Shown piece after piece: positions 1 to 44,719 of a DNA stretch of 44,719 nucleotides. The translations under genes were made by a program, and so were the position numbers. The stretch spans positions 1 to 44,719 of the forward strand of contig CALXKS010000030.1 of NCBI GenBank assembly GCA_944389015.1. Direction: 5' to 3'. The notes below the pieces were generated by a model. The model ran no database searches and was not told where the DNA came from. It was given only the letters and a program-made list of their open reading frames with translations. Each line of letters starts with the position of its first letter. Position 1 is the stretch's first letter. The stretch comes from an uncultured Spirochaetaceae bacterium. Its GTDB lineage: Bacteria > Spirochaetota > Spirochaetia > Sphaerochaetales > Sphaerochaetaceae.

Positions 1-1883
1 TTCTTATACTGGATCCACATCCAGACTATCAGAGCCAGACCAAGAACAGTTCCGACTATCGAAATAGGGACATTCGGGAGGATCAGAAGCACCGATACAA
101 AGAGAAGCGCAAGTCTGACAGGAAGAGTAACAGGTTCAAAGAATGCCTTCTCAAAGAATGCAGCGAGGAATACCAATCCGAATGCTGTCACGCCGAATGT
201 GAAGAATGACAAAACGAAATTCGAACTGCCTGACAGGAGCAGATCCTGGCTGTAGACGAAGATGAACGGTACGACAAAACCTCCGATTGCCAGTTTGATT
301 GACTGGAATCCGATCTTGTTCGGATTGCCTCCTGAAAGTCCTGCAGCTGTATACGCACCAGTTGCTACAGGCGGCGTGATTGTTGACATACAGCCATAGT
401 AGAAGACAAAGAGATGTGCCGGAAGAAGCTCAAGACCAAGCATTGTAAGTGCAGGAGCCGCACTTATGCTGGCAAGAACATACGCTGCAGATGTTGGAAG
501 TCCCATGCCGAGTATTATTGCGACAATCGCTGTCAGAAGGAGCGTAGTGAACATCATACCTCCTGCCAGATTGAAGATAAGACGGGCAAGCGTCATCGTG
601 ATTCCGGTAAGCGAGAATGTTCCGACGATGATACCGACAACAGCTGTTGCGATACCAAGCGTCATTGCTGTACGGGATGCTCTGTAGAGAACCATCAGGA
701 ACTTCTTCGGCGTTATCCTTGTTTCCTTTTTCAGGAACGAAAGAAGCACAGATGAGACAATACCGCCCCAGAATGCAGAGAACGTCGGGGTATATCCCAA
801 TACAAGGAATACTACGATAAGAACAAGAGGAAGCATCAGATATGAACGCTTAGCAAGATCCTTCCATGCAGTCTTATCAACACCGCTGCCAGAAATCCCA
901 TTGCGCACTGCACGGAAATGGACCGTGAAGAACACACTGACATAGTAGAGAATCGCAGGCAGTACTGCTGCAAGAGCAAGAAGAACATACGGAATGCCAA
1001 GAGTATCGGCAAGCATGAATGCTGTTGCGCCCATTACAGGAGGCAGGATCTGACCACCAGCTGATGCAGCACATTCAACTGCGCCAGCAAAGTTGTTGTC
1101 ATATCCGACCTTCTTCATAAGAGGAATAGTGAATGCACCTGTGGTTGCAACGTTTGCGCTCGTTTCACCGCTGACCATTCCCATGAGGCTCGAAGAAAGA
1201 ACAGCAACCTTAGCCGGACCACCCTTTGAATTGCCTGCAAGGGTATTAGACAGATCGTAGAAGTAGTCTGCGATTCCGACTTCCTGAAGCATTGCACCGA
1301 AGAGAACGAAGACAACAATAGTCTCTGCACTGACTCCGAGAGCAAAGCCATAGATACCTTCTCCGCCAAGCACTATGTGGTTCATTATTCTCTGAAGAGA
1401 GAAATAGTTAGTACGCAGAGCACCTGGGATGTATGGGCCGAGGAATATGTAAGCGAATACAATAAGGGAGAGGACAATAAGACCTCTGCTCGATACTCTC
1501 CGAGCACCTTCATACATCAGCAGTATCGTCAATACACTGAGAACAACATCTATGGTCTCAGAACGCCCAGCCATACGCATGAGTATGTTGTAGCGGTATA
1601 TTGCCATTATGAAGACCACAGCTGTGACTGCTACGAGGAAAATATCGATTATGCTGAGGCTGTTCTTCGATTTCCTCGTAAATGGGGTTGCAAGAAACAC
1701 CATCACAAGCGCAAAGCCGAGATGCGCTATACGAAGCTTATGCGGCGTGATGATAATGATCTGGCTTGCAGCTGCAAGCTGGAACAGCATCCAGGCTATT
1801 CCAACGACCATCATCACTTTAAGACCGGGGCCTTCAAGCTGTTTTCTCAGGCTTGTTCGATCTACCTTTTCCTTTCCTTTCAT
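1..1883 (-). CDS. TRAP transporter fused permease (4TM-12TM), C-terminus cut by window edge
   Basis: Translating the minus strand from the ATG at 1883 gives an open frame of 627 residues that runs off the left edge; it is almost all hydrophobic membrane segments. It is the fused DctQ-DctM type of TRAP (tripartite ATP-independent periplasmic) permease, which uses an ion gradient to import carboxylates or sulfonates delivered by a periplasmic binding protein, usually of the TAXI type. The DctM signature GMGLPTSAAYV lies near residue 459, and conserved GETSANVATTGAFTIP and SAGGQILPPVMG stretches lie in the first DctM half. A GGAGAG ribosome site precedes the start, and the ATG overlaps the stop of the dehydratase small subunit by 4 bp (ATGA), so it is the fourth gene of that operon. 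Family length is about 630-680 residues, so little is missing. The binding protein is not in the window and is probably to the left. Substrate unknown. Confidence 0.93.
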   Translation of the reverse strand, partial: MKGKEKVDRTSLRKQLEGPGLKVMMVVGIAWMLFQLAAASQIIIITPHKLRIAHLGFALVMVFLATPFTRKSKNSLSIIDIFLVAVTAVVFIMAIYRYNILMRMAGRSETIDVVLSVLTILLMYEGARRVSSRGLIVLSLIVFAYIFLGPYIPGALRTNYFSLQRIMNHIVLGGEGIYGFALGVSAETIVVFVLFGAMLQEVGIADYFYDLSNTLAGNSKGGPAKVAVLSSSLMGMVSGETSANVATTGAFTIPLMKKVGYDNNFAGAVECAASAGGQILPPVMGATAFMLADTLGIPYVLLALAAVLPAILYYVSVFFTVHFRAVRNGISGSGVDKTAWKDLAKRSYLMLPLVLIVVFLVLGYTPTFSAFWGGIVSSVLLSFLKKETRITPKKFLMVLYRASRTAMTLGIATAVVGIIVGTFSLTGITMTLARLIFNLAGGMMFTTLLLTAIVAIILGMGLPTSAAYVLASISAAPALTMLGLELLPAHLFVFYYGCMSTITPPVATGAYTAAGLSGGNPNKIGFQSIKLAIGGFVVPFIFVYSQDLLLSGSSNFVLSFFTFGVTAFGLVFLAAFFEKAFFEPVTLPVRLALLFVSVLLILPNVPISIVGTVLGLALIVWMWIQYK

Positions 1884-2401
1884 TGAGTCTCTCCTTTTTT
1901 CTCCTGTGCAAATCTGTTCTGCGTATATTCGATGATGCCACCAGCTGCCAGAATATCTCCTGCTTTTCCCGCAAAAGGTGGAAGAACTGAATGGCGGCCA
2001 GTCCTTTCATTCACTACATGGATACCATCATCGCTGGTGGAAACCGAAATGATATCCCCCTCCTGTATATCCGAGGTATCCATCTCAAGCGGCATTACGC
2101 CATTATTGATAGCATTGCGGTAATAGCTTCTGGCAAAGGACTTTGCGATGATTATGCTTATTCCTGCGGCCTTGACTATCTGGGCTGCGACTTCCATGGC
2201 GCTGCCGCATCCGAAATTCTCACCGGCAGCGAGCATTACACCAGGCTCAATCAGAGATGAGAATCCGGGACGGATATCCTCCATGATGTACTTAACCAGC
2301 TCATCAGGATTGATGGTATCCTTCTTCCTTCTCGAAGCGATTATATAATCGGTATTTATATTATCCCCGAAGCAAAGTGCTTTACCTCTGTACTCTGCCA
2401 T
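1880..2401 (-). CDS. Aconitase/LeuD-type hydro-lyase small subunit with altered active-site motif
   Basis: 173 residues, the usual length for the swivelling small subunit of two-subunit isopropylmalate dehydratase, homoaconitase or dimethylmalate hydratase. The N-terminal NTDYIIASRRKKD corresponds to the substrate-loop region and GENFGCGSAMEVAA (about residues 61-74) to the family's GxNFGCGSSREHA motif. In this protein the S-R-E-H stretch reads A-M-E-V: the conserved arginine and histidine are gone, although the fold-defining GCG is kept. The DNA at 2185-2230 is clean, with no sign of a frameshift. The stop overlaps the TRAP start by 4 bp and the start lies 1 nt after the large-subunit stop. 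It must act with that large subunit; the changed motif argues for a substrate other than isopropylmalate. Often annotated leuD, but I do not assign that symbol. Confidence 0.88.
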   Translation of the reverse strand: MAEYRGKALCFGDNINTDYIIASRRKKDTINPDELVKYIMEDIRPGFSSLIEPGVMLAAGENFGCGSAMEVAAQIVKAAGISIIIAKSFARSYYRNAINNGVMPLEMDTSDIQEGDIISVSTSDDGIHVVNERTGRHSVLPPFAGKAGDILAAGGIIEYTQNRFAQEKKGETQ

Positions 2402-2402
2402 C

Positions 2403-3638
2403 TCAATCCTCCCTTGGAATTCTTCCTTTCAAAGCTGCACGAGCGACAGTTACGGGAGAAGCAAGATATATATCCGATCTGACATTCCCCATGCGTCCTA
2501 TGAAATTCCTGTTCGCTGTCGAGATGACATTCATGCCATCACGAGGAGTCCCTGGACTGCTTCCGCAGCAAGGACCGCACCCTGGGGGAAGGAGCATTGC
2601 GCCTTTGGCGACAAGACGCTGGGCATACCCGCGTTCCATCATCTCTGAAAGCACTGCCTGCGATGCAGGTATGACAAGGGTCTCGCTCCTGAAAGGCTCT
2701 TCCGTCTCGCAAAGTATCCTGTCAACTTCCATGAAATCCTCTATACGCCCGTTCGTGCATGTTCCTATAACAGCCATATCGATCCTGAGACCGGCACATT
2801 CAGACACAGGAACTGCGATATCAGACCTTGCAGGTTTTGATATCATCGGAGGAATTGATCCGAGATCTATTGTGAGTTTCTCCAGATACGAAGCATCTTT
2901 ATCGGGATAAACGGCTTCCCCCGCAGATAATCCACGGGAAGAGATATACTCTTCTGCAATGCTGTCGACCGGGAAGACAGCGCATTTTGCAGAGCATTCA
3001 GCTGCAAGATTGCATATTGTCTTCCTATCTGCTATGGAAAGCGAAGACAATCCCTCCCCAGTAAACTCGATTGCTTTATAATTGCCTCCGGCAGCACCCA
3101 GAACAGAAAGCAGATATAAAGCAACATCCTTGCCATATACACCACTTCTGAGACTGCCTTTGAACTCTACAAGAATCGTCTCGGGAACCTTCAGCCATAG
3201 TTCGCCATCTATCATCGCGCTGGCAGTATCTGAAGCCCCTACTCCGATTGCTATGCATCCTGCATATCCATGGGTTGTTGTATGCGAATCACTCCCAATG
3301 ATAAGCCTGCCGGGAATGACATATCCAAGCTCATCGAACACCTGATGTGCAATTCCAGACGTAGATAGCCGGATGCCATTATCAGAACAGAAATCGTAGA
3401 GCATCTGATGAAGACCGGCAACACGGCTGTTGGGACACGGAACATAGTGATCAACAATCGCTGCAATCCTCTCAGGATGGACAACCTTCCCAGCCCCCAT
3501 CTTCCTGAAATAATCTATTGCGAGCGGACCTGCAGCATCATTGGTAAGAATCGCATCTACCTCTGCCGTTATGATCTCACCAGCCCTGACATCTTTCCCC
3601 GCCTTACGGCTTAGTATCTTCTCTACGATTGTCCCCAT
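2403..3638 (-). CDS. Aconitase/LeuC-type hydro-lyase large subunit (4Fe-4S)
   Basis: 411 residues, matching the archaeal-type LeuC/HacA/DmdA large subunit. The motifs that build the 4Fe-4S site are intact: GSDSHTTTHG in the first third, IGTCTNGR and PGCGPCCGS near the C-terminus, followed by STANRNFIGRMG. The family moves water between adjacent carbons of a 2- or 3-hydroxy acid (isopropylmalate, homocitrate, citramalate, dimethylmalate). The ATG shares one base with the stop of the upstream aminotransferase (TGATG) and the gene is followed after 1 nt by the small subunit, so the two are translationally coupled. There is no leuA or leuB nearby; the partners are an aminotransferase and a TRAP importer, which points to uptake and breakdown of an amino or carboxylic acid. 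Exact substrate not determinable. Confidence 0.9.
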   Translation of the reverse strand: MGTIVEKILSRKAGKDVRAGEIITAEVDAILTNDAAGPLAIDYFRKMGAGKVVHPERIAAIVDHYVPCPNSRVAGLHQMLYDFCSDNGIRLSTSGIAHQVFDELGYVIPGRLIIGSDSHTTTHGYAGCIAIGVGASDTASAMIDGELWLKVPETILVEFKGSLRSGVYGKDVALYLLSVLGAAGGNYKAIEFTGEGLSSLSIADRKTICNLAAECSAKCAVFPVDSIAEEYISSRGLSAGEAVYPDKDASYLEKLTIDLGSIPPMISKPARSDIAVPVSECAGLRIDMAVIGTCTNGRIEDFMEVDRILCETEEPFRSETLVIPASQAVLSEMMERGYAQRLVAKGAMLLPPGCGPCCGSSPGTPRDGMNVISTANRNFIGRMGNVRSDIYLASPVTVARAALKGRIPRED

Positions 3639-4819
3639 CAGGCTGTTCCTTCACTCTTGGTCTTCTTATATGCGTTTATGAATGCTTCGGTTCCCTTTCC
3701 GAATGGATGCGATATTCCCATCTCATCTAGGCAGCACTCAATAGCAGAAATACACTGAAGCATATCTTCTGCATAACAGTATCCCATGTGGGCAATACGG
3801 ATATATTCATTTCCCATATCACCAAGACCCGTGCCGAACTTAAGCCTGTAATCAGCAACCATCTTCTTGGAAAGCGCTTTAGCGGATATTCCGGCAGGGA
3901 CTTTCGCAACAGTAAGGGAATCAGACCGCTGCTCCCATTCAAGCGGATACAATGAAAAACCAAGCGCTTCCATTGCAGCCTTTGTTCCAGCTGATATCGC
4001 TTTATGCCTCAGGAAGACATTCTCAATCCCTTCCTCATAAATCATGTTCAATGCCTCATGGACTGACATAACAAGACTCACAGGCGTAGAACCCGGCGTC
4101 TCTCCTTTCTCTGCAAGTATCTTTCTGATCGCAATGAAATCCGTGTAGAAATCACGTACAGGATTCAGCTCGCATGCCTTCCATGCCCTATCGCTGAGAG
4201 CTGCGAAGCTTACTCCGACAGGAGACATAAGCCCTTTCTGGGAAGCTGTTACAACCGCATCCACTTTCCATTCATCCATATGGAAAGGCATACATGCAAG
4301 AGCGCTGACATCATCTACTGCAAACAGAAGCCCATGCTTTCTCGAAAGTTCCCCCATCTTATCGATAGGATTCACTATACCGTTTGATGTATCATTGAAG
4401 ACCGCGACAAGACCTGTAGCAGAATACTCCACAATCTCTTTCTCCAGCGCTTCAAGATCCACAGGCGTATCCCATCCCGGGAATATTTCCTTCACAGGGA
4501 TTCCACAGCGCTTCAATGTCGATGCAGCCATCTCTCCGAACTTGCCGTTTGTACAGCAAAGCACACGATCATCGGAAGTGAATATATTACGGTATACTCC
4601 CTCAAGAGCCCCGCGTCCCGTTGTGTGCACAGGCATAACCTGCTGTGCAGTCCCAAAAAGCGGAGCAAGTTTCTCAAGAGTATCCATAAGTACGGCAGAG
4701 AACTCCGCTGTACGGTGATGGTAGCTGCCAAGAAGTGCAGCAACATGGACACGATCGGGAATATTAACCGGTCCTGGAGTAAAAAGCTTTACGTTTCTTT
4801 CAGCAGAGATCTGACTCAT
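3638..4819 (-). CDS. Class V PLP aminotransferase (alanine/serine-glyoxylate type)
   Basis: 393 residues from the chosen ATG at 4819, which has a GGAGG site 5 nt upstream; the upstream GTG at 4846 and ATG at 4840 lack such a site and the GGAGG would lie inside the coding region. LFTPGPVNIP at the N-terminus and HRTAEF are hallmarks of the alanine-glyoxylate/serine-glyoxylate aminotransferase group of fold-type I PLP enzymes. The PLP-binding lysine is K195 in TASQKGLMSP, with the aspartate in FAVDDVSAL about 25 residues before. The C-terminal RIAHMGYC matches the usual R-I-G-H-M-G motif. It is first in the operon with the dehydratase subunits and TRAP permease and probably interconverts an amino acid with the 2-oxo acid handled by that pathway. 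Glyoxylate, pyruvate or a phosphono/sulfo substrate are all possible. Confidence 0.9.
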   Translation of the reverse strand: MSQISAERNVKLFTPGPVNIPDRVHVAALLGSYHHRTAEFSAVLMDTLEKLAPLFGTAQQVMPVHTTGRGALEGVYRNIFTSDDRVLCCTNGKFGEMAASTLKRCGIPVKEIFPGWDTPVDLEALEKEIVEYSATGLVAVFNDTSNGIVNPIDKMGELSRKHGLLFAVDDVSALACMPFHMDEWKVDAVVTASQKGLMSPVGVSFAALSDRAWKACELNPVRDFYTDFIAIRKILAEKGETPGSTPVSLVMSVHEALNMIYEEGIENVFLRHKAISAGTKAAMEALGFSLYPLEWEQRSDSLTVAKVPAGISAKALSKKMVADYRLKFGTGLGDMGNEYIRIAHMGYCYAEDMLQCISAIECCLDEMGISHPFGKGTEAFINAYKKTKSEGTA

Positions 4820-4871
4820 TTCTTCCTCCGTTTCTGTCATGCACACATTGAGAGTGCTTTAAGTATGCTTT

Positions 4872-4905
4872 ATTATAAAATAATGCATGCAATATCAGCT
4901 TGCAA
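4872..4905 (-). promoter_or_regulatory. Candidate promoter of the aminotransferase-dehydratase-TRAP operon
   Basis: On the minus strand a perfect TATAAT lies at 4877-4872, giving a leader of about 45 nt to the chosen ATG. No good -35 box sits at 16-18 bp; a TTGCAA is 22 bp upstream, too far for a normal spacer. An 8-bp palindrome TGCATGCA (4884-4891) lies between them and could be a regulator site. A weak -35 with a palindrome in the spacer would fit an activated promoter, which is inference. Confidence 0.4.
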
Positions 4906-4994
4906 TGAAAACAATCTTTATCTGTGAATATTTTGTGAAAAACTAAACACAAGGAAGAAAAACATTAATTTATGGATTAATTGAGCTCAGAATT

Positions 4995-5023
4995 AAAAAA
5001 GGCCATCCAAGACGGATAGCCTT
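4995..5023 (-). terminator. Rho-independent terminator after rpsI
   Basis: Minus-strand hairpin with arms AAGGCTATCC and GGATGGCCTT (one G-U pair), a 5-nt loop, then TTTTAATT. It begins 22 nt after the rpsI stop and closes the rplM-rpsI unit before the oppositely placed upstream region of the aminotransferase operon. Confidence 0.9.
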
Positions 5024-5045
5024 CTCTGCAATATTGCAATAATCC

Positions 5046-5462
5046 TTATCTCTTTGAGAACTGGAAGCGCCTTCTTGCACCCTTCTGGCCATACTTCTTT
5101 CTCTCGACCATTCTTGGGTCTCTGGTCATGAAGCCAGCCTCATGAAGTGCATGGCGATATGCCTCATCATAGTTGACAAGAGCTCTTGCAAGTCCATGCC
5201 TGCATGCCTCTGCCTGAGCGCAGATACCGCCGCCAGCGACTGTGATCACAAGATCATACTTGCCCTGAGTCTCTGTGACTTCAAAAGGCTGTACGACCTT
5301 CGCAGCATTGATAGCATCAACAAAATAGACAGCAATGTCCTTTCCATTGATTGTAACCTTGCCGTTTCCATCGCGGAGATAGACTCTTGCGACGGAAGTC
5401 TTACGGCGACCTACGCCGTGGCCAAGATTGATATTCTTATTTCCTTCATTCTTTGTAGCCAT
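5046..5462 (-). CDS. rpsI: 30S ribosomal protein S9
   Basis: 138 residues, close to the normal bacterial S9 length of about 130. The GVGRRKTSVARVYL stretch and the C-terminal GQKGARRRFQFSKR, whose last basic residues reach the P-site tRNA in the ribosome, are diagnostic. It follows rplM after 11 nt in the near-universal L13-S9 gene order and ends just before a strong terminator. A short N-terminal extension (MATKNEGNKNINLGHG) precedes the conserved core. Confidence 0.99.
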   Translation of the reverse strand: MATKNEGNKNINLGHGVGRRKTSVARVYLRDGNGKVTINGKDIAVYFVDAINAAKVVQPFEVTETQGKYDLVITVAGGGICAQAEACRHGLARALVNYDEAYRHALHEAGFMTRDPRMVERKKYGQKGARRRFQFSKR

Positions 5463-5473
5463 ATCGCCTCTCC

Positions 5474-5902
5474 TTAAATCTCAACAGCTATCGGCTGCTG
5501 TGCCATGTGCGGGTGCTCTGCGCCAGCATAGATCTTCACGTTTGTGAAGAGCTTTCTGCCAAGCCTTCCGTGAGGAAGCATTCCCTTGATAGCATGCTCC
5601 ATCGGATAAGTCGGCTTTCTCTGGAGCATCTTCTCAAGAGACTCAGCCTTAAGTCCGCCTGGATACATCGAGTGGCGATAATAAATCTTATCTTCCATCT
5701 TGTTGCCGGTGACGCTAGCCTTGGCTGCATTGATGATGATCACGTAGTCGCCCATGTCCTGGTGCGGTACATACTCAACCTTATTCTTACCTCTGAGGAT
5801 CCTTGCCGCAGCAACAGCTACACGGCCGAGGTTCTTTCCCTCTGCAACGATAAGATACCACTTCTTCTCGATGGACTGAGGCTTAACAAAAATAGTCTTC
5901 AT
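5474..5902 (-). CDS. rplM: 50S ribosomal protein L13
   Basis: 142 residues, standard L13 length. Recognisable stretches are the N-terminal KTIFVKPQSIEKKWYLI, then GRVAVAAARILRGK and the C-terminal AGAEHPHMAQQP. L13 is an early assembly protein of the large subunit. It is the first gene of the rplM-rpsI operon. Its start has GGAAGG about 7 nt upstream. Transcription from the promoter at 6146-6175 would give a leader of about 237 nt, long enough for the L13 autoregulation known in other bacteria. Confidence 0.99.
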   Translation of the reverse strand: MKTIFVKPQSIEKKWYLIVAEGKNLGRVAVAAARILRGKNKVEYVPHQDMGDYVIIINAAKASVTGNKMEDKIYYRHSMYPGGLKAESLEKMLQRKPTYPMEHAIKGMLPHGRLGRKLFTNVKIYAGAEHPHMAQQPIAVEI

Positions 5903-6139
5903 AAATCAACCTTCCTGTTTATTCTCCAAGGAATATTCCTTCCTCAAAAAGAGGCGCACAGATCCAGCCAGGAGGATCCAGAACAAGGTTCACCGAATCC
6001 ATAAGGCTTCCAGGAATGAACAGGCTCTCCGGGGAAAGGAAGTATTCTGAAGATTGCTCTTCGGAACCTGATACAGTCCGGAACATCCAGATGGATATCC
6101 TTGCTCTGCTTTATGCGAGAGCTGCAGATAACTGCACGA
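5903..6139 (-). ncRNA. Long structured leader of rplM-rpsI (candidate cis-regulator)
   Basis: The 353-bp stretch between rplM and the next gene holds no convincing gene. From the predicted start site near 6139 to the rplM ATG there are about 237 nt on the minus strand containing several short perfect hairpins: TGCAG-TTAT-CTGCA near its 5' end, ATCCA-TC-TGGAT, GAAGA-GCAA-TCTTC and the self-complementary GGAATATTCC close to the ribosome site. L13 leaders act as autoregulatory RNAs in several phyla; I cannot match this one to a known class by eye. A 67-codon frame across it has no ribosome site or recognisable product. Confidence 0.4.
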
Positions 6140-6145
6140 TTTGGC

Positions 6146-6175
6146 ATTATATAGAATCAATGGCAATCATGTAAA
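6146..6175 (-). promoter_or_regulatory. Promoter of rplM-rpsI
   Basis: Minus strand TTTACA (6175-6170), 18-bp spacer, TATAAT (6151-6146). Both boxes are near consensus for the main sigma factor, as expected for ribosomal protein genes. Confidence 0.8.
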
Positions 6176-6255
6176 GGGCATTACCATGATCGGGATAGAA
6201 AAGCATCTGACATCCAATGCAGGGACAAAGGATGCAGACGCATTCCATTCACTAT

Positions 6256-7710
6256 TCACCGGCAGCTTTCCTGAATCGTCTTCCCAATACCCCCTTCCCT
6301 GAATTCCTGGATGAGATCCCTGATCTTCCCAACCACTGAACTGCTGGCTATCACATCATCGGAAAGCCCAGCAATGCGCAGGAAGAGCGCGGGATCAGTG
6401 GAAGCTGCAGCAAGCTCATTTCCTTTCGGGTCATCAATCGGCATGGGATTCCCCTCATCATCGCGGAAAATGAAGTAGTAATTCCAGAGCGCAAGCGCAA
6501 GCACGACATGATCCATGCATATTCCACGCCTTACCCCTTCTTCCAAGGGACGAAGAATAGCGTTTGAGATCTTCTTCGATCCATCTGATGCAAGGCGCAG
6601 GATCGTATCCGCAATATAAGGATTAGAGAATCTTAAGATAAGATCATCCTTGTATTCAGAGATATCAACGCCAGGCACAGGAGGAAGGGTTGCCGCAATC
6701 TCCTCCATATAGTGTTCTCTGATGAATTTCCTTATTACCGGATCGGTAGCTGCCTCGTGCACCATCTTATGACCCATCATATAAGCAGGATAAGAGAGAG
6801 CAGAATGGGATCCGTTCAGAAGCCTGATCTTCATAAGCTCATATGGTTTCACATCATCAGCAATCAGGGCTCCTGCCTTTGAGAAATCCGGAACAGGCGT
6901 ACAATGATTATCCTCGATCACCCACTGCATGAAGCTTTCGGAATGCACAGGGCACTCATCATCAAGGCCGTACTCTGTCTTAAGCTTCAAAATGTCCTCT
7001 GCACTCGTTCCAGGAGTGATCCTATCTACCATAGTGCAGGGAAAAGCAACACTGCTTTCCACCCATCCGGCGATTTCAGGATACTTCTTCCGGCAGAACT
7101 GAAGCATGCAGGATCTGAGCATCTTTCCGTTCTCGGGAACGTTATCGCAGCTCATGATCGTGACAGGAAGATTCTTCCTGCATCTTATGCTGAGAGCCTC
7201 AGCCAGACATCCTATTGCCGTCCGCGGCGGATCGGATGTCTCTATATCGTGCCTGATATCCGCATTATCCCAGTCTATGCTCCCAATATCATCACGATAG
7301 CAATATCCCTTTTCCGTGATGGTAAGCGTAATAAGCGTTGTCTCCGGGGATGAGAGACGGACCATGACCGATTCCGGATCCTCCGCATGGTTTGCATAAC
7401 CGACTATCGGGCCATTGATGCGGAGCTCTTCCTTTCCATCGGGCGCGATCGACAGCACACTGTACAGATAATCCTGTTTTCTAAGAGAATCAATGAACTC
7501 TTTCCTGGAAGGAATGATATCAACCTCGAAAACCCCTCCATCGTAATCTCCATTCCTGAGCAGTTCATCCATGTATGTAAGGAAATGGGAACGATGGAAA
7601 TGCCCAAGCCCGATATGAACGATTGAAGGCTTCAATGACTTCCTATCATACTCCGGTATCTTTATCCCTTTGTCTTTCAATGATTGCAATGTCTCATTGG
7701 AAATATTCAT
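6256..7710 (-). CDS. Mannitol/fructuronate-type long-chain polyol dehydrogenase
   Basis: 484 residues from the ATG at 7710, which overlaps the kinase stop by 4 bp (ATGA) and has AGGAGGAA upstream; an upstream in-frame start at 7746 lacks both. It belongs to the polyol-specific long-chain dehydrogenase family (mannitol 2-dehydrogenase, fructuronate reductase, arabinitol dehydrogenase). The NAD(P)-binding motif VHIGLGHFHRSH starts near residue 31, MSCDNVPENG near 187, MVDRITPGT near 227, and the catalytic lysine with its partners, K294-N299-H302 in MKIRLLNGSHS, matches the K-x4-N-x2-H pattern. Between the family members I favour a polyol enzyme (mannitol to fructose or arabinitol to xylulose) because a fructokinase-like kinase and a sorbitol-type dehydrogenase precede it; a uronate route would need dehydratase and aldolase genes not seen here. 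Last gene of the operon; no clear terminator follows. Confidence 0.85.
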   Translation of the reverse strand: MNISNETLQSLKDKGIKIPEYDRKSLKPSIVHIGLGHFHRSHFLTYMDELLRNGDYDGGVFEVDIIPSRKEFIDSLRKQDYLYSVLSIAPDGKEELRINGPIVGYANHAEDPESVMVRLSSPETTLITLTITEKGYCYRDDIGSIDWDNADIRHDIETSDPPRTAIGCLAEALSIRCRKNLPVTIMSCDNVPENGKMLRSCMLQFCRKKYPEIAGWVESSVAFPCTMVDRITPGTSAEDILKLKTEYGLDDECPVHSESFMQWVIEDNHCTPVPDFSKAGALIADDVKPYELMKIRLLNGSHSALSYPAYMMGHKMVHEAATDPVIRKFIREHYMEEIAATLPPVPGVDISEYKDDLILRFSNPYIADTILRLASDGSKKISNAILRPLEEGVRRGICMDHVVLALALWNYYFIFRDDEGNPMPIDDPKGNELAAASTDPALFLRIAGLSDDVIASSSVVGKIRDLIQEFREGGIGKTIQESCR

Positions 7711-8696
7711 TGTATTCCTCCTAACGGTTTCACATTGCGCATGCATTCTCCTATCTCCTCAAACGAGGGATATGAGGGAATAGCCCCATAAGCTGTTGTC
7801 GCAAGACTTCCTGCAGCATTCGCGAATATCATTGCATCAGCGATACAGCCATCAGGGATTTCCCCAAGCTTCTCAGGCCTGCAGTATCCGGATGCGATGA
7901 TTCTTGAAAGGAACGCCCCATAGAAAGCATCCCCCGCTCCTGTCGTATCAATTGTCCGGACATCAAATGCCGGGAATGATGCTGTATAGCCGCCAGCTCT
8001 CACAAATGCCCCATAAGCTCCAAGCGTGACCACCACGATCCGAGGACCATAGGATGCGATAATGGAAGACCCTTTCTCAAGATCATGCTCCCCTGTCATG
8101 AGATACATCTCCTCCTCGGCCACTTTCACTATATGGCACAGAGGAAGAACTGACAGGATCGCATTCACGGCAGTCTCGGGGCTATCCCATAGGAACGGCC
8201 GATAGTTAGGATCGAAACTGATAACGCTCCCCTGTCTCCGGGCATACTCTGCGGCTTTTATCGTTGCAGTCCTGCATGGATCAGCAGTCATCGAAACCGA
8301 ACCGAAATGGAAAATCCCCGCCTCATCCAATATGGATCTATCAATATCTGGCTCTTCCAGCATGATATCCGCACCATGATCCCTGTAGAACAGAAAGGAT
8401 CTGTCTCCAGATGCATCCAGAGTGACAAATGCAAGCGATGTCAGATACCGGGAATCAAGAGAGAGCCCTCTGCAGCAAATCCCTGCTCCCTCCAGCTTTT
8501 CCTTGAGGAATGAACCGAAAGAATCATTCCCGACCTTGCCGATAAAAGCCGTATGCATACCAAGCTTTGAAAGCATTGCCAGCACATTCGCAGGAGCGCC
8601 CCCCGGATTCTGTGAATAAAGGGGAACTCCCGAACTGCTCACCCCGCTAGGAGTGAAATCTATAAGGCATTCGCCAAGCGCCACAGCCTCGAACAT
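7707..8696 (-). CDS. PfkB-family sugar kinase, fructokinase-like
   Basis: 329 residues from the ATG at 8696. Two adjacent ATGs exist; the second lies 5 nt from GGGAGG and fits best. The ribokinase/PfkB fold is shown by the N-terminal GGAPANV substrate motif and DTTGAGDAFYGAFL, which holds the anion hole and catalytic aspartate. FVTLDASGDRSFLFYRD and SFDPNYRPFLW are the pattern of bacterial fructokinases (ScrK type) rather than KDG kinases, so the likely reaction is fructose to fructose 6-phosphate in the cytoplasm. It sits between the zinc dehydrogenase and the mannitol-type dehydrogenase, where fructose made by either would be phosphorylated. Substrate assignment is inferred. Confidence 0.86.
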   Translation of the reverse strand: MFEAVALGECLIDFTPSGVSSSGVPLYSQNPGGAPANVLAMLSKLGMHTAFIGKVGNDSFGSFLKEKLEGAGICCRGLSLDSRYLTSLAFVTLDASGDRSFLFYRDHGADIMLEEPDIDRSILDEAGIFHFGSVSMTADPCRTATIKAAEYARRQGSVISFDPNYRPFLWDSPETAVNAILSVLPLCHIVKVAEEEMYLMTGEHDLEKGSSIIASYGPRIVVVTLGAYGAFVRAGGYTASFPAFDVRTIDTTGAGDAFYGAFLSRIIASGYCRPEKLGEIPDGCIADAMIFANAAGSLATTAYGAIPSYPSFEEIGECMRNVKPLGGIQ

Positions 8697-8741
8697 CATT
8701 ACCTCCCGATCCAAAAACAATCCTGCTTTGAGAGAATCACA

Positions 8742-9773
8742 TCAGTCATCCGGATCCACATCAATGATAACCTTCATTGTTGCTTCCCTGTTTGCATCGA
8801 TATACCTGTATGCATCCAGATAGTCCTGGAAGGCAAAATGCTTCGACATCAGAGGCTCCAGCCTGACGCGTCCCTCCTCCACGAGCTTTATCGCAGTCAC
8901 ATAATCCTCGTGGCGGTACATCATTGTGGTATTCAGATCCAGCTCATGGTCATTGAGAACGGCAAGATCCACATTCGCCATACCTGCATAGACCGCGACA
9001 AGGATGATCGTACTGCCTTTCCTTGCATACTTTATCGCCTGCCCCATCGTTGTATCATTGCCGGCACAGTCATAGATCACATCTGCCTTATCAGGGCCAA
9101 AGGCCTCTATCATGGCATCCCCGAAATCCACATCAGCAGTATTGACAGCGAAATCCGCGCCGCACTTCCTTGCCAGGGCAAGCCTCCCTTCAGAGACATC
9201 TGTTATCATGACAGATCTGGCACCAAGGGCCTTGCAGGTCTGCATGAGAAGAATACCGATCGGTCCACAGCCAAGGATAGCGACAGAAGAGCCTTCGATA
9301 TCAGGGAATCTTCTCGCAGCATGAACAGTCACTGCCAAAGGCTCGATCATTGCCCCCTGATCATAGGTCATTGTATCCGGAAGAGGCGTGATCTTCTCGG
9401 CGCTTACCGCGAAGAATTCACTGGCAGTCCCCGTTGTCTGGAATCCCATGACCTTGAGCTCTTCGCAGAGGTTGTACTTACCATGCCTGCATGGATAGCA
9501 TCTGCCGCATACAACCTGGGGCTCAATCGTAACCTTCTGCCCGACATGAAGACCCTGTACAGATGCGCCAAGCGCTGCAATCTGGCCAGATACTTCATGT
9601 CCCTGTGTTATCGGATACTTTGTGAACGGGTGCTTCCCATGATACACATGGATATCAGACCCGCAGATCCCTATCCTCTTTATTCTGACAAGTACTTCAT
9701 TGTCCTTTATCTCCGGAACCGGGACTTCCTCGAACTCAATCGTCCCCGGTGCAGTCATTATCTGCTTAAGCAT
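8742..9773 (-). CDS. Zinc-dependent medium-chain dehydrogenase, sorbitol/threonine dehydrogenase-like
   Basis: 343 residues. Catalytic zinc ligands are in GICGSD (C37) and GHE (H59, E60); the structural zinc site is the four-cysteine loop C89, C92, C95, C103 (CGRCYPCRHGKYNLC). A Rossmann fingerprint GCGPIG follows near residue 170. An AGGAGGA site precedes the ATG. The family oxidises secondary alcohols such as sorbitol, xylitol, L-gulonate/galactonate or threonine with NAD. Its position between the sugar permease and the kinase suggests oxidation of an imported polyol. It starts 9 nt after the permease stop. Confidence 0.88.
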   Translation of the reverse strand: MLKQIMTAPGTIEFEEVPVPEIKDNEVLVRIKRIGICGSDIHVYHGKHPFTKYPITQGHEVSGQIAALGASVQGLHVGQKVTIEPQVVCGRCYPCRHGKYNLCEELKVMGFQTTGTASEFFAVSAEKITPLPDTMTYDQGAMIEPLAVTVHAARRFPDIEGSSVAILGCGPIGILLMQTCKALGARSVMITDVSEGRLALARKCGADFAVNTADVDFGDAMIEAFGPDKADVIYDCAGNDTTMGQAIKYARKGSTIILVAVYAGMANVDLAVLNDHELDLNTTMMYRHEDYVTAIKLVEEGRVRLEPLMSKHFAFQDYLDAYRYIDANREATMKVIIDVDPDD

Positions 9774-9782
9774 ATAGTCCTC

Positions 9783-10625
9783 CTAGCCCTTCACGGATCC
9801 TGCCGTAAGTCCGTTTATGAACTGATCCTGGGCACATATGAAGATGATGATTATAGGTATGGTCGAGATCAGTGATCCTGCCATCAGCACACCATACTGA
9901 AGATTCCACGGATCTGCATAAAGCGTTGCCAATCCGAGTGGGACGGTAAGCATTGTCTGCGATTTCAGCATTATCAGCGGCCAGAAATAGCTTGACCAGG
10001 CATTGAGCCAGAGGTAAATGCCAAGGACGCCGAGCCCCGGCTTGACCAATGGCAGCGCAATGCGGACAAAAAGTCCTGCTTCTCCGATTCCATCGATGCG
10101 GGCAGCCTCAAGCAGCTCCATCGGAAGACTTGATTCGATATACTGCTTCATGAGGAAGATTCCGAACATGCTTACAGCATATGGAAGCACAAGCGATGAA
10201 TAGGTATCTATCATCCCTATATCCGACATCAGACGGAAAACAGGGATTATAGTGACAATCTCAGGAATCGCAACAGATCCGAGTACCAGCCAGAAGAAGA
10301 AGCTCTTCATCCTGAATCTGTAGACACCGAAAGCAAATCCTGCCATCGAGCATATCAGCAATCCAAGAAGAGTGGACAGCACACAGATGATTATGCTGTT
10401 CCAGAGCCAAGCAAGGAAGTTCGTATTTGCGAAGAGACTGATGTAGTTCCCGAAATCCACATTATCCGGGAATAATCCCTCCATCCTGCTGTAGAAATCA
10501 CCTGAAGGCCTTATTGAATTCACCGCCATCCAATAGAATGGGATGAGGGTGAAAATGGCATAGATTATAAGTATCGTATGGATACAGAGCTTCGAAAGCG
10601 TTCTTTTTCTTTTTGTACCGATCAT
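9783..10625 (-). CDS. ABC sugar transporter inner-membrane permease, MalG type
   Basis: 280 residues from the ATG at 10625, 5 nt after a GGGAGG-like site (GGGGAGGAG); a longer frame reaching 10814 would overlap the previous permease by 190 bp and adds a non-membrane tail, so it was rejected. Six predicted membrane helices, the first with the TLIPFYWMAVNS pattern of CUT1 permeases. The EAA loop that docks on the ATPase is EAARIDGIGEAGLFVRIALP. Its start overlaps the preceding permease stop. No ATP-binding subunit is encoded in the operon, so a shared MsmK/UgpC-like ATPase elsewhere is implied. Confidence 0.92.
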   Translation of the reverse strand: MIGTKRKRTLSKLCIHTILIIYAIFTLIPFYWMAVNSIRPSGDFYSRMEGLFPDNVDFGNYISLFANTNFLAWLWNSIIICVLSTLLGLLICSMAGFAFGVYRFRMKSFFFWLVLGSVAIPEIVTIIPVFRLMSDIGMIDTYSSLVLPYAVSMFGIFLMKQYIESSLPMELLEAARIDGIGEAGLFVRIALPLVKPGLGVLGIYLWLNAWSSYFWPLIMLKSQTMLTVPLGLATLYADPWNLQYGVLMAGSLISTIPIIIIFICAQDQFINGLTAGSVKG

Positions 10626-11512
10626 CATCTCCTCCCCGAAGCACTGTCTTTCTGCCTTGAGACAGAAACCACCGATGCCGCTAGCATAAGAAGTGTCATA
10701 ACATACGAAACTGCCGCACCCTTTGAGAAATCCTGCTTCAGGAAGCTCGTCTGATACAGATACATCTGAAGCGTCAGTGTTGAATTCGCCGGACCGCCCT
10801 GAGTAAGGATCCAAGGCTCGTCAAACAGCTGAAATGACAATATAGTCGACATTATGATTACGAAAACCAGCATTGGTTTCAGGAGCGGAAGGGTTATCTT
10901 CCAGAACTGCTGGAAGGAATTCGCTCCATCAATCATAGCGGACTCATACAGTTCCTCTGGAATCGAAGTAAGGCCCGCAAGGAAATATGCACAGTAATAA
11001 CCAGCTCCTCTCCAGACACGCATGAGAATGACAGCCCACACGGCTCCTGTCATCGATGCGAATATCCTGTAGTTGTATTCAACTCCGAATATGCCAAGCA
11101 AGGATGTTATGAATCCTATGTTCCTTGCGAATATAAGATCAAATACAACAGCAACAACTGGCAGTGACATCGCTATAGGGGAAAAGAAGACAGCCCTATA
11201 CGCTTTCTTGCAGCCTATTATCGGGCTATTGCAGAAAACAGCGAGCAATATTGCCAGGAAAATCATTATCACGTTATAGACAATAACGAAATAGATTGTA
11301 TTCCATATTGACTTGATGAAAGTCGGATCCTTGAAAATAGTGGCATAATTCGACAAGCCAATGAAGCTTGCGATACTCCCATCCTCCAGCTCGAAAAAAC
11401 TGATGAGAAAGGACCACACTATCGGCCAGAGCCTGAAAATCAGAAAGAATACAAGGAAGGGAAGCAGAAAAAAATATGGAGCGGCTTTTCTTCCATCTAT
11501 ATGCGTTTTCAT
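10625..11512 (-). CDS. ABC sugar transporter inner-membrane permease, MalF type
   Basis: 295 residues. The N-terminal PYFFLLPFLVFFLIFRLWPI and the EAA loop ESAMIDGANSFQQFWKITLP identify a CUT1-family (carbohydrate uptake) permease of MalF/UgpA kind, and ILTQGGPANST is a conserved C-terminal stretch. AGGAG lies 9 nt before the ATG; a TTG one codon earlier would be spaced 6 nt and cannot be excluded. It pairs with the next permease to form the membrane channel fed by the binding protein encoded 85 nt upstream. Confidence 0.92.
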   Translation of the reverse strand: MKTHIDGRKAAPYFFLLPFLVFFLIFRLWPIVWSFLISFFELEDGSIASFIGLSNYATIFKDPTFIKSIWNTIYFVIVYNVIMIFLAILLAVFCNSPIIGCKKAYRAVFFSPIAMSLPVVAVVFDLIFARNIGFITSLLGIFGVEYNYRIFASMTGAVWAVILMRVWRGAGYYCAYFLAGLTSIPEELYESAMIDGANSFQQFWKITLPLLKPMLVFVIIMSTILSFQLFDEPWILTQGGPANSTLTLQMYLYQTSFLKQDFSKGAAVSYVMTLLMLAASVVSVSRQKDSASGRR

Positions 11513-11528
11513 CAATCGTTACTCCTAT

Positions 11529-11560
11529 CCAACCGGCATGCATGAACACATGCCGATTGG
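11529..11560 (-). promoter_or_regulatory. Intergenic mRNA hairpin between binding-protein and permease genes
   Basis: Minus strand arms CCAATCGGCATG and CATGCCGGTTGG pair over 12 bp (one G-U) with an 8-nt loop. No U-run follows, so it is not a simple terminator. Its place after the binding-protein gene and just before the permease ribosome site resembles the malE-malF arrangement, where a hairpin stabilises the upstream part of the message so that more binding protein than permease is made. Confidence 0.65.
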
Positions 11561-11580
11561 AAATCAAATTGAACTAGGCA

Positions 11581-11615
11581 GCTGAGACGTCAATGGATTA
11601 TCTGCCTGTCTCAGC
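11581..11615 (-). repeat. Inverted repeat spanning the binding-protein stop codon
   Basis: Perfect 8-bp arms GCTGAGAC (11581-11588) and GTCTCAGC (11608-11615) with a 19-nt spacer that contains the TAA stop. It lies directly before the hairpin at 11529-11560 in the message and may act with it as a barrier to 3' decay. Confidence 0.45.
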
Positions 11616-12851
11616 AGCAATGGTATCCTCTATTGCCCTTGCGGCTTCCTCCGGTGAGAGCTGGCCTGCAAACATGAGATCGAGTTTCTCTCCGATTATC
11701 ATCTCAACCGATGCCCAGTCGAAATAATGGAACGGAGTCGTATCAAGAATCATGCTGTAGATATTGTCTCCGGAGAAGTACGGATCGCCTTCCTGGAAGA
11801 ACGGATCGTCATAAGCTGGCTCATAAGCAGGTACTGCAGACCAGGTCTTTCCAGCCCAGACCTGTCCCTCGACCGTTCCGCAGAGCCACTTCACGAACTT
11901 CGCAGCTTCTTCAGGATTCTTGGACTGATCAGTGACAGAGATAACTGTACCGCCCCAGTATCCAGAAAGCGCAGTGTCCTTATCATCCCATCTCGGAGTA
12001 GGCATGATCTTCCACTTTCCTGAAAGCTCCGGTGCATTTGTCTTGAGGTTGGCAGCTTCTGCTGTATTCATGATCCATGCAGCGATCTTTCCGGCCTTGA
12101 ACTCTCCCCAGAACTCCGGAGTGAAGAATGTCAGGCTTTCCCCATATCCTTCGTCGACCATCTGATCGAGGAACTCAAGGACTATCTCAAGATCTTCATT
12201 ATCATGGATGACCTTTCCATCAGGCGTGAAATAATTCCCTTCTCTTGATCCAAGGAGCATACCTACAGCATTAGCGCCCCATGATCCGGCAGGATTGAAT
12301 ATCGGAAGCATGTAGATTCCATCTTCCTTGAGGATCTTTGCAGCTTCAATGAGATCATTGAATGTCTCGATCTCAATACCATACTCCTCGAAGATATCCG
12401 CTCTGTAGAACATGACAGAAGGAGACACATCGGGGGTAAGGCCTGCAATCTGGCCATTATATGTTACAAGGTCCTGCAAGCTTGAAGGATATCCATCCAT
12501 GACATCAGAGACTACCGCTGTCATATCATACATATGCCCACTGTCCCTGAACTGAGGATAGTAGCGCTGGGTTGTCTGATAGATATCAGGAGCACCTGTT
12601 CCAGCCTGAAGGGCAATGGCAAGCTTTGCATTGATATCCGCATGGGACATCTGGACCTTCACGATCTCCACCTCATCCTGCATCTGATTGTAAGCATCGA
12701 TCGCATCATCGCTGCTCAACCATGTCCAGAACTCGAGTTTTGTCTTTCCGTTATCTGCTGCTGTTTCAGTAGCCGCAGTATCCTTCGCACCTCCTGCGAA
12801 GAGCGACAAAGACAGCATCATGCATAACAGAACGGTTAATACTTTCTTCAT
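11598..12851 (-). CDS. Extracellular solute-binding protein of sugar ABC importer
   Basis: 417 residues. An N-terminal signal peptide (MKKVLTVLLCMMLSLSLFA) ends before GGAKDTA without a lipobox cysteine, so secretion by signal peptidase I into the periplasm is predicted; this FAGGAK-style end is typical of Sphaerochaeta binding proteins. The body follows the cluster-1 sugar-binding fold: LEFWTWLS, NAKLAIALQAGTGAPDI, a hinge region with VMFYRADIFEEYGI and a C-terminal NPEEAAKFVKWL. An AAGGAGG site precedes the ATG and the gene follows the FAD oxidoreductase by 31 nt. It delivers the operon's sugar or polyol to the two permeases. Confidence 0.93.
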   Translation of the reverse strand: MKKVLTVLLCMMLSLSLFAGGAKDTAATETAADNGKTKLEFWTWLSSDDAIDAYNQMQDEVEIVKVQMSHADINAKLAIALQAGTGAPDIYQTTQRYYPQFRDSGHMYDMTAVVSDVMDGYPSSLQDLVTYNGQIAGLTPDVSPSVMFYRADIFEEYGIEIETFNDLIEAAKILKEDGIYMLPIFNPAGSWGANAVGMLLGSREGNYFTPDGKVIHDNEDLEIVLEFLDQMVDEGYGESLTFFTPEFWGEFKAGKIAAWIMNTAEAANLKTNAPELSGKWKIMPTPRWDDKDTALSGYWGGTVISVTDQSKNPEEAAKFVKWLCGTVEGQVWAGKTWSAVPAYEPAYDDPFFQEGDPYFSGDNIYSMILDTTPFHYFDWASVEMIIGEKLDLMFAGQLSPEEAARAIEDTIAAETGR

Positions 12852-12882
12852 AATTTCCTCCTTTTTCGAATCAGAAGCAGTT

Positions 12883-14250
12883 TCAATCGCCTAAAAACAC
12901 ATTTTCATTCAGCAGGACCTCCCGGAGCTTCCCATATGGCAGATCGGCAGGGGCTGTATCATCACGTACGCACAGAGCCGCAGCAGCTCCTGCGGCTTCT
13001 CCGATTCCATAGCAGCATGGCATCACACGGAAAGCAGATACAGCATCCGATGTAGCGGATATTGTCTTTCCTGCAACAAGCAGATTCCTGCAGTTCTGAG
13101 GTACAAGAGCTCTATACGGAATCCCATACCATCTATCAACGGTTATATACTCGCCTGCCCCGGTCTTCGCATCATGGATATCTATGGAATTCGAGCAGAG
13201 CAATACAACGTCATCAGGCACTGCCGATCTGATGACATCCTCTTTCGTTATCGTATACAGGCCCTTTATATGCCTTGTCTCACGGCATCCGACAACAGAT
13301 GCGGTATCCATAAGCTTTGCATTCTCGAAGCCAGGAACATGATTCCTGAGGAATGAATAAACCTGCTGGACCTGCTTGCGGCCATCGATTGTAGCCTTTG
13401 TCAGATCCTCGCTCTTCGTTCCATCAATATTCTGGATGCGGGTCGTATTGAGCTTCCATTCTCCCTTTGAGCAGGTCTCATATGTACCCATCTCATCGCG
13501 GGCAATTGTCCATTCACCGGTTTTCCGCCCTTCTTTTATCAGCCAGCTGAAGACACCGAAGAAAGGCTTTCCCATGAGGTCCTTATTCTCATCGACATAA
13601 GCATAGACCTTCTCTGAATCGACATTGCAGACCCTGAAGAAGAGAGTTGCGGGCTGGATATGGCCATCTTCTTCCCGTCCAAGGGATGTCGGAACACCGG
13701 CCTTCTCCGCGACAGAGGCATCGCCTGTAGCATCGATGTATATCCTGGCCTTGATCGCCGCTGGTCCCTGTCTCTTTGCAACTACGACGTAATCGATATT
13801 CTCACCATCCATGATCGTATCAACGAAATCCGTATAATAGATCAGGGTGACTCCGGCCTCCAGAAGCATATCCTCTGCCACTATCTTCAGCTTCTCCGAA
13901 TCAAATGGCGTAACATGCTCATGGCCCTTTCTGATGAAAGCAGCATACGGAGTAGCCTTTCCGATCTTGGACGGATGGATAGCCCCCCCTTCTTTCTCAA
14001 GTCTTCTGACGAGCTCATCGAATATACCGCGGATTATCTGGGTTTTCCCGCTCCCGTCAAAAGAGGTCATGAACGGACCAACAAGGCCGATTGTTGCCAT
14101 TCCGCCAACACAGCCTTCCCTCTCGATCAGAACAGTACGGGCTCCATTGCGCGCTGCAGCCAATGCAGATGCAATACCGCCGGGGCCTCCTCCGATAACA
14201 AGCACATCGCAGGTTGAGACATCATCTATAGAAGTCCTGAATTCAACCAT
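12883..14250 (-). CDS. FAD-dependent oxidoreductase (FAD_oxidored family) of unknown substrate
   Basis: 455 residues from the ATG at 14250, 5 nt after GGAGG; a longer start at 14277 would overlap lacI. The N-terminal dinucleotide fold VIGGGPGGIASALAAARNGA with the glutamate of LIEREG binds FAD, and IDATGDASVAEKAG is the second FAD motif. The C-terminal LLVAGKTISATSDAVSAFR closes the FAD site. This PF12831-type family is frequent in carbohydrate-use loci but few members have known reactions. Being the first enzyme gene after lacI, it probably oxidises or reduces a group on the imported compound, which would make the substrate something beyond a plain hexitol. No signal peptide, so cytoplasmic. 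Confidence 0.82.
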   Translation of the reverse strand: MVEFRTSIDDVSTCDVLVIGGGPGGIASALAAARNGARTVLIEREGCVGGMATIGLVGPFMTSFDGSGKTQIIRGIFDELVRRLEKEGGAIHPSKIGKATPYAAFIRKGHEHVTPFDSEKLKIVAEDMLLEAGVTLIYYTDFVDTIMDGENIDYVVVAKRQGPAAIKARIYIDATGDASVAEKAGVPTSLGREEDGHIQPATLFFRVCNVDSEKVYAYVDENKDLMGKPFFGVFSWLIKEGRKTGEWTIARDEMGTYETCSKGEWKLNTTRIQNIDGTKSEDLTKATIDGRKQVQQVYSFLRNHVPGFENAKLMDTASVVGCRETRHIKGLYTITKEDVIRSAVPDDVVLLCSNSIDIHDAKTGAGEYITVDRWYGIPYRALVPQNCRNLLVAGKTISATSDAVSAFRVMPCCYGIGEAAGAAAALCVRDDTAPADLPYGKLREVLLNENVFLGD

Positions 14251-14264
14251 AATACCCTCCTTCC

Positions 14265-15290
14265 TTATTCCGAACATGTCCTTATATCAGCAAGATTCTT
14301 CCCGATGCACGAATTCCTCAGAACAAGTCTGCCATCCAGGACAATCTCCTCTATGGGTTTATCAGGATCCGCAATCCTTGAAAGAAGCAGTGATGCAGCT
14401 ATCTCTCCCATCTTATCTGCAGGCTGCTTGATCGTAGAGAGCGCTGGATTGGTGATCTCAGTCCAGTCATAGTCATCGAATCCGATGATGGATATATCCT
14501 CTGGAACCCTGATTGAATGCTGGACAAGATACTTCATTGCACCTATGCACATCAGGTTGTTGGAAACAAACATCGCGCTCATATTCCTATTCCTCTCGAT
14601 AAGAATGCGGCACGAATCATAACCGCTCTGTATGCGGGAATCCCCGAATGAGATCAATGATGGATCAGGCTTCAGCCCTGCTTCAAGCAATGCGCTGATA
14701 TACCCCTGATACCGCTCATCTGTCGTACTGATTCCGGCAACGCCGCCGATGAATCCTATCTCAGAATGACCTGATGCAATCAGATAACCGACTGCGTTGC
14801 TGACCGCTGATCGTGAATCCATCCGGACAGAATCCCCTGCAATCCGCTCAACCTTGCGGTCAACATATACAGCGGGAAGATTCCCTAGCAGCCCTTTATA
14901 GTCGCACGTCCGGTCAGTAGGAGCGATGATGATCCCTGCGGGAATATAAGTGAGGATATGGGCGATCTTCTCCTTTTCCTTCTCCGGATCCTCATCGGAA
15001 GAGCATAGAACAAGGTTATAGCCAGAACCTGAAAGCTTCTTCTCAACAGCCGCAGCTATTTCCGTGAAGAAGAAATTGGAGATATCGGGGATGACAAGCC
15101 CGATCATGTTGCTCTTCTTCTCCTTGAGCATCTTGGCAAGATAATTCGGGCTGTAGGAAAGCTCCTCCATCGCTTTCTCTACTTTCCGGGTCGTCTCTTC
15201 TGAAACAAAACGGGTGTGGTTTATGACATGGGAAACCGTGGCGGTGGAAACACCTGCTGTCTCCGCAATCTGCTTTATTCCAACTGCCAT
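14265..15290 (-). CDS. LacI-family transcriptional repressor of the polyol operon
   Basis: 341 residues. The N-terminal helix-turn-helix IKQIAETAGVSTATVSHVIN and hinge helix region NYLAKMLKEKKSNMIGLVIP are canonical LacI/GalR, followed by a periplasmic-binding-protein-like effector domain (VYVDR, GFIGG, IIGFDDYDWTEI). A GGAGGAG site precedes the ATG. It is the first gene of the operon it probably controls, and a 30-bp palindrome with a central AAACGTTT-like core lies between its promoter and its start, which predicts autorepression relieved by a sugar ligand. Confidence 0.95.
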   Translation of the reverse strand: MAVGIKQIAETAGVSTATVSHVINHTRFVSEETTRKVEKAMEELSYSPNYLAKMLKEKKSNMIGLVIPDISNFFFTEIAAAVEKKLSGSGYNLVLCSSDEDPEKEKEKIAHILTYIPAGIIIAPTDRTCDYKGLLGNLPAVYVDRKVERIAGDSVRMDSRSAVSNAVGYLIASGHSEIGFIGGVAGISTTDERYQGYISALLEAGLKPDPSLISFGDSRIQSGYDSCRILIERNRNMSAMFVSNNLMCIGAMKYLVQHSIRVPEDISIIGFDDYDWTEITNPALSTIKQPADKMGEIAASLLLSRIADPDKPIEEIVLDGRLVLRNSCIGKNLADIRTCSE

Positions 15291-15303
15291 AGCTCCTCCA
15301 TCC

Positions 15304-15333
15304 GAGAAAAACGATTACGTAAACGTTTTTCTC
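15304..15333 (-). promoter_or_regulatory. Palindromic LacI-type operator
   Basis: Perfect 10-bp arms GAGAAAAACG (15304-15313) and CGTTTTTCTC (15324-15333) with a 10-bp spacer. The right half contains ACGTAAACGTTTTT, close to the AAACGTTT core with central CG used by LacI-family proteins. It begins about 6 nt after the predicted transcription start, an ideal repression position. Confidence 0.75.
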
Positions 15334-15342
15334 ATATCCGAC

Positions 15343-15374
15343 TTCAGAATACCCCGTGATTCTGAAGCTGTCAA
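15343..15374 (-). promoter_or_regulatory. Strong promoter of the lacI-polyol operon with embedded inverted repeat
   Basis: Minus strand TTGACA (15374-15369), exactly 17 bp, TATTCT (15351-15346). A second perfect inverted repeat, TTCAGAAT and ATTCTGAA (15343-15350 and 15359-15366), covers the -10 box and most of the spacer. The -35 box also lies in a GTCAAA/TTTGAC repeat. The first repeat may bind another regulator. Confidence 0.8.
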
Positions 15375-15404
15375 ACTTTTTTGACTCTGATTTTCCTAGA
15401 GCTG

Positions 15405-17606
15405 TCAGATCTTCTCCAGCGCGGCGAAAGCTTCGATGAATTTTGCGGTTCTTCCCCTGAAGGCAACTGTGAGCACCCTTCTGCCTTCTGCCAGTTCCTT
15501 TATATCCGTTATCTCGCCTTCGCCGTATTCCCTGCTCCTGACCTTATCTCCGGCATGGAATGTTCCTTCAGCATTCTTTGCTTCAGGCTTCTTCTTTTTT
15601 ACCACATTCACCCCTATGCCCCTTGCCCATGCTGGCTGATTGGAAGCATAAGTACGCGGTTTATATCCGAATGAGTGCCCGAAATAGTCCTCCGGCTCCT
15701 CCTTCTTTTCCTCCTTCAGTGCAGAGATATCCCCAGAGAGCATAGCAACAGGGATATCCCCAAGAAAGCGGGAAGGTGTCTGATACTCCGTCCTTCCCCA
15801 CATTGAACGCCTATGGGCAAAGGAAAGATAGAGAGAACGTCTGGCCCTTGTCATCGCAACATAGAGGATCCTCCTCTCCTCTTCCTCGGCCTTTGCCATC
15901 TCTCCGTTACGTCCTGGGATGATATCATCTTCAAGACCGACAGCGAAGACGCGATTGAACTCGAGGCCCTTGGTATTATGCATTGTCATAAGCGTTACAC
16001 CAGGAAGATCGCGGGGATCCTTATTGCCAAGCGTTGTCGTATCGAGAGTGAGCTTCTCCAGGAATGCAAGAAGATCCTCCCTTCCGGATCCTGCCTCGGA
16101 TAGCGCAGATACCAGCGCACCGAGGTTGCCTATCTTAGCCTCCCTTACAGCCCTGTCGCTCTCGCTGTTGTATAGGTCATACAATCCGACATCTTCCAAT
16201 GCCCTTTTGAGCAGATCGCCAAGATTCTCGTCATCAGAAAGAGAAGAGGAAGCCCTTTCCCAGGCTGAGAGGAAGATTCTGGCTCCTTCTCCTGCGGTCC
16301 CGCTTGATGATGATGCAAAGCTTCTGAGGCCTTCCATTATATCCTCGCCGTATGAAAGGATCTTCGCTATCTTAGCCTCCCCAAGCCCTCTCGAAGGCTT
16401 ATTGATGATTCTCCTGAAAGAGACAGCATCGCGATGATTCATCAGAAGATAGAGGAATGCCAGAGCATCCTTGACTTCCTCCCTGTCATAGAATCTAAGC
16501 GCCCCGATCACCTTATATGGTATCTTTCTATCGGTGAGAAGCTGTTCGAATATCTGGGATTGCGCGTTTGTCCTGTAAAGGACTGCGGTGCTGTCATAAT
16601 CGCCGAAGCTCCTTATAAGATCAACGACACGCTCACCTTCCACCCGACCATCGGCAGATGCGATGACCGAAGGCTTCGGCCCTGTCAGCCCTTCAGCACT
16701 CACGAGATCCTTCTTATGGCGTTCCTTGTTATGCGCGATCAGGGCAGCTGCAGGAGCAAGGATCTCTGATGTCGACCTGTAGTTCTTCTCCAGCCTTACG
16801 GCGCGGACATTATCGAAAGAACCGGCGAATGTGAGGATATTATCGATATCAGCACCACGGAATGAATATATGGACTGGTCATCATCCCCGACTACGGTAA
16901 GCCTTGTATCAGGGGTGATAAGCGCTCTCAGCATCCTGAACTGTATCCTGTTTGAATCCTGATACTCATCGACAAGGACCATCCGGAAACGCTTCTGCAT
17001 CGCAGTCCTGACCTCATCATCATTTTCCAGAAGCCATGTGCTCTTAAGGATGAGATCAGCGAAATCAGCATTGCCGGATGATGCCAGAGCCTCCTCGTAA
17101 CGCCCGAATACCGCAGGAAGATCGACCTCGGGAAGAAGCTCTGTAAGTCCCGGTGAATCAGGAGTCATTCCCCTGTCCTTTGCCTTCGATATAGCCTTCT
17201 GAACCTGTCGGAGCTCTCTCTTCTCAAGCTTTATGCAGGAAGAAAGAAGCTGCAGCGAATCATCATCGTCGTAAATGCAGAACGAAGGCGACAGTCCGGC
17301 CTTTGTTCCATACCTGCGCAGGATATATGCACCGAATGAATGGAACGTCCTCATCTCCATGCCGGAGATATCCTCTCCGGGGAGCGCAGCTGCGACACGG
17401 GAGCGCATCTCTTCCGCGGCTCTGTTGGTGAACGTGACAGCAAGGATCTGGTAAGGCTTATAGATGCCTTCGGAGACAGCATAAGCAATCTTCTGGGTTA
17501 TTGTGCGGGTCTTTCCTGACCCTGCGCATGCCAGGATAAGAAGATTGTGATCGAAATCGAGAACAGCATCACGCTGTTCATCATTAAGAGCTGAAAGATC
17601 AATCAA
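15405..17606 (-). CDS. pcrA: UvrD/PcrA-type 3'-5' DNA helicase
   Basis: 733 residues, normal for PcrA/UvrD (about 720-740). Superfamily 1 motifs in order: LNDEQRDAV (Q motif), ACAGSGKT (26-33, Walker A), AVTFTNRAAEEM, VDEYQDSN (Walker B), VVGDDDQSIYSFRGA, LEKNYRST, TMHNTKGLEF and LYVAMTRARRSLYL. The last 50 residues (FHAGDKVRSREYGEGEI...) form the tudor-like tail that binds RNA polymerase in PcrA. Role: nucleotide excision repair, clearing of recombination intermediates and stalled polymerase. The start overlaps rimO by 8 bp, so it is co-transcribed from the rimO promoter. Confidence 0.95.
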   Translation of the reverse strand: MIDLSALNDEQRDAVLDFDHNLLILACAGSGKTRTITQKIAYAVSEGIYKPYQILAVTFTNRAAEEMRSRVAAALPGEDISGMEMRTFHSFGAYILRRYGTKAGLSPSFCIYDDDDSLQLLSSCIKLEKRELRQVQKAISKAKDRGMTPDSPGLTELLPEVDLPAVFGRYEEALASSGNADFADLILKSTWLLENDDEVRTAMQKRFRMVLVDEYQDSNRIQFRMLRALITPDTRLTVVGDDDQSIYSFRGADIDNILTFAGSFDNVRAVRLEKNYRSTSEILAPAAALIAHNKERHKKDLVSAEGLTGPKPSVIASADGRVEGERVVDLIRSFGDYDSTAVLYRTNAQSQIFEQLLTDRKIPYKVIGALRFYDREEVKDALAFLYLLMNHRDAVSFRRIINKPSRGLGEAKIAKILSYGEDIMEGLRSFASSSSGTAGEGARIFLSAWERASSSLSDDENLGDLLKRALEDVGLYDLYNSESDRAVREAKIGNLGALVSALSEAGSGREDLLAFLEKLTLDTTTLGNKDPRDLPGVTLMTMHNTKGLEFNRVFAVGLEDDIIPGRNGEMAKAEEEERRILYVAMTRARRSLYLSFAHRRSMWGRTEYQTPSRFLGDIPVAMLSGDISALKEEKKEEPEDYFGHSFGYKPRTYASNQPAWARGIGVNVVKKKKPEAKNAEGTFHAGDKVRSREYGEGEITDIKELAEGRRVLTVAFRGRTAKFIEAFAALEKI

Positions 17607-18912
17607 TGAGGACTCCTTCGAGATCTACTCCGCGGACATTCGTTATGCCGACACGCACGATATCCCCGCTTTCCATTCCACGGCCCATCACCACTGTTAG
17701 ACCATCAACATCCGGAGCCTCTGCGTAGATGCGCCCGATCGCAAGATCCTCTCCCTCAACCTTCTCCTCGATCAGAGCCCTGTATTCCCTGCCGACGAAG
17801 CGCCTGAGACGCTTCTGGGTTATCTCCTCCTGGATAGCTTCCAGCTCTTTCTGCCATACGGCAGCTTTCTTATGGGCTTTGAGATGCTCCCTCTCTCCGC
17901 GTATATCGTAAGCCGGAGTATCCTCCTCACGGGAGTACAGGAAAGATCCCATCCAGTCAAACTCGGCTTCGCGGACAAAACGCTTAAGCTCATCGAAAGC
18001 GTCCTCGTCTTCACCAGGGAATCCGAGCATGAGTGTTGTGCGTATCACGGCATCAGGCAGAGCTGAGCGGATTGAACGTACCAACGAAGTATAAATCTCC
18101 CTGTCTCCTGTACGCCCCATCCCCCGGAGCACCTTTCTGTCCGCATGCTGGAAAGGTATATCGAAATACGGGAGGATCTTCTTCCTTTCCTTTGCAAGCT
18201 CGACAAGCCCTGCGGGGAATGTATCGGGATGTATGTAGAGCATGCGGAGCACGAAGTCACCTTCAAGGGAGGAAAGCCTATCCATAAGCGGCACGAACAT
18301 CTGTGAACCGTATATATCAAGACCATATGCCCCGAGATCCTGCGCAATTACATTTATCTCATAAACCCCTGAAGCTATAAGCCTTTCCGCTTCCTTCACG
18401 ATCTTCTCCATAGGCCTGGATCTCAGAGGTCCACGGATAAGAGGTATGGCACAGTATGCACAGCGATGGTTGCATCCTTCGCTTATCTTCAGATAGGCAC
18501 TGCCCTTATAGCCAAGAAGCTCGTTCCTGTCATCCCGCTCCCTGTCTGGATCTGGATACTCTGGTATCAGGACTCTTTCAGTCTTTCCTTTCAATACATC
18601 AGGGAAGAGAGAGAGATCATGATTGCCGAATATCGCATCAGCCTCATCAAGCTCCATCTCACGTCCATAGCGCTCTGCAAGGCACCCTGCAAGGATTATC
18701 CTTGCATCAGGATACGCTTCACGCAAAGAGAAGAACGCATCTATGGATTCAGTCTTGGCGCTTTCGATGAATCCGCATGTATTGACAACGATGACATCGG
18801 CAGAAGCCGGGTCATCAGTCCTTTCATATCCATTCTCCTCGGCATAGGTCAGGAGGATCTCCGAATCAACCTGGTTCTTGGCACAGCCAAGGCTCTCTAT
18901 ATATATCTTCAC
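17599..18912 (-). CDS. rimO: Ribosomal protein S12 methylthiotransferase
   Basis: 437 residues with the full MTTase layout: N-terminal UPF0004 domain with auxiliary-cluster cysteines C10, C46 and C77, radical-SAM motif C147-x3-C151-x2-C154 (GCNHRCAYC) and a C-terminal TRAM domain. MKIYIESLGCAKNQVDSE and GCAKN are the RimO rather than MiaB form. It adds a methylthio group to the conserved aspartate of S12. The start codon is GTG at 18912 with no ribosome site; a TTGCCT-17 bp-TAGAGT promoter ends exactly 6 nt before it, so a leaderless message is predicted. It heads a two-gene unit with pcrA. Confidence 0.95.
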   Translation of the reverse strand: MKIYIESLGCAKNQVDSEILLTYAEENGYERTDDPASADVIVVNTCGFIESAKTESIDAFFSLREAYPDARIILAGCLAERYGREMELDEADAIFGNHDLSLFPDVLKGKTERVLIPEYPDPDRERDDRNELLGYKGSAYLKISEGCNHRCAYCAIPLIRGPLRSRPMEKIVKEAERLIASGVYEINVIAQDLGAYGLDIYGSQMFVPLMDRLSSLEGDFVLRMLYIHPDTFPAGLVELAKERKKILPYFDIPFQHADRKVLRGMGRTGDREIYTSLVRSIRSALPDAVIRTTLMLGFPGEDEDAFDELKRFVREAEFDWMGSFLYSREEDTPAYDIRGEREHLKAHKKAAVWQKELEAIQEEITQKRLRRFVGREYRALIEEKVEGEDLAIGRIYAEAPDVDGLTVVMGRGMESGDIVRVGITNVRGVDLEGVLID

Positions 18913-18918
18913 GTCTTG

Positions 18919-18958
18919 ACTCTAGCCTAAAGACAAAGGACAGGCAAGGCTGTATCAT
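18919..18958. promoter_or_regulatory. Overlapping divergent promoters for rimO and the SprT/DUF2786 gene
   Basis: Within the 52-bp gap, minus strand: TTGCCT (18947-18942), 17 bp, TAGAGT (18924-18919), 6 nt, GTG of rimO. Plus strand: AAGACA (18930-18935), 17 bp, TATCAT (18953-18958), 6 nt, ATG at 18965. The promoters interpenetrate, so polymerase can occupy only one at a time. Neither gene has a Shine-Dalgarno. Confidence 0.6.
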
Positions 18959-18964
18959 ACCCCC

Positions 18965-19972
18965 ATGGACCGCACGATAAGAGCTTCAAGCAGCTTGATC
19001 GACAACAGGATAGATAGCCTCTGGGATATTTACAGGGAAAAGAAAGTCCAGCTGCATCTTGTCAACGACCTTATCACTGCCATCCTCGCCGTCCCGGAAC
19101 TGCAGAGGAACATACTGGCGATGTTCCGTCCAGAGGACAGGATAATAGCTATGACAGAGGATGTCCTGCTGCGAAGCCGTGAAGATGAAATGGATAATAT
19201 CTTCCTTCATGAACTTGCCCATGCTCTCGACTGGCATATGAATGGCGCATCAGGCCATGGCCCATCATTCCGTGAATGCTGCCGCATGCTGAGAATAGAT
19301 CCGGAGTTCTCCAAGAGCCATGTGAGATTATCGATGGAAAGGGATAATGCGAGAAGGGAGAAGATCAGGAAGCTGATGGCTCTATCCTCCTCCCCTTTCG
19401 AGAATGAAGCAGCGGAGGCTATAAGAAAAGCCCAGAAGCTGATGCTTGAAGGAAGCACAGGAGCAGAGGAACGGGTAATCTATACATCGGAGCTTTATGA
19501 GGCAAAGCGCCTGCCGTTCTGGACGAGGGAACTGGCATGGTATGCAAGCTCATCAAGCGGAGTGTACAGCATAATCGTTCCCAGAGATGATTCCAGAATC
19601 ATCACAATCCATGGAAGCGTTGAAGAGATAGAGCTTGCGATCTATATCTTCGATTACATCATCTCCGCATCTGATCAAGAGATAAGGAGAATGAGAAGAG
19701 AAGGCAGAGCAGTCTCCAGAGGAAGCTTCATCTGCGGAGCTGTGGATACCCTCTCGGAAAAGACCAGAGGCCAGGCAGAGGAAGGGGCCCTCATCGCCAT
19801 AAGCAGGGAGAATGAAGAACTGGCCAAGGCACTCATATACAGTAAATCAAAGGTCAGGACCTCCTATTCCCGGACCTCGATAAACAGGAACAGCTACGAT
19901 CTAGGCCATGATTTCGGGAATAGGATCGATATAAGCAGAAGCCACAGGATCAAGCTGATCGGAACAGAATAA
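18965..19972 (+). CDS. SprT-like zinc metallopeptidase fused to DUF2786 domain
   Basis: 335 residues, not a family I can name as a whole. The first 120 residues carry a zincin site HELAH (H82, E83, H86) and a third likely ligand in GHGPSFRECCRML (H98), the pattern of SprT/Spartan-like proteins that cut DNA-bound or stalled proteins. Residues about 130-162 (REKIRKLMALSSSPFENEAA...) match the DUF2786 helical repeat, and the section after 185 (PFWTRELAWYASSS..., a short beta section, then EIELAIYIFDYI) resembles the domain that often follows DUF2786 in phage and plasmid proteins. The tail is basic. No signal peptide, so cytoplasmic. It has no ribosome site and a -10 box 6 nt before ATG. It is monocistronic and divergent from the rimO-pcrA repair unit. 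A DNA-linked protease role is inference. Confidence 0.75.
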   Translation: MDRTIRASSSLIDNRIDSLWDIYREKKVQLHLVNDLITAILAVPELQRNILAMFRPEDRIIAMTEDVLLRSREDEMDNIFLHELAHALDWHMNGASGHGPSFRECCRMLRIDPEFSKSHVRLSMERDNARREKIRKLMALSSSPFENEAAEAIRKAQKLMLEGSTGAEERVIYTSELYEAKRLPFWTRELAWYASSSSGVYSIIVPRDDSRIITIHGSVEEIELAIYIFDYIISASDQEIRRMRREGRAVSRGSFICGAVDTLSEKTRGQAEEGALIAISRENEELAKALIYSKSKVRTSYSRTSINRNSYDLGHDFGNRIDISRSHRIKLIGTE

Positions 19973-20176
19973 AATAAAAAACCTTCTCGAAGAGGTTCTG
20001 AGTATCCGGTACAAGATCAGAGACTGAGGCTCCGGGAAGGAATGTATTTTTATTAACTGTAAATATATATGCATATAATCATTCCGGCAATACCAGAATC
20101 AACGCAAATCAGCATTAATCAGAGAATATTGCTGCTTTATTGCCTGAAAACCGCTAACTGAATACAATCCGGAGCT
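19973..20176 (+). promoter_or_regulatory. aroA upstream region with two candidate promoters
   Basis: No gene is seen here. A nearest promoter is TTGCCT (20140-20145), 17 bp, TACAAT (20163-20168), ending 8 nt before the aroA ATG, so the message would have almost no leader. A second candidate is a perfect TATAAT at 20074-20079 with a poor -35. Just after the previous gene an imperfect hairpin (19981-19998) and a nested one (TCAG-AGA-CTGA near 20010) precede a T-rich run at 20046, a weak terminator for the DUF2786 gene. Confidence 0.45.
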
Positions 20177-21433
20177 ATGATAGCACTTTCCCCTTCACGA
20201 CCTTCAGGGACGATTGAGGTCCCTGCATCGAAGAGCCAGACAATAAGGGCATTCCTTATCGCGTATTTCTCCAGGGAGATGAGCATTATCCGCCATCCGC
20301 TGATATCCTCGGATACAGAATCATGCATAGAGGCTGTAAAAGCGCTGGGAGCGAAGGTTTCCTTCAGCAAAGACATGTCCACGGCGTTTGTGGATTCCTC
20401 CTCAGCAGTGCTCCCTGAAAGCATAGAGATCGATGCGGGAAACAGCGGGACTACAGAGTACCTCCTGCTCCCTATGGCCGCATCCCTTGGCATTCCTGTC
20501 ACGATAACAGGAGATGAGCAGCTCAGGAGAAGACCACTTGGTCCGCTTGCTGATGCCCTGAAGGTGCTCGGAGCAGAGATCACCTCATGCGACGGGAAGC
20601 CGCCAGTGACAATCAAAGGACCTCTGTCTGGAGGCCATGCATCGATTGAATGCAGGACAAGCCAGTACCTTTCAGGTCTGCTGCTAGGAGCTCCGCTGGC
20701 CTCTGGGAATACAGTAATAGACTGCCCTCTTCTTTTCGAGAAACCATATGTTTCCCTCACACTGGGATGGCTTGATAAACAGAAGATAAGATACAGCATC
20801 AGCAGCGACTACATGCATGCGGAGATGGAAGGAGGACAGCGCTATCATGGATTCGATGAATACATAGCGGGAGACTATTCATCCGCATCATTCTTCTTCG
20901 CAATGGCTGCCATGGCAGGAACCGCTATAACAGTCAAGGGTCTGGACAGGAATGATGTCCAGGGGGATAAGGCCATACTCAACATCCTTCAGGAGATGGG
21001 ATGCATGATCACCTGGGAAGGCAATGCTGTGACAGTAAGGGGTCCTGAAAAGCTCAATGGAGGCACATTCGATCTCAATGCCATCCCCGATACGCTGCCG
21101 ATTCTTGCTGCGGCAGCGGCTGCAGCTGAAGGGGTCACGAAGCTTACGAATGTCCCTCAGGCAAGAATCAAGGAGACTGACAGGATAAGATCAATGCATG
21201 AGAATCTGACAGCGCTCGGCATTGAATGCGAAGAGGAGTATGATGGACTCATCATCCATGGCAGAGGCCATGTGGACGGCGGATCTGTCAAAGGTTTCGG
21301 CGATCACCGGATAATCATGGCAATGGCATCACTCTCCGCGGCGGCGACTGATGATATAATCATCGATAATGAAGAGGCAGCGGCTGTGACATTCCCTACC
21401 TTCTTCTCACTGTTTGATTCGATAAGGAAATGA
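20177..21433 (+). CDS. aroA: 3-phosphoshikimate 1-carboxyvinyltransferase (EPSP synthase)
   Basis: 418 residues, normal length. Family motifs: PASKSQTIRA near residue 17 (shikimate-phosphate binding, usually PASKSxSNRA), DAGNSGTTEYL (PEP site), DYSSASFFFAMAA, AIPDTLPILAAAAA with the catalytic aspartate, RIKETDRI and GDHRIIMAMA. It makes EPSP from shikimate 3-phosphate and PEP in the chorismate pathway. The NSGTT rather than NAGTA form places it with the more divergent group II-like enzymes, which is a visual judgement. GGAG lies only 2 nt before the ATG. Its stop overlaps the threonine aldolase start (ATGA). No other aro genes are in the window. Confidence 0.93.
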   Translation: MIALSPSRPSGTIEVPASKSQTIRAFLIAYFSREMSIIRHPLISSDTESCIEAVKALGAKVSFSKDMSTAFVDSSSAVLPESIEIDAGNSGTTEYLLLPMAASLGIPVTITGDEQLRRRPLGPLADALKVLGAEITSCDGKPPVTIKGPLSGGHASIECRTSQYLSGLLLGAPLASGNTVIDCPLLFEKPYVSLTLGWLDKQKIRYSISSDYMHAEMEGGQRYHGFDEYIAGDYSSASFFFAMAAMAGTAITVKGLDRNDVQGDKAILNILQEMGCMITWEGNAVTVRGPEKLNGGTFDLNAIPDTLPILAAAAAAAEGVTKLTNVPQARIKETDRIRSMHENLTALGIECEEEYDGLIIHGRGHVDGGSVKGFGDHRIIMAMASLSAAATDDIIIDNEEAAAVTFPTFFSLFDSIRK

Positions 21434-22446
21434 AAATGTATGACCTTAGATCTGATACCTTCACCAAGCCAACCGAAGCGATGAGGAAGGCTATGTACAA
21501 TGCGGAAGTCGGAGACGATGTATACGGAGAGGATCCGACTGCGGAAAAGCTTCAGCGCATGGCTGAGGAGATTACAGGCAAGGAGCGATCGCTCATAGTA
21601 TCCTCCGGCTGCATGGGGAATCTCATCCCTCTGATGCTCAAAGGAGGAAGAGGAATGGAAGTCCTTACATCAGGGTATTCCCATATCGTGAACCATGAGA
21701 TCGGTGCCGTTGCATCGCTTTCAGGGACTCTTCCGGTTATCATCCCATCTGATTACGGCATAATGAAGGCAGATGAGATAGAAAAGCATATCCATGGCTA
21801 TGCCTATGATATGTCCGAGAGCGCGATCATCGAAACAGAGAACACGACATCGGGTATTGTCTACCCTATCGATGAGCTTAAGAGAATCAAGGCGCTTGCA
21901 GACAGCCATTCGCTGTGGGTGCATATGGATGGAGCCAGGATATTCAATGCAGCTGTCGAGACCGGGATAAGCGTCAGGGAATATGCAGAAACTGCTTCTG
22001 ATATAACTTTCTGCCTCTCAAAGGGTCTTGGGTGCCCCGCTTTCTCAATCCTCTCAGGAGACAGGGATTTCATTGAGAAGGCAAAACGTGCCAGAAAGCT
22101 GCTCGGAGGCGGGATGAGGCAGATAGGAATCTTCGCTGCTGCAGGCATCTACGCTCTCGAGAACAACATCGCAAGGCTGAAGGATGACCATGAGCATCGG
22201 GCTGCGATATCAGAAGCGCTGGAAAAGACAGGCTGGGCGGATATCGCGATATCCTCAACAAACATGATATTCTTCAATTCCAGCTATCCGATGGACAATA
22301 TCGTCAGAACATTCAGGGAGAAAGGAGTCCTTTTCCTCAAAGAAGGAGAGATGGGAAGAATCGTCCTCAGCCTGAACATAAGCGATGAGGATACAGATGC
22401 TATTGTGAGGATCATTGCGAGCACAAGCGCAGAGGAGTTTCTATGA
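21430..22446 (+). CDS. ltaE: Low-specificity L-threonine aldolase
   Basis: 338 residues, PLP fold-type I. DLRSDTFTKPTEAMRKAM and AEVGDDVYGEDPT at the N-terminus are unmistakable for threonine aldolase; the PLP lysine is K198 in CLSKGLGCPAFS, and RKLLGGGMRQIGIFAAAG follows. It splits L-threonine or allo-threonine to glycine and acetaldehyde and also handles other beta-hydroxy amino acids. Start and stop overlap both neighbours by 4 bp, so it is translationally coupled in the aroA unit. The link to aromatic synthesis is not obvious; the shared theme with the downstream lyase is PLP amino acid breakdown. Confidence 0.92.
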   Translation: MKMYDLRSDTFTKPTEAMRKAMYNAEVGDDVYGEDPTAEKLQRMAEEITGKERSLIVSSGCMGNLIPLMLKGGRGMEVLTSGYSHIVNHEIGAVASLSGTLPVIIPSDYGIMKADEIEKHIHGYAYDMSESAIIETENTTSGIVYPIDELKRIKALADSHSLWVHMDGARIFNAAVETGISVREYAETASDITFCLSKGLGCPAFSILSGDRDFIEKAKRARKLLGGGMRQIGIFAAAGIYALENNIARLKDDHEHRAAISEALEKTGWADIAISSTNMIFFNSSYPMDNIVRTFREKGVLFLKEGEMGRIVLSLNISDEDTDAIVRIIASTSAEEFL

Positions 22447-23210
22447 GCACAGTTTTGGCAGTTGCAACAGGAACAGGAAATAGCCTGTTCGCAGCTGATA
22501 GGATAAAGCATGATCATCTTTACTTCGCGGAGGATCTCATAAACGGAAAAGATCACCTGCCGGATGATATGGACCGCCTTGGGATCATCTTCCCTGTTTA
22601 CTGCGGAGGCATACTGAATGCTGTTCTGCGCTTCATAGAGGAAGTCCTCTCAGACAGGGACAACTCCGGCCTTGGATACATCTTTGCAATAGCGACGAAC
22701 GGAGGGCTTCCATTGAATGCCCTGAGCGACCTCGACAGGACGCTTCAGGACCATGGGCTTGCGCTGTCATACGGGAAAGCGGTCAGAATGCCCGACGCAT
22801 ACCTTCCACTGCAGAAGAAAGCCGTATCGAAGGAGAAAGCAGAGGAGATTGCCAGGAAAGCGGACGAGAAGCTCAAGGCTATCGCAGAGGATACAGATGC
22901 GGAGAAGATAGAGCTTCCGGGAAAGGGATTCCTTTATCGCACTGTCAGGCGCTTCTCAAGACTTGCATCATCACCGCGCCCGAATGAGAAACTGAGGATA
23001 GACCCGGCAAAGTGCATACGGTGCAAGACATGCGTCAGGATATGCCCAGAGGGGAATATCAGAGAGGAAGATGGCAGGATCATCATAGGCAACAGCTGCA
23101 TATCTTGCTTCGCCTGCTATCACAGATGCCCGGAAGGTGCAATGACCTATCCGGGAGCTGCAGGACAATATGAAGGCCTTGTTGAGACCTCAAGGCTTAT
23201 CAGGAGGTAA
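22443..23210 (+). CDS. EFR1-type flavodoxin-ferredoxin fusion protein
   Basis: 255 residues. The N-terminus has a flavodoxin-like fold with a phosphate-binding loop ATGTGNSLFAA (8-18) and FPVYCGG near residue 50; the C-terminus has two 4Fe-4S motifs, C191-C194-C197-C201 (CIRCKTCVRICP) and C219-C222-C225-C229 (CISCFACYHRCP). This layout is the EFR1 family, common in anaerobes, an electron carrier whose partners are rarely known. The cytoplasmic location and gene coupling with two PLP enzymes give no clear redox partner. The start overlaps the previous stop and a GGAG lies just upstream. Confidence 0.88.
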   Translation: MSTVLAVATGTGNSLFAADRIKHDHLYFAEDLINGKDHLPDDMDRLGIIFPVYCGGILNAVLRFIEEVLSDRDNSGLGYIFAIATNGGLPLNALSDLDRTLQDHGLALSYGKAVRMPDAYLPLQKKAVSKEKAEEIARKADEKLKAIAEDTDAEKIELPGKGFLYRTVRRFSRLASSPRPNEKLRIDPAKCIRCKTCVRICPEGNIREEDGRIIIGNSCISCFACYHRCPEGAMTYPGAAGQYEGLVETSRLIRR

Positions 23211-23213
23211 ATA

Positions 23214-24437
23214 ATGGATTTCTCTAAGGCTGCTGACAGAAGACACACCAACAGCATCAAATGGGATAGCACTGCTATCGAGAATATATCCGCAAATCCC
23301 AATGCAGAACCGTTCTGGGTTGCAGATATGGACTTCCCTACCGATTCATATATCGCGGATGCGGGAAGAAAGGTGGCAGAGACCGGGATATACGGCTATC
23401 CATCATTTCCTCTTCTTACAGCAAAAGCATCAAAATGGCTTGAGAAGAAGCATGGATGGAAGGTTCCTGCGGATGAGATCACATTCGCGATGGGACTTCT
23501 GCACGGGATTGCCTCATGCATGGATCTCTTCACCAGTAAAGGCGATACGATTCTCGTTCCGACACCAGCATACAGACCTTTCAGGGAAATCACTGCCAAT
23601 CAAGGACGCATCATGATCGATCATGAGCTGGGGTATGATCACGAGACAGCTTCATTCCATCTTGACAGGGAGCGTTTCAGGAAGGATGCGGAGAAGTCGA
23701 AGTGCATACTCTTCTGCTCTCCGCATAATCCATCAGGCATCGTATTCTCGGAAGATGAGCTCAGATTCATCCTTGAGACGGCAAAAGAGCTTGGAATACT
23801 CGTGATAAGCGATGAGATACACTCCGATCTCGTCCATCCGGGAAAGAAGCATATCCCGATGAACAAGGTCAATGAGTCGATAGGAGCGGACTGCATAACG
23901 CTCTTTGCCCCTTCAAAGACTTTCAATATCGCAGGAGAGCACTCTTCATTCATTGTCTTCTCATCTGCTGAGAAGCGCGAGGAATTCCGTGCCAGAGAGC
24001 ATGCTATGAGACTGGATGAGCCAAGCATTGTGATAGGAGAGCTTGCATCAAGCGCATATGAGCACGGGCTGGAGTACAACAAGGAACTCTGCGCCTACCT
24101 TGGAGAGAATGTAAGGCGTATCGATGAGTTCCTCAAGTCCTCTGATTCAGGGATGAAGATGGTCAATGCAGAAGCATCCTTCGTCGCATTCCTCGACTGC
24201 ATCGATGTATACGACAAGGTCAGGGCGGAAGTGGAAGCACATCCTGAGAAATACACAGGAGGAAAAGGGGGCGGCATCCTCTCAAGGTTCTTCGGAGTCA
24301 ATGCATCGGTTGCTGTCAATGACGGAACATGGTTCGGAGAGCAATGGGGACATTTCGTACGATTCAACTATGGAACATCATCCGACAAGGTCCTCGGAGC
24401 CCTCACAAAGATGACAGAAGCTCTGAAAGCTCTCTGA
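23214..24437 (+). CDS. PatB/MalY-type PLP C-S lyase / aminotransferase
   Basis: 407 residues. The PatB/MalY signatures are FWVADMDFPTDSYI near residue 34, CSPHNPSGIVFS near 168, SDEIHSDLVHPGKKHIPM near 199 and the PLP lysine K235 in FAPSKTFNIAG. Enzymes of this group cleave cystathionine or cysteine (beta C-S lyase) to pyruvate, ammonia and a thiol, and some moonlight as regulators. AGGAGG precedes the ATG, 3 nt after the ferredoxin gene. Its last 35 bp overlap the end of addA on the other strand. No terminator is visible between the convergent genes. Confidence 0.9.
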   Translation: MDFSKAADRRHTNSIKWDSTAIENISANPNAEPFWVADMDFPTDSYIADAGRKVAETGIYGYPSFPLLTAKASKWLEKKHGWKVPADEITFAMGLLHGIASCMDLFTSKGDTILVPTPAYRPFREITANQGRIMIDHELGYDHETASFHLDRERFRKDAEKSKCILFCSPHNPSGIVFSEDELRFILETAKELGILVISDEIHSDLVHPGKKHIPMNKVNESIGADCITLFAPSKTFNIAGEHSSFIVFSSAEKREEFRAREHAMRLDEPSIVIGELASSAYEHGLEYNKELCAYLGENVRRIDEFLKSSDSGMKMVNAEASFVAFLDCIDVYDKVRAEVEAHPEKYTGGKGGGILSRFFGVNASVAVNDGTWFGEQWGHFVRFNYGTSSDKVLGALTKMTEALKAL

Positions 24438-27400
24438 CATCACCATTTCTGTCCCATACAGGACCGGATTCCATGGATCTGGCATATAAAAGCATTCCAT
24501 AGCATTCCTTGCCATAGAGGCCGCCGATGGCCTCTATGTATTTCATAACCTGCTCTTTATGGATATCTGGAAGGAATGCTCTGTCAGTCTTGAAATCGAT
24601 GACAAGAACACACGAATCCAGGGATACAACAAGATCTGCCGATCCTTCGATCACCATCTCCCCGTCCGGATAGTAGAAGCGGACCTCGCTCTCTACCCTT
24701 CTGCCTTCAACGAGCTTCCTGAAAAGAACGGAGGAGCTGAAGCGCATGGCAATTTCCGCACTCTCCCTTCTGAGAGCATCCTCTGCGTCAGCAGGAATCC
24801 CCGGGATAGCGGAGAATGAAGGCTCTCTGCCCGTTGCTGCCGCCTCCATTGCTTCATGGACCATCGTCCCGAACTGCGTATAAAGCCCATGCTCCCTGAT
24901 GATCTCATCGGATGAGAATTGAGGAAGAGCCCTTCCTTCTGCTTCGGGGACTGAATCATCTGCGCTCTCAGCTGCAGCAATCCTCCTTGAAGAGGATGAC
25001 CCTCTTTCATATACAGCCGCATCGTACCAGGAAGAAGAGGCATTCCGCTGTCCGACGGGGAAGAGAGCTGATGCTTCTACCGCAGGGATGATCTCCTCTT
25101 CGATTCCGGAAACCGCTGAGTATATGCCATAGAGGGAGGACTCCATTCCACGCTTCTCATTGGCAGTCACCAGAAGATGGCATGATGCCCGTGTGAGAGC
25201 CACATACAGAACCCTTTTCCTCTCTGCCATCTCCCGTCTGGCCCTGGCTTTGTTCAGGACAGCCGTATATGGATGGCTGGCCCCGCTATCACGCGGATCT
25301 ATCATGAAGAACGGATGGGTTCCGGAGAAAGCAGAGAGAGCATTGCGTTCAGTCTGGCTTCCGCCTCCCCTTGCTGCATCAGAGACAATCACTATCGGGA
25401 ACTGCAGTCCCTTTGATTTATGGATGCTCATTATCTGAACGGCATCGCTCTCGAAATGCTGGACAGATGCCTCCGGAAGCTTCTCAGGGCTGCCGATCAG
25501 AGGACGGAGCGAATCAAGGAATACAGGAAGCGATATACCACGCTCATCGGAGCGTACCGCTGCTGCCCAGATATATGAGAAGTGCTCCTCATAGACAGAA
25601 AGAGACGGATCTGAAACGAGGTATGAATGGTAGCCGCTTCTGTAGTAGATCACATCAAGTATCTCAGCGATCTTCCTCCTCCCCGCCATAGCTCTTGCTT
25701 CCTGATACAGATTCCTGAGGGAAGAGAATGCAATGCGGTCCCTCTCGCTTCTGAACTGGAGCTGGCTATCGAATGCCATGAAACGCTCATTCTCCTCATC
25801 GGTCCAGTCTGCAAGGAACATAAGGCCTTCATCGGATATCCTTGCGAATGGGGATCGAAGAAGAGCAAGATAAGCGGCCTTATCATCAGGATAGACAATG
25901 AGGGTCAGGAACGAAAAGAGATCGCTGGCAAGTCCTTCAATCGCTACAGATGCACTCTCAATGACTGTGTACGGGATCCCGCGGAGACGGAACACCCTCT
26001 CGAAAGGCATCTGTGATTTAGCTGTCTGAAGAAGAAGCGCTATATCCGAGAATCGGGGCTTCCGGACACCGCCATTCCCATCAGGCACTTCATATCCGCT
26101 GTCACTGACCATCGAAAGGATCTCTGAAGCTACCCAGTATGCCTCGCTCTCCCCAGGAGAAGCAGGATCGTCAATGCAGCTGCCATCCTTAGGCACAATC
26201 GCCATACGTATCCTCGATTCCACTCCCGGAATTGCATCCCTGCTGCCAATAGACGCTGGATCGGCTTCAAATGATGCAAATGGGACCCCTGTCATTGCCT
26301 CGATGACATCCTCGCCATCCATATCGGCACTTCTGGATGCGAATACGGGATTGAACACTTTATTGAAGTGCTCGATGAGAAGCGGTTCCGATCGGTAGTT
26401 CATCGAGAGCGTAAGATAATCACCACCCATCTTCCCGATATCATTCCGGAGCGATCTGAACACAGAGACATCTGCTCCGCGGAAGTAGTAGATCGACTGC
26501 TTGTCATCCCCTACGAAGAAAAGCTTCCAAGGATCCATATCCTCCGGTCCGGGTACTCTCCCCATAGCCGCTCCTGGCTTTGCTGAGAGAAGATACAGGA
26601 GATCTCTCTGGCTGCCATTGTTATCCTGGAACTCATCGACCATTATGTATCTGAAAAGAGATGAATAGTAATCACGGACGGATCTGTCTGAAAGGAGAAT
26701 GGCCTTCGCAAGTGCTTCAGTATCATGGAATGAGAGCAACGAACGTGTTCTCTTTATCTCCTGCATGCGATTCACGAAACGCTCAATAAGCTCTGATACC
26801 GATCTGCAGTAGTCCTCAGTCCTGGAGACAGCCTCTGAGACCAGGGCCTCTGCCCTCAATGGTCTGTAGACATTCCTGATAAACGCTGCAAGCTCCTTAT
26901 CAGCCTTGCGTCTAAGCTGCATCAGTGAAAAGTCAGGAATGGATCCACCGTTTCTCCTGTATTCACCGATGAAGGAGGAAATCGCTTCATGGAGCTTTGA
27001 GTCAGGATCCTCATCATTAAGGCGCTCAAGCTCATCCAGCATAGAGAGGAATGGCCCTCTGGCTCTTTCGGATAGAAGCATGCTGTAGAAGCTGCAGCTC
27101 TCCATATTCCTCTCAGCAGTGAAGTCCGTGAGGATATCCGTATGAGCGGCAATATCAGAGAGGAAGGAACGTATCTCATCCTCGGAGTATGAGGCTGCAA
27201 GGCACGCGAACGCACCATCCATAGTCTTGTCTGAGGCAAGCTCATTGAAGACAGCGCTTATGATATCATCAGCTTCATCGGACTCCATGACCGAGAAATC
27301 GCGCATTATGCCATAAGCAAGGGAATCGGTTCTTGCGATCTCCCCCCAGAAGGAATCCATTGTGGAGATATGGGCTTTAGGGAAACGGGAAGAGAGCTCA

Positions 27401-27678
27401 GAGGCTATATACTCATCATGCTCTGCCGCATATGAAAGGAGTGAGTATATGCGCTCATACATCTCAGCAGCTGCTTTTCTCGTGAATGTAAGGGTGAGAA
27501 TCTCATCTGCATGGGCCTTGCGTTCCATTACAAGGCGGGCAAAGCGCAGCGAGAGGACTGTGGTCTTCCCCGACCCCGCACCTGCGGAGACAATCGCAGC
27601 GCGATCAGCATTGACAGCGGCAAGCTGCTCTTCCGATAGCCTGATATCCCTGGCAGCAAGCAGTTCACTGAAAGTCAT
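24403..27678 (-). CDS. addA: AddA-like helicase-nuclease subunit
   Basis: 1091 residues from the ATG at 27678, which overlaps the addB stop by 4 bp (ATGA); AGGAGG lies 11 nt upstream, and a longer start at 27702 would place it inside the gene. Superfamily 1A helicase motifs: LSEEQLAAV, SAGAGSGKTT (Walker A, 31-40), LTFTRKAAAEM, YIMVDEFQDNN, FVGDDKQSIYYFRGAD, LSMNYRSEP, IMSIHKSKGLQFP and LYVALTRAS. The C-terminus has a PD-(D/E)XK nuclease domain: FGTMVHEAME, EGSADLVV and VLVIDFKTDR. AddAB resects double-strand breaks for RecA-dependent repair. It ends inside the 3' end of the convergent lyase gene. Confidence 0.93.
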   Translation of the reverse strand: MTFSELLAARDIRLSEEQLAAVNADRAAIVSAGAGSGKTTVLSLRFARLVMERKAHADEILTLTFTRKAAAEMYERIYSLLSYAAEHDEYIASELSSRFPKAHISTMDSFWGEIARTDSLAYGIMRDFSVMESDEADDIISAVFNELASDKTMDGAFACLAASYSEDEIRSFLSDIAAHTDILTDFTAERNMESCSFYSMLLSERARGPFLSMLDELERLNDEDPDSKLHEAISSFIGEYRRNGGSIPDFSLMQLRRKADKELAAFIRNVYRPLRAEALVSEAVSRTEDYCRSVSELIERFVNRMQEIKRTRSLLSFHDTEALAKAILLSDRSVRDYYSSLFRYIMVDEFQDNNGSQRDLLYLLSAKPGAAMGRVPGPEDMDPWKLFFVGDDKQSIYYFRGADVSVFRSLRNDIGKMGGDYLTLSMNYRSEPLLIEHFNKVFNPVFASRSADMDGEDVIEAMTGVPFASFEADPASIGSRDAIPGVESRIRMAIVPKDGSCIDDPASPGESEAYWVASEILSMVSDSGYEVPDGNGGVRKPRFSDIALLLQTAKSQMPFERVFRLRGIPYTVIESASVAIEGLASDLFSFLTLIVYPDDKAAYLALLRSPFARISDEGLMFLADWTDEENERFMAFDSQLQFRSERDRIAFSSLRNLYQEARAMAGRRKIAEILDVIYYRSGYHSYLVSDPSLSVYEEHFSYIWAAAVRSDERGISLPVFLDSLRPLIGSPEKLPEASVQHFESDAVQIMSIHKSKGLQFPIVIVSDAARGGGSQTERNALSAFSGTHPFFMIDPRDSGASHPYTAVLNKARARREMAERKRVLYVALTRASCHLLVTANEKRGMESSLYGIYSAVSGIEEEIIPAVEASALFPVGQRNASSSWYDAAVYERGSSSSRRIAAAESADDSVPEAEGRALPQFSSDEIIREHGLYTQFGTMVHEAMEAAATGREPSFSAIPGIPADAEDALRRESAEIAMRFSSSVLFRKLVEGRRVESEVRFYYPDGEMVIEGSADLVVSLDSCVLVIDFKTDRAFLPDIHKEQVMKYIEAIGGLYGKECYGMLLYARSMESGPVWDRNGDVRELSELLSSL

Positions 27679-30206
27679 CGTATGCTGAACCTCCTTCTGC
27701 ATATTCCCCTGTACTGGCAGCCCTGGCAGTTCTCATCAGAGGATACGGCTTTCCAGAATCCGTTCTTTATCCCTTCCGCATCGGAAGAGAGCCTTTTCAG
27801 GATTATCCCATCATCAGCATCAAGGCTGACTTCTGAGAATGCACAGTCGCGGAGTGTGATGAAGAACGCCCTTTCCGGATAGACTGGGGAGCCAGTCTCC
27901 GCAAGAAGCCTGTAGATGTAGAACTGAAGCCCCTTCCGTTCCCTGTCAGAAGAGCTGAAGCGCCTTCCCTTCTTATAGTCAAATAGTATTCCTTTCCCAT
28001 CGGCATCCTCAGCAATCCTGTCGATGATCCCATAGATAGAGAAACCAAGTTCAGGGAAATCCCTCCTCAGCTTCTCTTCAAGGCCGAAGCCCGGGATTGG
28101 AAAGGACATCCCATTCATGCGGATGGCTGCATTGATCAGATTATCGAGGTACATGGAGCGGAGATAGCTGATAAGTATTCCAGAGGGTCTTGTGGAGGAT
28201 CTCCTCATCTCCTTTATCTCCCCATCATCGATTCTCTTCCCCTCCTTCCAGAGCTCCATCTCCTCATCGAAGAGTTCTGGTATCCGGTTCTCCGGGCTTC
28301 TTCCGCCTTCCTTATAGAACCTCTCCATCACACTGTGGAGCCTTGAGCCGATCTCAAGATGATCCATTGTCTCAGGGGCATAAAGGCGGAGGTCTGCTAG
28401 CGAGAACCGATACTGGAGGGCATGCATGTACGGGCAATGCTCATAGCTGTCAGCTGATGAGAAAGACAAGGAGAGCGGATGCCCCAGCTCCTGCCCTTTT
28501 CCGCTGTATGTCACATCATCGTCATAGCTTCTTGTGTTCAGCGAAGCATAGACTGCATTGAGATACCCTTCCTTCTGCAATGGATAGATCGCAGGGAATT
28601 CCTTCCTGCACTCATAGCGCCATGGATCAGCAGAGGAAAGAGATGAGATCTCCCTGTCAATGGCCATCAGAGGAAGCATCGTTCCCCCATATGTCTCGGA
28701 GGATGCGCTCATATGCAGATCCGCAGTCATTGCACTATATGCTCTCAGGATATCCTCTGTTATCTCCTTCTCATCCCGCTCTTCGGAAAGCTCATAATCC
28801 GAAAGGAATGAGGCGTCCTTCACAGTCCTTCCGCACTCTTCCTCATTCAAAGCTATGATGAAGCGATGCTGGACAGGTATAGCGGCATCCTGTCCGAATG
28901 GATATGCCCTGATCCCCTCCTTCTTCCTTCTAGGCACGTACTGCCTTTTCCCAAGGTACTCGACAAAGAGCGGAAACAAGGGCTCATCCAATCTGAAGCC
29001 GCTCTCCCCCGCAGCCTTTACCCTGTCAAGGAATATGGCAAGCTCATTCATTGCGAATGAATAGACATCTCTGTCATCCTCATCCGCAGAGAACTCCTCG
29101 GAGATGAAAAGATGGGAAGAGAGTGCATGAAGAAGAGGAACGATCCTGTCAGCCCTCTTCTCCGTCATAAGGCTATCAAGAAGCTTCCTGAATCCTGAAT
29201 AGATCCTTCCTCCAAGCTCTTCCGGTATCTTCATGTATCTGTCATTCCTCGGATCAGGAGCGGTTGTTATGGAGTCCTCGACAGCCCTGTAAATGAAATG
29301 CCTTAGGGTATCCGGCTCTGAGAAAGGCATGGAAGAGTCAAGGAACAGGGCCTTCAGGGCATTGAGTGAGTATGATGTCTCATATACATCCCTGAGAAGG
29401 GAGAAGAACTTCCCTGACGACGAAGATAGAGGAGATTCTCCCGATACGAAACGGAGGGGAATATCATGAAGGAATGATTCTTCACGGAGATAGGGAGCAA
29501 GACGGACGGGATCCGATGCGGTGATTATGATATCTGAGAAAGGGACACCATCATCAAGCAGCTTTCTGATGGAAAGGAAGAGGGATCTCAGCTCCTCCTT
29601 CTCAGTGCTGAAGCATGAGAGCTTTCCGGAAACGGGCGGGAAATCATCGGCAATGGCGATATTATGCAATCCAGCCAAGGCAGAGACCAGCTTCCTCTCC
29701 TTGGGGAATGCCGAAGGCATCACGATAAGATAGTGGTGCTCCGGGTCATATGCCTCCGGATCGGAAAAGGCCGTATCATGAAGTCCCGATGATTCAAGAA
29801 ACGAGCGATAAGACCCTTCCAGCAGCAGTATATCGGATAGAGCATCCCTATTGCGGAGTGACACCCTCCTCGTCTCGGGAATGCTTCCGAGCATCCGCTC
29901 AATCGTCGCAGGAAGCCTGCTTCTGAGCTCCGGGTAATCAGGAGATGAGAAATAGCCAAGGCTCTCTCCATAGGTGGAAGAGGCATAGGATGCGAATATA
30001 AGCTTATCGGCATCGGAGACCTCTTCTGTATTCCCATCATGATAGAAAAGCGATGCGAAAGCATCAAATGCAATCACAGATGAAGCAAGAATGCCCTTCT
30101 TTCTGCTAAGCACATAGCTTACGGAGAAAGCACGGGCACTCTCCTCTGTCGGAAAAACGAGGATCAGATCCTGATCCACCATTCTGTAGAGATCTTCCAG
30201 AACCAT
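27675..30206 (-). CDS. addB: AddB-like nuclease subunit with 4Fe-4S cluster
   Basis: 843 residues, shorter than the roughly 1150 of Bacillus AddB. The C-terminal nuclease has YGIIDRIAEDADGKGILFDYKKGR (PD-(D/E)XK core) and the iron-sulfur staple: one cysteine in YEHCPYMHALQYRF and three in the last 20 residues (CQGCQYRGIC). The N-terminus has only LILVFPTEESARAF where a Walker A would be, so the helicase half is inactive or of RexB type. The ATG at 30206 has no ribosome site; TGTTATAAT (extended -10) ends 6 nt before it, inside the space after ricT, so a leaderless addBA message is predicted. Confidence 0.9.
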   Translation of the reverse strand: MVLEDLYRMVDQDLILVFPTEESARAFSVSYVLSRKKGILASSVIAFDAFASLFYHDGNTEEVSDADKLIFASYASSTYGESLGYFSSPDYPELRSRLPATIERMLGSIPETRRVSLRNRDALSDILLLEGSYRSFLESSGLHDTAFSDPEAYDPEHHYLIVMPSAFPKERKLVSALAGLHNIAIADDFPPVSGKLSCFSTEKEELRSLFLSIRKLLDDGVPFSDIIITASDPVRLAPYLREESFLHDIPLRFVSGESPLSSSSGKFFSLLRDVYETSYSLNALKALFLDSSMPFSEPDTLRHFIYRAVEDSITTAPDPRNDRYMKIPEELGGRIYSGFRKLLDSLMTEKRADRIVPLLHALSSHLFISEEFSADEDDRDVYSFAMNELAIFLDRVKAAGESGFRLDEPLFPLFVEYLGKRQYVPRRKKEGIRAYPFGQDAAIPVQHRFIIALNEEECGRTVKDASFLSDYELSEERDEKEITEDILRAYSAMTADLHMSASSETYGGTMLPLMAIDREISSLSSADPWRYECRKEFPAIYPLQKEGYLNAVYASLNTRSYDDDVTYSGKGQELGHPLSLSFSSADSYEHCPYMHALQYRFSLADLRLYAPETMDHLEIGSRLHSVMERFYKEGGRSPENRIPELFDEEMELWKEGKRIDDGEIKEMRRSSTRPSGILISYLRSMYLDNLINAAIRMNGMSFPIPGFGLEEKLRRDFPELGFSIYGIIDRIAEDADGKGILFDYKKGRRFSSSDRERKGLQFYIYRLLAETGSPVYPERAFFITLRDCAFSEVSLDADDGIILKRLSSDAEGIKNGFWKAVSSDENCQGCQYRGICRRRFSIR

Positions 30207-30212
30207 GAGAGG

Positions 30213-30221
30213 ATTATAACA
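30213..30221 (-). promoter_or_regulatory. Extended -10 promoter of addB-addA, leaderless
   Basis: Minus strand TG-T-TATAAT, a perfect extended -10, followed by 6 nt (CCTCTC) and the addB ATG. The best -35 at 16 bp (TTTTCT) is weak, as is tolerated by extended -10 promoters. It lies between the ricT stop and addB. Confidence 0.65.
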
Positions 30222-30226
30222 GAAAC

Positions 30227-31261
30227 TCAGGTGGAGAAAAGCTCCTCCTGATACTCCTCGGATACTTCCCAGTATCCTGTATCGCTATTGAAGCTCACTT
30301 CCTCGAACGGAATGGCAATAGTCCGGCCCTCGCTTGCTGAAAGCGTTATCTTCCTGGATAGGATATTTATCTCGCTTACCCTCCAGAGCTCACGGTCAAG
30401 CTTGATCCGCGTTCCCTCGGGCGGACAGGATGCCTTCTCCTCCATGTAGTAGTCATACTCATATGCAAGGCAGCATAACAGCCTTCCGCATGGTCCGGAT
30501 ATCTTCATGGAATTGAGAGAAAGATTCTGCTCCTTCGCCATCTTGATCGTCACAGGATCCATCTCCCTTGTGATTGAATGGCAGCAGTAATCGCGGCCGC
30601 AGACAGATAGCCCCCCGATAAGCCTGGATTCATCACGGACTCCGATCTGCCTGAGCTCGATACGCATCCTGAATACAGAGACAAGATCCTTCACAAGCTC
30701 ACGGAAATCAACACGCTCCTCCGCTGTGAAGAAGAAGATGACCTTCGGCTCCCCAAGAAGGAAATGGGTTGTGACAAGCTTCATGCCAAGATTGTGCTTC
30801 TTGATCTTCTCCCTGCAGATTCTCAGTGCATATTCCTCTTTCTCGCTGTTCTCCGCATAGCGTGCCATCTCCTGAGGAGTTGCAAGATGATCTATCCATG
30901 CAACATCACCATCGACTCTGATCTTCTCAGGCTCCCTGGCAATCTGGCAATGGAAGCAGCCATCGCACTGGTGCTGTCCCTCCTCCTGCTGGTATCTTAT
31001 ATCATCCTCTTCCGCCTCGCCGCCGAAATGGAGACAGGCTCCTTTGACATCGCTGTATCCTGGAACATATGTCTGGCCGGGAACAGGTGCAGGTCCTACC
31101 ACAAGTCCAAGATCAAGGCCGAACCTTGTATCATACATGACAGGAGTGCCCCCATACAGAACGCTGTCCCATGCACAGAGAGAGACATCGTTATATGAAG
31201 GATTCTTCACAACATATACATAGGCGTAATCATCACTGTTATGCGCCGTATTCTTCTTCAT
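30227..31261 (-). CDS. ricT: PSP1-domain protein (RicT/YaaT-like)
   Basis: 344 residues. The PSP1 core runs from MKLVTTHFLLGEPKVIFFFT to KISGPCGRLLCCLAYEY, with the conserved cysteines CGRDYCC and GPCGRLLCC that hold 4Fe-4S clusters in the Bacillus RicA-RicF-RicT complex, a regulator of RNase Y and RNA maturation. An extra CDGCFHC motif near residue 100 is not part of the usual core. RNase Y itself is encoded 8 kb away in this window. No ribosome site: TTGCTA-17 bp-TAGTTT ends 6 nt before the ATG. The 48-nt gap upstream separates it from the coiled-coil gene. Symbol given by family resemblance. Confidence 0.85.
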   Translation of the reverse strand: MKKNTAHNSDDYAYVYVVKNPSYNDVSLCAWDSVLYGGTPVMYDTRFGLDLGLVVGPAPVPGQTYVPGYSDVKGACLHFGGEAEEDDIRYQQEEGQHQCDGCFHCQIAREPEKIRVDGDVAWIDHLATPQEMARYAENSEKEEYALRICREKIKKHNLGMKLVTTHFLLGEPKVIFFFTAEERVDFRELVKDLVSVFRMRIELRQIGVRDESRLIGGLSVCGRDYCCHSITREMDPVTIKMAKEQNLSLNSMKISGPCGRLLCCLAYEYDYYMEEKASCPPEGTRIKLDRELWRVSEINILSRKITLSASEGRTIAIPFEEVSFNSDTGYWEVSEEYQEELFST

Positions 31262-31267
31262 AACCCA

Positions 31268-31296
31268 AAACTACCACGAAGGTAAGATATTAGCAA
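31268..31296 (-). promoter_or_regulatory. Candidate leaderless promoter of ricT
   Basis: Minus strand TTGCTA (31296-31291), 17 bp, TAGTTT (31273-31268), 6 nt, ATG. The -10 matches consensus at only 3 of 6 positions, so this is the weakest of the leaderless set; it is supported mainly by the shared geometry and the absence of a Shine-Dalgarno. Confidence 0.4.
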
Positions 31297-31309
31297 GAAT
31301 CGAGGGAAA

Positions 31310-33193
31310 TCACTCCTCATCATCTGACAGATCGACTTCCTCAACGCTTCCGGTGAAGATATCGTCAGGGAATTCATCGATCATATCCTCCGGCTTCTTC
31401 TTAGCCTCTTCCTTCTTCTCAGGACTCTTCGTCTCTTTCTTCAGATTCGAGATCTGGAGCTTGAGACGTACGAGGGCAGCCTCTTCGTTTATCCTCAGAG
31501 CCTTCTGCTCCTCCATATCGCTCTTAAGCCTCTCAAGCTCCTTGTTCCTTTCCTCTATGTCCGCATCCAGACGTCCTCTATCCTGCTGGACGGAGAAAAG
31601 CTCCTCACGGGTGGATGTGATCTGCTCAGATAATGCAGCAAGCTGCTCTTCGGACATCCTGATCTTCCCATCAAGCTCCTGAAGCCTCTCCACTGCTGTC
31701 TTTATCCTGGACTGCTCTCCCTCGGAAAGCATCGCTATCGTCTCTCTTGTATCAGAGACTCTATCTGAAAGATTCTTTATGAATGACTCACCATCCCCTT
31801 TCATCTTCGCAAAGCTATCATCAAGAGAGGCCAGAATCTCATCAAAGCTCCTGGCAATCACATCATGGGATGAGATCACAAAGCTGTTCCTATCCGCATC
31901 GAGTCCTTCACGGGCATCTGCAATCCTGGAAAGAGCCTCCTCTATAACAAGCTTCACATTGCTTTCAGTCTCCCCGGCTCCCTGCCTGATTCCATCAAGC
32001 ATCGAAGCCAGCTCTGCCTCATTCGCCTGGATCCTGGCTGCGAATGACGAGAGGATGCCATCAAGTTCCTCTTCCTTGCTCTTGACTGAGGATGTGAAGC
32101 TCTGAAGAGCATTATCAGCGAATGCCGAGAGCTCATTCTTTCTTCCGTCAATCTCGCCGGATACTTTCGAGACGATTGCATCGGCATCATCGGAAAGAAG
32201 AGCCTTCCTTCTTTCGATATCATCGGCCTGTGTCTGGGAAAGCTCCTCAAGCTCTGTTCTGAGCTCTTCGAACGATTTGCTGATCTCCGCCCTGCAATCC
32301 TCCGCATGGAGGGACAATGCCGATTTCGCGCTATCCGTATCGGTCTTGAAAGCCTCTGTAGCGGCTGCGATATCTCCCTTTATCTCCTCGGAGGAGGTCC
32401 TTATCCTTCCCAGATCCGAATCGATGGAGGAGAGCATAGCCTCAAGACCTGCACGTCCTGCATCGAGGGATGTCAGGATCTCCTGGCGGCGCGATTCTAT
32501 ATCAGCGGCAGAGGCCTCAGCCTTCCTCGCTTCTTCAGATACAAAGGATTCGAATCCGCTGCGCTCTGACGCAACGAAATCAGAGAACTGCTCCCTGAAT
32601 CTCTCAAGCGATACGGAAAACTCCTGAAGCATATCCTGATTCGCATTCTTCTGATTCTCCGAAGCGGCCCTCAGGCTCTCTTCTGTTGATGCGATAAGCT
32701 GGACATATTCTGTCTTCAGATCCTGCATCTGATTTGTAAGACGATCCGATTCAGCCTGGAATGCACGGACAAAGTCATCAACCTCCTCAGCCTTCCTGAC
32801 CTCATCCTGGACAGCCTGTATCCTGGCCTCAGCCTGCTCAGTAGCACCTCTGAGCTTCTCAAGCGCATTCTTGTAGCTTACGCACACGCTCTGAAGAGCG
32901 GCAAGATCACGGCTGTGCTCGGAGAGCGTCTCAAGCCCCTCCGCAACCTGCCGTACCATATCGGAGGCCTCTCCTGTCTTTGCCTCGACATTCTGCAGTG
33001 TATCACGGCCAAGGGTCGTTATGCGCTCGACAGTCGCAGACACCTCATTCCTGAAAGCCTGTATCTGATCGTTCACCATCTTCACGGTGCGGCTGTTCTT
33101 ATCTCGGCGCCTCATAATAAGATTGATTATCAGATTGATAAGCACTGCAAGTGCCACAGCCAGAACAATAGACAGAACAGGAATATCAGACAT
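31310..33193 (-). CDS. Membrane-anchored long coiled-coil protein (spirochaete type)
   Basis: 627 residues from the ATG at 33193 (AAGGGG about 6 nt upstream; TTG at 33199 is an alternative). One N-terminal membrane helix (LSIVLAVALAVLINLIINLI) is followed by RRRDK, so the body is cytoplasmic. Residues about 40-580 are continuous heptad-rich coiled coil with high Glu, Ser, Ala and Asp, then a KKETKSPEKKEEAKKK linker and a very acidic tail (EEVDLSDDEE). It resembles the large spirochaete coiled-coil proteins sometimes named SpiroCoCo; a structural or cell-shape role is suggested but unproven. It starts 12 nt after the HAD phosphatase in the ptsI operon. No catalytic motif seen. Confidence 0.8.
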   Translation of the reverse strand: MSDIPVLSIVLAVALAVLINLIINLIMRRRDKNSRTVKMVNDQIQAFRNEVSATVERITTLGRDTLQNVEAKTGEASDMVRQVAEGLETLSEHSRDLAALQSVCVSYKNALEKLRGATEQAEARIQAVQDEVRKAEEVDDFVRAFQAESDRLTNQMQDLKTEYVQLIASTEESLRAASENQKNANQDMLQEFSVSLERFREQFSDFVASERSGFESFVSEEARKAEASAADIESRRQEILTSLDAGRAGLEAMLSSIDSDLGRIRTSSEEIKGDIAAATEAFKTDTDSAKSALSLHAEDCRAEISKSFEELRTELEELSQTQADDIERRKALLSDDADAIVSKVSGEIDGRKNELSAFADNALQSFTSSVKSKEEELDGILSSFAARIQANEAELASMLDGIRQGAGETESNVKLVIEEALSRIADAREGLDADRNSFVISSHDVIARSFDEILASLDDSFAKMKGDGESFIKNLSDRVSDTRETIAMLSEGEQSRIKTAVERLQELDGKIRMSEEQLAALSEQITSTREELFSVQQDRGRLDADIEERNKELERLKSDMEEQKALRINEEAALVRLKLQISNLKKETKSPEKKEEAKKKPEDMIDEFPDDIFTGSVEEVDLSDDEE

Positions 33194-33205
33194 CAGCAAC
33201 CCCTT

Positions 33206-33892
33206 TTAAAGCAATTCCTCCCTGAATACACCCCAGGAGGAGAACACAATATCAGCTATACTATACACCTTACTCTGAGAAGTAGAAATAAGCGCAGACT
33301 TCAGTCCTGCATTATGTGCCCCGGCAATATCCTTGGATTCACTGTCCCCGACATAAAGCACCTCCTCAGGAGCGAGTCCCAGCTTGCTTAGCATGGCCCT
33401 GAATGGAACCGGGGACGGCTTGAGATGGCCATAATCCTCTGCGGAAGCTATATATTCAAAGAAATCCTCAACGCCAAGCGCTTTAAGCTTCACGCCGACA
33501 GGGAAATCGGAAAGGACTGCCAGCCTGTATTTTCCGGAAGCCTCTTCCATGAAATCCTTCATGCCAGGATAAGGCTTTATCGATCTGAAAAGCACTTCCC
33601 ACGGCTTTCTGAAGACTCTTGTCTCTTTTGCTATGAAGTCCTGAAGACCTTCATCCGAGCCATACAGGATCCTGCATTCACGTCTTCTGAGCTCTTCCAG
33701 GTTCCCTATAGGCCTTTCATCCAGCCCATCTTCTCTGCGTATGCGTCTGCGCATTCCATTGTATCGCAGCGCAAAGGGAAGATGGAGAAGAGAAGCTGCG
33801 GCAAGACGGATATCCATCTGCCACTTCGGATAAAGCGTGCCATCGATATCAAAGGCGATGGCCTTGATCCCCCACTCCTCAGCCTTTCCCAT
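33206..33892 (-). CDS. HAD-superfamily hydrolase
   Basis: 228 residues from the ATG at 33892, chosen because the longer frame to 34000 would add a basic tail read from inside der and places no conserved sequence. HAD motifs: I, FDIDGTLYPKW (aspartate nucleophile and acid); II, LAVLSDFP; III, the lysine of GHLKPSP; IV, VLYVGDSESKDIAGA. The cap between I and II is helical. Such enzymes dephosphorylate small sugar or nucleotide phosphates; the substrate is unknown. It overlaps the end of der by 14 bp and is followed after 12 nt by the coiled-coil gene. Confidence 0.88.
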   Translation of the reverse strand: MGKAEEWGIKAIAFDIDGTLYPKWQMDIRLAAASLLHLPFALRYNGMRRRIRREDGLDERPIGNLEELRRRECRILYGSDEGLQDFIAKETRVFRKPWEVLFRSIKPYPGMKDFMEEASGKYRLAVLSDFPVGVKLKALGVEDFFEYIASAEDYGHLKPSPVPFRAMLSKLGLAPEEVLYVGDSESKDIAGAHNAGLKSALISTSQSKVYSIADIVFSSWGVFREELL

Positions 33893-35429
33893 GGCCTGCC
33901 CTCTTCTGCTTCTGGTTGCGGACAATCTTCTCAGCCCGCTCCCTTTCCTTGCCCATCCTGGCCTTTCCGCCTGGCTTCCTCGCAGTCCCGCCTTTTGCAT
34001 TCCCCCTGGATGAGTTCATGACCTTGCGGATCTCCCGCTCAGTCTTGGATGGTCCCTTCTCATTGAGGCTTGGATTGCGGCGGCGCTCTCTGAGAGAAAT
34101 CTCCACGGGAACACTGCTGAAACCAAAATCACGGCGGATCATATTCTTAAGGTATGAGACATATGTCTCAGGAAATCCGTGGATGCGGTTGACGAAGAAG
34201 AGGAAACGCACGGGAGCAGCAGACACCTGTGTTCCATACAGGACCTTATAATGCCCAGCAGCTCCGCGCGGAGGCTCATTGTCCTTTGTCCAGACAGCAA
34301 GAGCACTGTTCAGCTGTGATGTATCGACCCTCTTCTGCAGCTGCTTCCAGACGCTCCATACCGTATCGAGAAGCTTTCCTATCTCAGATCCGTTGAGTGC
34401 TGATATAGGCTGAAGTGGCGCAAACGAAAGGATCGGGAACAGGAATCTCACACGATCCTTGATCGCTTCTATCTCGTTCGGGATTCCACGGAGAAGATCC
34501 AGCTTATTGAGAACAAGGATGACACCCTTACCTCTTCTGACTATAAGATTCGAGATCTTCTTATCCTGTTCGGAAAGCCCCTCTGTTATATCTACCATCA
34601 GCAGAACAACATCCGCATCATCGATTGTCTTTATCGCTCTGTTCACAGAGTAATACTCGACATCTTCCTCGACCTTGCTTTTCCGTCTTATCCCTGCTGT
34701 ATCGAGAACCGTATACTCTGTGCCTTTGTATATGAATGTACCACGCATGACATCACGCGTAGTCCCTGCTATCGGCGAGACTATGGAAATCTCCCGGCCT
34801 GTAAGGAGATTCATCAGGGTGCTCTTGCCTGTATTTGGCTTTCCCAGGATCGCGATCTTTATCGAATCAGGCTCATCGGGGATCTCCTCCACAGGCTCAA
34901 GATCGAGAAGGCCCAGGAGAGAGTCCTCAAGCTCCTCGATTCCAAGCCCATGAGATGCAGATATGCCTACGACCCTCTGATAGCCATATGAGAAGAAATT
35001 CCACACGAGATCATCACGGGAAATATCATCGACTTTGTTGACCGCCAGAACGACCTTATCCGCATAGGGACGGAGCGTATCGATCAGCATCTGATCCTCT
35101 CTGGTGACATCCATGCAGTCCATCAGGAATATGATCGCATCGCTGATTCCCAATAGGGAAAGGGATTTATCGCTGACTTCATAATCCAGGCCTTCCTTGT
35201 CGAGCTTCACTCCGCCTGAATCGACAAGAGTCACGGGATTATTGGCCAGAAGCCATCTTTCAGGTATAGGATCCCTGGTGACACCCGGTGTCGGGTCGGT
35301 GATTGCTCTTCTCTTTCCGATAAGCCTGTTGAAAAGAGTGGACTTGCCGACATTCGGACGTCCTATGATCGAAATAAGAGGGAGGGTGGTATCTATATCC
35401 GCTTTGTTCCTGATATCAAGCTTTTCCAT
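33879..35429 (-). CDS. der: Ribosome assembly GTPase Der (EngA)
   Basis: 516 residues. Two tandem GTPase domains: first P-loop GRPNVGKS (23-30) with DPTPGVTRD, DSGG and NKVD; second GKPNTGKS with SPIAGTTRD, DTAGIRR and NKLD. A KH-like domain follows, ending with PVEISLRERR. Der is essential for 50S maturation. The C-terminal tail of about 70 residues (from ERRRNPSLNEKGPS) is rich in Lys, Arg and Gly and makes the protein longer than the usual 440-490. The start overlaps the ptsI end by 14 bp and the tail region overlaps the HAD gene start, so the whole unit is tightly packed. Confidence 0.97.
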   Translation of the reverse strand: MEKLDIRNKADIDTTLPLISIIGRPNVGKSTLFNRLIGKRRAITDPTPGVTRDPIPERWLLANNPVTLVDSGGVKLDKEGLDYEVSDKSLSLLGISDAIIFLMDCMDVTREDQMLIDTLRPYADKVVLAVNKVDDISRDDLVWNFFSYGYQRVVGISASHGLGIEELEDSLLGLLDLEPVEEIPDEPDSIKIAILGKPNTGKSTLMNLLTGREISIVSPIAGTTRDVMRGTFIYKGTEYTVLDTAGIRRKSKVEEDVEYYSVNRAIKTIDDADVVLLMVDITEGLSEQDKKISNLIVRRGKGVILVLNKLDLLRGIPNEIEAIKDRVRFLFPILSFAPLQPISALNGSEIGKLLDTVWSVWKQLQKRVDTSQLNSALAVWTKDNEPPRGAAGHYKVLYGTQVSAAPVRFLFFVNRIHGFPETYVSYLKNMIRRDFGFSSVPVEISLRERRRNPSLNEKGPSKTEREIRKVMNSSRGNAKGGTARKPGGKARMGKERERAEKIVRNQKQKRAGHGKG

Positions 35430-37128
35430 ATTGCTCTGAGAATTCCTTCAATGCGGCCTCAATGGATACCGCATCCGGAAGTGAGAGTACATGATTTACC
35501 AGCTGGGTGCAACTGCCTTTGTCCAGAAGCCTTATCCTGCGCTTGGCTTCAAGTATCGAATGAGCTGACATCGAAAGCTCGTCGAAGCCCATTCCCACAA
35601 GAATCGGAAGATAATCAGCATCTCCCGCCATCTCGCCGCACATCGATATTCTCTTCCCCTTTGCCTTGGCAGAATCAACAACATGCTTTATAAGACGGAG
35701 AACAGCAGGATGCAGTGGCTGGTAAAGATAGGATATCTTCTCGTTGCCACGGTCCACGGCTATCGTATACTGAATCAGATCGTTTGTCCCGATGGACATG
35801 AAATCTACATAGTCCGCAAGCACATCCGCTGTAATGGCAGCAGAAGGAACCTCGATCATCGTTCCGATCTCCAAATCCTCATCAAAAGCGATTCCCTTCT
35901 CCCTGCACTCGCTCTTCACTTCCTCAAGGAATGCAAGAACCTCCTTCAGCTCTTCCGCTCCGGATATCATAGGGAACATGATCCGCACGGAGTCAGAGAT
36001 GGCAGAGGCCTTCAGTATCGATATAAGCTGGCTGCGGAAAAGATCCTTGTTCTCCATGCAGAATCTGACAGCCCTCCAGCCCAGTATGGGATTCTCCTCA
36101 TTGATTCCCATGCCTTCTATGACTTTATCACCGCCTATATCATATGTACGGAAAGTCATAGGGCCATACTGGCTCATGCGCATGACAGCCTCCTGGTAGA
36201 CATGCTCCATCTTCTCCTCATCATCAAGGTATGATTTCTGGAGAACAAGGAACTCCGTACGGAAAAGGCCAACTCCTTCTGCTCCGGAGGATATTGCACC
36301 ATCGATTCCATCAAGCCCCTCGATATTGCACATCAGACGGATGCGGAAGCCATCGGTAGTCTCGGCAGGAAGACCGGCCTCTTTCAGAAGCTCTGCATCG
36401 GCACGGGCCGCAGCATCGCAGCGCTGTCTGTACTCTGAAAGCACCTTCTTCTGAGGATCGATGACAGCGGTGCCGTATTTCCCATCCATGGCAACGGTCA
36501 CCCCATTCTCTGCATGGAATGAGAAATCACCAAGAGCAAACACTGCAGGGATATCAGCAGAACGGGCAAGAATGGCAATGTGGCTCGTCTTGCCGCCGCC
36601 ATCAAGGCAGAGACCTTTGAGGAATGTGCTGTTAAGCCGCAGGAATTCAGAGGGCAGAAGGTAATCTGCGACAAGGATGGATGGCTTCGTAAGATGGAAC
36701 GCCGATAATGATTCACCCTTTATCGCATCAATAAGTATATAGCCTGTATCTCTTATATCACTGGCTCTCTCGCTGAAATATCCATCGCCGAGCTTATCAA
36801 GAAGAGATGCATACTTCTCTGTAGCGGCCTCGACAGCCCATGCCGCGTTGTATTTCCTTTCCCTGATATTCTCCTTAATAAGATCCAGATACTCAGGATC
36901 CGAAAGCATGGTCTGCAGCATCATGAGCATCGCTTTCTCATCATCGGAGGAGACAAGCGCTGAATCGAGGGATGAAAGAGCAGAGCTATAGGCAGCGGAG
37001 AAGACAGCAAGCTCGCCATCGCTGTCATCAGCGATAGAGTGCTCGACACTCATTCCATCATGCCTGAGAACAGCTGCCTCAGCAATCACTGCTCCCGGGG
37101 ATATTCCAATGCCTTCTCTCTGGACCAT
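35416..37128 (-). CDS. ptsI: PTS enzyme I (PEP-protein phosphotransferase)
   Basis: 570 residues, standard length. The phosphorylated histidine is H183 in GGKTSHIAILARS; the PEP-binding half has FRTEFLVLQK, the signature GTNDLIQYTIAVDRGNEK and CGEMAGD with the active cysteine. It transfers phosphate from PEP to HPr. No HPr or sugar-specific EII gene is nearby, so it may serve a regulatory PTS or an EII elsewhere. The ATG has no ribosome site and lies 6 nt after the -10 of a consensus TTGACA-17-TAGAAT promoter, the clearest leaderless case in the window. First gene of ptsI-der-HAD-coiled-coil. Confidence 0.97.
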   Translation of the reverse strand: MVQREGIGISPGAVIAEAAVLRHDGMSVEHSIADDSDGELAVFSAAYSSALSSLDSALVSSDDEKAMLMMLQTMLSDPEYLDLIKENIRERKYNAAWAVEAATEKYASLLDKLGDGYFSERASDIRDTGYILIDAIKGESLSAFHLTKPSILVADYLLPSEFLRLNSTFLKGLCLDGGGKTSHIAILARSADIPAVFALGDFSFHAENGVTVAMDGKYGTAVIDPQKKVLSEYRQRCDAAARADAELLKEAGLPAETTDGFRIRLMCNIEGLDGIDGAISSGAEGVGLFRTEFLVLQKSYLDDEEKMEHVYQEAVMRMSQYGPMTFRTYDIGGDKVIEGMGINEENPILGWRAVRFCMENKDLFRSQLISILKASAISDSVRIMFPMISGAEELKEVLAFLEEVKSECREKGIAFDEDLEIGTMIEVPSAAITADVLADYVDFMSIGTNDLIQYTIAVDRGNEKISYLYQPLHPAVLRLIKHVVDSAKAKGKRISMCGEMAGDADYLPILVGMGFDELSMSAHSILEAKRRIRLLDKGSCTQLVNHVLSLPDAVSIEAALKEFSEQYGKA

Positions 37129-37134
37129 GAGATG

Positions 37135-37163
37135 ATTCTACCCCTGCCGTATTCATCTGTCAA
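37135..37163 (-). promoter_or_regulatory. Consensus leaderless promoter of ptsI-der operon
   Basis: Minus strand TTGACA (37163-37158, perfect), 17 bp, TAGAAT (37140-37135, 5 of 6), then CATCTC and the ptsI ATG. The expected start, 7 nt after the -10, is the A of ATG. Confidence 0.8.
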
Positions 37164-37176
37164 AGCGTGATGATGC

Positions 37177-37206
37177 TTGATGATCAAACACCTATGCATG
37201 TAGAAT
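37177..37206 (+). promoter_or_regulatory. Leaderless promoter of the GerMN gene
   Basis: Plus strand TTGATG (37177-37182), 18 bp, TAGAAT (37201-37206), 6 nt (ACCATC), ATG at 37213. Back to back with the ptsI promoter in an 84-bp gap but not overlapping it. No Shine-Dalgarno. Confidence 0.6.
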
Positions 37207-37212
37207 ACCATC

Positions 37213-37728
37213 ATGTCCGAAAGAGATGGCCATATAAGATACAAAGCCATAGCTGCTGTATTGATAGTCCTTTTCATAGCTCTATCAATACTGGCAATCA
37301 TGTTCAGGCTTCCATGCATTGCATCAGAGCTTGATACGGAAAGGCACATTGCTATGTATCTTGAAGAGAAGAATGCGAAGAAGTGCTTTCCGATCTACCT
37401 GCATTCAGCGAATGGCCCGGTAAGAACAGAACGCTCTACCAGCATACCTCTTCTCAGCGATGACCTTCATCTTGCCGCAGAGACACTGCTGCTTCCTGAG
37501 ACCAAGGATGATATTTCCAATGGCCTTATCTCATATATTCCCGACGGCACTGAGCTCATAGGGATATCAATGAAGGGGGGCTATCTATTCGCGGATTTCA
37601 CAGAAGAACTTGAGGATGCTCCGGCAGAGGCTTTTGACGAGATTGTCCTTACGCTCTTTGAGAATACCGGAGCAGATCATATAAGGATCCTGATAAACGG
37701 ATCAGAAAGTAAAGCGTTCGATCGATAA
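37213..37728 (+). CDS. Membrane-anchored GerMN-domain protein
   Basis: 171 residues. A single N-terminal membrane helix (IAAVLIVLFIALSILAIMF) without a lipobox anchors the protein; the rest faces the periplasm. From about residue 60 the sequence follows the GerMN domain first seen in Bacillus GerM: RSTSIPLLSDDLHLAAETLL, IPDGTELIGISMKGGYLFADF and a C-terminal IRILING. Such domains occur in non-sporulating bacteria and probably act in the cell envelope; function here is unknown. The last 27 bp overlap the convergent ymdB end. Confidence 0.75.
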   Translation: MSERDGHIRYKAIAAVLIVLFIALSILAIMFRLPCIASELDTERHIAMYLEEKNAKKCFPIYLHSANGPVRTERSTSIPLLSDDLHLAAETLLLPETKDDISNGLISYIPDGTELIGISMKGGYLFADFTEELEDAPAEAFDEIVLTLFENTGADHIRILINGSESKAFDR

Positions 37729-38487
37729 GGCTTTCCCTGTAGCGGTATCAGCAGTTATGATCACTCCCTGGATGCTGCCCTTCTCATCTGAGACCTCGCT
37801 CTTCATCGGGAGCTGCGTCATCTGGCGCTCAATCGACTTCTGCGGATCCGATCCTATCACAGCATCAAGAACACCCGTGATTCCGAGGTCTGTGATATAA
37901 GCAGTTCCTCCGGGAAGGATCTTCTCATCAGCAGTCTGGACGTGGGTATGTGTCCCTGCGAAAGCGGTGACTTTGCCATCGAAGAAGAATGCCACAGCCT
38001 CCTTCTCCTCTGTGCTTTCCGCATGGAAATCCACAAAGATGAGCTTGGTTTCCTTTGATGCAGTGCGGATAGCCTCCTGGATTCTCTTTATCGGATCATC
38101 GATAGGTGCCATCATCATACGTCCCTGCGCATTTATGACCGCATAGCATACAGGCCCTTTCTTCCTGATTGCAAAGCCCTTTCCATGGCACGGCTCCGGA
38201 TAGTTTATAGGACGCAGGATATCCTCAGCTGCATCAAGAACAGGAATTATATCATCCTTCTGCCAGATATGATTGCCGCTTGTAATGACATCGATCCCCA
38301 TACTCTTGAATGCTCTGTAATCATCTGCGGATATGCCAAAGCCTCCTGCAGCATTCTCGCCATTGGCAATGACAATATCGATCTTATTCTCCCTGACAAA
38401 TGAAGAGAGCCCCAGGAAAAGGGCTCCCATACCGGCTTTGCCTGAGACATCTCCTATCATCAGAACACGTACCGTATCGTTTTTCAC
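37702..38487 (-). CDS. ymdB: YmdB-family metallophosphoesterase
   Basis: 261 residues, the family length (TIGR00282). Metal-ligand motifs: GDVSGKAG (about 12), ANGENAAGG (about 40), TSGNHIW (about 69), FVDFHAEST.EK (about 150) and GTHTHVQTAD (about 178). YmdB hydrolyses 2',3'-cyclic nucleotides and in Bacillus affects biofilm formation together with RNase Y. Here it begins 2 nt after the rny stop, the conserved rny-ymdB pair. The end overlaps the convergent GerMN gene. Confidence 0.95.
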   Translation of the reverse strand: MKNDTVRVLMIGDVSGKAGMGALFLGLSSFVRENKIDIVIANGENAAGGFGISADDYRAFKSMGIDVITSGNHIWQKDDIIPVLDAAEDILRPINYPEPCHGKGFAIRKKGPVCYAVINAQGRMMMAPIDDPIKRIQEAIRTASKETKLIFVDFHAESTEEKEAVAFFFDGKVTAFAGTHTHVQTADEKILPGGTAYITDLGITGVLDAVIGSDPQKSIERQMTQLPMKSEVSDEKGSIQGVIITADTATGKALSIERFTF

Positions 38488-38489
38488 AT

Positions 38490-40022
38490 TTACCTCGCAT
38501 ATTCGGTGAATCTGGTCTCTCTGATGATTGTGACCTTGATCTTCCCAGGATATCTGAGCTCAGCTTCGATTCTCTCAGCTATGCCCTTTGCAATTGTCCT
38601 AGCCTGATCATCACCGATCTTCTCGCTGTTAACCATGATCCTGAGCTCACGACCAGCCTGGATAGCGAATGCATTATCCACGCCATCGAAGCTCTTTGCG
38701 ATTCCCTCAAGGGACTCAAGGCGCTTGATGTAGTTATCGAGGCTCTCCCTTCTCGCTCCCGGGCGAGCTGCGGAAATGGCATCTGCAACCTGGACGATAA
38801 CAGACTCAAGACAGCTGGGTTCAACATCGTTGTGATGCGCAAGAACACAGTTGACCACCCTTGGATCCTCTCCCAGGCGCTTAACAAGCTCTCCTCCGAT
38901 CTCTGCGTGGTTCGCTTCGCTCTCTGTCTCCGCCCCCTTTCCGATATCATGGAGAAGGCCACCGCGCTTTGCGATCTCAGGATCAGCACCGACTTCAGAT
39001 GCGATCATACCAGCAAGTATTGCAACTTCCTTGGAATGCAGAAGGACATTCTGACCATAGCTTGTCCTGAAATGAAGACGTCCCAGAGCACGGATCATCT
39101 CCGGTCCCATATTATGGATGCCGAGATCGAACACGACCTTCTCTCCCTCATCCACAATCACGCGGCCGACTTCCTTGGAAACCTTATTGACAACCTCTTC
39201 GATGCGTGCCGGGTGGATACGACCATCCTGCACAAGGCGCTCAAGAGCGACTCTGGCAATCTCCTTTCTGACAGGATCGAAACAGGAGATGACAACAGCC
39301 TCTGGAGTATCATCGATGATGATATCCACACCGGTGAGGGTCTCAAGAGTACGGATATTCCTTCCCTCACGTCCGATGATCCTTCCCTTCATCTCATCGC
39401 TTGGAAGCGATACAGATGCTGTCGTAGTCTCTCCGGATACCTCAGTAGCAAGGCGCTGGATCGATGTCACGATGATATCACGGGCAACCTTGTCAGCCTG
39501 GATCTGAGCCTCCTGCTCGATCTTGTTGACATATACCTGACCATCATGCTCAGCATCCCTCTTCATCTCCTCGATGATAAGATTCTTTGCCTCATCACGG
39601 GTCATTGATGCAACACGCTCAAGCTCTGCGCGGAGTGTCTCCATCGTCTCCTCAGCCTCTTTCTCTTTCTGGCTGAGCTCTTCATCTCTCTCTCCAAGCT
39701 GCTGCTTTATCTTCTCAAGCTCTTCCTGCCTATGATCAAGATTTTCCTCTTTCTGCAGAAGCCTTCTCTCGGATTTCTGCAGCTCAAATCGTCTCTCTCT
39801 AGCTTCCCGCTCCTGCTGCTGCTGTTCTTTCAGAAGCTTGTCACGGGTTTCAAGGAGGATTTCACGGGATTCAGCTTCAGCCTTTGATACCGCCTCTTCC
39901 GAAATCCTCTGAGCCTTCTGTTCTGCCGAAGTCAGTTTTGACTTGGCATATATCCAACGGGCAATGACGCCAATTGCAATACCTAAGCATAGACATAGGA
40001 GAGAAATCAATATTGTTGCCAT
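38490..40022 (-). CDS. rny: Ribonuclease Y
   Basis: 510 residues from the ATG at 40022, which has AGGAGG 9 nt upstream; an in-frame start at 40067 lies before that site and was rejected. Layout: N-terminal membrane helix (ATILISLLCLCLGIAIGVIA), long coiled coil (about 30-200), KH domain with GRIIGREGRNIRTLE and HD domain with LLHDIGKGAETE. RNase Y is the membrane-bound endonuclease that starts mRNA decay. Co-transcribed with ymdB; ricT in this window may encode one of its specificity factors. Confidence 0.97.
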   Translation of the reverse strand: MATILISLLCLCLGIAIGVIARWIYAKSKLTSAEQKAQRISEEAVSKAEAESREILLETRDKLLKEQQQQEREARERRFELQKSERRLLQKEENLDHRQEELEKIKQQLGERDEELSQKEKEAEETMETLRAELERVASMTRDEAKNLIIEEMKRDAEHDGQVYVNKIEQEAQIQADKVARDIIVTSIQRLATEVSGETTTASVSLPSDEMKGRIIGREGRNIRTLETLTGVDIIIDDTPEAVVISCFDPVRKEIARVALERLVQDGRIHPARIEEVVNKVSKEVGRVIVDEGEKVVFDLGIHNMGPEMIRALGRLHFRTSYGQNVLLHSKEVAILAGMIASEVGADPEIAKRGGLLHDIGKGAETESEANHAEIGGELVKRLGEDPRVVNCVLAHHNDVEPSCLESVIVQVADAISAARPGARRESLDNYIKRLESLEGIAKSFDGVDNAFAIQAGRELRIMVNSEKIGDDQARTIAKGIAERIEAELRYPGKIKVTIIRETRFTEYAR

Positions 40023-40055
40023 ATATTCATTCCTCCTCTCTGACTTAATATTCTG

Positions 40056-40084
40056 ATATTGCCCCAAACCTCTGTCACTGTCAA
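40056..40084 (-). promoter_or_regulatory. Candidate promoter of rny-ymdB
   Basis: Minus strand TTGACA (40084-40079), 17 bp, CAATAT (40061-40056); an overlapping alternative is GTGACA (40078-40073), 17 bp, CAGAAT (40055-40050). Both share a perfect or near-perfect -35 with a weak -10. Either gives a leader of 20-30 nt that includes the AGGAGG site. Confidence 0.5.
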
Positions 40085-40266
40085 TCCAATACTACCTACC
40101 AGGGGTTACCATCAACCTACAGGATGGCATATCATAAAACCATTTAGGACAGAAAACACATAAACTATACATCATTGAAGATACTACAGGAAATCCTTAT
40201 CATCCCTGCAACAATCCCGGATGCTTTATCTGAAATTGACTTATATATCTTAACAACTTCTGAAAA

Positions 40267-40328
40267 TCAGATTCCGTTTATGGTTCTCAGGGGATCATCT
40301 ATCCATATTCATCAGAGAACAAATCTGA
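40267..40328. repeat. Nested inverted repeats upstream of lipoprotein gene
   Basis: Three arm pairs nest: TCAGATT/AATCTGA (40267-40273, 40322-40328), GTTCTC/GAGAAC (40283-40288, 40315-40320) and GGAT/ATCC (40292-40295, 40301-40304). This is the main structure in the 444-bp gap between rny and the lipoprotein gene; no gene is supported there. It could be a structured RNA or a fold-back remnant. Confidence 0.35.
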
Positions 40329-40380
40329 GAATATGCGATCCGGTTTTCGACATAAATCAAACATATCGCGATATCCGCAA

Positions 40381-40409
40381 TTGATATCTGGTTCCCATTC
40401 TGATATCCT
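40381..40409 (+). promoter_or_regulatory. Promoter of the 662-residue lipoprotein gene
   Basis: Plus strand TTGATA (40381-40386, 5 of 6), 17 bp, TATCCT (40404-40409) with TG one base upstream (extended -10). The start near 40416 would place the poly-G tract at about +13 to +23 in the leader. Confidence 0.6.
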
Positions 40410-40427
40410 ATTAATGAATAACATACT

Positions 40428-40438
40428 GGGGGGGGGGG
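40428..40438 (+). repeat. Poly-G tract (11 G) in lipoprotein leader
   Basis: Eleven consecutive G in the predicted 5' leader, flanked by ATACT and TAGCCAATAT. The same flanked element, with 10 G, recurs at 43594. Homopolymer G runs near promoters of surface-protein genes vary by slippage and switch expression in Treponema pallidum. Confidence 0.85.
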
Positions 40439-40448
40439 TAGCCAATAT

Positions 40449-40461
40449 CCTCCTCTGGAGG
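40449..40461 (+). promoter_or_regulatory. Hairpin enclosing the Shine-Dalgarno
   Basis: CCTCC (40449-40453), loop TCT, GGAGG (40457-40461), followed by TTAAT and the ATG. The perfect 5-bp stem hides the entire ribosome site, so translation may depend on opening it. Confidence 0.6.
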
Positions 40462-40466
40462 TTAAT

Positions 40467-42455
40467 ATGAAAAAGATAACAGGAATCATAGCAGTTCTGC
40501 TGCTGATATTCCTCACAGCGTGCACTCAGGTCACATTCGTGAATCCTGATGACATTTTCCCAGGCTGGGAAGAGAACCAGAATGACAAGAATCAGAACCA
40601 GGATGATGCTGCAACGCTAATCAGTTATCTTCAGAGTGAAAGCTTCATGGAAAAGATCGCAGGAGATTCCACTTTAACTCTGAAGATTGAGAAAGGTGAA
40701 GAAAATTCCGATGCAGGTAAAGCTTCAAGAGCTTCCAACGATGGATATCCACTCACTGTTGAATTCATCGGCTTCACCGATTCTGCTGAGAATATAAGCA
40801 TAGAATCAGGTATCATCAGGATTGTGTTCAATGGAATCAGCAAGTCTGACGTTGCTGTCGCAATCACATCTGTTGATCTGAGCACAATAGAGCCTCTTGA
40901 ATATTCCTTATCCAGCAGAAACGGAACTTTTGAGATGAATTACACAGGTGGTACTGCAACAGGTACTATAGACGTATCAGGAGATTCATTCTCTTTCCCT
41001 TCTACTCCAACTGTATCAGCACCATCTGCTGGTATCAGGATAAAAGTAAATGGAAGCACAGTCCGCTGGAATAATGATTTCGGAGCTGAGATAACCAATG
41101 GATTCGGAGGAGGATCCGGAACAGAGCAGGATCCATACAGGATTTACACAGAAAATCAGTTTGCATACATAAGCACTCTTATCGGGAAAATGGCAGAATC
41201 CAGCGATAACTACTACTATTTTGATATCCTGGATGATCTCGATTTTGCCGACGGCATGGCATCGCCTGCTCTACCTCTCTTCAGAGGAGAACTTGATTTC
41301 AATGGCCATAGTCTCAGAGGGCTTACTGATGCAATTCTCAATGAGAATACCACAGGAGACCAGGAAAAATATGCGGGTGCAGAATATTCAGGGGATGGTG
41401 GCATAATGTGTGGATTGATTAATGATTTCCTTAACGGAGCAATCCGCAACCTTGAATACTACCCTGACGAATATGTTCCATTAAGTGTTTTTGGTAACTG
41501 GGGCGCTTCTTATTCTCTTATGCAAAGAATCAGAGGGGAAATCATTTTTGACAACGTAAATGTCTATGGATCTTTCTCTGAACTTGGAAATAACTCTTCT
41601 TTGTATATCAGCCAGGCTTTCTTGGCAGATGTAATAATGACAGAATGCGAGAATCACGCAGATTATGATATCCTCACCTATGGAGCGCCATTCCTTGGAG
41701 GATATATTGACAGCGACGCATCTCTGACAATCAGGGACTGTATCAACTATGGTGATATCACAGGAACACAGGCTGCGATATTCATCGGTAACAGCGCCGC
41801 TATAATTAGTAAGACTATTTCATCTGTTATTATCGAAGATTGTGAGAACTATGGTGTTGTAACAGGCTTTGAGTACGCAGGATACTTTGCAGCCAATGCT
41901 GGTAGCAAAAAAGTGGAAGAGTGTGAATGGTTCAGCACATCAGGTATTGCTTCTAATACAGGTAATGATGCTGACCACATAATCCTTCGTGATCAAGAGT
42001 CTGCAACTGGTGTTATTGTTACTTTGAATGACAAAAAGGCATTTGTCATAGATAATTCAAATCCGGATTATGATGCATTCCAGATTATAGGAATGACCCT
42101 TGCAAACACGTATATCAATGGAAATCCTAATGGTACAAATGGTATAACAGTTGCAACTGACATAAAGTCTGCTGCAGAAATATCTGGAAACTTCAAGAAG
42201 CTTGATATCATGGACAGCCAGAGCACATCTGCAAGTACAGGAAAAATTAACACTAGTGGATATATGAATAATGCCACAATCTCTGTTGGGAATGATGAGT
42301 ACTACTATCATGATAGTACAGAAATAAACGGAACACAGTATATAGTAGGATCTGCAGGCTCTGACTACATTGCAACTCCAACATACAGACTTTATTGCTA
42401 TGAGAATAATAATGGCATTTATATCCTGACAGGTATGATGATTATTGAAATATAA
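40467..42455 (+). CDS. Large surface lipoprotein, beta-helix/GLUG-like
   Basis: 662 residues. A lipoprotein signal peptide ends in LTAC (C19), followed by TQVTFVNPDDIFPGW and a charged Asn/Gln/Asp linker. The middle (about 100-190) looks like a beta-sandwich. After GSGTEQDPYRIYTENQFAYIS (about 213-233), the phrase that opens many GLUG or pectate-lyase-like repeat regions, come irregular short repeats such as TECENHADYDI, IRDCINYGDITG and IEDCENYGVVTG, typical of a right-handed beta-helix. Cysteines are few. Expression is likely modulated by the poly-G leader and the occluded ribosome site. Probably an exposed adhesin-like or host-interaction protein; no enzyme motif seen. Its AT-richer codons towards the end differ slightly from the housekeeping genes to the left. 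Confidence 0.85.
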   Translation: MKKITGIIAVLLLIFLTACTQVTFVNPDDIFPGWEENQNDKNQNQDDAATLISYLQSESFMEKIAGDSTLTLKIEKGEENSDAGKASRASNDGYPLTVEFIGFTDSAENISIESGIIRIVFNGISKSDVAVAITSVDLSTIEPLEYSLSSRNGTFEMNYTGGTATGTIDVSGDSFSFPSTPTVSAPSAGIRIKVNGSTVRWNNDFGAEITNGFGGGSGTEQDPYRIYTENQFAYISTLIGKMAESSDNYYYFDILDDLDFADGMASPALPLFRGELDFNGHSLRGLTDAILNENTTGDQEKYAGAEYSGDGGIMCGLINDFLNGAIRNLEYYPDEYVPLSVFGNWGASYSLMQRIRGEIIFDNVNVYGSFSELGNNSSLYISQAFLADVIMTECENHADYDILTYGAPFLGGYIDSDASLTIRDCINYGDITGTQAAIFIGNSAAIISKTISSVIIEDCENYGVVTGFEYAGYFAANAGSKKVEECEWFSTSGIASNTGNDADHIILRDQESATGVIVTLNDKKAFVIDNSNPDYDAFQIIGMTLANTYINGNPNGTNGITVATDIKSAAEISGNFKKLDIMDSQSTSASTGKINTSGYMNNATISVGNDEYYYHDSTEINGTQYIVGSAGSDYIATPTYRLYCYENNNGIYILTGMMIIEI

Positions 42456-42481
42456 TCAATCAGATATCAATAATTTCATTT

Positions 42482-42515
42482 ATGGTGATGGGAGTTCAGT
42501 CCATCACCATTTTTA
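42482..42515 (+). terminator. Rho-independent terminator of lipoprotein gene
   Basis: Perfect 10-bp arms ATGGTGATGG (42482-42491) and CCATCACCAT (42501-42510), 9-nt loop, followed by TTTTTAA. It is 27 nt after the stop. Confidence 0.95.
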
Positions 42516-42534
42516 ATACAGCAAAGTCATTTAA

Positions 42535-42565
42535 CGAAAAGGCCGGGAGCTTCTCACCTCCGGCC
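42535..42565 (-). terminator. Rho-independent terminator of second lipoprotein gene
   Basis: Minus strand GGCCGG (42565-42560) pairs with CCGGCC (42546-42541), with partial pairing of AGG/CTC above, then TTTTCG. Convergent with the previous terminator across a 20-bp gap. Confidence 0.85.
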
Positions 42566-42586
42566 GATACCTCATCCCTATTTTGA

Positions 42587-43558
42587 TTAACCATTATTTG
42601 TCAGTGGCAGAATCATGCTGAAGGGAACTGATGTAGAGTCATATCTGACAGTCCCTTCTCCGAGTGGTACAAAGTATTTTTCATAACTCAGATCAAATCC
42701 TGCACCTTTGCCAAGTGTCCATGGCAGTTCTGCCGCAACGCCATCAATCCTGATTCTGTGCCTCTCACCTGATTCTGTTGTCTGAAGAGCTCTTTCGGTA
42801 TTTGCGGTCACTTTATCAAAGTCGATATATACATCCCCTCCTGCCAGAGATCCATCATTCACAACAGAGAAATCGATTGTGAAATAGATTGTCCCACTGT
42901 AAGCATATGATGTGGACTTGAAGAGCGATGAATCCAGCTCTGAGCAATCAACAGCAAGCGTAACACTGAAATCCTCTGTGACATCCTCTTCTGCTGCCTC
43001 AAGCAGGACAGAAAGGACATTCTCTATTGCTTCCTGGGTCACACCGCCGAAATCCCTGATTTTTATAGAGTAGACATCATATGTTCCTGTTGCTTTCTGC
43101 AAAGAGGGAAGAATATTCTCATAAAGTATTCTGGCTATAATTGCTTTAGCATTCTCTATATTTAAAGTTATATTGGGTAAGTCACCAGAAATCATAGAAT
43201 CAATGTCTTCCTGAGTAATTATCCCACTATTGCACAGGAACAGAAAGGCATAAAATGCCATCTGTTCAGTTGAACCTCCACTAAGGATAGTATCAATATC
43301 AATCCCAAGATCGGCTTCAAGCTGAATCTTAGCATCCTCGATAAAGCTGTTCAGCAAAGGCTGGCCAACATCATTCGTGATCTTGCTGAAATCAAACTGA
43401 TCGATATACGCCGCAACCGCAGCAGCTGCCTCTTCTTCTGAAACCTGCTCTTCTCCGAATCCGGGAAGCATGTCTGCTGGAATATAGACATTCCTGCATG
43501 ATGTAAATGAAAAACATAAAAGCAATGCGCAGAGCATTACCATAAGGATCTTCTTCAT
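42587..43558 (-). CDS. Lipoprotein of unknown function
   Basis: 323 residues. Signal peptide with lipobox FTSC (C21). The mature N-terminus RNVYIPADMLPGFGEEQ resembles that of the large lipoprotein (TQVTFVNPDDIFPGW), so the two appear to share an anchoring segment. The first half is helical and acidic, the second half is beta-rich (SYAYSGTIYFTIDFSV, GGDVYIDFDKV) and ends in PFSMILPLTNNG. I recognise no known domain. GGAGG lies 7 nt before the ATG. A perfect TATAAT at 43622-43617 would start a leader that contains the C10 tract. Confidence 0.82.
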   Translation of the reverse strand: MKKILMVMLCALLLCFSFTSCRNVYIPADMLPGFGEEQVSEEEAAAAVAAYIDQFDFSKITNDVGQPLLNSFIEDAKIQLEADLGIDIDTILSGGSTEQMAFYAFLFLCNSGIITQEDIDSMISGDLPNITLNIENAKAIIARILYENILPSLQKATGTYDVYSIKIRDFGGVTQEAIENVLSVLLEAAEEDVTEDFSVTLAVDCSELDSSLFKSTSYAYSGTIYFTIDFSVVNDGSLAGGDVYIDFDKVTANTERALQTTESGERHRIRIDGVAAELPWTLGKGAGFDLSYEKYFVPLGEGTVRYDSTSVPFSMILPLTNNG

Positions 43559-43593
43559 GTTCAGACCTCCACTTCCGTAGTATGACGTATACC

Positions 43594-43603
43594 GGGGGGG
43601 GGG
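43594..43603 (+). repeat. Poly-G tract (10 G on plus, 10 C in the leader of the minus-strand gene)
   Basis: Ten G flanked by ATACC and TAGTCAATAT, matching the element at 40428. In the minus-strand lipoprotein leader it reads TTGACTA-C10-GGTAT. The TTGACT could also act as a -35 for CATACT or TATACG, at spacings of 20 or 13 bp, so tract length could tune a second promoter. Confidence 0.85.
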
Positions 43604-43616
43604 TAGTCAATATTTT

Positions 43617-43622
43617 ATTATA
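43617..43622 (-). promoter_or_regulatory. -10 box of the second lipoprotein gene
   Basis: Perfect TATAAT on the minus strand with a weak -35 (TTCTGA at 17 bp). The start near 43610 puts the C10 tract at about +8 to +17 of the leader. Confidence 0.45.
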
Positions 43623-43670
43623 TCCAAGTCTGAATCATTTCAGAAAAGCATAATCTGCGAAAATATGCTG

Positions 43671-43698
43671 AGAAAATGGCCCACCGGAAGTGAGCCAT
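43671..43698 (-). terminator. Rho-independent terminator of third lipoprotein gene
   Basis: Minus strand ATGGCTCAC (43698-43690) pairs with GTGGGCCAT (43684-43676) with one G-U, 5-nt loop, followed by TTTCTC. Confidence 0.85.
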
Positions 43699-43729
43699 CA
43701 TCATATAGAAAAAGTGAAGCTGTCGCTAA

Positions 43730-44485
43730 CTATTTAACGTAGTATGTCTGGGATCCATTTCCAACATTCTTGAGCTCCTCAAGACCTGCCTTTTCCCAGC
43801 CAGTAACTTTCTCTTTTTCGTTATCAACATGTTCCGTCCAGATTGCTGGAACAGTTTTGCTGATATCGCCCTTGAATCTGCAATCCGTTACATCGAGATC
43901 ACAATCAAATGATTGACCATCTTTACTATCAACAGCAAAACCACCGAATTCAACGTCACGGAGAACGGCTTCACCCTTAAGAGTAACAGCAGCGCCTCTT
44001 ACAAGCATTCCTGCATTGGAGCTGATAATCTCGATATCCTCGAGAACTATACCTGTAAGCTGATCAGTTTCAGAACCATAGGCCTTGATAGCATACTCGC
44101 CATCAGTCCAACCTTCTTCAGTATCAATACCATCAACTGTGATATTCTTGATTGCCACATTATCAGACTGGATGAGTAGAACAGCACCATACAGATTACC
44201 GTTATCATGACCTGCAGCATAACCATCACGTGAAAGCGTATATCCTTTTCCATTAAGTGTGATCTCGCCTGTGATGCTTATCTGATCCTTAAGTGGAATA
44301 TCCTTTGTAAGATAGTAATCACCATATCCTGCAGCAGCCTTTACAAGCTCATCATATGTTGAAATAGGAGTACCCTTAACGGTCCCCTCACCTTCATTCA
44401 TATCAACATAGCGCACCTGCGTACATCCAGAAACAACAACAAGAACAAGAAATGCTGCAAGAACAGCAGATAGACTTTTCCTCAT
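43730..44485 (-). CDS. Small beta-helix lipoprotein
   Basis: 251 residues. Lipobox VSGC (C21) followed by TQVRYVD, the same CTQV start as the large lipoprotein. After PISTYDELVKAAAGYGDYYLTKDI, sequence such as ITGEITLNGKGYTLSRDG, NVAIKNITVDGIDTEEGW and LTGIVLEDIEIISSNAGM repeats with a period of about 22 residues, the mark of a right-handed parallel beta-helix (pectate-lyase/NosD-like). No catalytic residues are recognised. A GGAGG site precedes the ATG by 6 nt. Unlike its neighbours, it has no poly-G tract upstream but an 8-bp inverted repeat. Function unknown; a surface location is inferred. Confidence 0.83.
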   Translation of the reverse strand: MRKSLSAVLAAFLVLVVVSGCTQVRYVDMNEGEGTVKGTPISTYDELVKAAAGYGDYYLTKDIPLKDQISITGEITLNGKGYTLSRDGYAAGHDNGNLYGAVLLIQSDNVAIKNITVDGIDTEEGWTDGEYAIKAYGSETDQLTGIVLEDIEIISSNAGMLVRGAAVTLKGEAVLRDVEFGGFAVDSKDGQSFDCDLDVTDCRFKGDISKTVPAIWTEHVDNEKEKVTGWEKAGLEELKNVGNGSQTYYVK

Positions 44486-44528
44486 CTCAATCCTCCAATT
44501 AGGAAATCAGTAACTTACTCATCCTCTC

Positions 44529-44562
44529 TGAATGCACCTCATGTCAATAAGAAATGCATTCA
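44529..44562 (-). promoter_or_regulatory. Inverted repeat over a candidate -35 of the third lipoprotein gene
   Basis: Perfect arms TGAATGCA (44529-44536) and TGCATTCA (44555-44562) flank a minus-strand TTGACA (44547-44542). No good -10 sits at 16-18 bp, so the promoter may need an activator, or the repeat may be an operator. About 44 nt separate it from the ATG. Confidence 0.45.
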
Positions 44563-44610
44563 GGCAAATAAAACATATATGAATCCCCGGCCCACCACGA
44601 GGAATGAGAC

Positions 44611-44719
44611 TTGGTCCTGAGTTTCCAAGGTATATAATTGTGATGCGGCACAAGGTCGTGCGCTTTTTGGAACGGATAAGAGTCCGGAAATAAAACTGAC
44701 ACTGGCCTTCCTTCCGGAC
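44611..44719 (+). other. Right-edge region: promoter-like sequence, hairpin with T-run, inverted repeat
   Basis: No gene is seen. Plus strand TTGGTC (44611-44616), 16 bp, TATAAT (44633-44638) points out of the window. Almost at its start site a hairpin GC-GCAC/GTGCGC (44645-44663, one bulged G) is followed by five T, so transcription might stop at once. The last bases hold GTCCGGAA (44682-44689) and TTCCGGAC (44712-44719), a perfect 8-bp inverted repeat cut by the edge. Confidence 0.35.

Follow-up and report, generated by a model that had tools for sequence, protein, structure and literature searches.

Poly-G tracts ahead of lipoprotein genes in an uncultured spirochaete as predicted slippage-prone promoter spacers

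The window, by which we mean the whole stretch of DNA analyzed (44,719 nucleotides), belongs to the MAG of an uncultured spirochaete (2.03 Mb) and carries two long poly-G tracts, each located ahead of one of two predicted lipoprotein genes read in opposite sense. What do these tracts do? The sequence-only reading saw in them two copies of one element, which by slippage could cause phase variation of surface lipoproteins and, through complementary leaders, cross-control of the two mRNAs in trans. Our analysis indicates that both G-runs are probably slippage-prone promoter spacers, which would switch each lipoprotein gene independently, and not complementary leaders.

The two tracts and their surroundings

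Direct reading of the window confirmed both tracts (G11 and G10) and the two open reading frames behind them (Table 1). Neither predicted product is readily classified: Pfam yielded no family for any of seven lipoproteins tried, while RNase Y, run alongside, did match, and NCBIfam yielded none for four. The structure model of the gene 1 product is of moderate confidence (mean pLDDT 70.4) and matched nothing in the PDB at E ≤ 0.001; that of gene 2 (pLDDT 41.9) is too poor for use. No close relative of gene 2 was found in a search of named genomes, and no known RNA family reached its gathering threshold between positions 40000 and 44719.

Table 1. Features of the two tracts and the adjoining genes, in window coordinates
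Feature	Position	Strand	Remarks
Copy 1, ATACT-G11-TAGCCAATAT	40423..40448	+	Read directly
Copy 2, ATACC-G10-TAGTCAATAT	43589..43613		Plus-strand letters, read directly
TTGATA-17-TATCCT, alternative gene 1 promoter	40381..40409	+	From consensus scan; TG before the -10 box; G11 would then fall within the 5′ leader
ATAACA, weak candidate -35 box	40418..40423	+	4/6 match; 15 nt ahead of TAGCCA
G11 tract, copy 1	40428..40438	+	28 nt 5′ of the ATG of gene 1; read directly
TAGCCA, candidate -10 box	40439..40444	+	Directly after G11; consensus TAGNNT, last base A and not T
GGAGG, ribosome-binding site	40457..40461	+	From sequence; can pair with CCTCC just 5′ in a small hairpin
Gene 1, predicted lipoprotein, 662 aa	40467..42455	+	Lipobox-like N-terminus; no family in Pfam or NCBIfam
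Terminator-like hairpin	42482..42510	+	Between convergent genes 1 and 2
Gene 2, predicted lipoprotein, 323 aa	42587..43558	-	Lipobox-like N-terminus; no family in Pfam or NCBIfam
CATACT, predicted -10 box of gene 2	43579..43584	-	Also in L025, L026, L325, L327
Copy 2, C10 tract (plus strand: G10)	43594..43603	-	Within 20-nt promoter spacer; 35 nt before gene 2
TTGACT, predicted -35 box of gene 2	43605..43610	-	Also in L025, L026, L325, L327
Third predicted lipoprotein gene	43730..44485	-	No G/C run of at least 9 upstream within the window

Five overlapping 9-mers of G occur in the window, where 100 dinucleotide shuffles gave a mean of 0.22 and none reached five. The genome as a whole contains 13 runs of at least 9, which is only weakly above the approximately 7.8 expected from a Markov-1 estimate (window composition, 2.03 Mb), and the number of tracts is therefore weak evidence on its own. 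The case is carried by flanks and position: ten of these 13 tracts lie upstream of predicted lipoprotein genes, and one lies within such a gene.

The copies share 13 of their 15 flank bases, and copy 2 shares 12 of 15 with another tract, L006. Much of the likeness between the copies is a class consensus, TAC-Gn-TAG, which is described below. No third copy of G9-TAGYCAATA was found in the genome with up to two mismatches allowed. A dedicated two-copy element is rejected, given the 13 tracts in the genome and a flank likeness that is explained largely by the class consensus and by a -35 box read in reverse.

Predicted promoters of genes 1 and 2

The reversed box belongs to copy 2. Its plus-strand flank TAGTCAATAT, in which TAGTCAA holds the reverse complement of TTGACT, is the reverse complement of the -35 region ATATTGACTA, such that the predicted promoter of gene 2 reads TTGACT-20 nt-CATACT with C10 inside the spacer, that is, a homopolymer of at least 8 between recognizable -35 and -10 boxes. 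A mechanical promoter scan with spacings of 16-18 nt does not list it, because its spacer is 20.

This arrangement bears directly on the proposed cross-control, in which the gene 1 leader with its G11 pairs with the gene 2 leader with its C10 and each mRNA represses the other. On paper the two sequences do pair, at -42.0 kcal/mol provided that transcription covers both tracts, and the promoter upstream of copy 1 could transcribe the gene 1 tract. Against this, C10 is enclosed by a -35 and a -10 box that are also found in relatives; the start site is thus predicted to lie beyond the run, which would be left untranscribed. With the predicted gene 2 start, the leader duplex (-21.7 kcal/mol) is no better than flank-shuffled versions (-20.3, sd 3.7), and most of the -42 kcal/mol comes from the bare G:C run, as flank-shuffled duplexes reach -36.1 (sd 3.6) and 6.5% of 200 shuffles are as strong. 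The genes also seldom co-occur: a search of 48 genomes of the genus turned up gene 1 relatives in nine and gene 2 relatives in six, and both only in the window's own genome and in G015, the latter as weak matches. The tracts are complementary on paper, as the sequence-only reading had noted, with flanks that add little beyond the G:C run, but both the predicted promoter layout and the duplex controls speak against trans-antisense pairing, which we reject as very unlikely.

The promoter of gene 1 is ambiguous: a weak -35 box adjoins the tract, and an alternative candidate promoter lies farther upstream. The best -35 box adjoining the tract, ATAACA, is a weak match (four of six bases), located 15 nt from TAGCCA. 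In a gene 1 relative of genome G035 (L115), TTGACA stands six bases before a G9 tract, at the 15-nt distance that ATAACA keeps from TAGCCA in copy 1. The consensus scan around the alternative promoter returned three promoter-like sites versus 1.6 expected in shuffles. Copy 1 is probably a switch of this type whose -35 box has decayed; the other option is that its tract lies in the leader.

The latter option can be extended to both genes, with tracts in 5′ leaders affecting translation or mRNA stability gene by gene and no pairing between them. The weak -35 box at copy 1, together with a canonical-looking promoter upstream, is in its favor, as is the ability of the gene 1 ribosome-binding site to fold with tract-adjoining sequence (a GGAGG/CCTCC hairpin computed at -6.5 kcal/mol). 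The genus consensus, however, flanks the tract with -35 and -10 boxes at a stereotyped distance, and the G035 relative has its TTGACA just ahead of the run; a leader role is accordingly considered unlikely.

A predicted promoter class across the genus

Both tracts probably belong to a class of predicted promoters found throughout the genus. Its typical form is TTGACA-N10-G9-TAGNNT, with the run placed between the -35 and -10 boxes and a predicted lipoprotein starting within 120 nt after TAGNNT. The class is represented by 72 distinct TTGACA-N10-G6+ sites, 64 of which originate from a pattern search of ten genomes that returned 70 matches versus none for the backwards control. A predicted lipoprotein lies downstream of 61 of the 66 sites evaluable in this respect. 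The tract is G9 in 41/72 sites and at least 8 G in 70/72, most being G8-G10; TA follows it immediately in 66/72, and the sixth base of the putative -10 box is T in 66/72.

The distance from the end of the -35 box to the end of the tract is 19 nt in 39 of the 72 sites, 17 nt in seven, and 16 nt in five. The modal spacer in the assembled sequences of the genus is 19 and not 17, which counts against switching around a 17-nt optimum; its constancy comes in part from the swap of a flank base for G (N10+G9 or N9+G10). By comparison, TTGACA sites lacking a tract favor a 17-nt spacing (five of 14 near-consensus -10 boxes), and the rnY promoters of the window and of six relatives' loci read TTGACA-17-CAATAT.

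A wider set comprised all 90 tracts of at least 9 in the window's own genome and in genomes G001-G010. An exact TTGACA lies within 14 nt upstream on the G strand in 39 of these, versus 0.6% at random positions, and a lipoprotein start follows within 120 nt in 40/90 tracts versus 15/1080 controls. Half of the set (45/90) has no TTGACA-like box nearby on the G strand, even with one mismatch allowed, and in five of the 45 tracts with such a box it lies just 1 nt from the tract, which represents another geometry.

In C-form promoters, such as that of gene 2, the run is on the opposite strand, and in those sites where both boxes could be placed by eye -35 and -10 are 18-20 nt apart; from this it seems that spacer length, and not strand, is conserved. 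The count of the C-form pattern, with its eye-placed -10 boxes, is not above control (14 rows versus 15 control rows, 13 of the latter 15 from one genome).

Tract-length variation, predicted switching, and known systems

Comparison of relatives was made at promoters other than the two window tracts; tract lengths in MAGs are consensus calls that may include sequencing error. A promoter with the boxes of gene 2 recurs at L025, L026, L325, and L327 ahead of a different lipoprotein, with spacers of 18, 19, and 20 nt. Over approximately 930 nt, L025, L026/L327, and L325 are 97-100% identical, and the sole internal gap is the tract (8, 9, or 10 nt). Two same-genus ortholog pairs of the G form differ as G11/G9 and G10/G8 with near-identical tract-adjacent sequence; a few gaps occur also in the wider 300-nt flanks, so that here the tract is not the sole length change. 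Tract lengths are thus variable between relatives, and the slippage-driven phase variation of surface lipoproteins first proposed from sequence is a prediction well supported by comparison and in line with the predicted promoter anatomy.

The constancy of the 19-nt modal spacer, kept in part by the flank base/G exchange, might instead point to ordinary promoters whose G-runs are retained for protein binding or DNA shape, with length not switching expression. Yet tract length changes in close relatives where neighboring sequence does not. Such tracts are also found inside lipoprotein reading frames, both in the window's own genome (L021) and, by our reading, in a gene 1 relative of G047 (L116), and homopolymer tracts within reading frames are the usual sign of contingency loci. 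We find this explanation very unlikely.

For the preferred reading, that of switching spacers, the relevant property is that sigma-70 polymerase prefers roughly 17 bp between -35 and -10. A change of one or two bases in tract length through replication slippage would shift the distance between the boxes toward or away from this optimum, and each lipoprotein would be heritably and reversibly turned up or down, presumably giving mixed surface phenotypes within a population. At C10, with its 20 bp spacer, the gene 2 promoter would be weak or off. A bolder extension, to which we would give slightly less than an even chance, is that a single stereotyped, mutable promoter (TTGACA-N10-G9-TAGNNT and a mirror C-run form with the same 18-20 nt spacing) drives the surface lipoproteins of the whole genus. 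Copied in each genome ahead of numerous lipoprotein genes that are unrelated or have diverged, and each parked one or two bases off the optimum, such promoters would let populations explore combinatorial surface coats.

For the mechanism itself there are precedents in tp0126 of Treponema pallidum and porA of Neisseria; what is new is an unusually stereotyped and numerous version. In PMC7864442, tp0126, an OmpW homolog, is described as having poly-G between -35 and -10, with transcription best at a 17-nt spacer. The likeness extends to a spirochaete host, the spacer position, and a surface protein. Whereas tp0126 is a single outer-membrane protein gene of a pathogen with a 17-nt optimum, here one layout precedes many predicted lipoproteins in an uncultured genus, occurs in both strand polarities, and most often has a spacer of 19. 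The same paper gives poly-G of 8 or fewer as permissive for tprE/G/J, and for tprL a higher E. coli reporter activity with 8 than with 10; these genes encode putative porins/OMPs, and the tprL tract overlaps the -10 region whereas the tract here is spacer. In Neisseria meningitidis, according to that paper, porA carries a poly-G placed, as in the class described here, between the -10 and -35 boxes, and its transcription depends on their spacing; the opc promoter is the poly-C counterpart; both differ in phylum and target proteins, and the opc poly-C spans the -35 itself (PMC7864442). Among T. pallidum poly-G/C tracts of at least 8, 24/46 varied among clones, as reported in PMC10013896.

Our literature search found nothing joining Sphaerochaeta with phase variation; the matches listed concern T. 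pallidum, Neisseria, and general phase variation, and none of them this genus; three listed papers mention Ornithospirochaeta. Poly-G promoter phase variation in spirochaetes, as described for T. pallidum in PMC7864442, appears from these results to extend beyond that pathogen. Because the spacer is so stereotyped, dozens of natural promoters offer a direct test of the rule relating spacing to expression. In a phylum sample of 295 genomes, 42 had a match to the pattern, 41 of them in the window's class, and control matches were 0; together with the uniform and numerous version found across an uncultured genus, this points to an early origin of the mechanism within the class.

Tracts of the window and of its genome

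Direct reading of the sequence confirmed both G tracts, copy 1 before gene 1 and copy 2 before gene 2, together with the flanks assigned to them. Neither gene had a match in Pfam or NCBIfam. The source assembly (G000) comprises 2.03 Mb in 83 contigs with a completeness of ~83%; its RNase Y shares 98% identity with three MAG loci carrying the label Spirochaetaceae/Spirochaetales, and 86% with that of Candidatus Ornithospirochaeta stercoripullorum, which NCBI lists as Spirochaetaceae incertae sedis.

Features of the window surrounding the two tracts
Feature	Position	Strand	Remarks
RNase Y gene (rnY)	38490-40022		
Copy 1 tract	40428-40438	+	ATACT-G11-TAGCCAATAT
Gene 1	40467-42455	+	662 aa, lipobox-like N-terminus
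Terminator-like hairpin	42482-42510		convergence point of genes 1 and 2
Gene 2	42587-43558	-	323 aa, lipobox-like N-terminus
Gene 2 -10 box	43584-43579	-	CATACT, then GGAGG and ATG
Copy 2 tract	43594-43603		plus strand reads ATACC-G10-TAGTCAATAT
Gene 2 -35 box	43610-43605	-	TTGACT
Third lipoprotein gene	43730-44485		

The two tracts had been regarded as a special pair, an idea that did not survive a genome-wide search: 13 distinct G or C runs of length 9-11 form a class. Seven (L003, L006, L008, L010, L011, L012, and L022) precede members of one diverged lipoprotein family (24-49% identity to its first member) and share the layout TTGACA-N10/11-G9..11 and a similar ribosome-binding region, with TAGCCT or TAGTCT directly after the tract in four; an eighth family-like gene, at L292, has G8. 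Other lipoproteins lie downstream of L015, L017 (40428), and L020 (43594), and L023 is upstream of an ORF with a signal-peptide-like start. L014 (G000:C10:23585-23593) is TTGACA-7-G9-TATGCT, 16 nt, before an ORF that we read as oxidoreductase-like; it is the sole TTGACA spacer tract of at least 9 in this genome without a predicted lipoprotein behind it. At L021 (G000:C67:73985-73993) a G9 lies inside the sequence coding for the N-terminus of a predicted lipoprotein, close to its start, and is likely a frameshifting contingency tract.

A genus-wide class of predicted tract promoters

Runs of G9 were present in 48/48 same-genus genomes searched. Ninety tracts were sampled, namely all 77 listed from G001-G010 and the 13 of the own genome, leaving out G011 and G012-G047. 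With the tracts read as G, a TTGACA box, one mismatch allowed, ended no more than 14 nt before the tract in 45/90 (39 exact), versus 9.2% (exact, 0.6%) of 7,200 random positions at the same loci. A lipoprotein start, predicted by a lipobox rule that is a simple regular expression and not a trained predictor, followed within 120 nt in 40/90 (G orientation) and 6/90 (C orientation), versus 15/1,080 random positions, and in 34/45 of the tracts with a -35 box. Two results speak against tract plus TTGACA as a universal rule: no TTGACA-like box accompanies 45/90 tracts, and for 5 of the remaining 45 it lies just 1 nt away.

A search of ten genomes for TTGACA-N10-G6+ gave 70 matches, and the backwards-read pattern none. 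These matches and 8 more from G008, with identical flanks counted once (6/70 dropped), made a compilation of 72 sites. G9 was the commonest tract (41 sites), followed by G10 (15), G8 (9), G11 (3), G12 (2), and G7 and G6 (1 each). The distance from the -35 box to the tract end was 19 nt at 39 sites, the others being 16 (5), 17 (7), 18 (10), 20 (6), 21 (4), and 22 nt (1). TA immediately follows the tract in 66/72 and the sixth base is T in 66/72, giving mostly TAGNNT, in agreement with the three most conserved bases of the -10 box. For 66 sites the sequence continues 200 nt or more past the tract, and at 61 of these a predicted lipoprotein is found no farther than 120 nt away. Several contigs end within tens of bases of the tracts at L161, L271, L279, L291, L302, L309, L316, and others; this suggests that short-read assembly fails in the repeated promoter and leader sequence, and that the real number of copies is higher.

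The looser pattern TTGAC-N5..13-G8 occurred in 24/28 sampled same-genus genomes (268 matches versus 11 in the control by our own row sum, overlapping matches inflating both) and in 18/91 genomes from the family's other genera. Across the phylum, TTGACA-N7..11-G8-TA was found in 42/295 genomes with no control matches: 5 in the genus (8 sampled), 3 in the family's other genera, 33 in the class's other families, and 1 outside the class. Distances at the 85 sites listed outside the family but within the class spread over 15-19 nt, 19 being the most this pattern can measure. A predicted lipoprotein lay downstream in 9/20 loci fetched from these matches, 4/5 in the genus versus 5/15 outside; the lipoprotein tie is therefore clearest in this genus. 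In another family of the class (f3; G375, G287, G283, G218, and others), a single genome can contain as many as 20 TTGACA-Nx-G8+-TA sites, and in many of these the spacer is 15-16 nt, not 19.

Copy 2, length variation, and proposed spacer control

On the minus strand the boxes of gene 2 are separated by 20 nt, A-C10-GGTATACGT. Given the position of its -35 box, the flank TAGTCAATAT shared by the two copies is that box plus its upstream bases, reversed. The same promoter, TTGACTA-[tract]-GGTATTGGG-CATACT, recurs at L025, L026, L325, and L327. The lipoprotein downstream of it there (MKKTRLGLAIV...) is another one: gene 2 is not similar to it (E 0.76), and the window's third gene resembles it only weakly and at the N-terminus (E 0.001). 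These four loci are 97-100% identical over ~930 nt, the sole internal gap being the tract, which reads CCACCCCCC, C8, CTCCCCCCCC, and C8, with spacers of 19, 18, 20, and 18. Since L026 and L327 are identical over the aligned region and possibly from the same assembly, the four loci represent three alleles. L025 and L026 are 97.4% identical across 10.8 kb, with three gap openings. Further candidate C-form promoters, placed by eye, are L015 (TTGACA-20-TAGAAT), L323 (TTGACT-20-GATAAT), and L324 (TTGACA-19-TATACT). Six of the nine C-form sites are followed by an ORF that looks like a lipoprotein gene and has a ribosome-binding site; the other three, L321, L322, and L326, gave no ORF by our own rule. 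The C-form pattern count was not above control (14 rows versus 15, one genome giving 13 of the 15).

G-form tracts also differ in length, here between species (G000/G009). The sequence adjoining the tract is near-identical in L003 (G11) and L213 (G9), with 300-nt flanks of 90% and 97% identity, and in L006 (G10) and L274 (G8), at 80% and 91%; the wider flanks of both pairs also hold a few gaps. L023/L209 (G10/G9) is a weaker pair, its upstream flank being poorly aligned (60%).

Stereotyped boxes flanking the run, predicted lipoprotein targets, and length differences are observed. Slippage would alter tract length, and spacer length would set expression, a scheme working like those of tp0126 and porA; copy 2 has the anatomical features of this kind, as known here from sequence. 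The promoter of rnY is TTGACA-17-CAATAT in the window, at L025-L029, and at L036; the remaining five loci checked have a related -10 box with a 16-18 nt spacer. At 59 non-tract TTGACA sites with a downstream start, near-consensus -10 boxes were commonest at 17 (5/14, small numbers), with none of those 14 at 19-22; looser TANNNT boxes gave 3/12 at 17 (small numbers). This preference for 17 nt would place the usual 19-nt state off-optimum; this polymerase may equally well tolerate 19 where the spacer holds a G-run. If 19 is off-optimum, losing one or two G should raise expression, paralleling T. pallidum tprE/G/J, where 8 or fewer Gs are permissive, and tp0126, where 17 is optimal (PMC7864442). 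Apparently new are the lineage, how many copies share one layout, the lipoprotein tie, and the two strand polarities.

Proposed antisense pairing and copy 1

The sequence-only reading also proposed trans-antisense pairing of the two leaders. A run between -35 and -10 boxes is untranscribed, as is predicted for that of copy 2. With the gene 2 start set 7 nt past the -10 box, the duplex is at shuffle level (-21.7 versus -20.3, sd 3.7). Were both tracts transcribed, it would reach -42.0 versus -36.1 with shuffled flanks (sd 3.6), 6.5% of shuffles being equally strong. Specificity would be low, since a G-run would pair with every C-run. Antisense control between genes 1 and 2 is unlikely.

In copy 1, TAGCCA follows the tract and the best adjacent -35-like hexamer is ATAACA (4/6), 15 nt from TAGCCA. 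A gene 1 relative in G035 (L115, 58% identity) reads TTGACA-TATACC-G9-TACTAG, likewise 15 nt, so copy 1 may have a decayed -35 box. Alternatively, gene 1 may be served by TTGATA-17-TATCCT at 40381-40409, which would put G11 in the leader. By our own reading, a more distant relative, L116 (G047), has G8 in the reading frame right after the lipobox, and the place of switching seems to vary among gene 1 relatives, the promoter in some and the coding sequence in others. L119 and L120 resemble L116, with the G-run in frame just past the signal peptide or lipobox (own reading). Directly upstream of the gene 1 ribosome-binding site are bases with which it can form a fold (CCTCC-TCT-GGAGG, 40449-40461), and CCTCCTCTAGGAGG in L115 resembles this arrangement.
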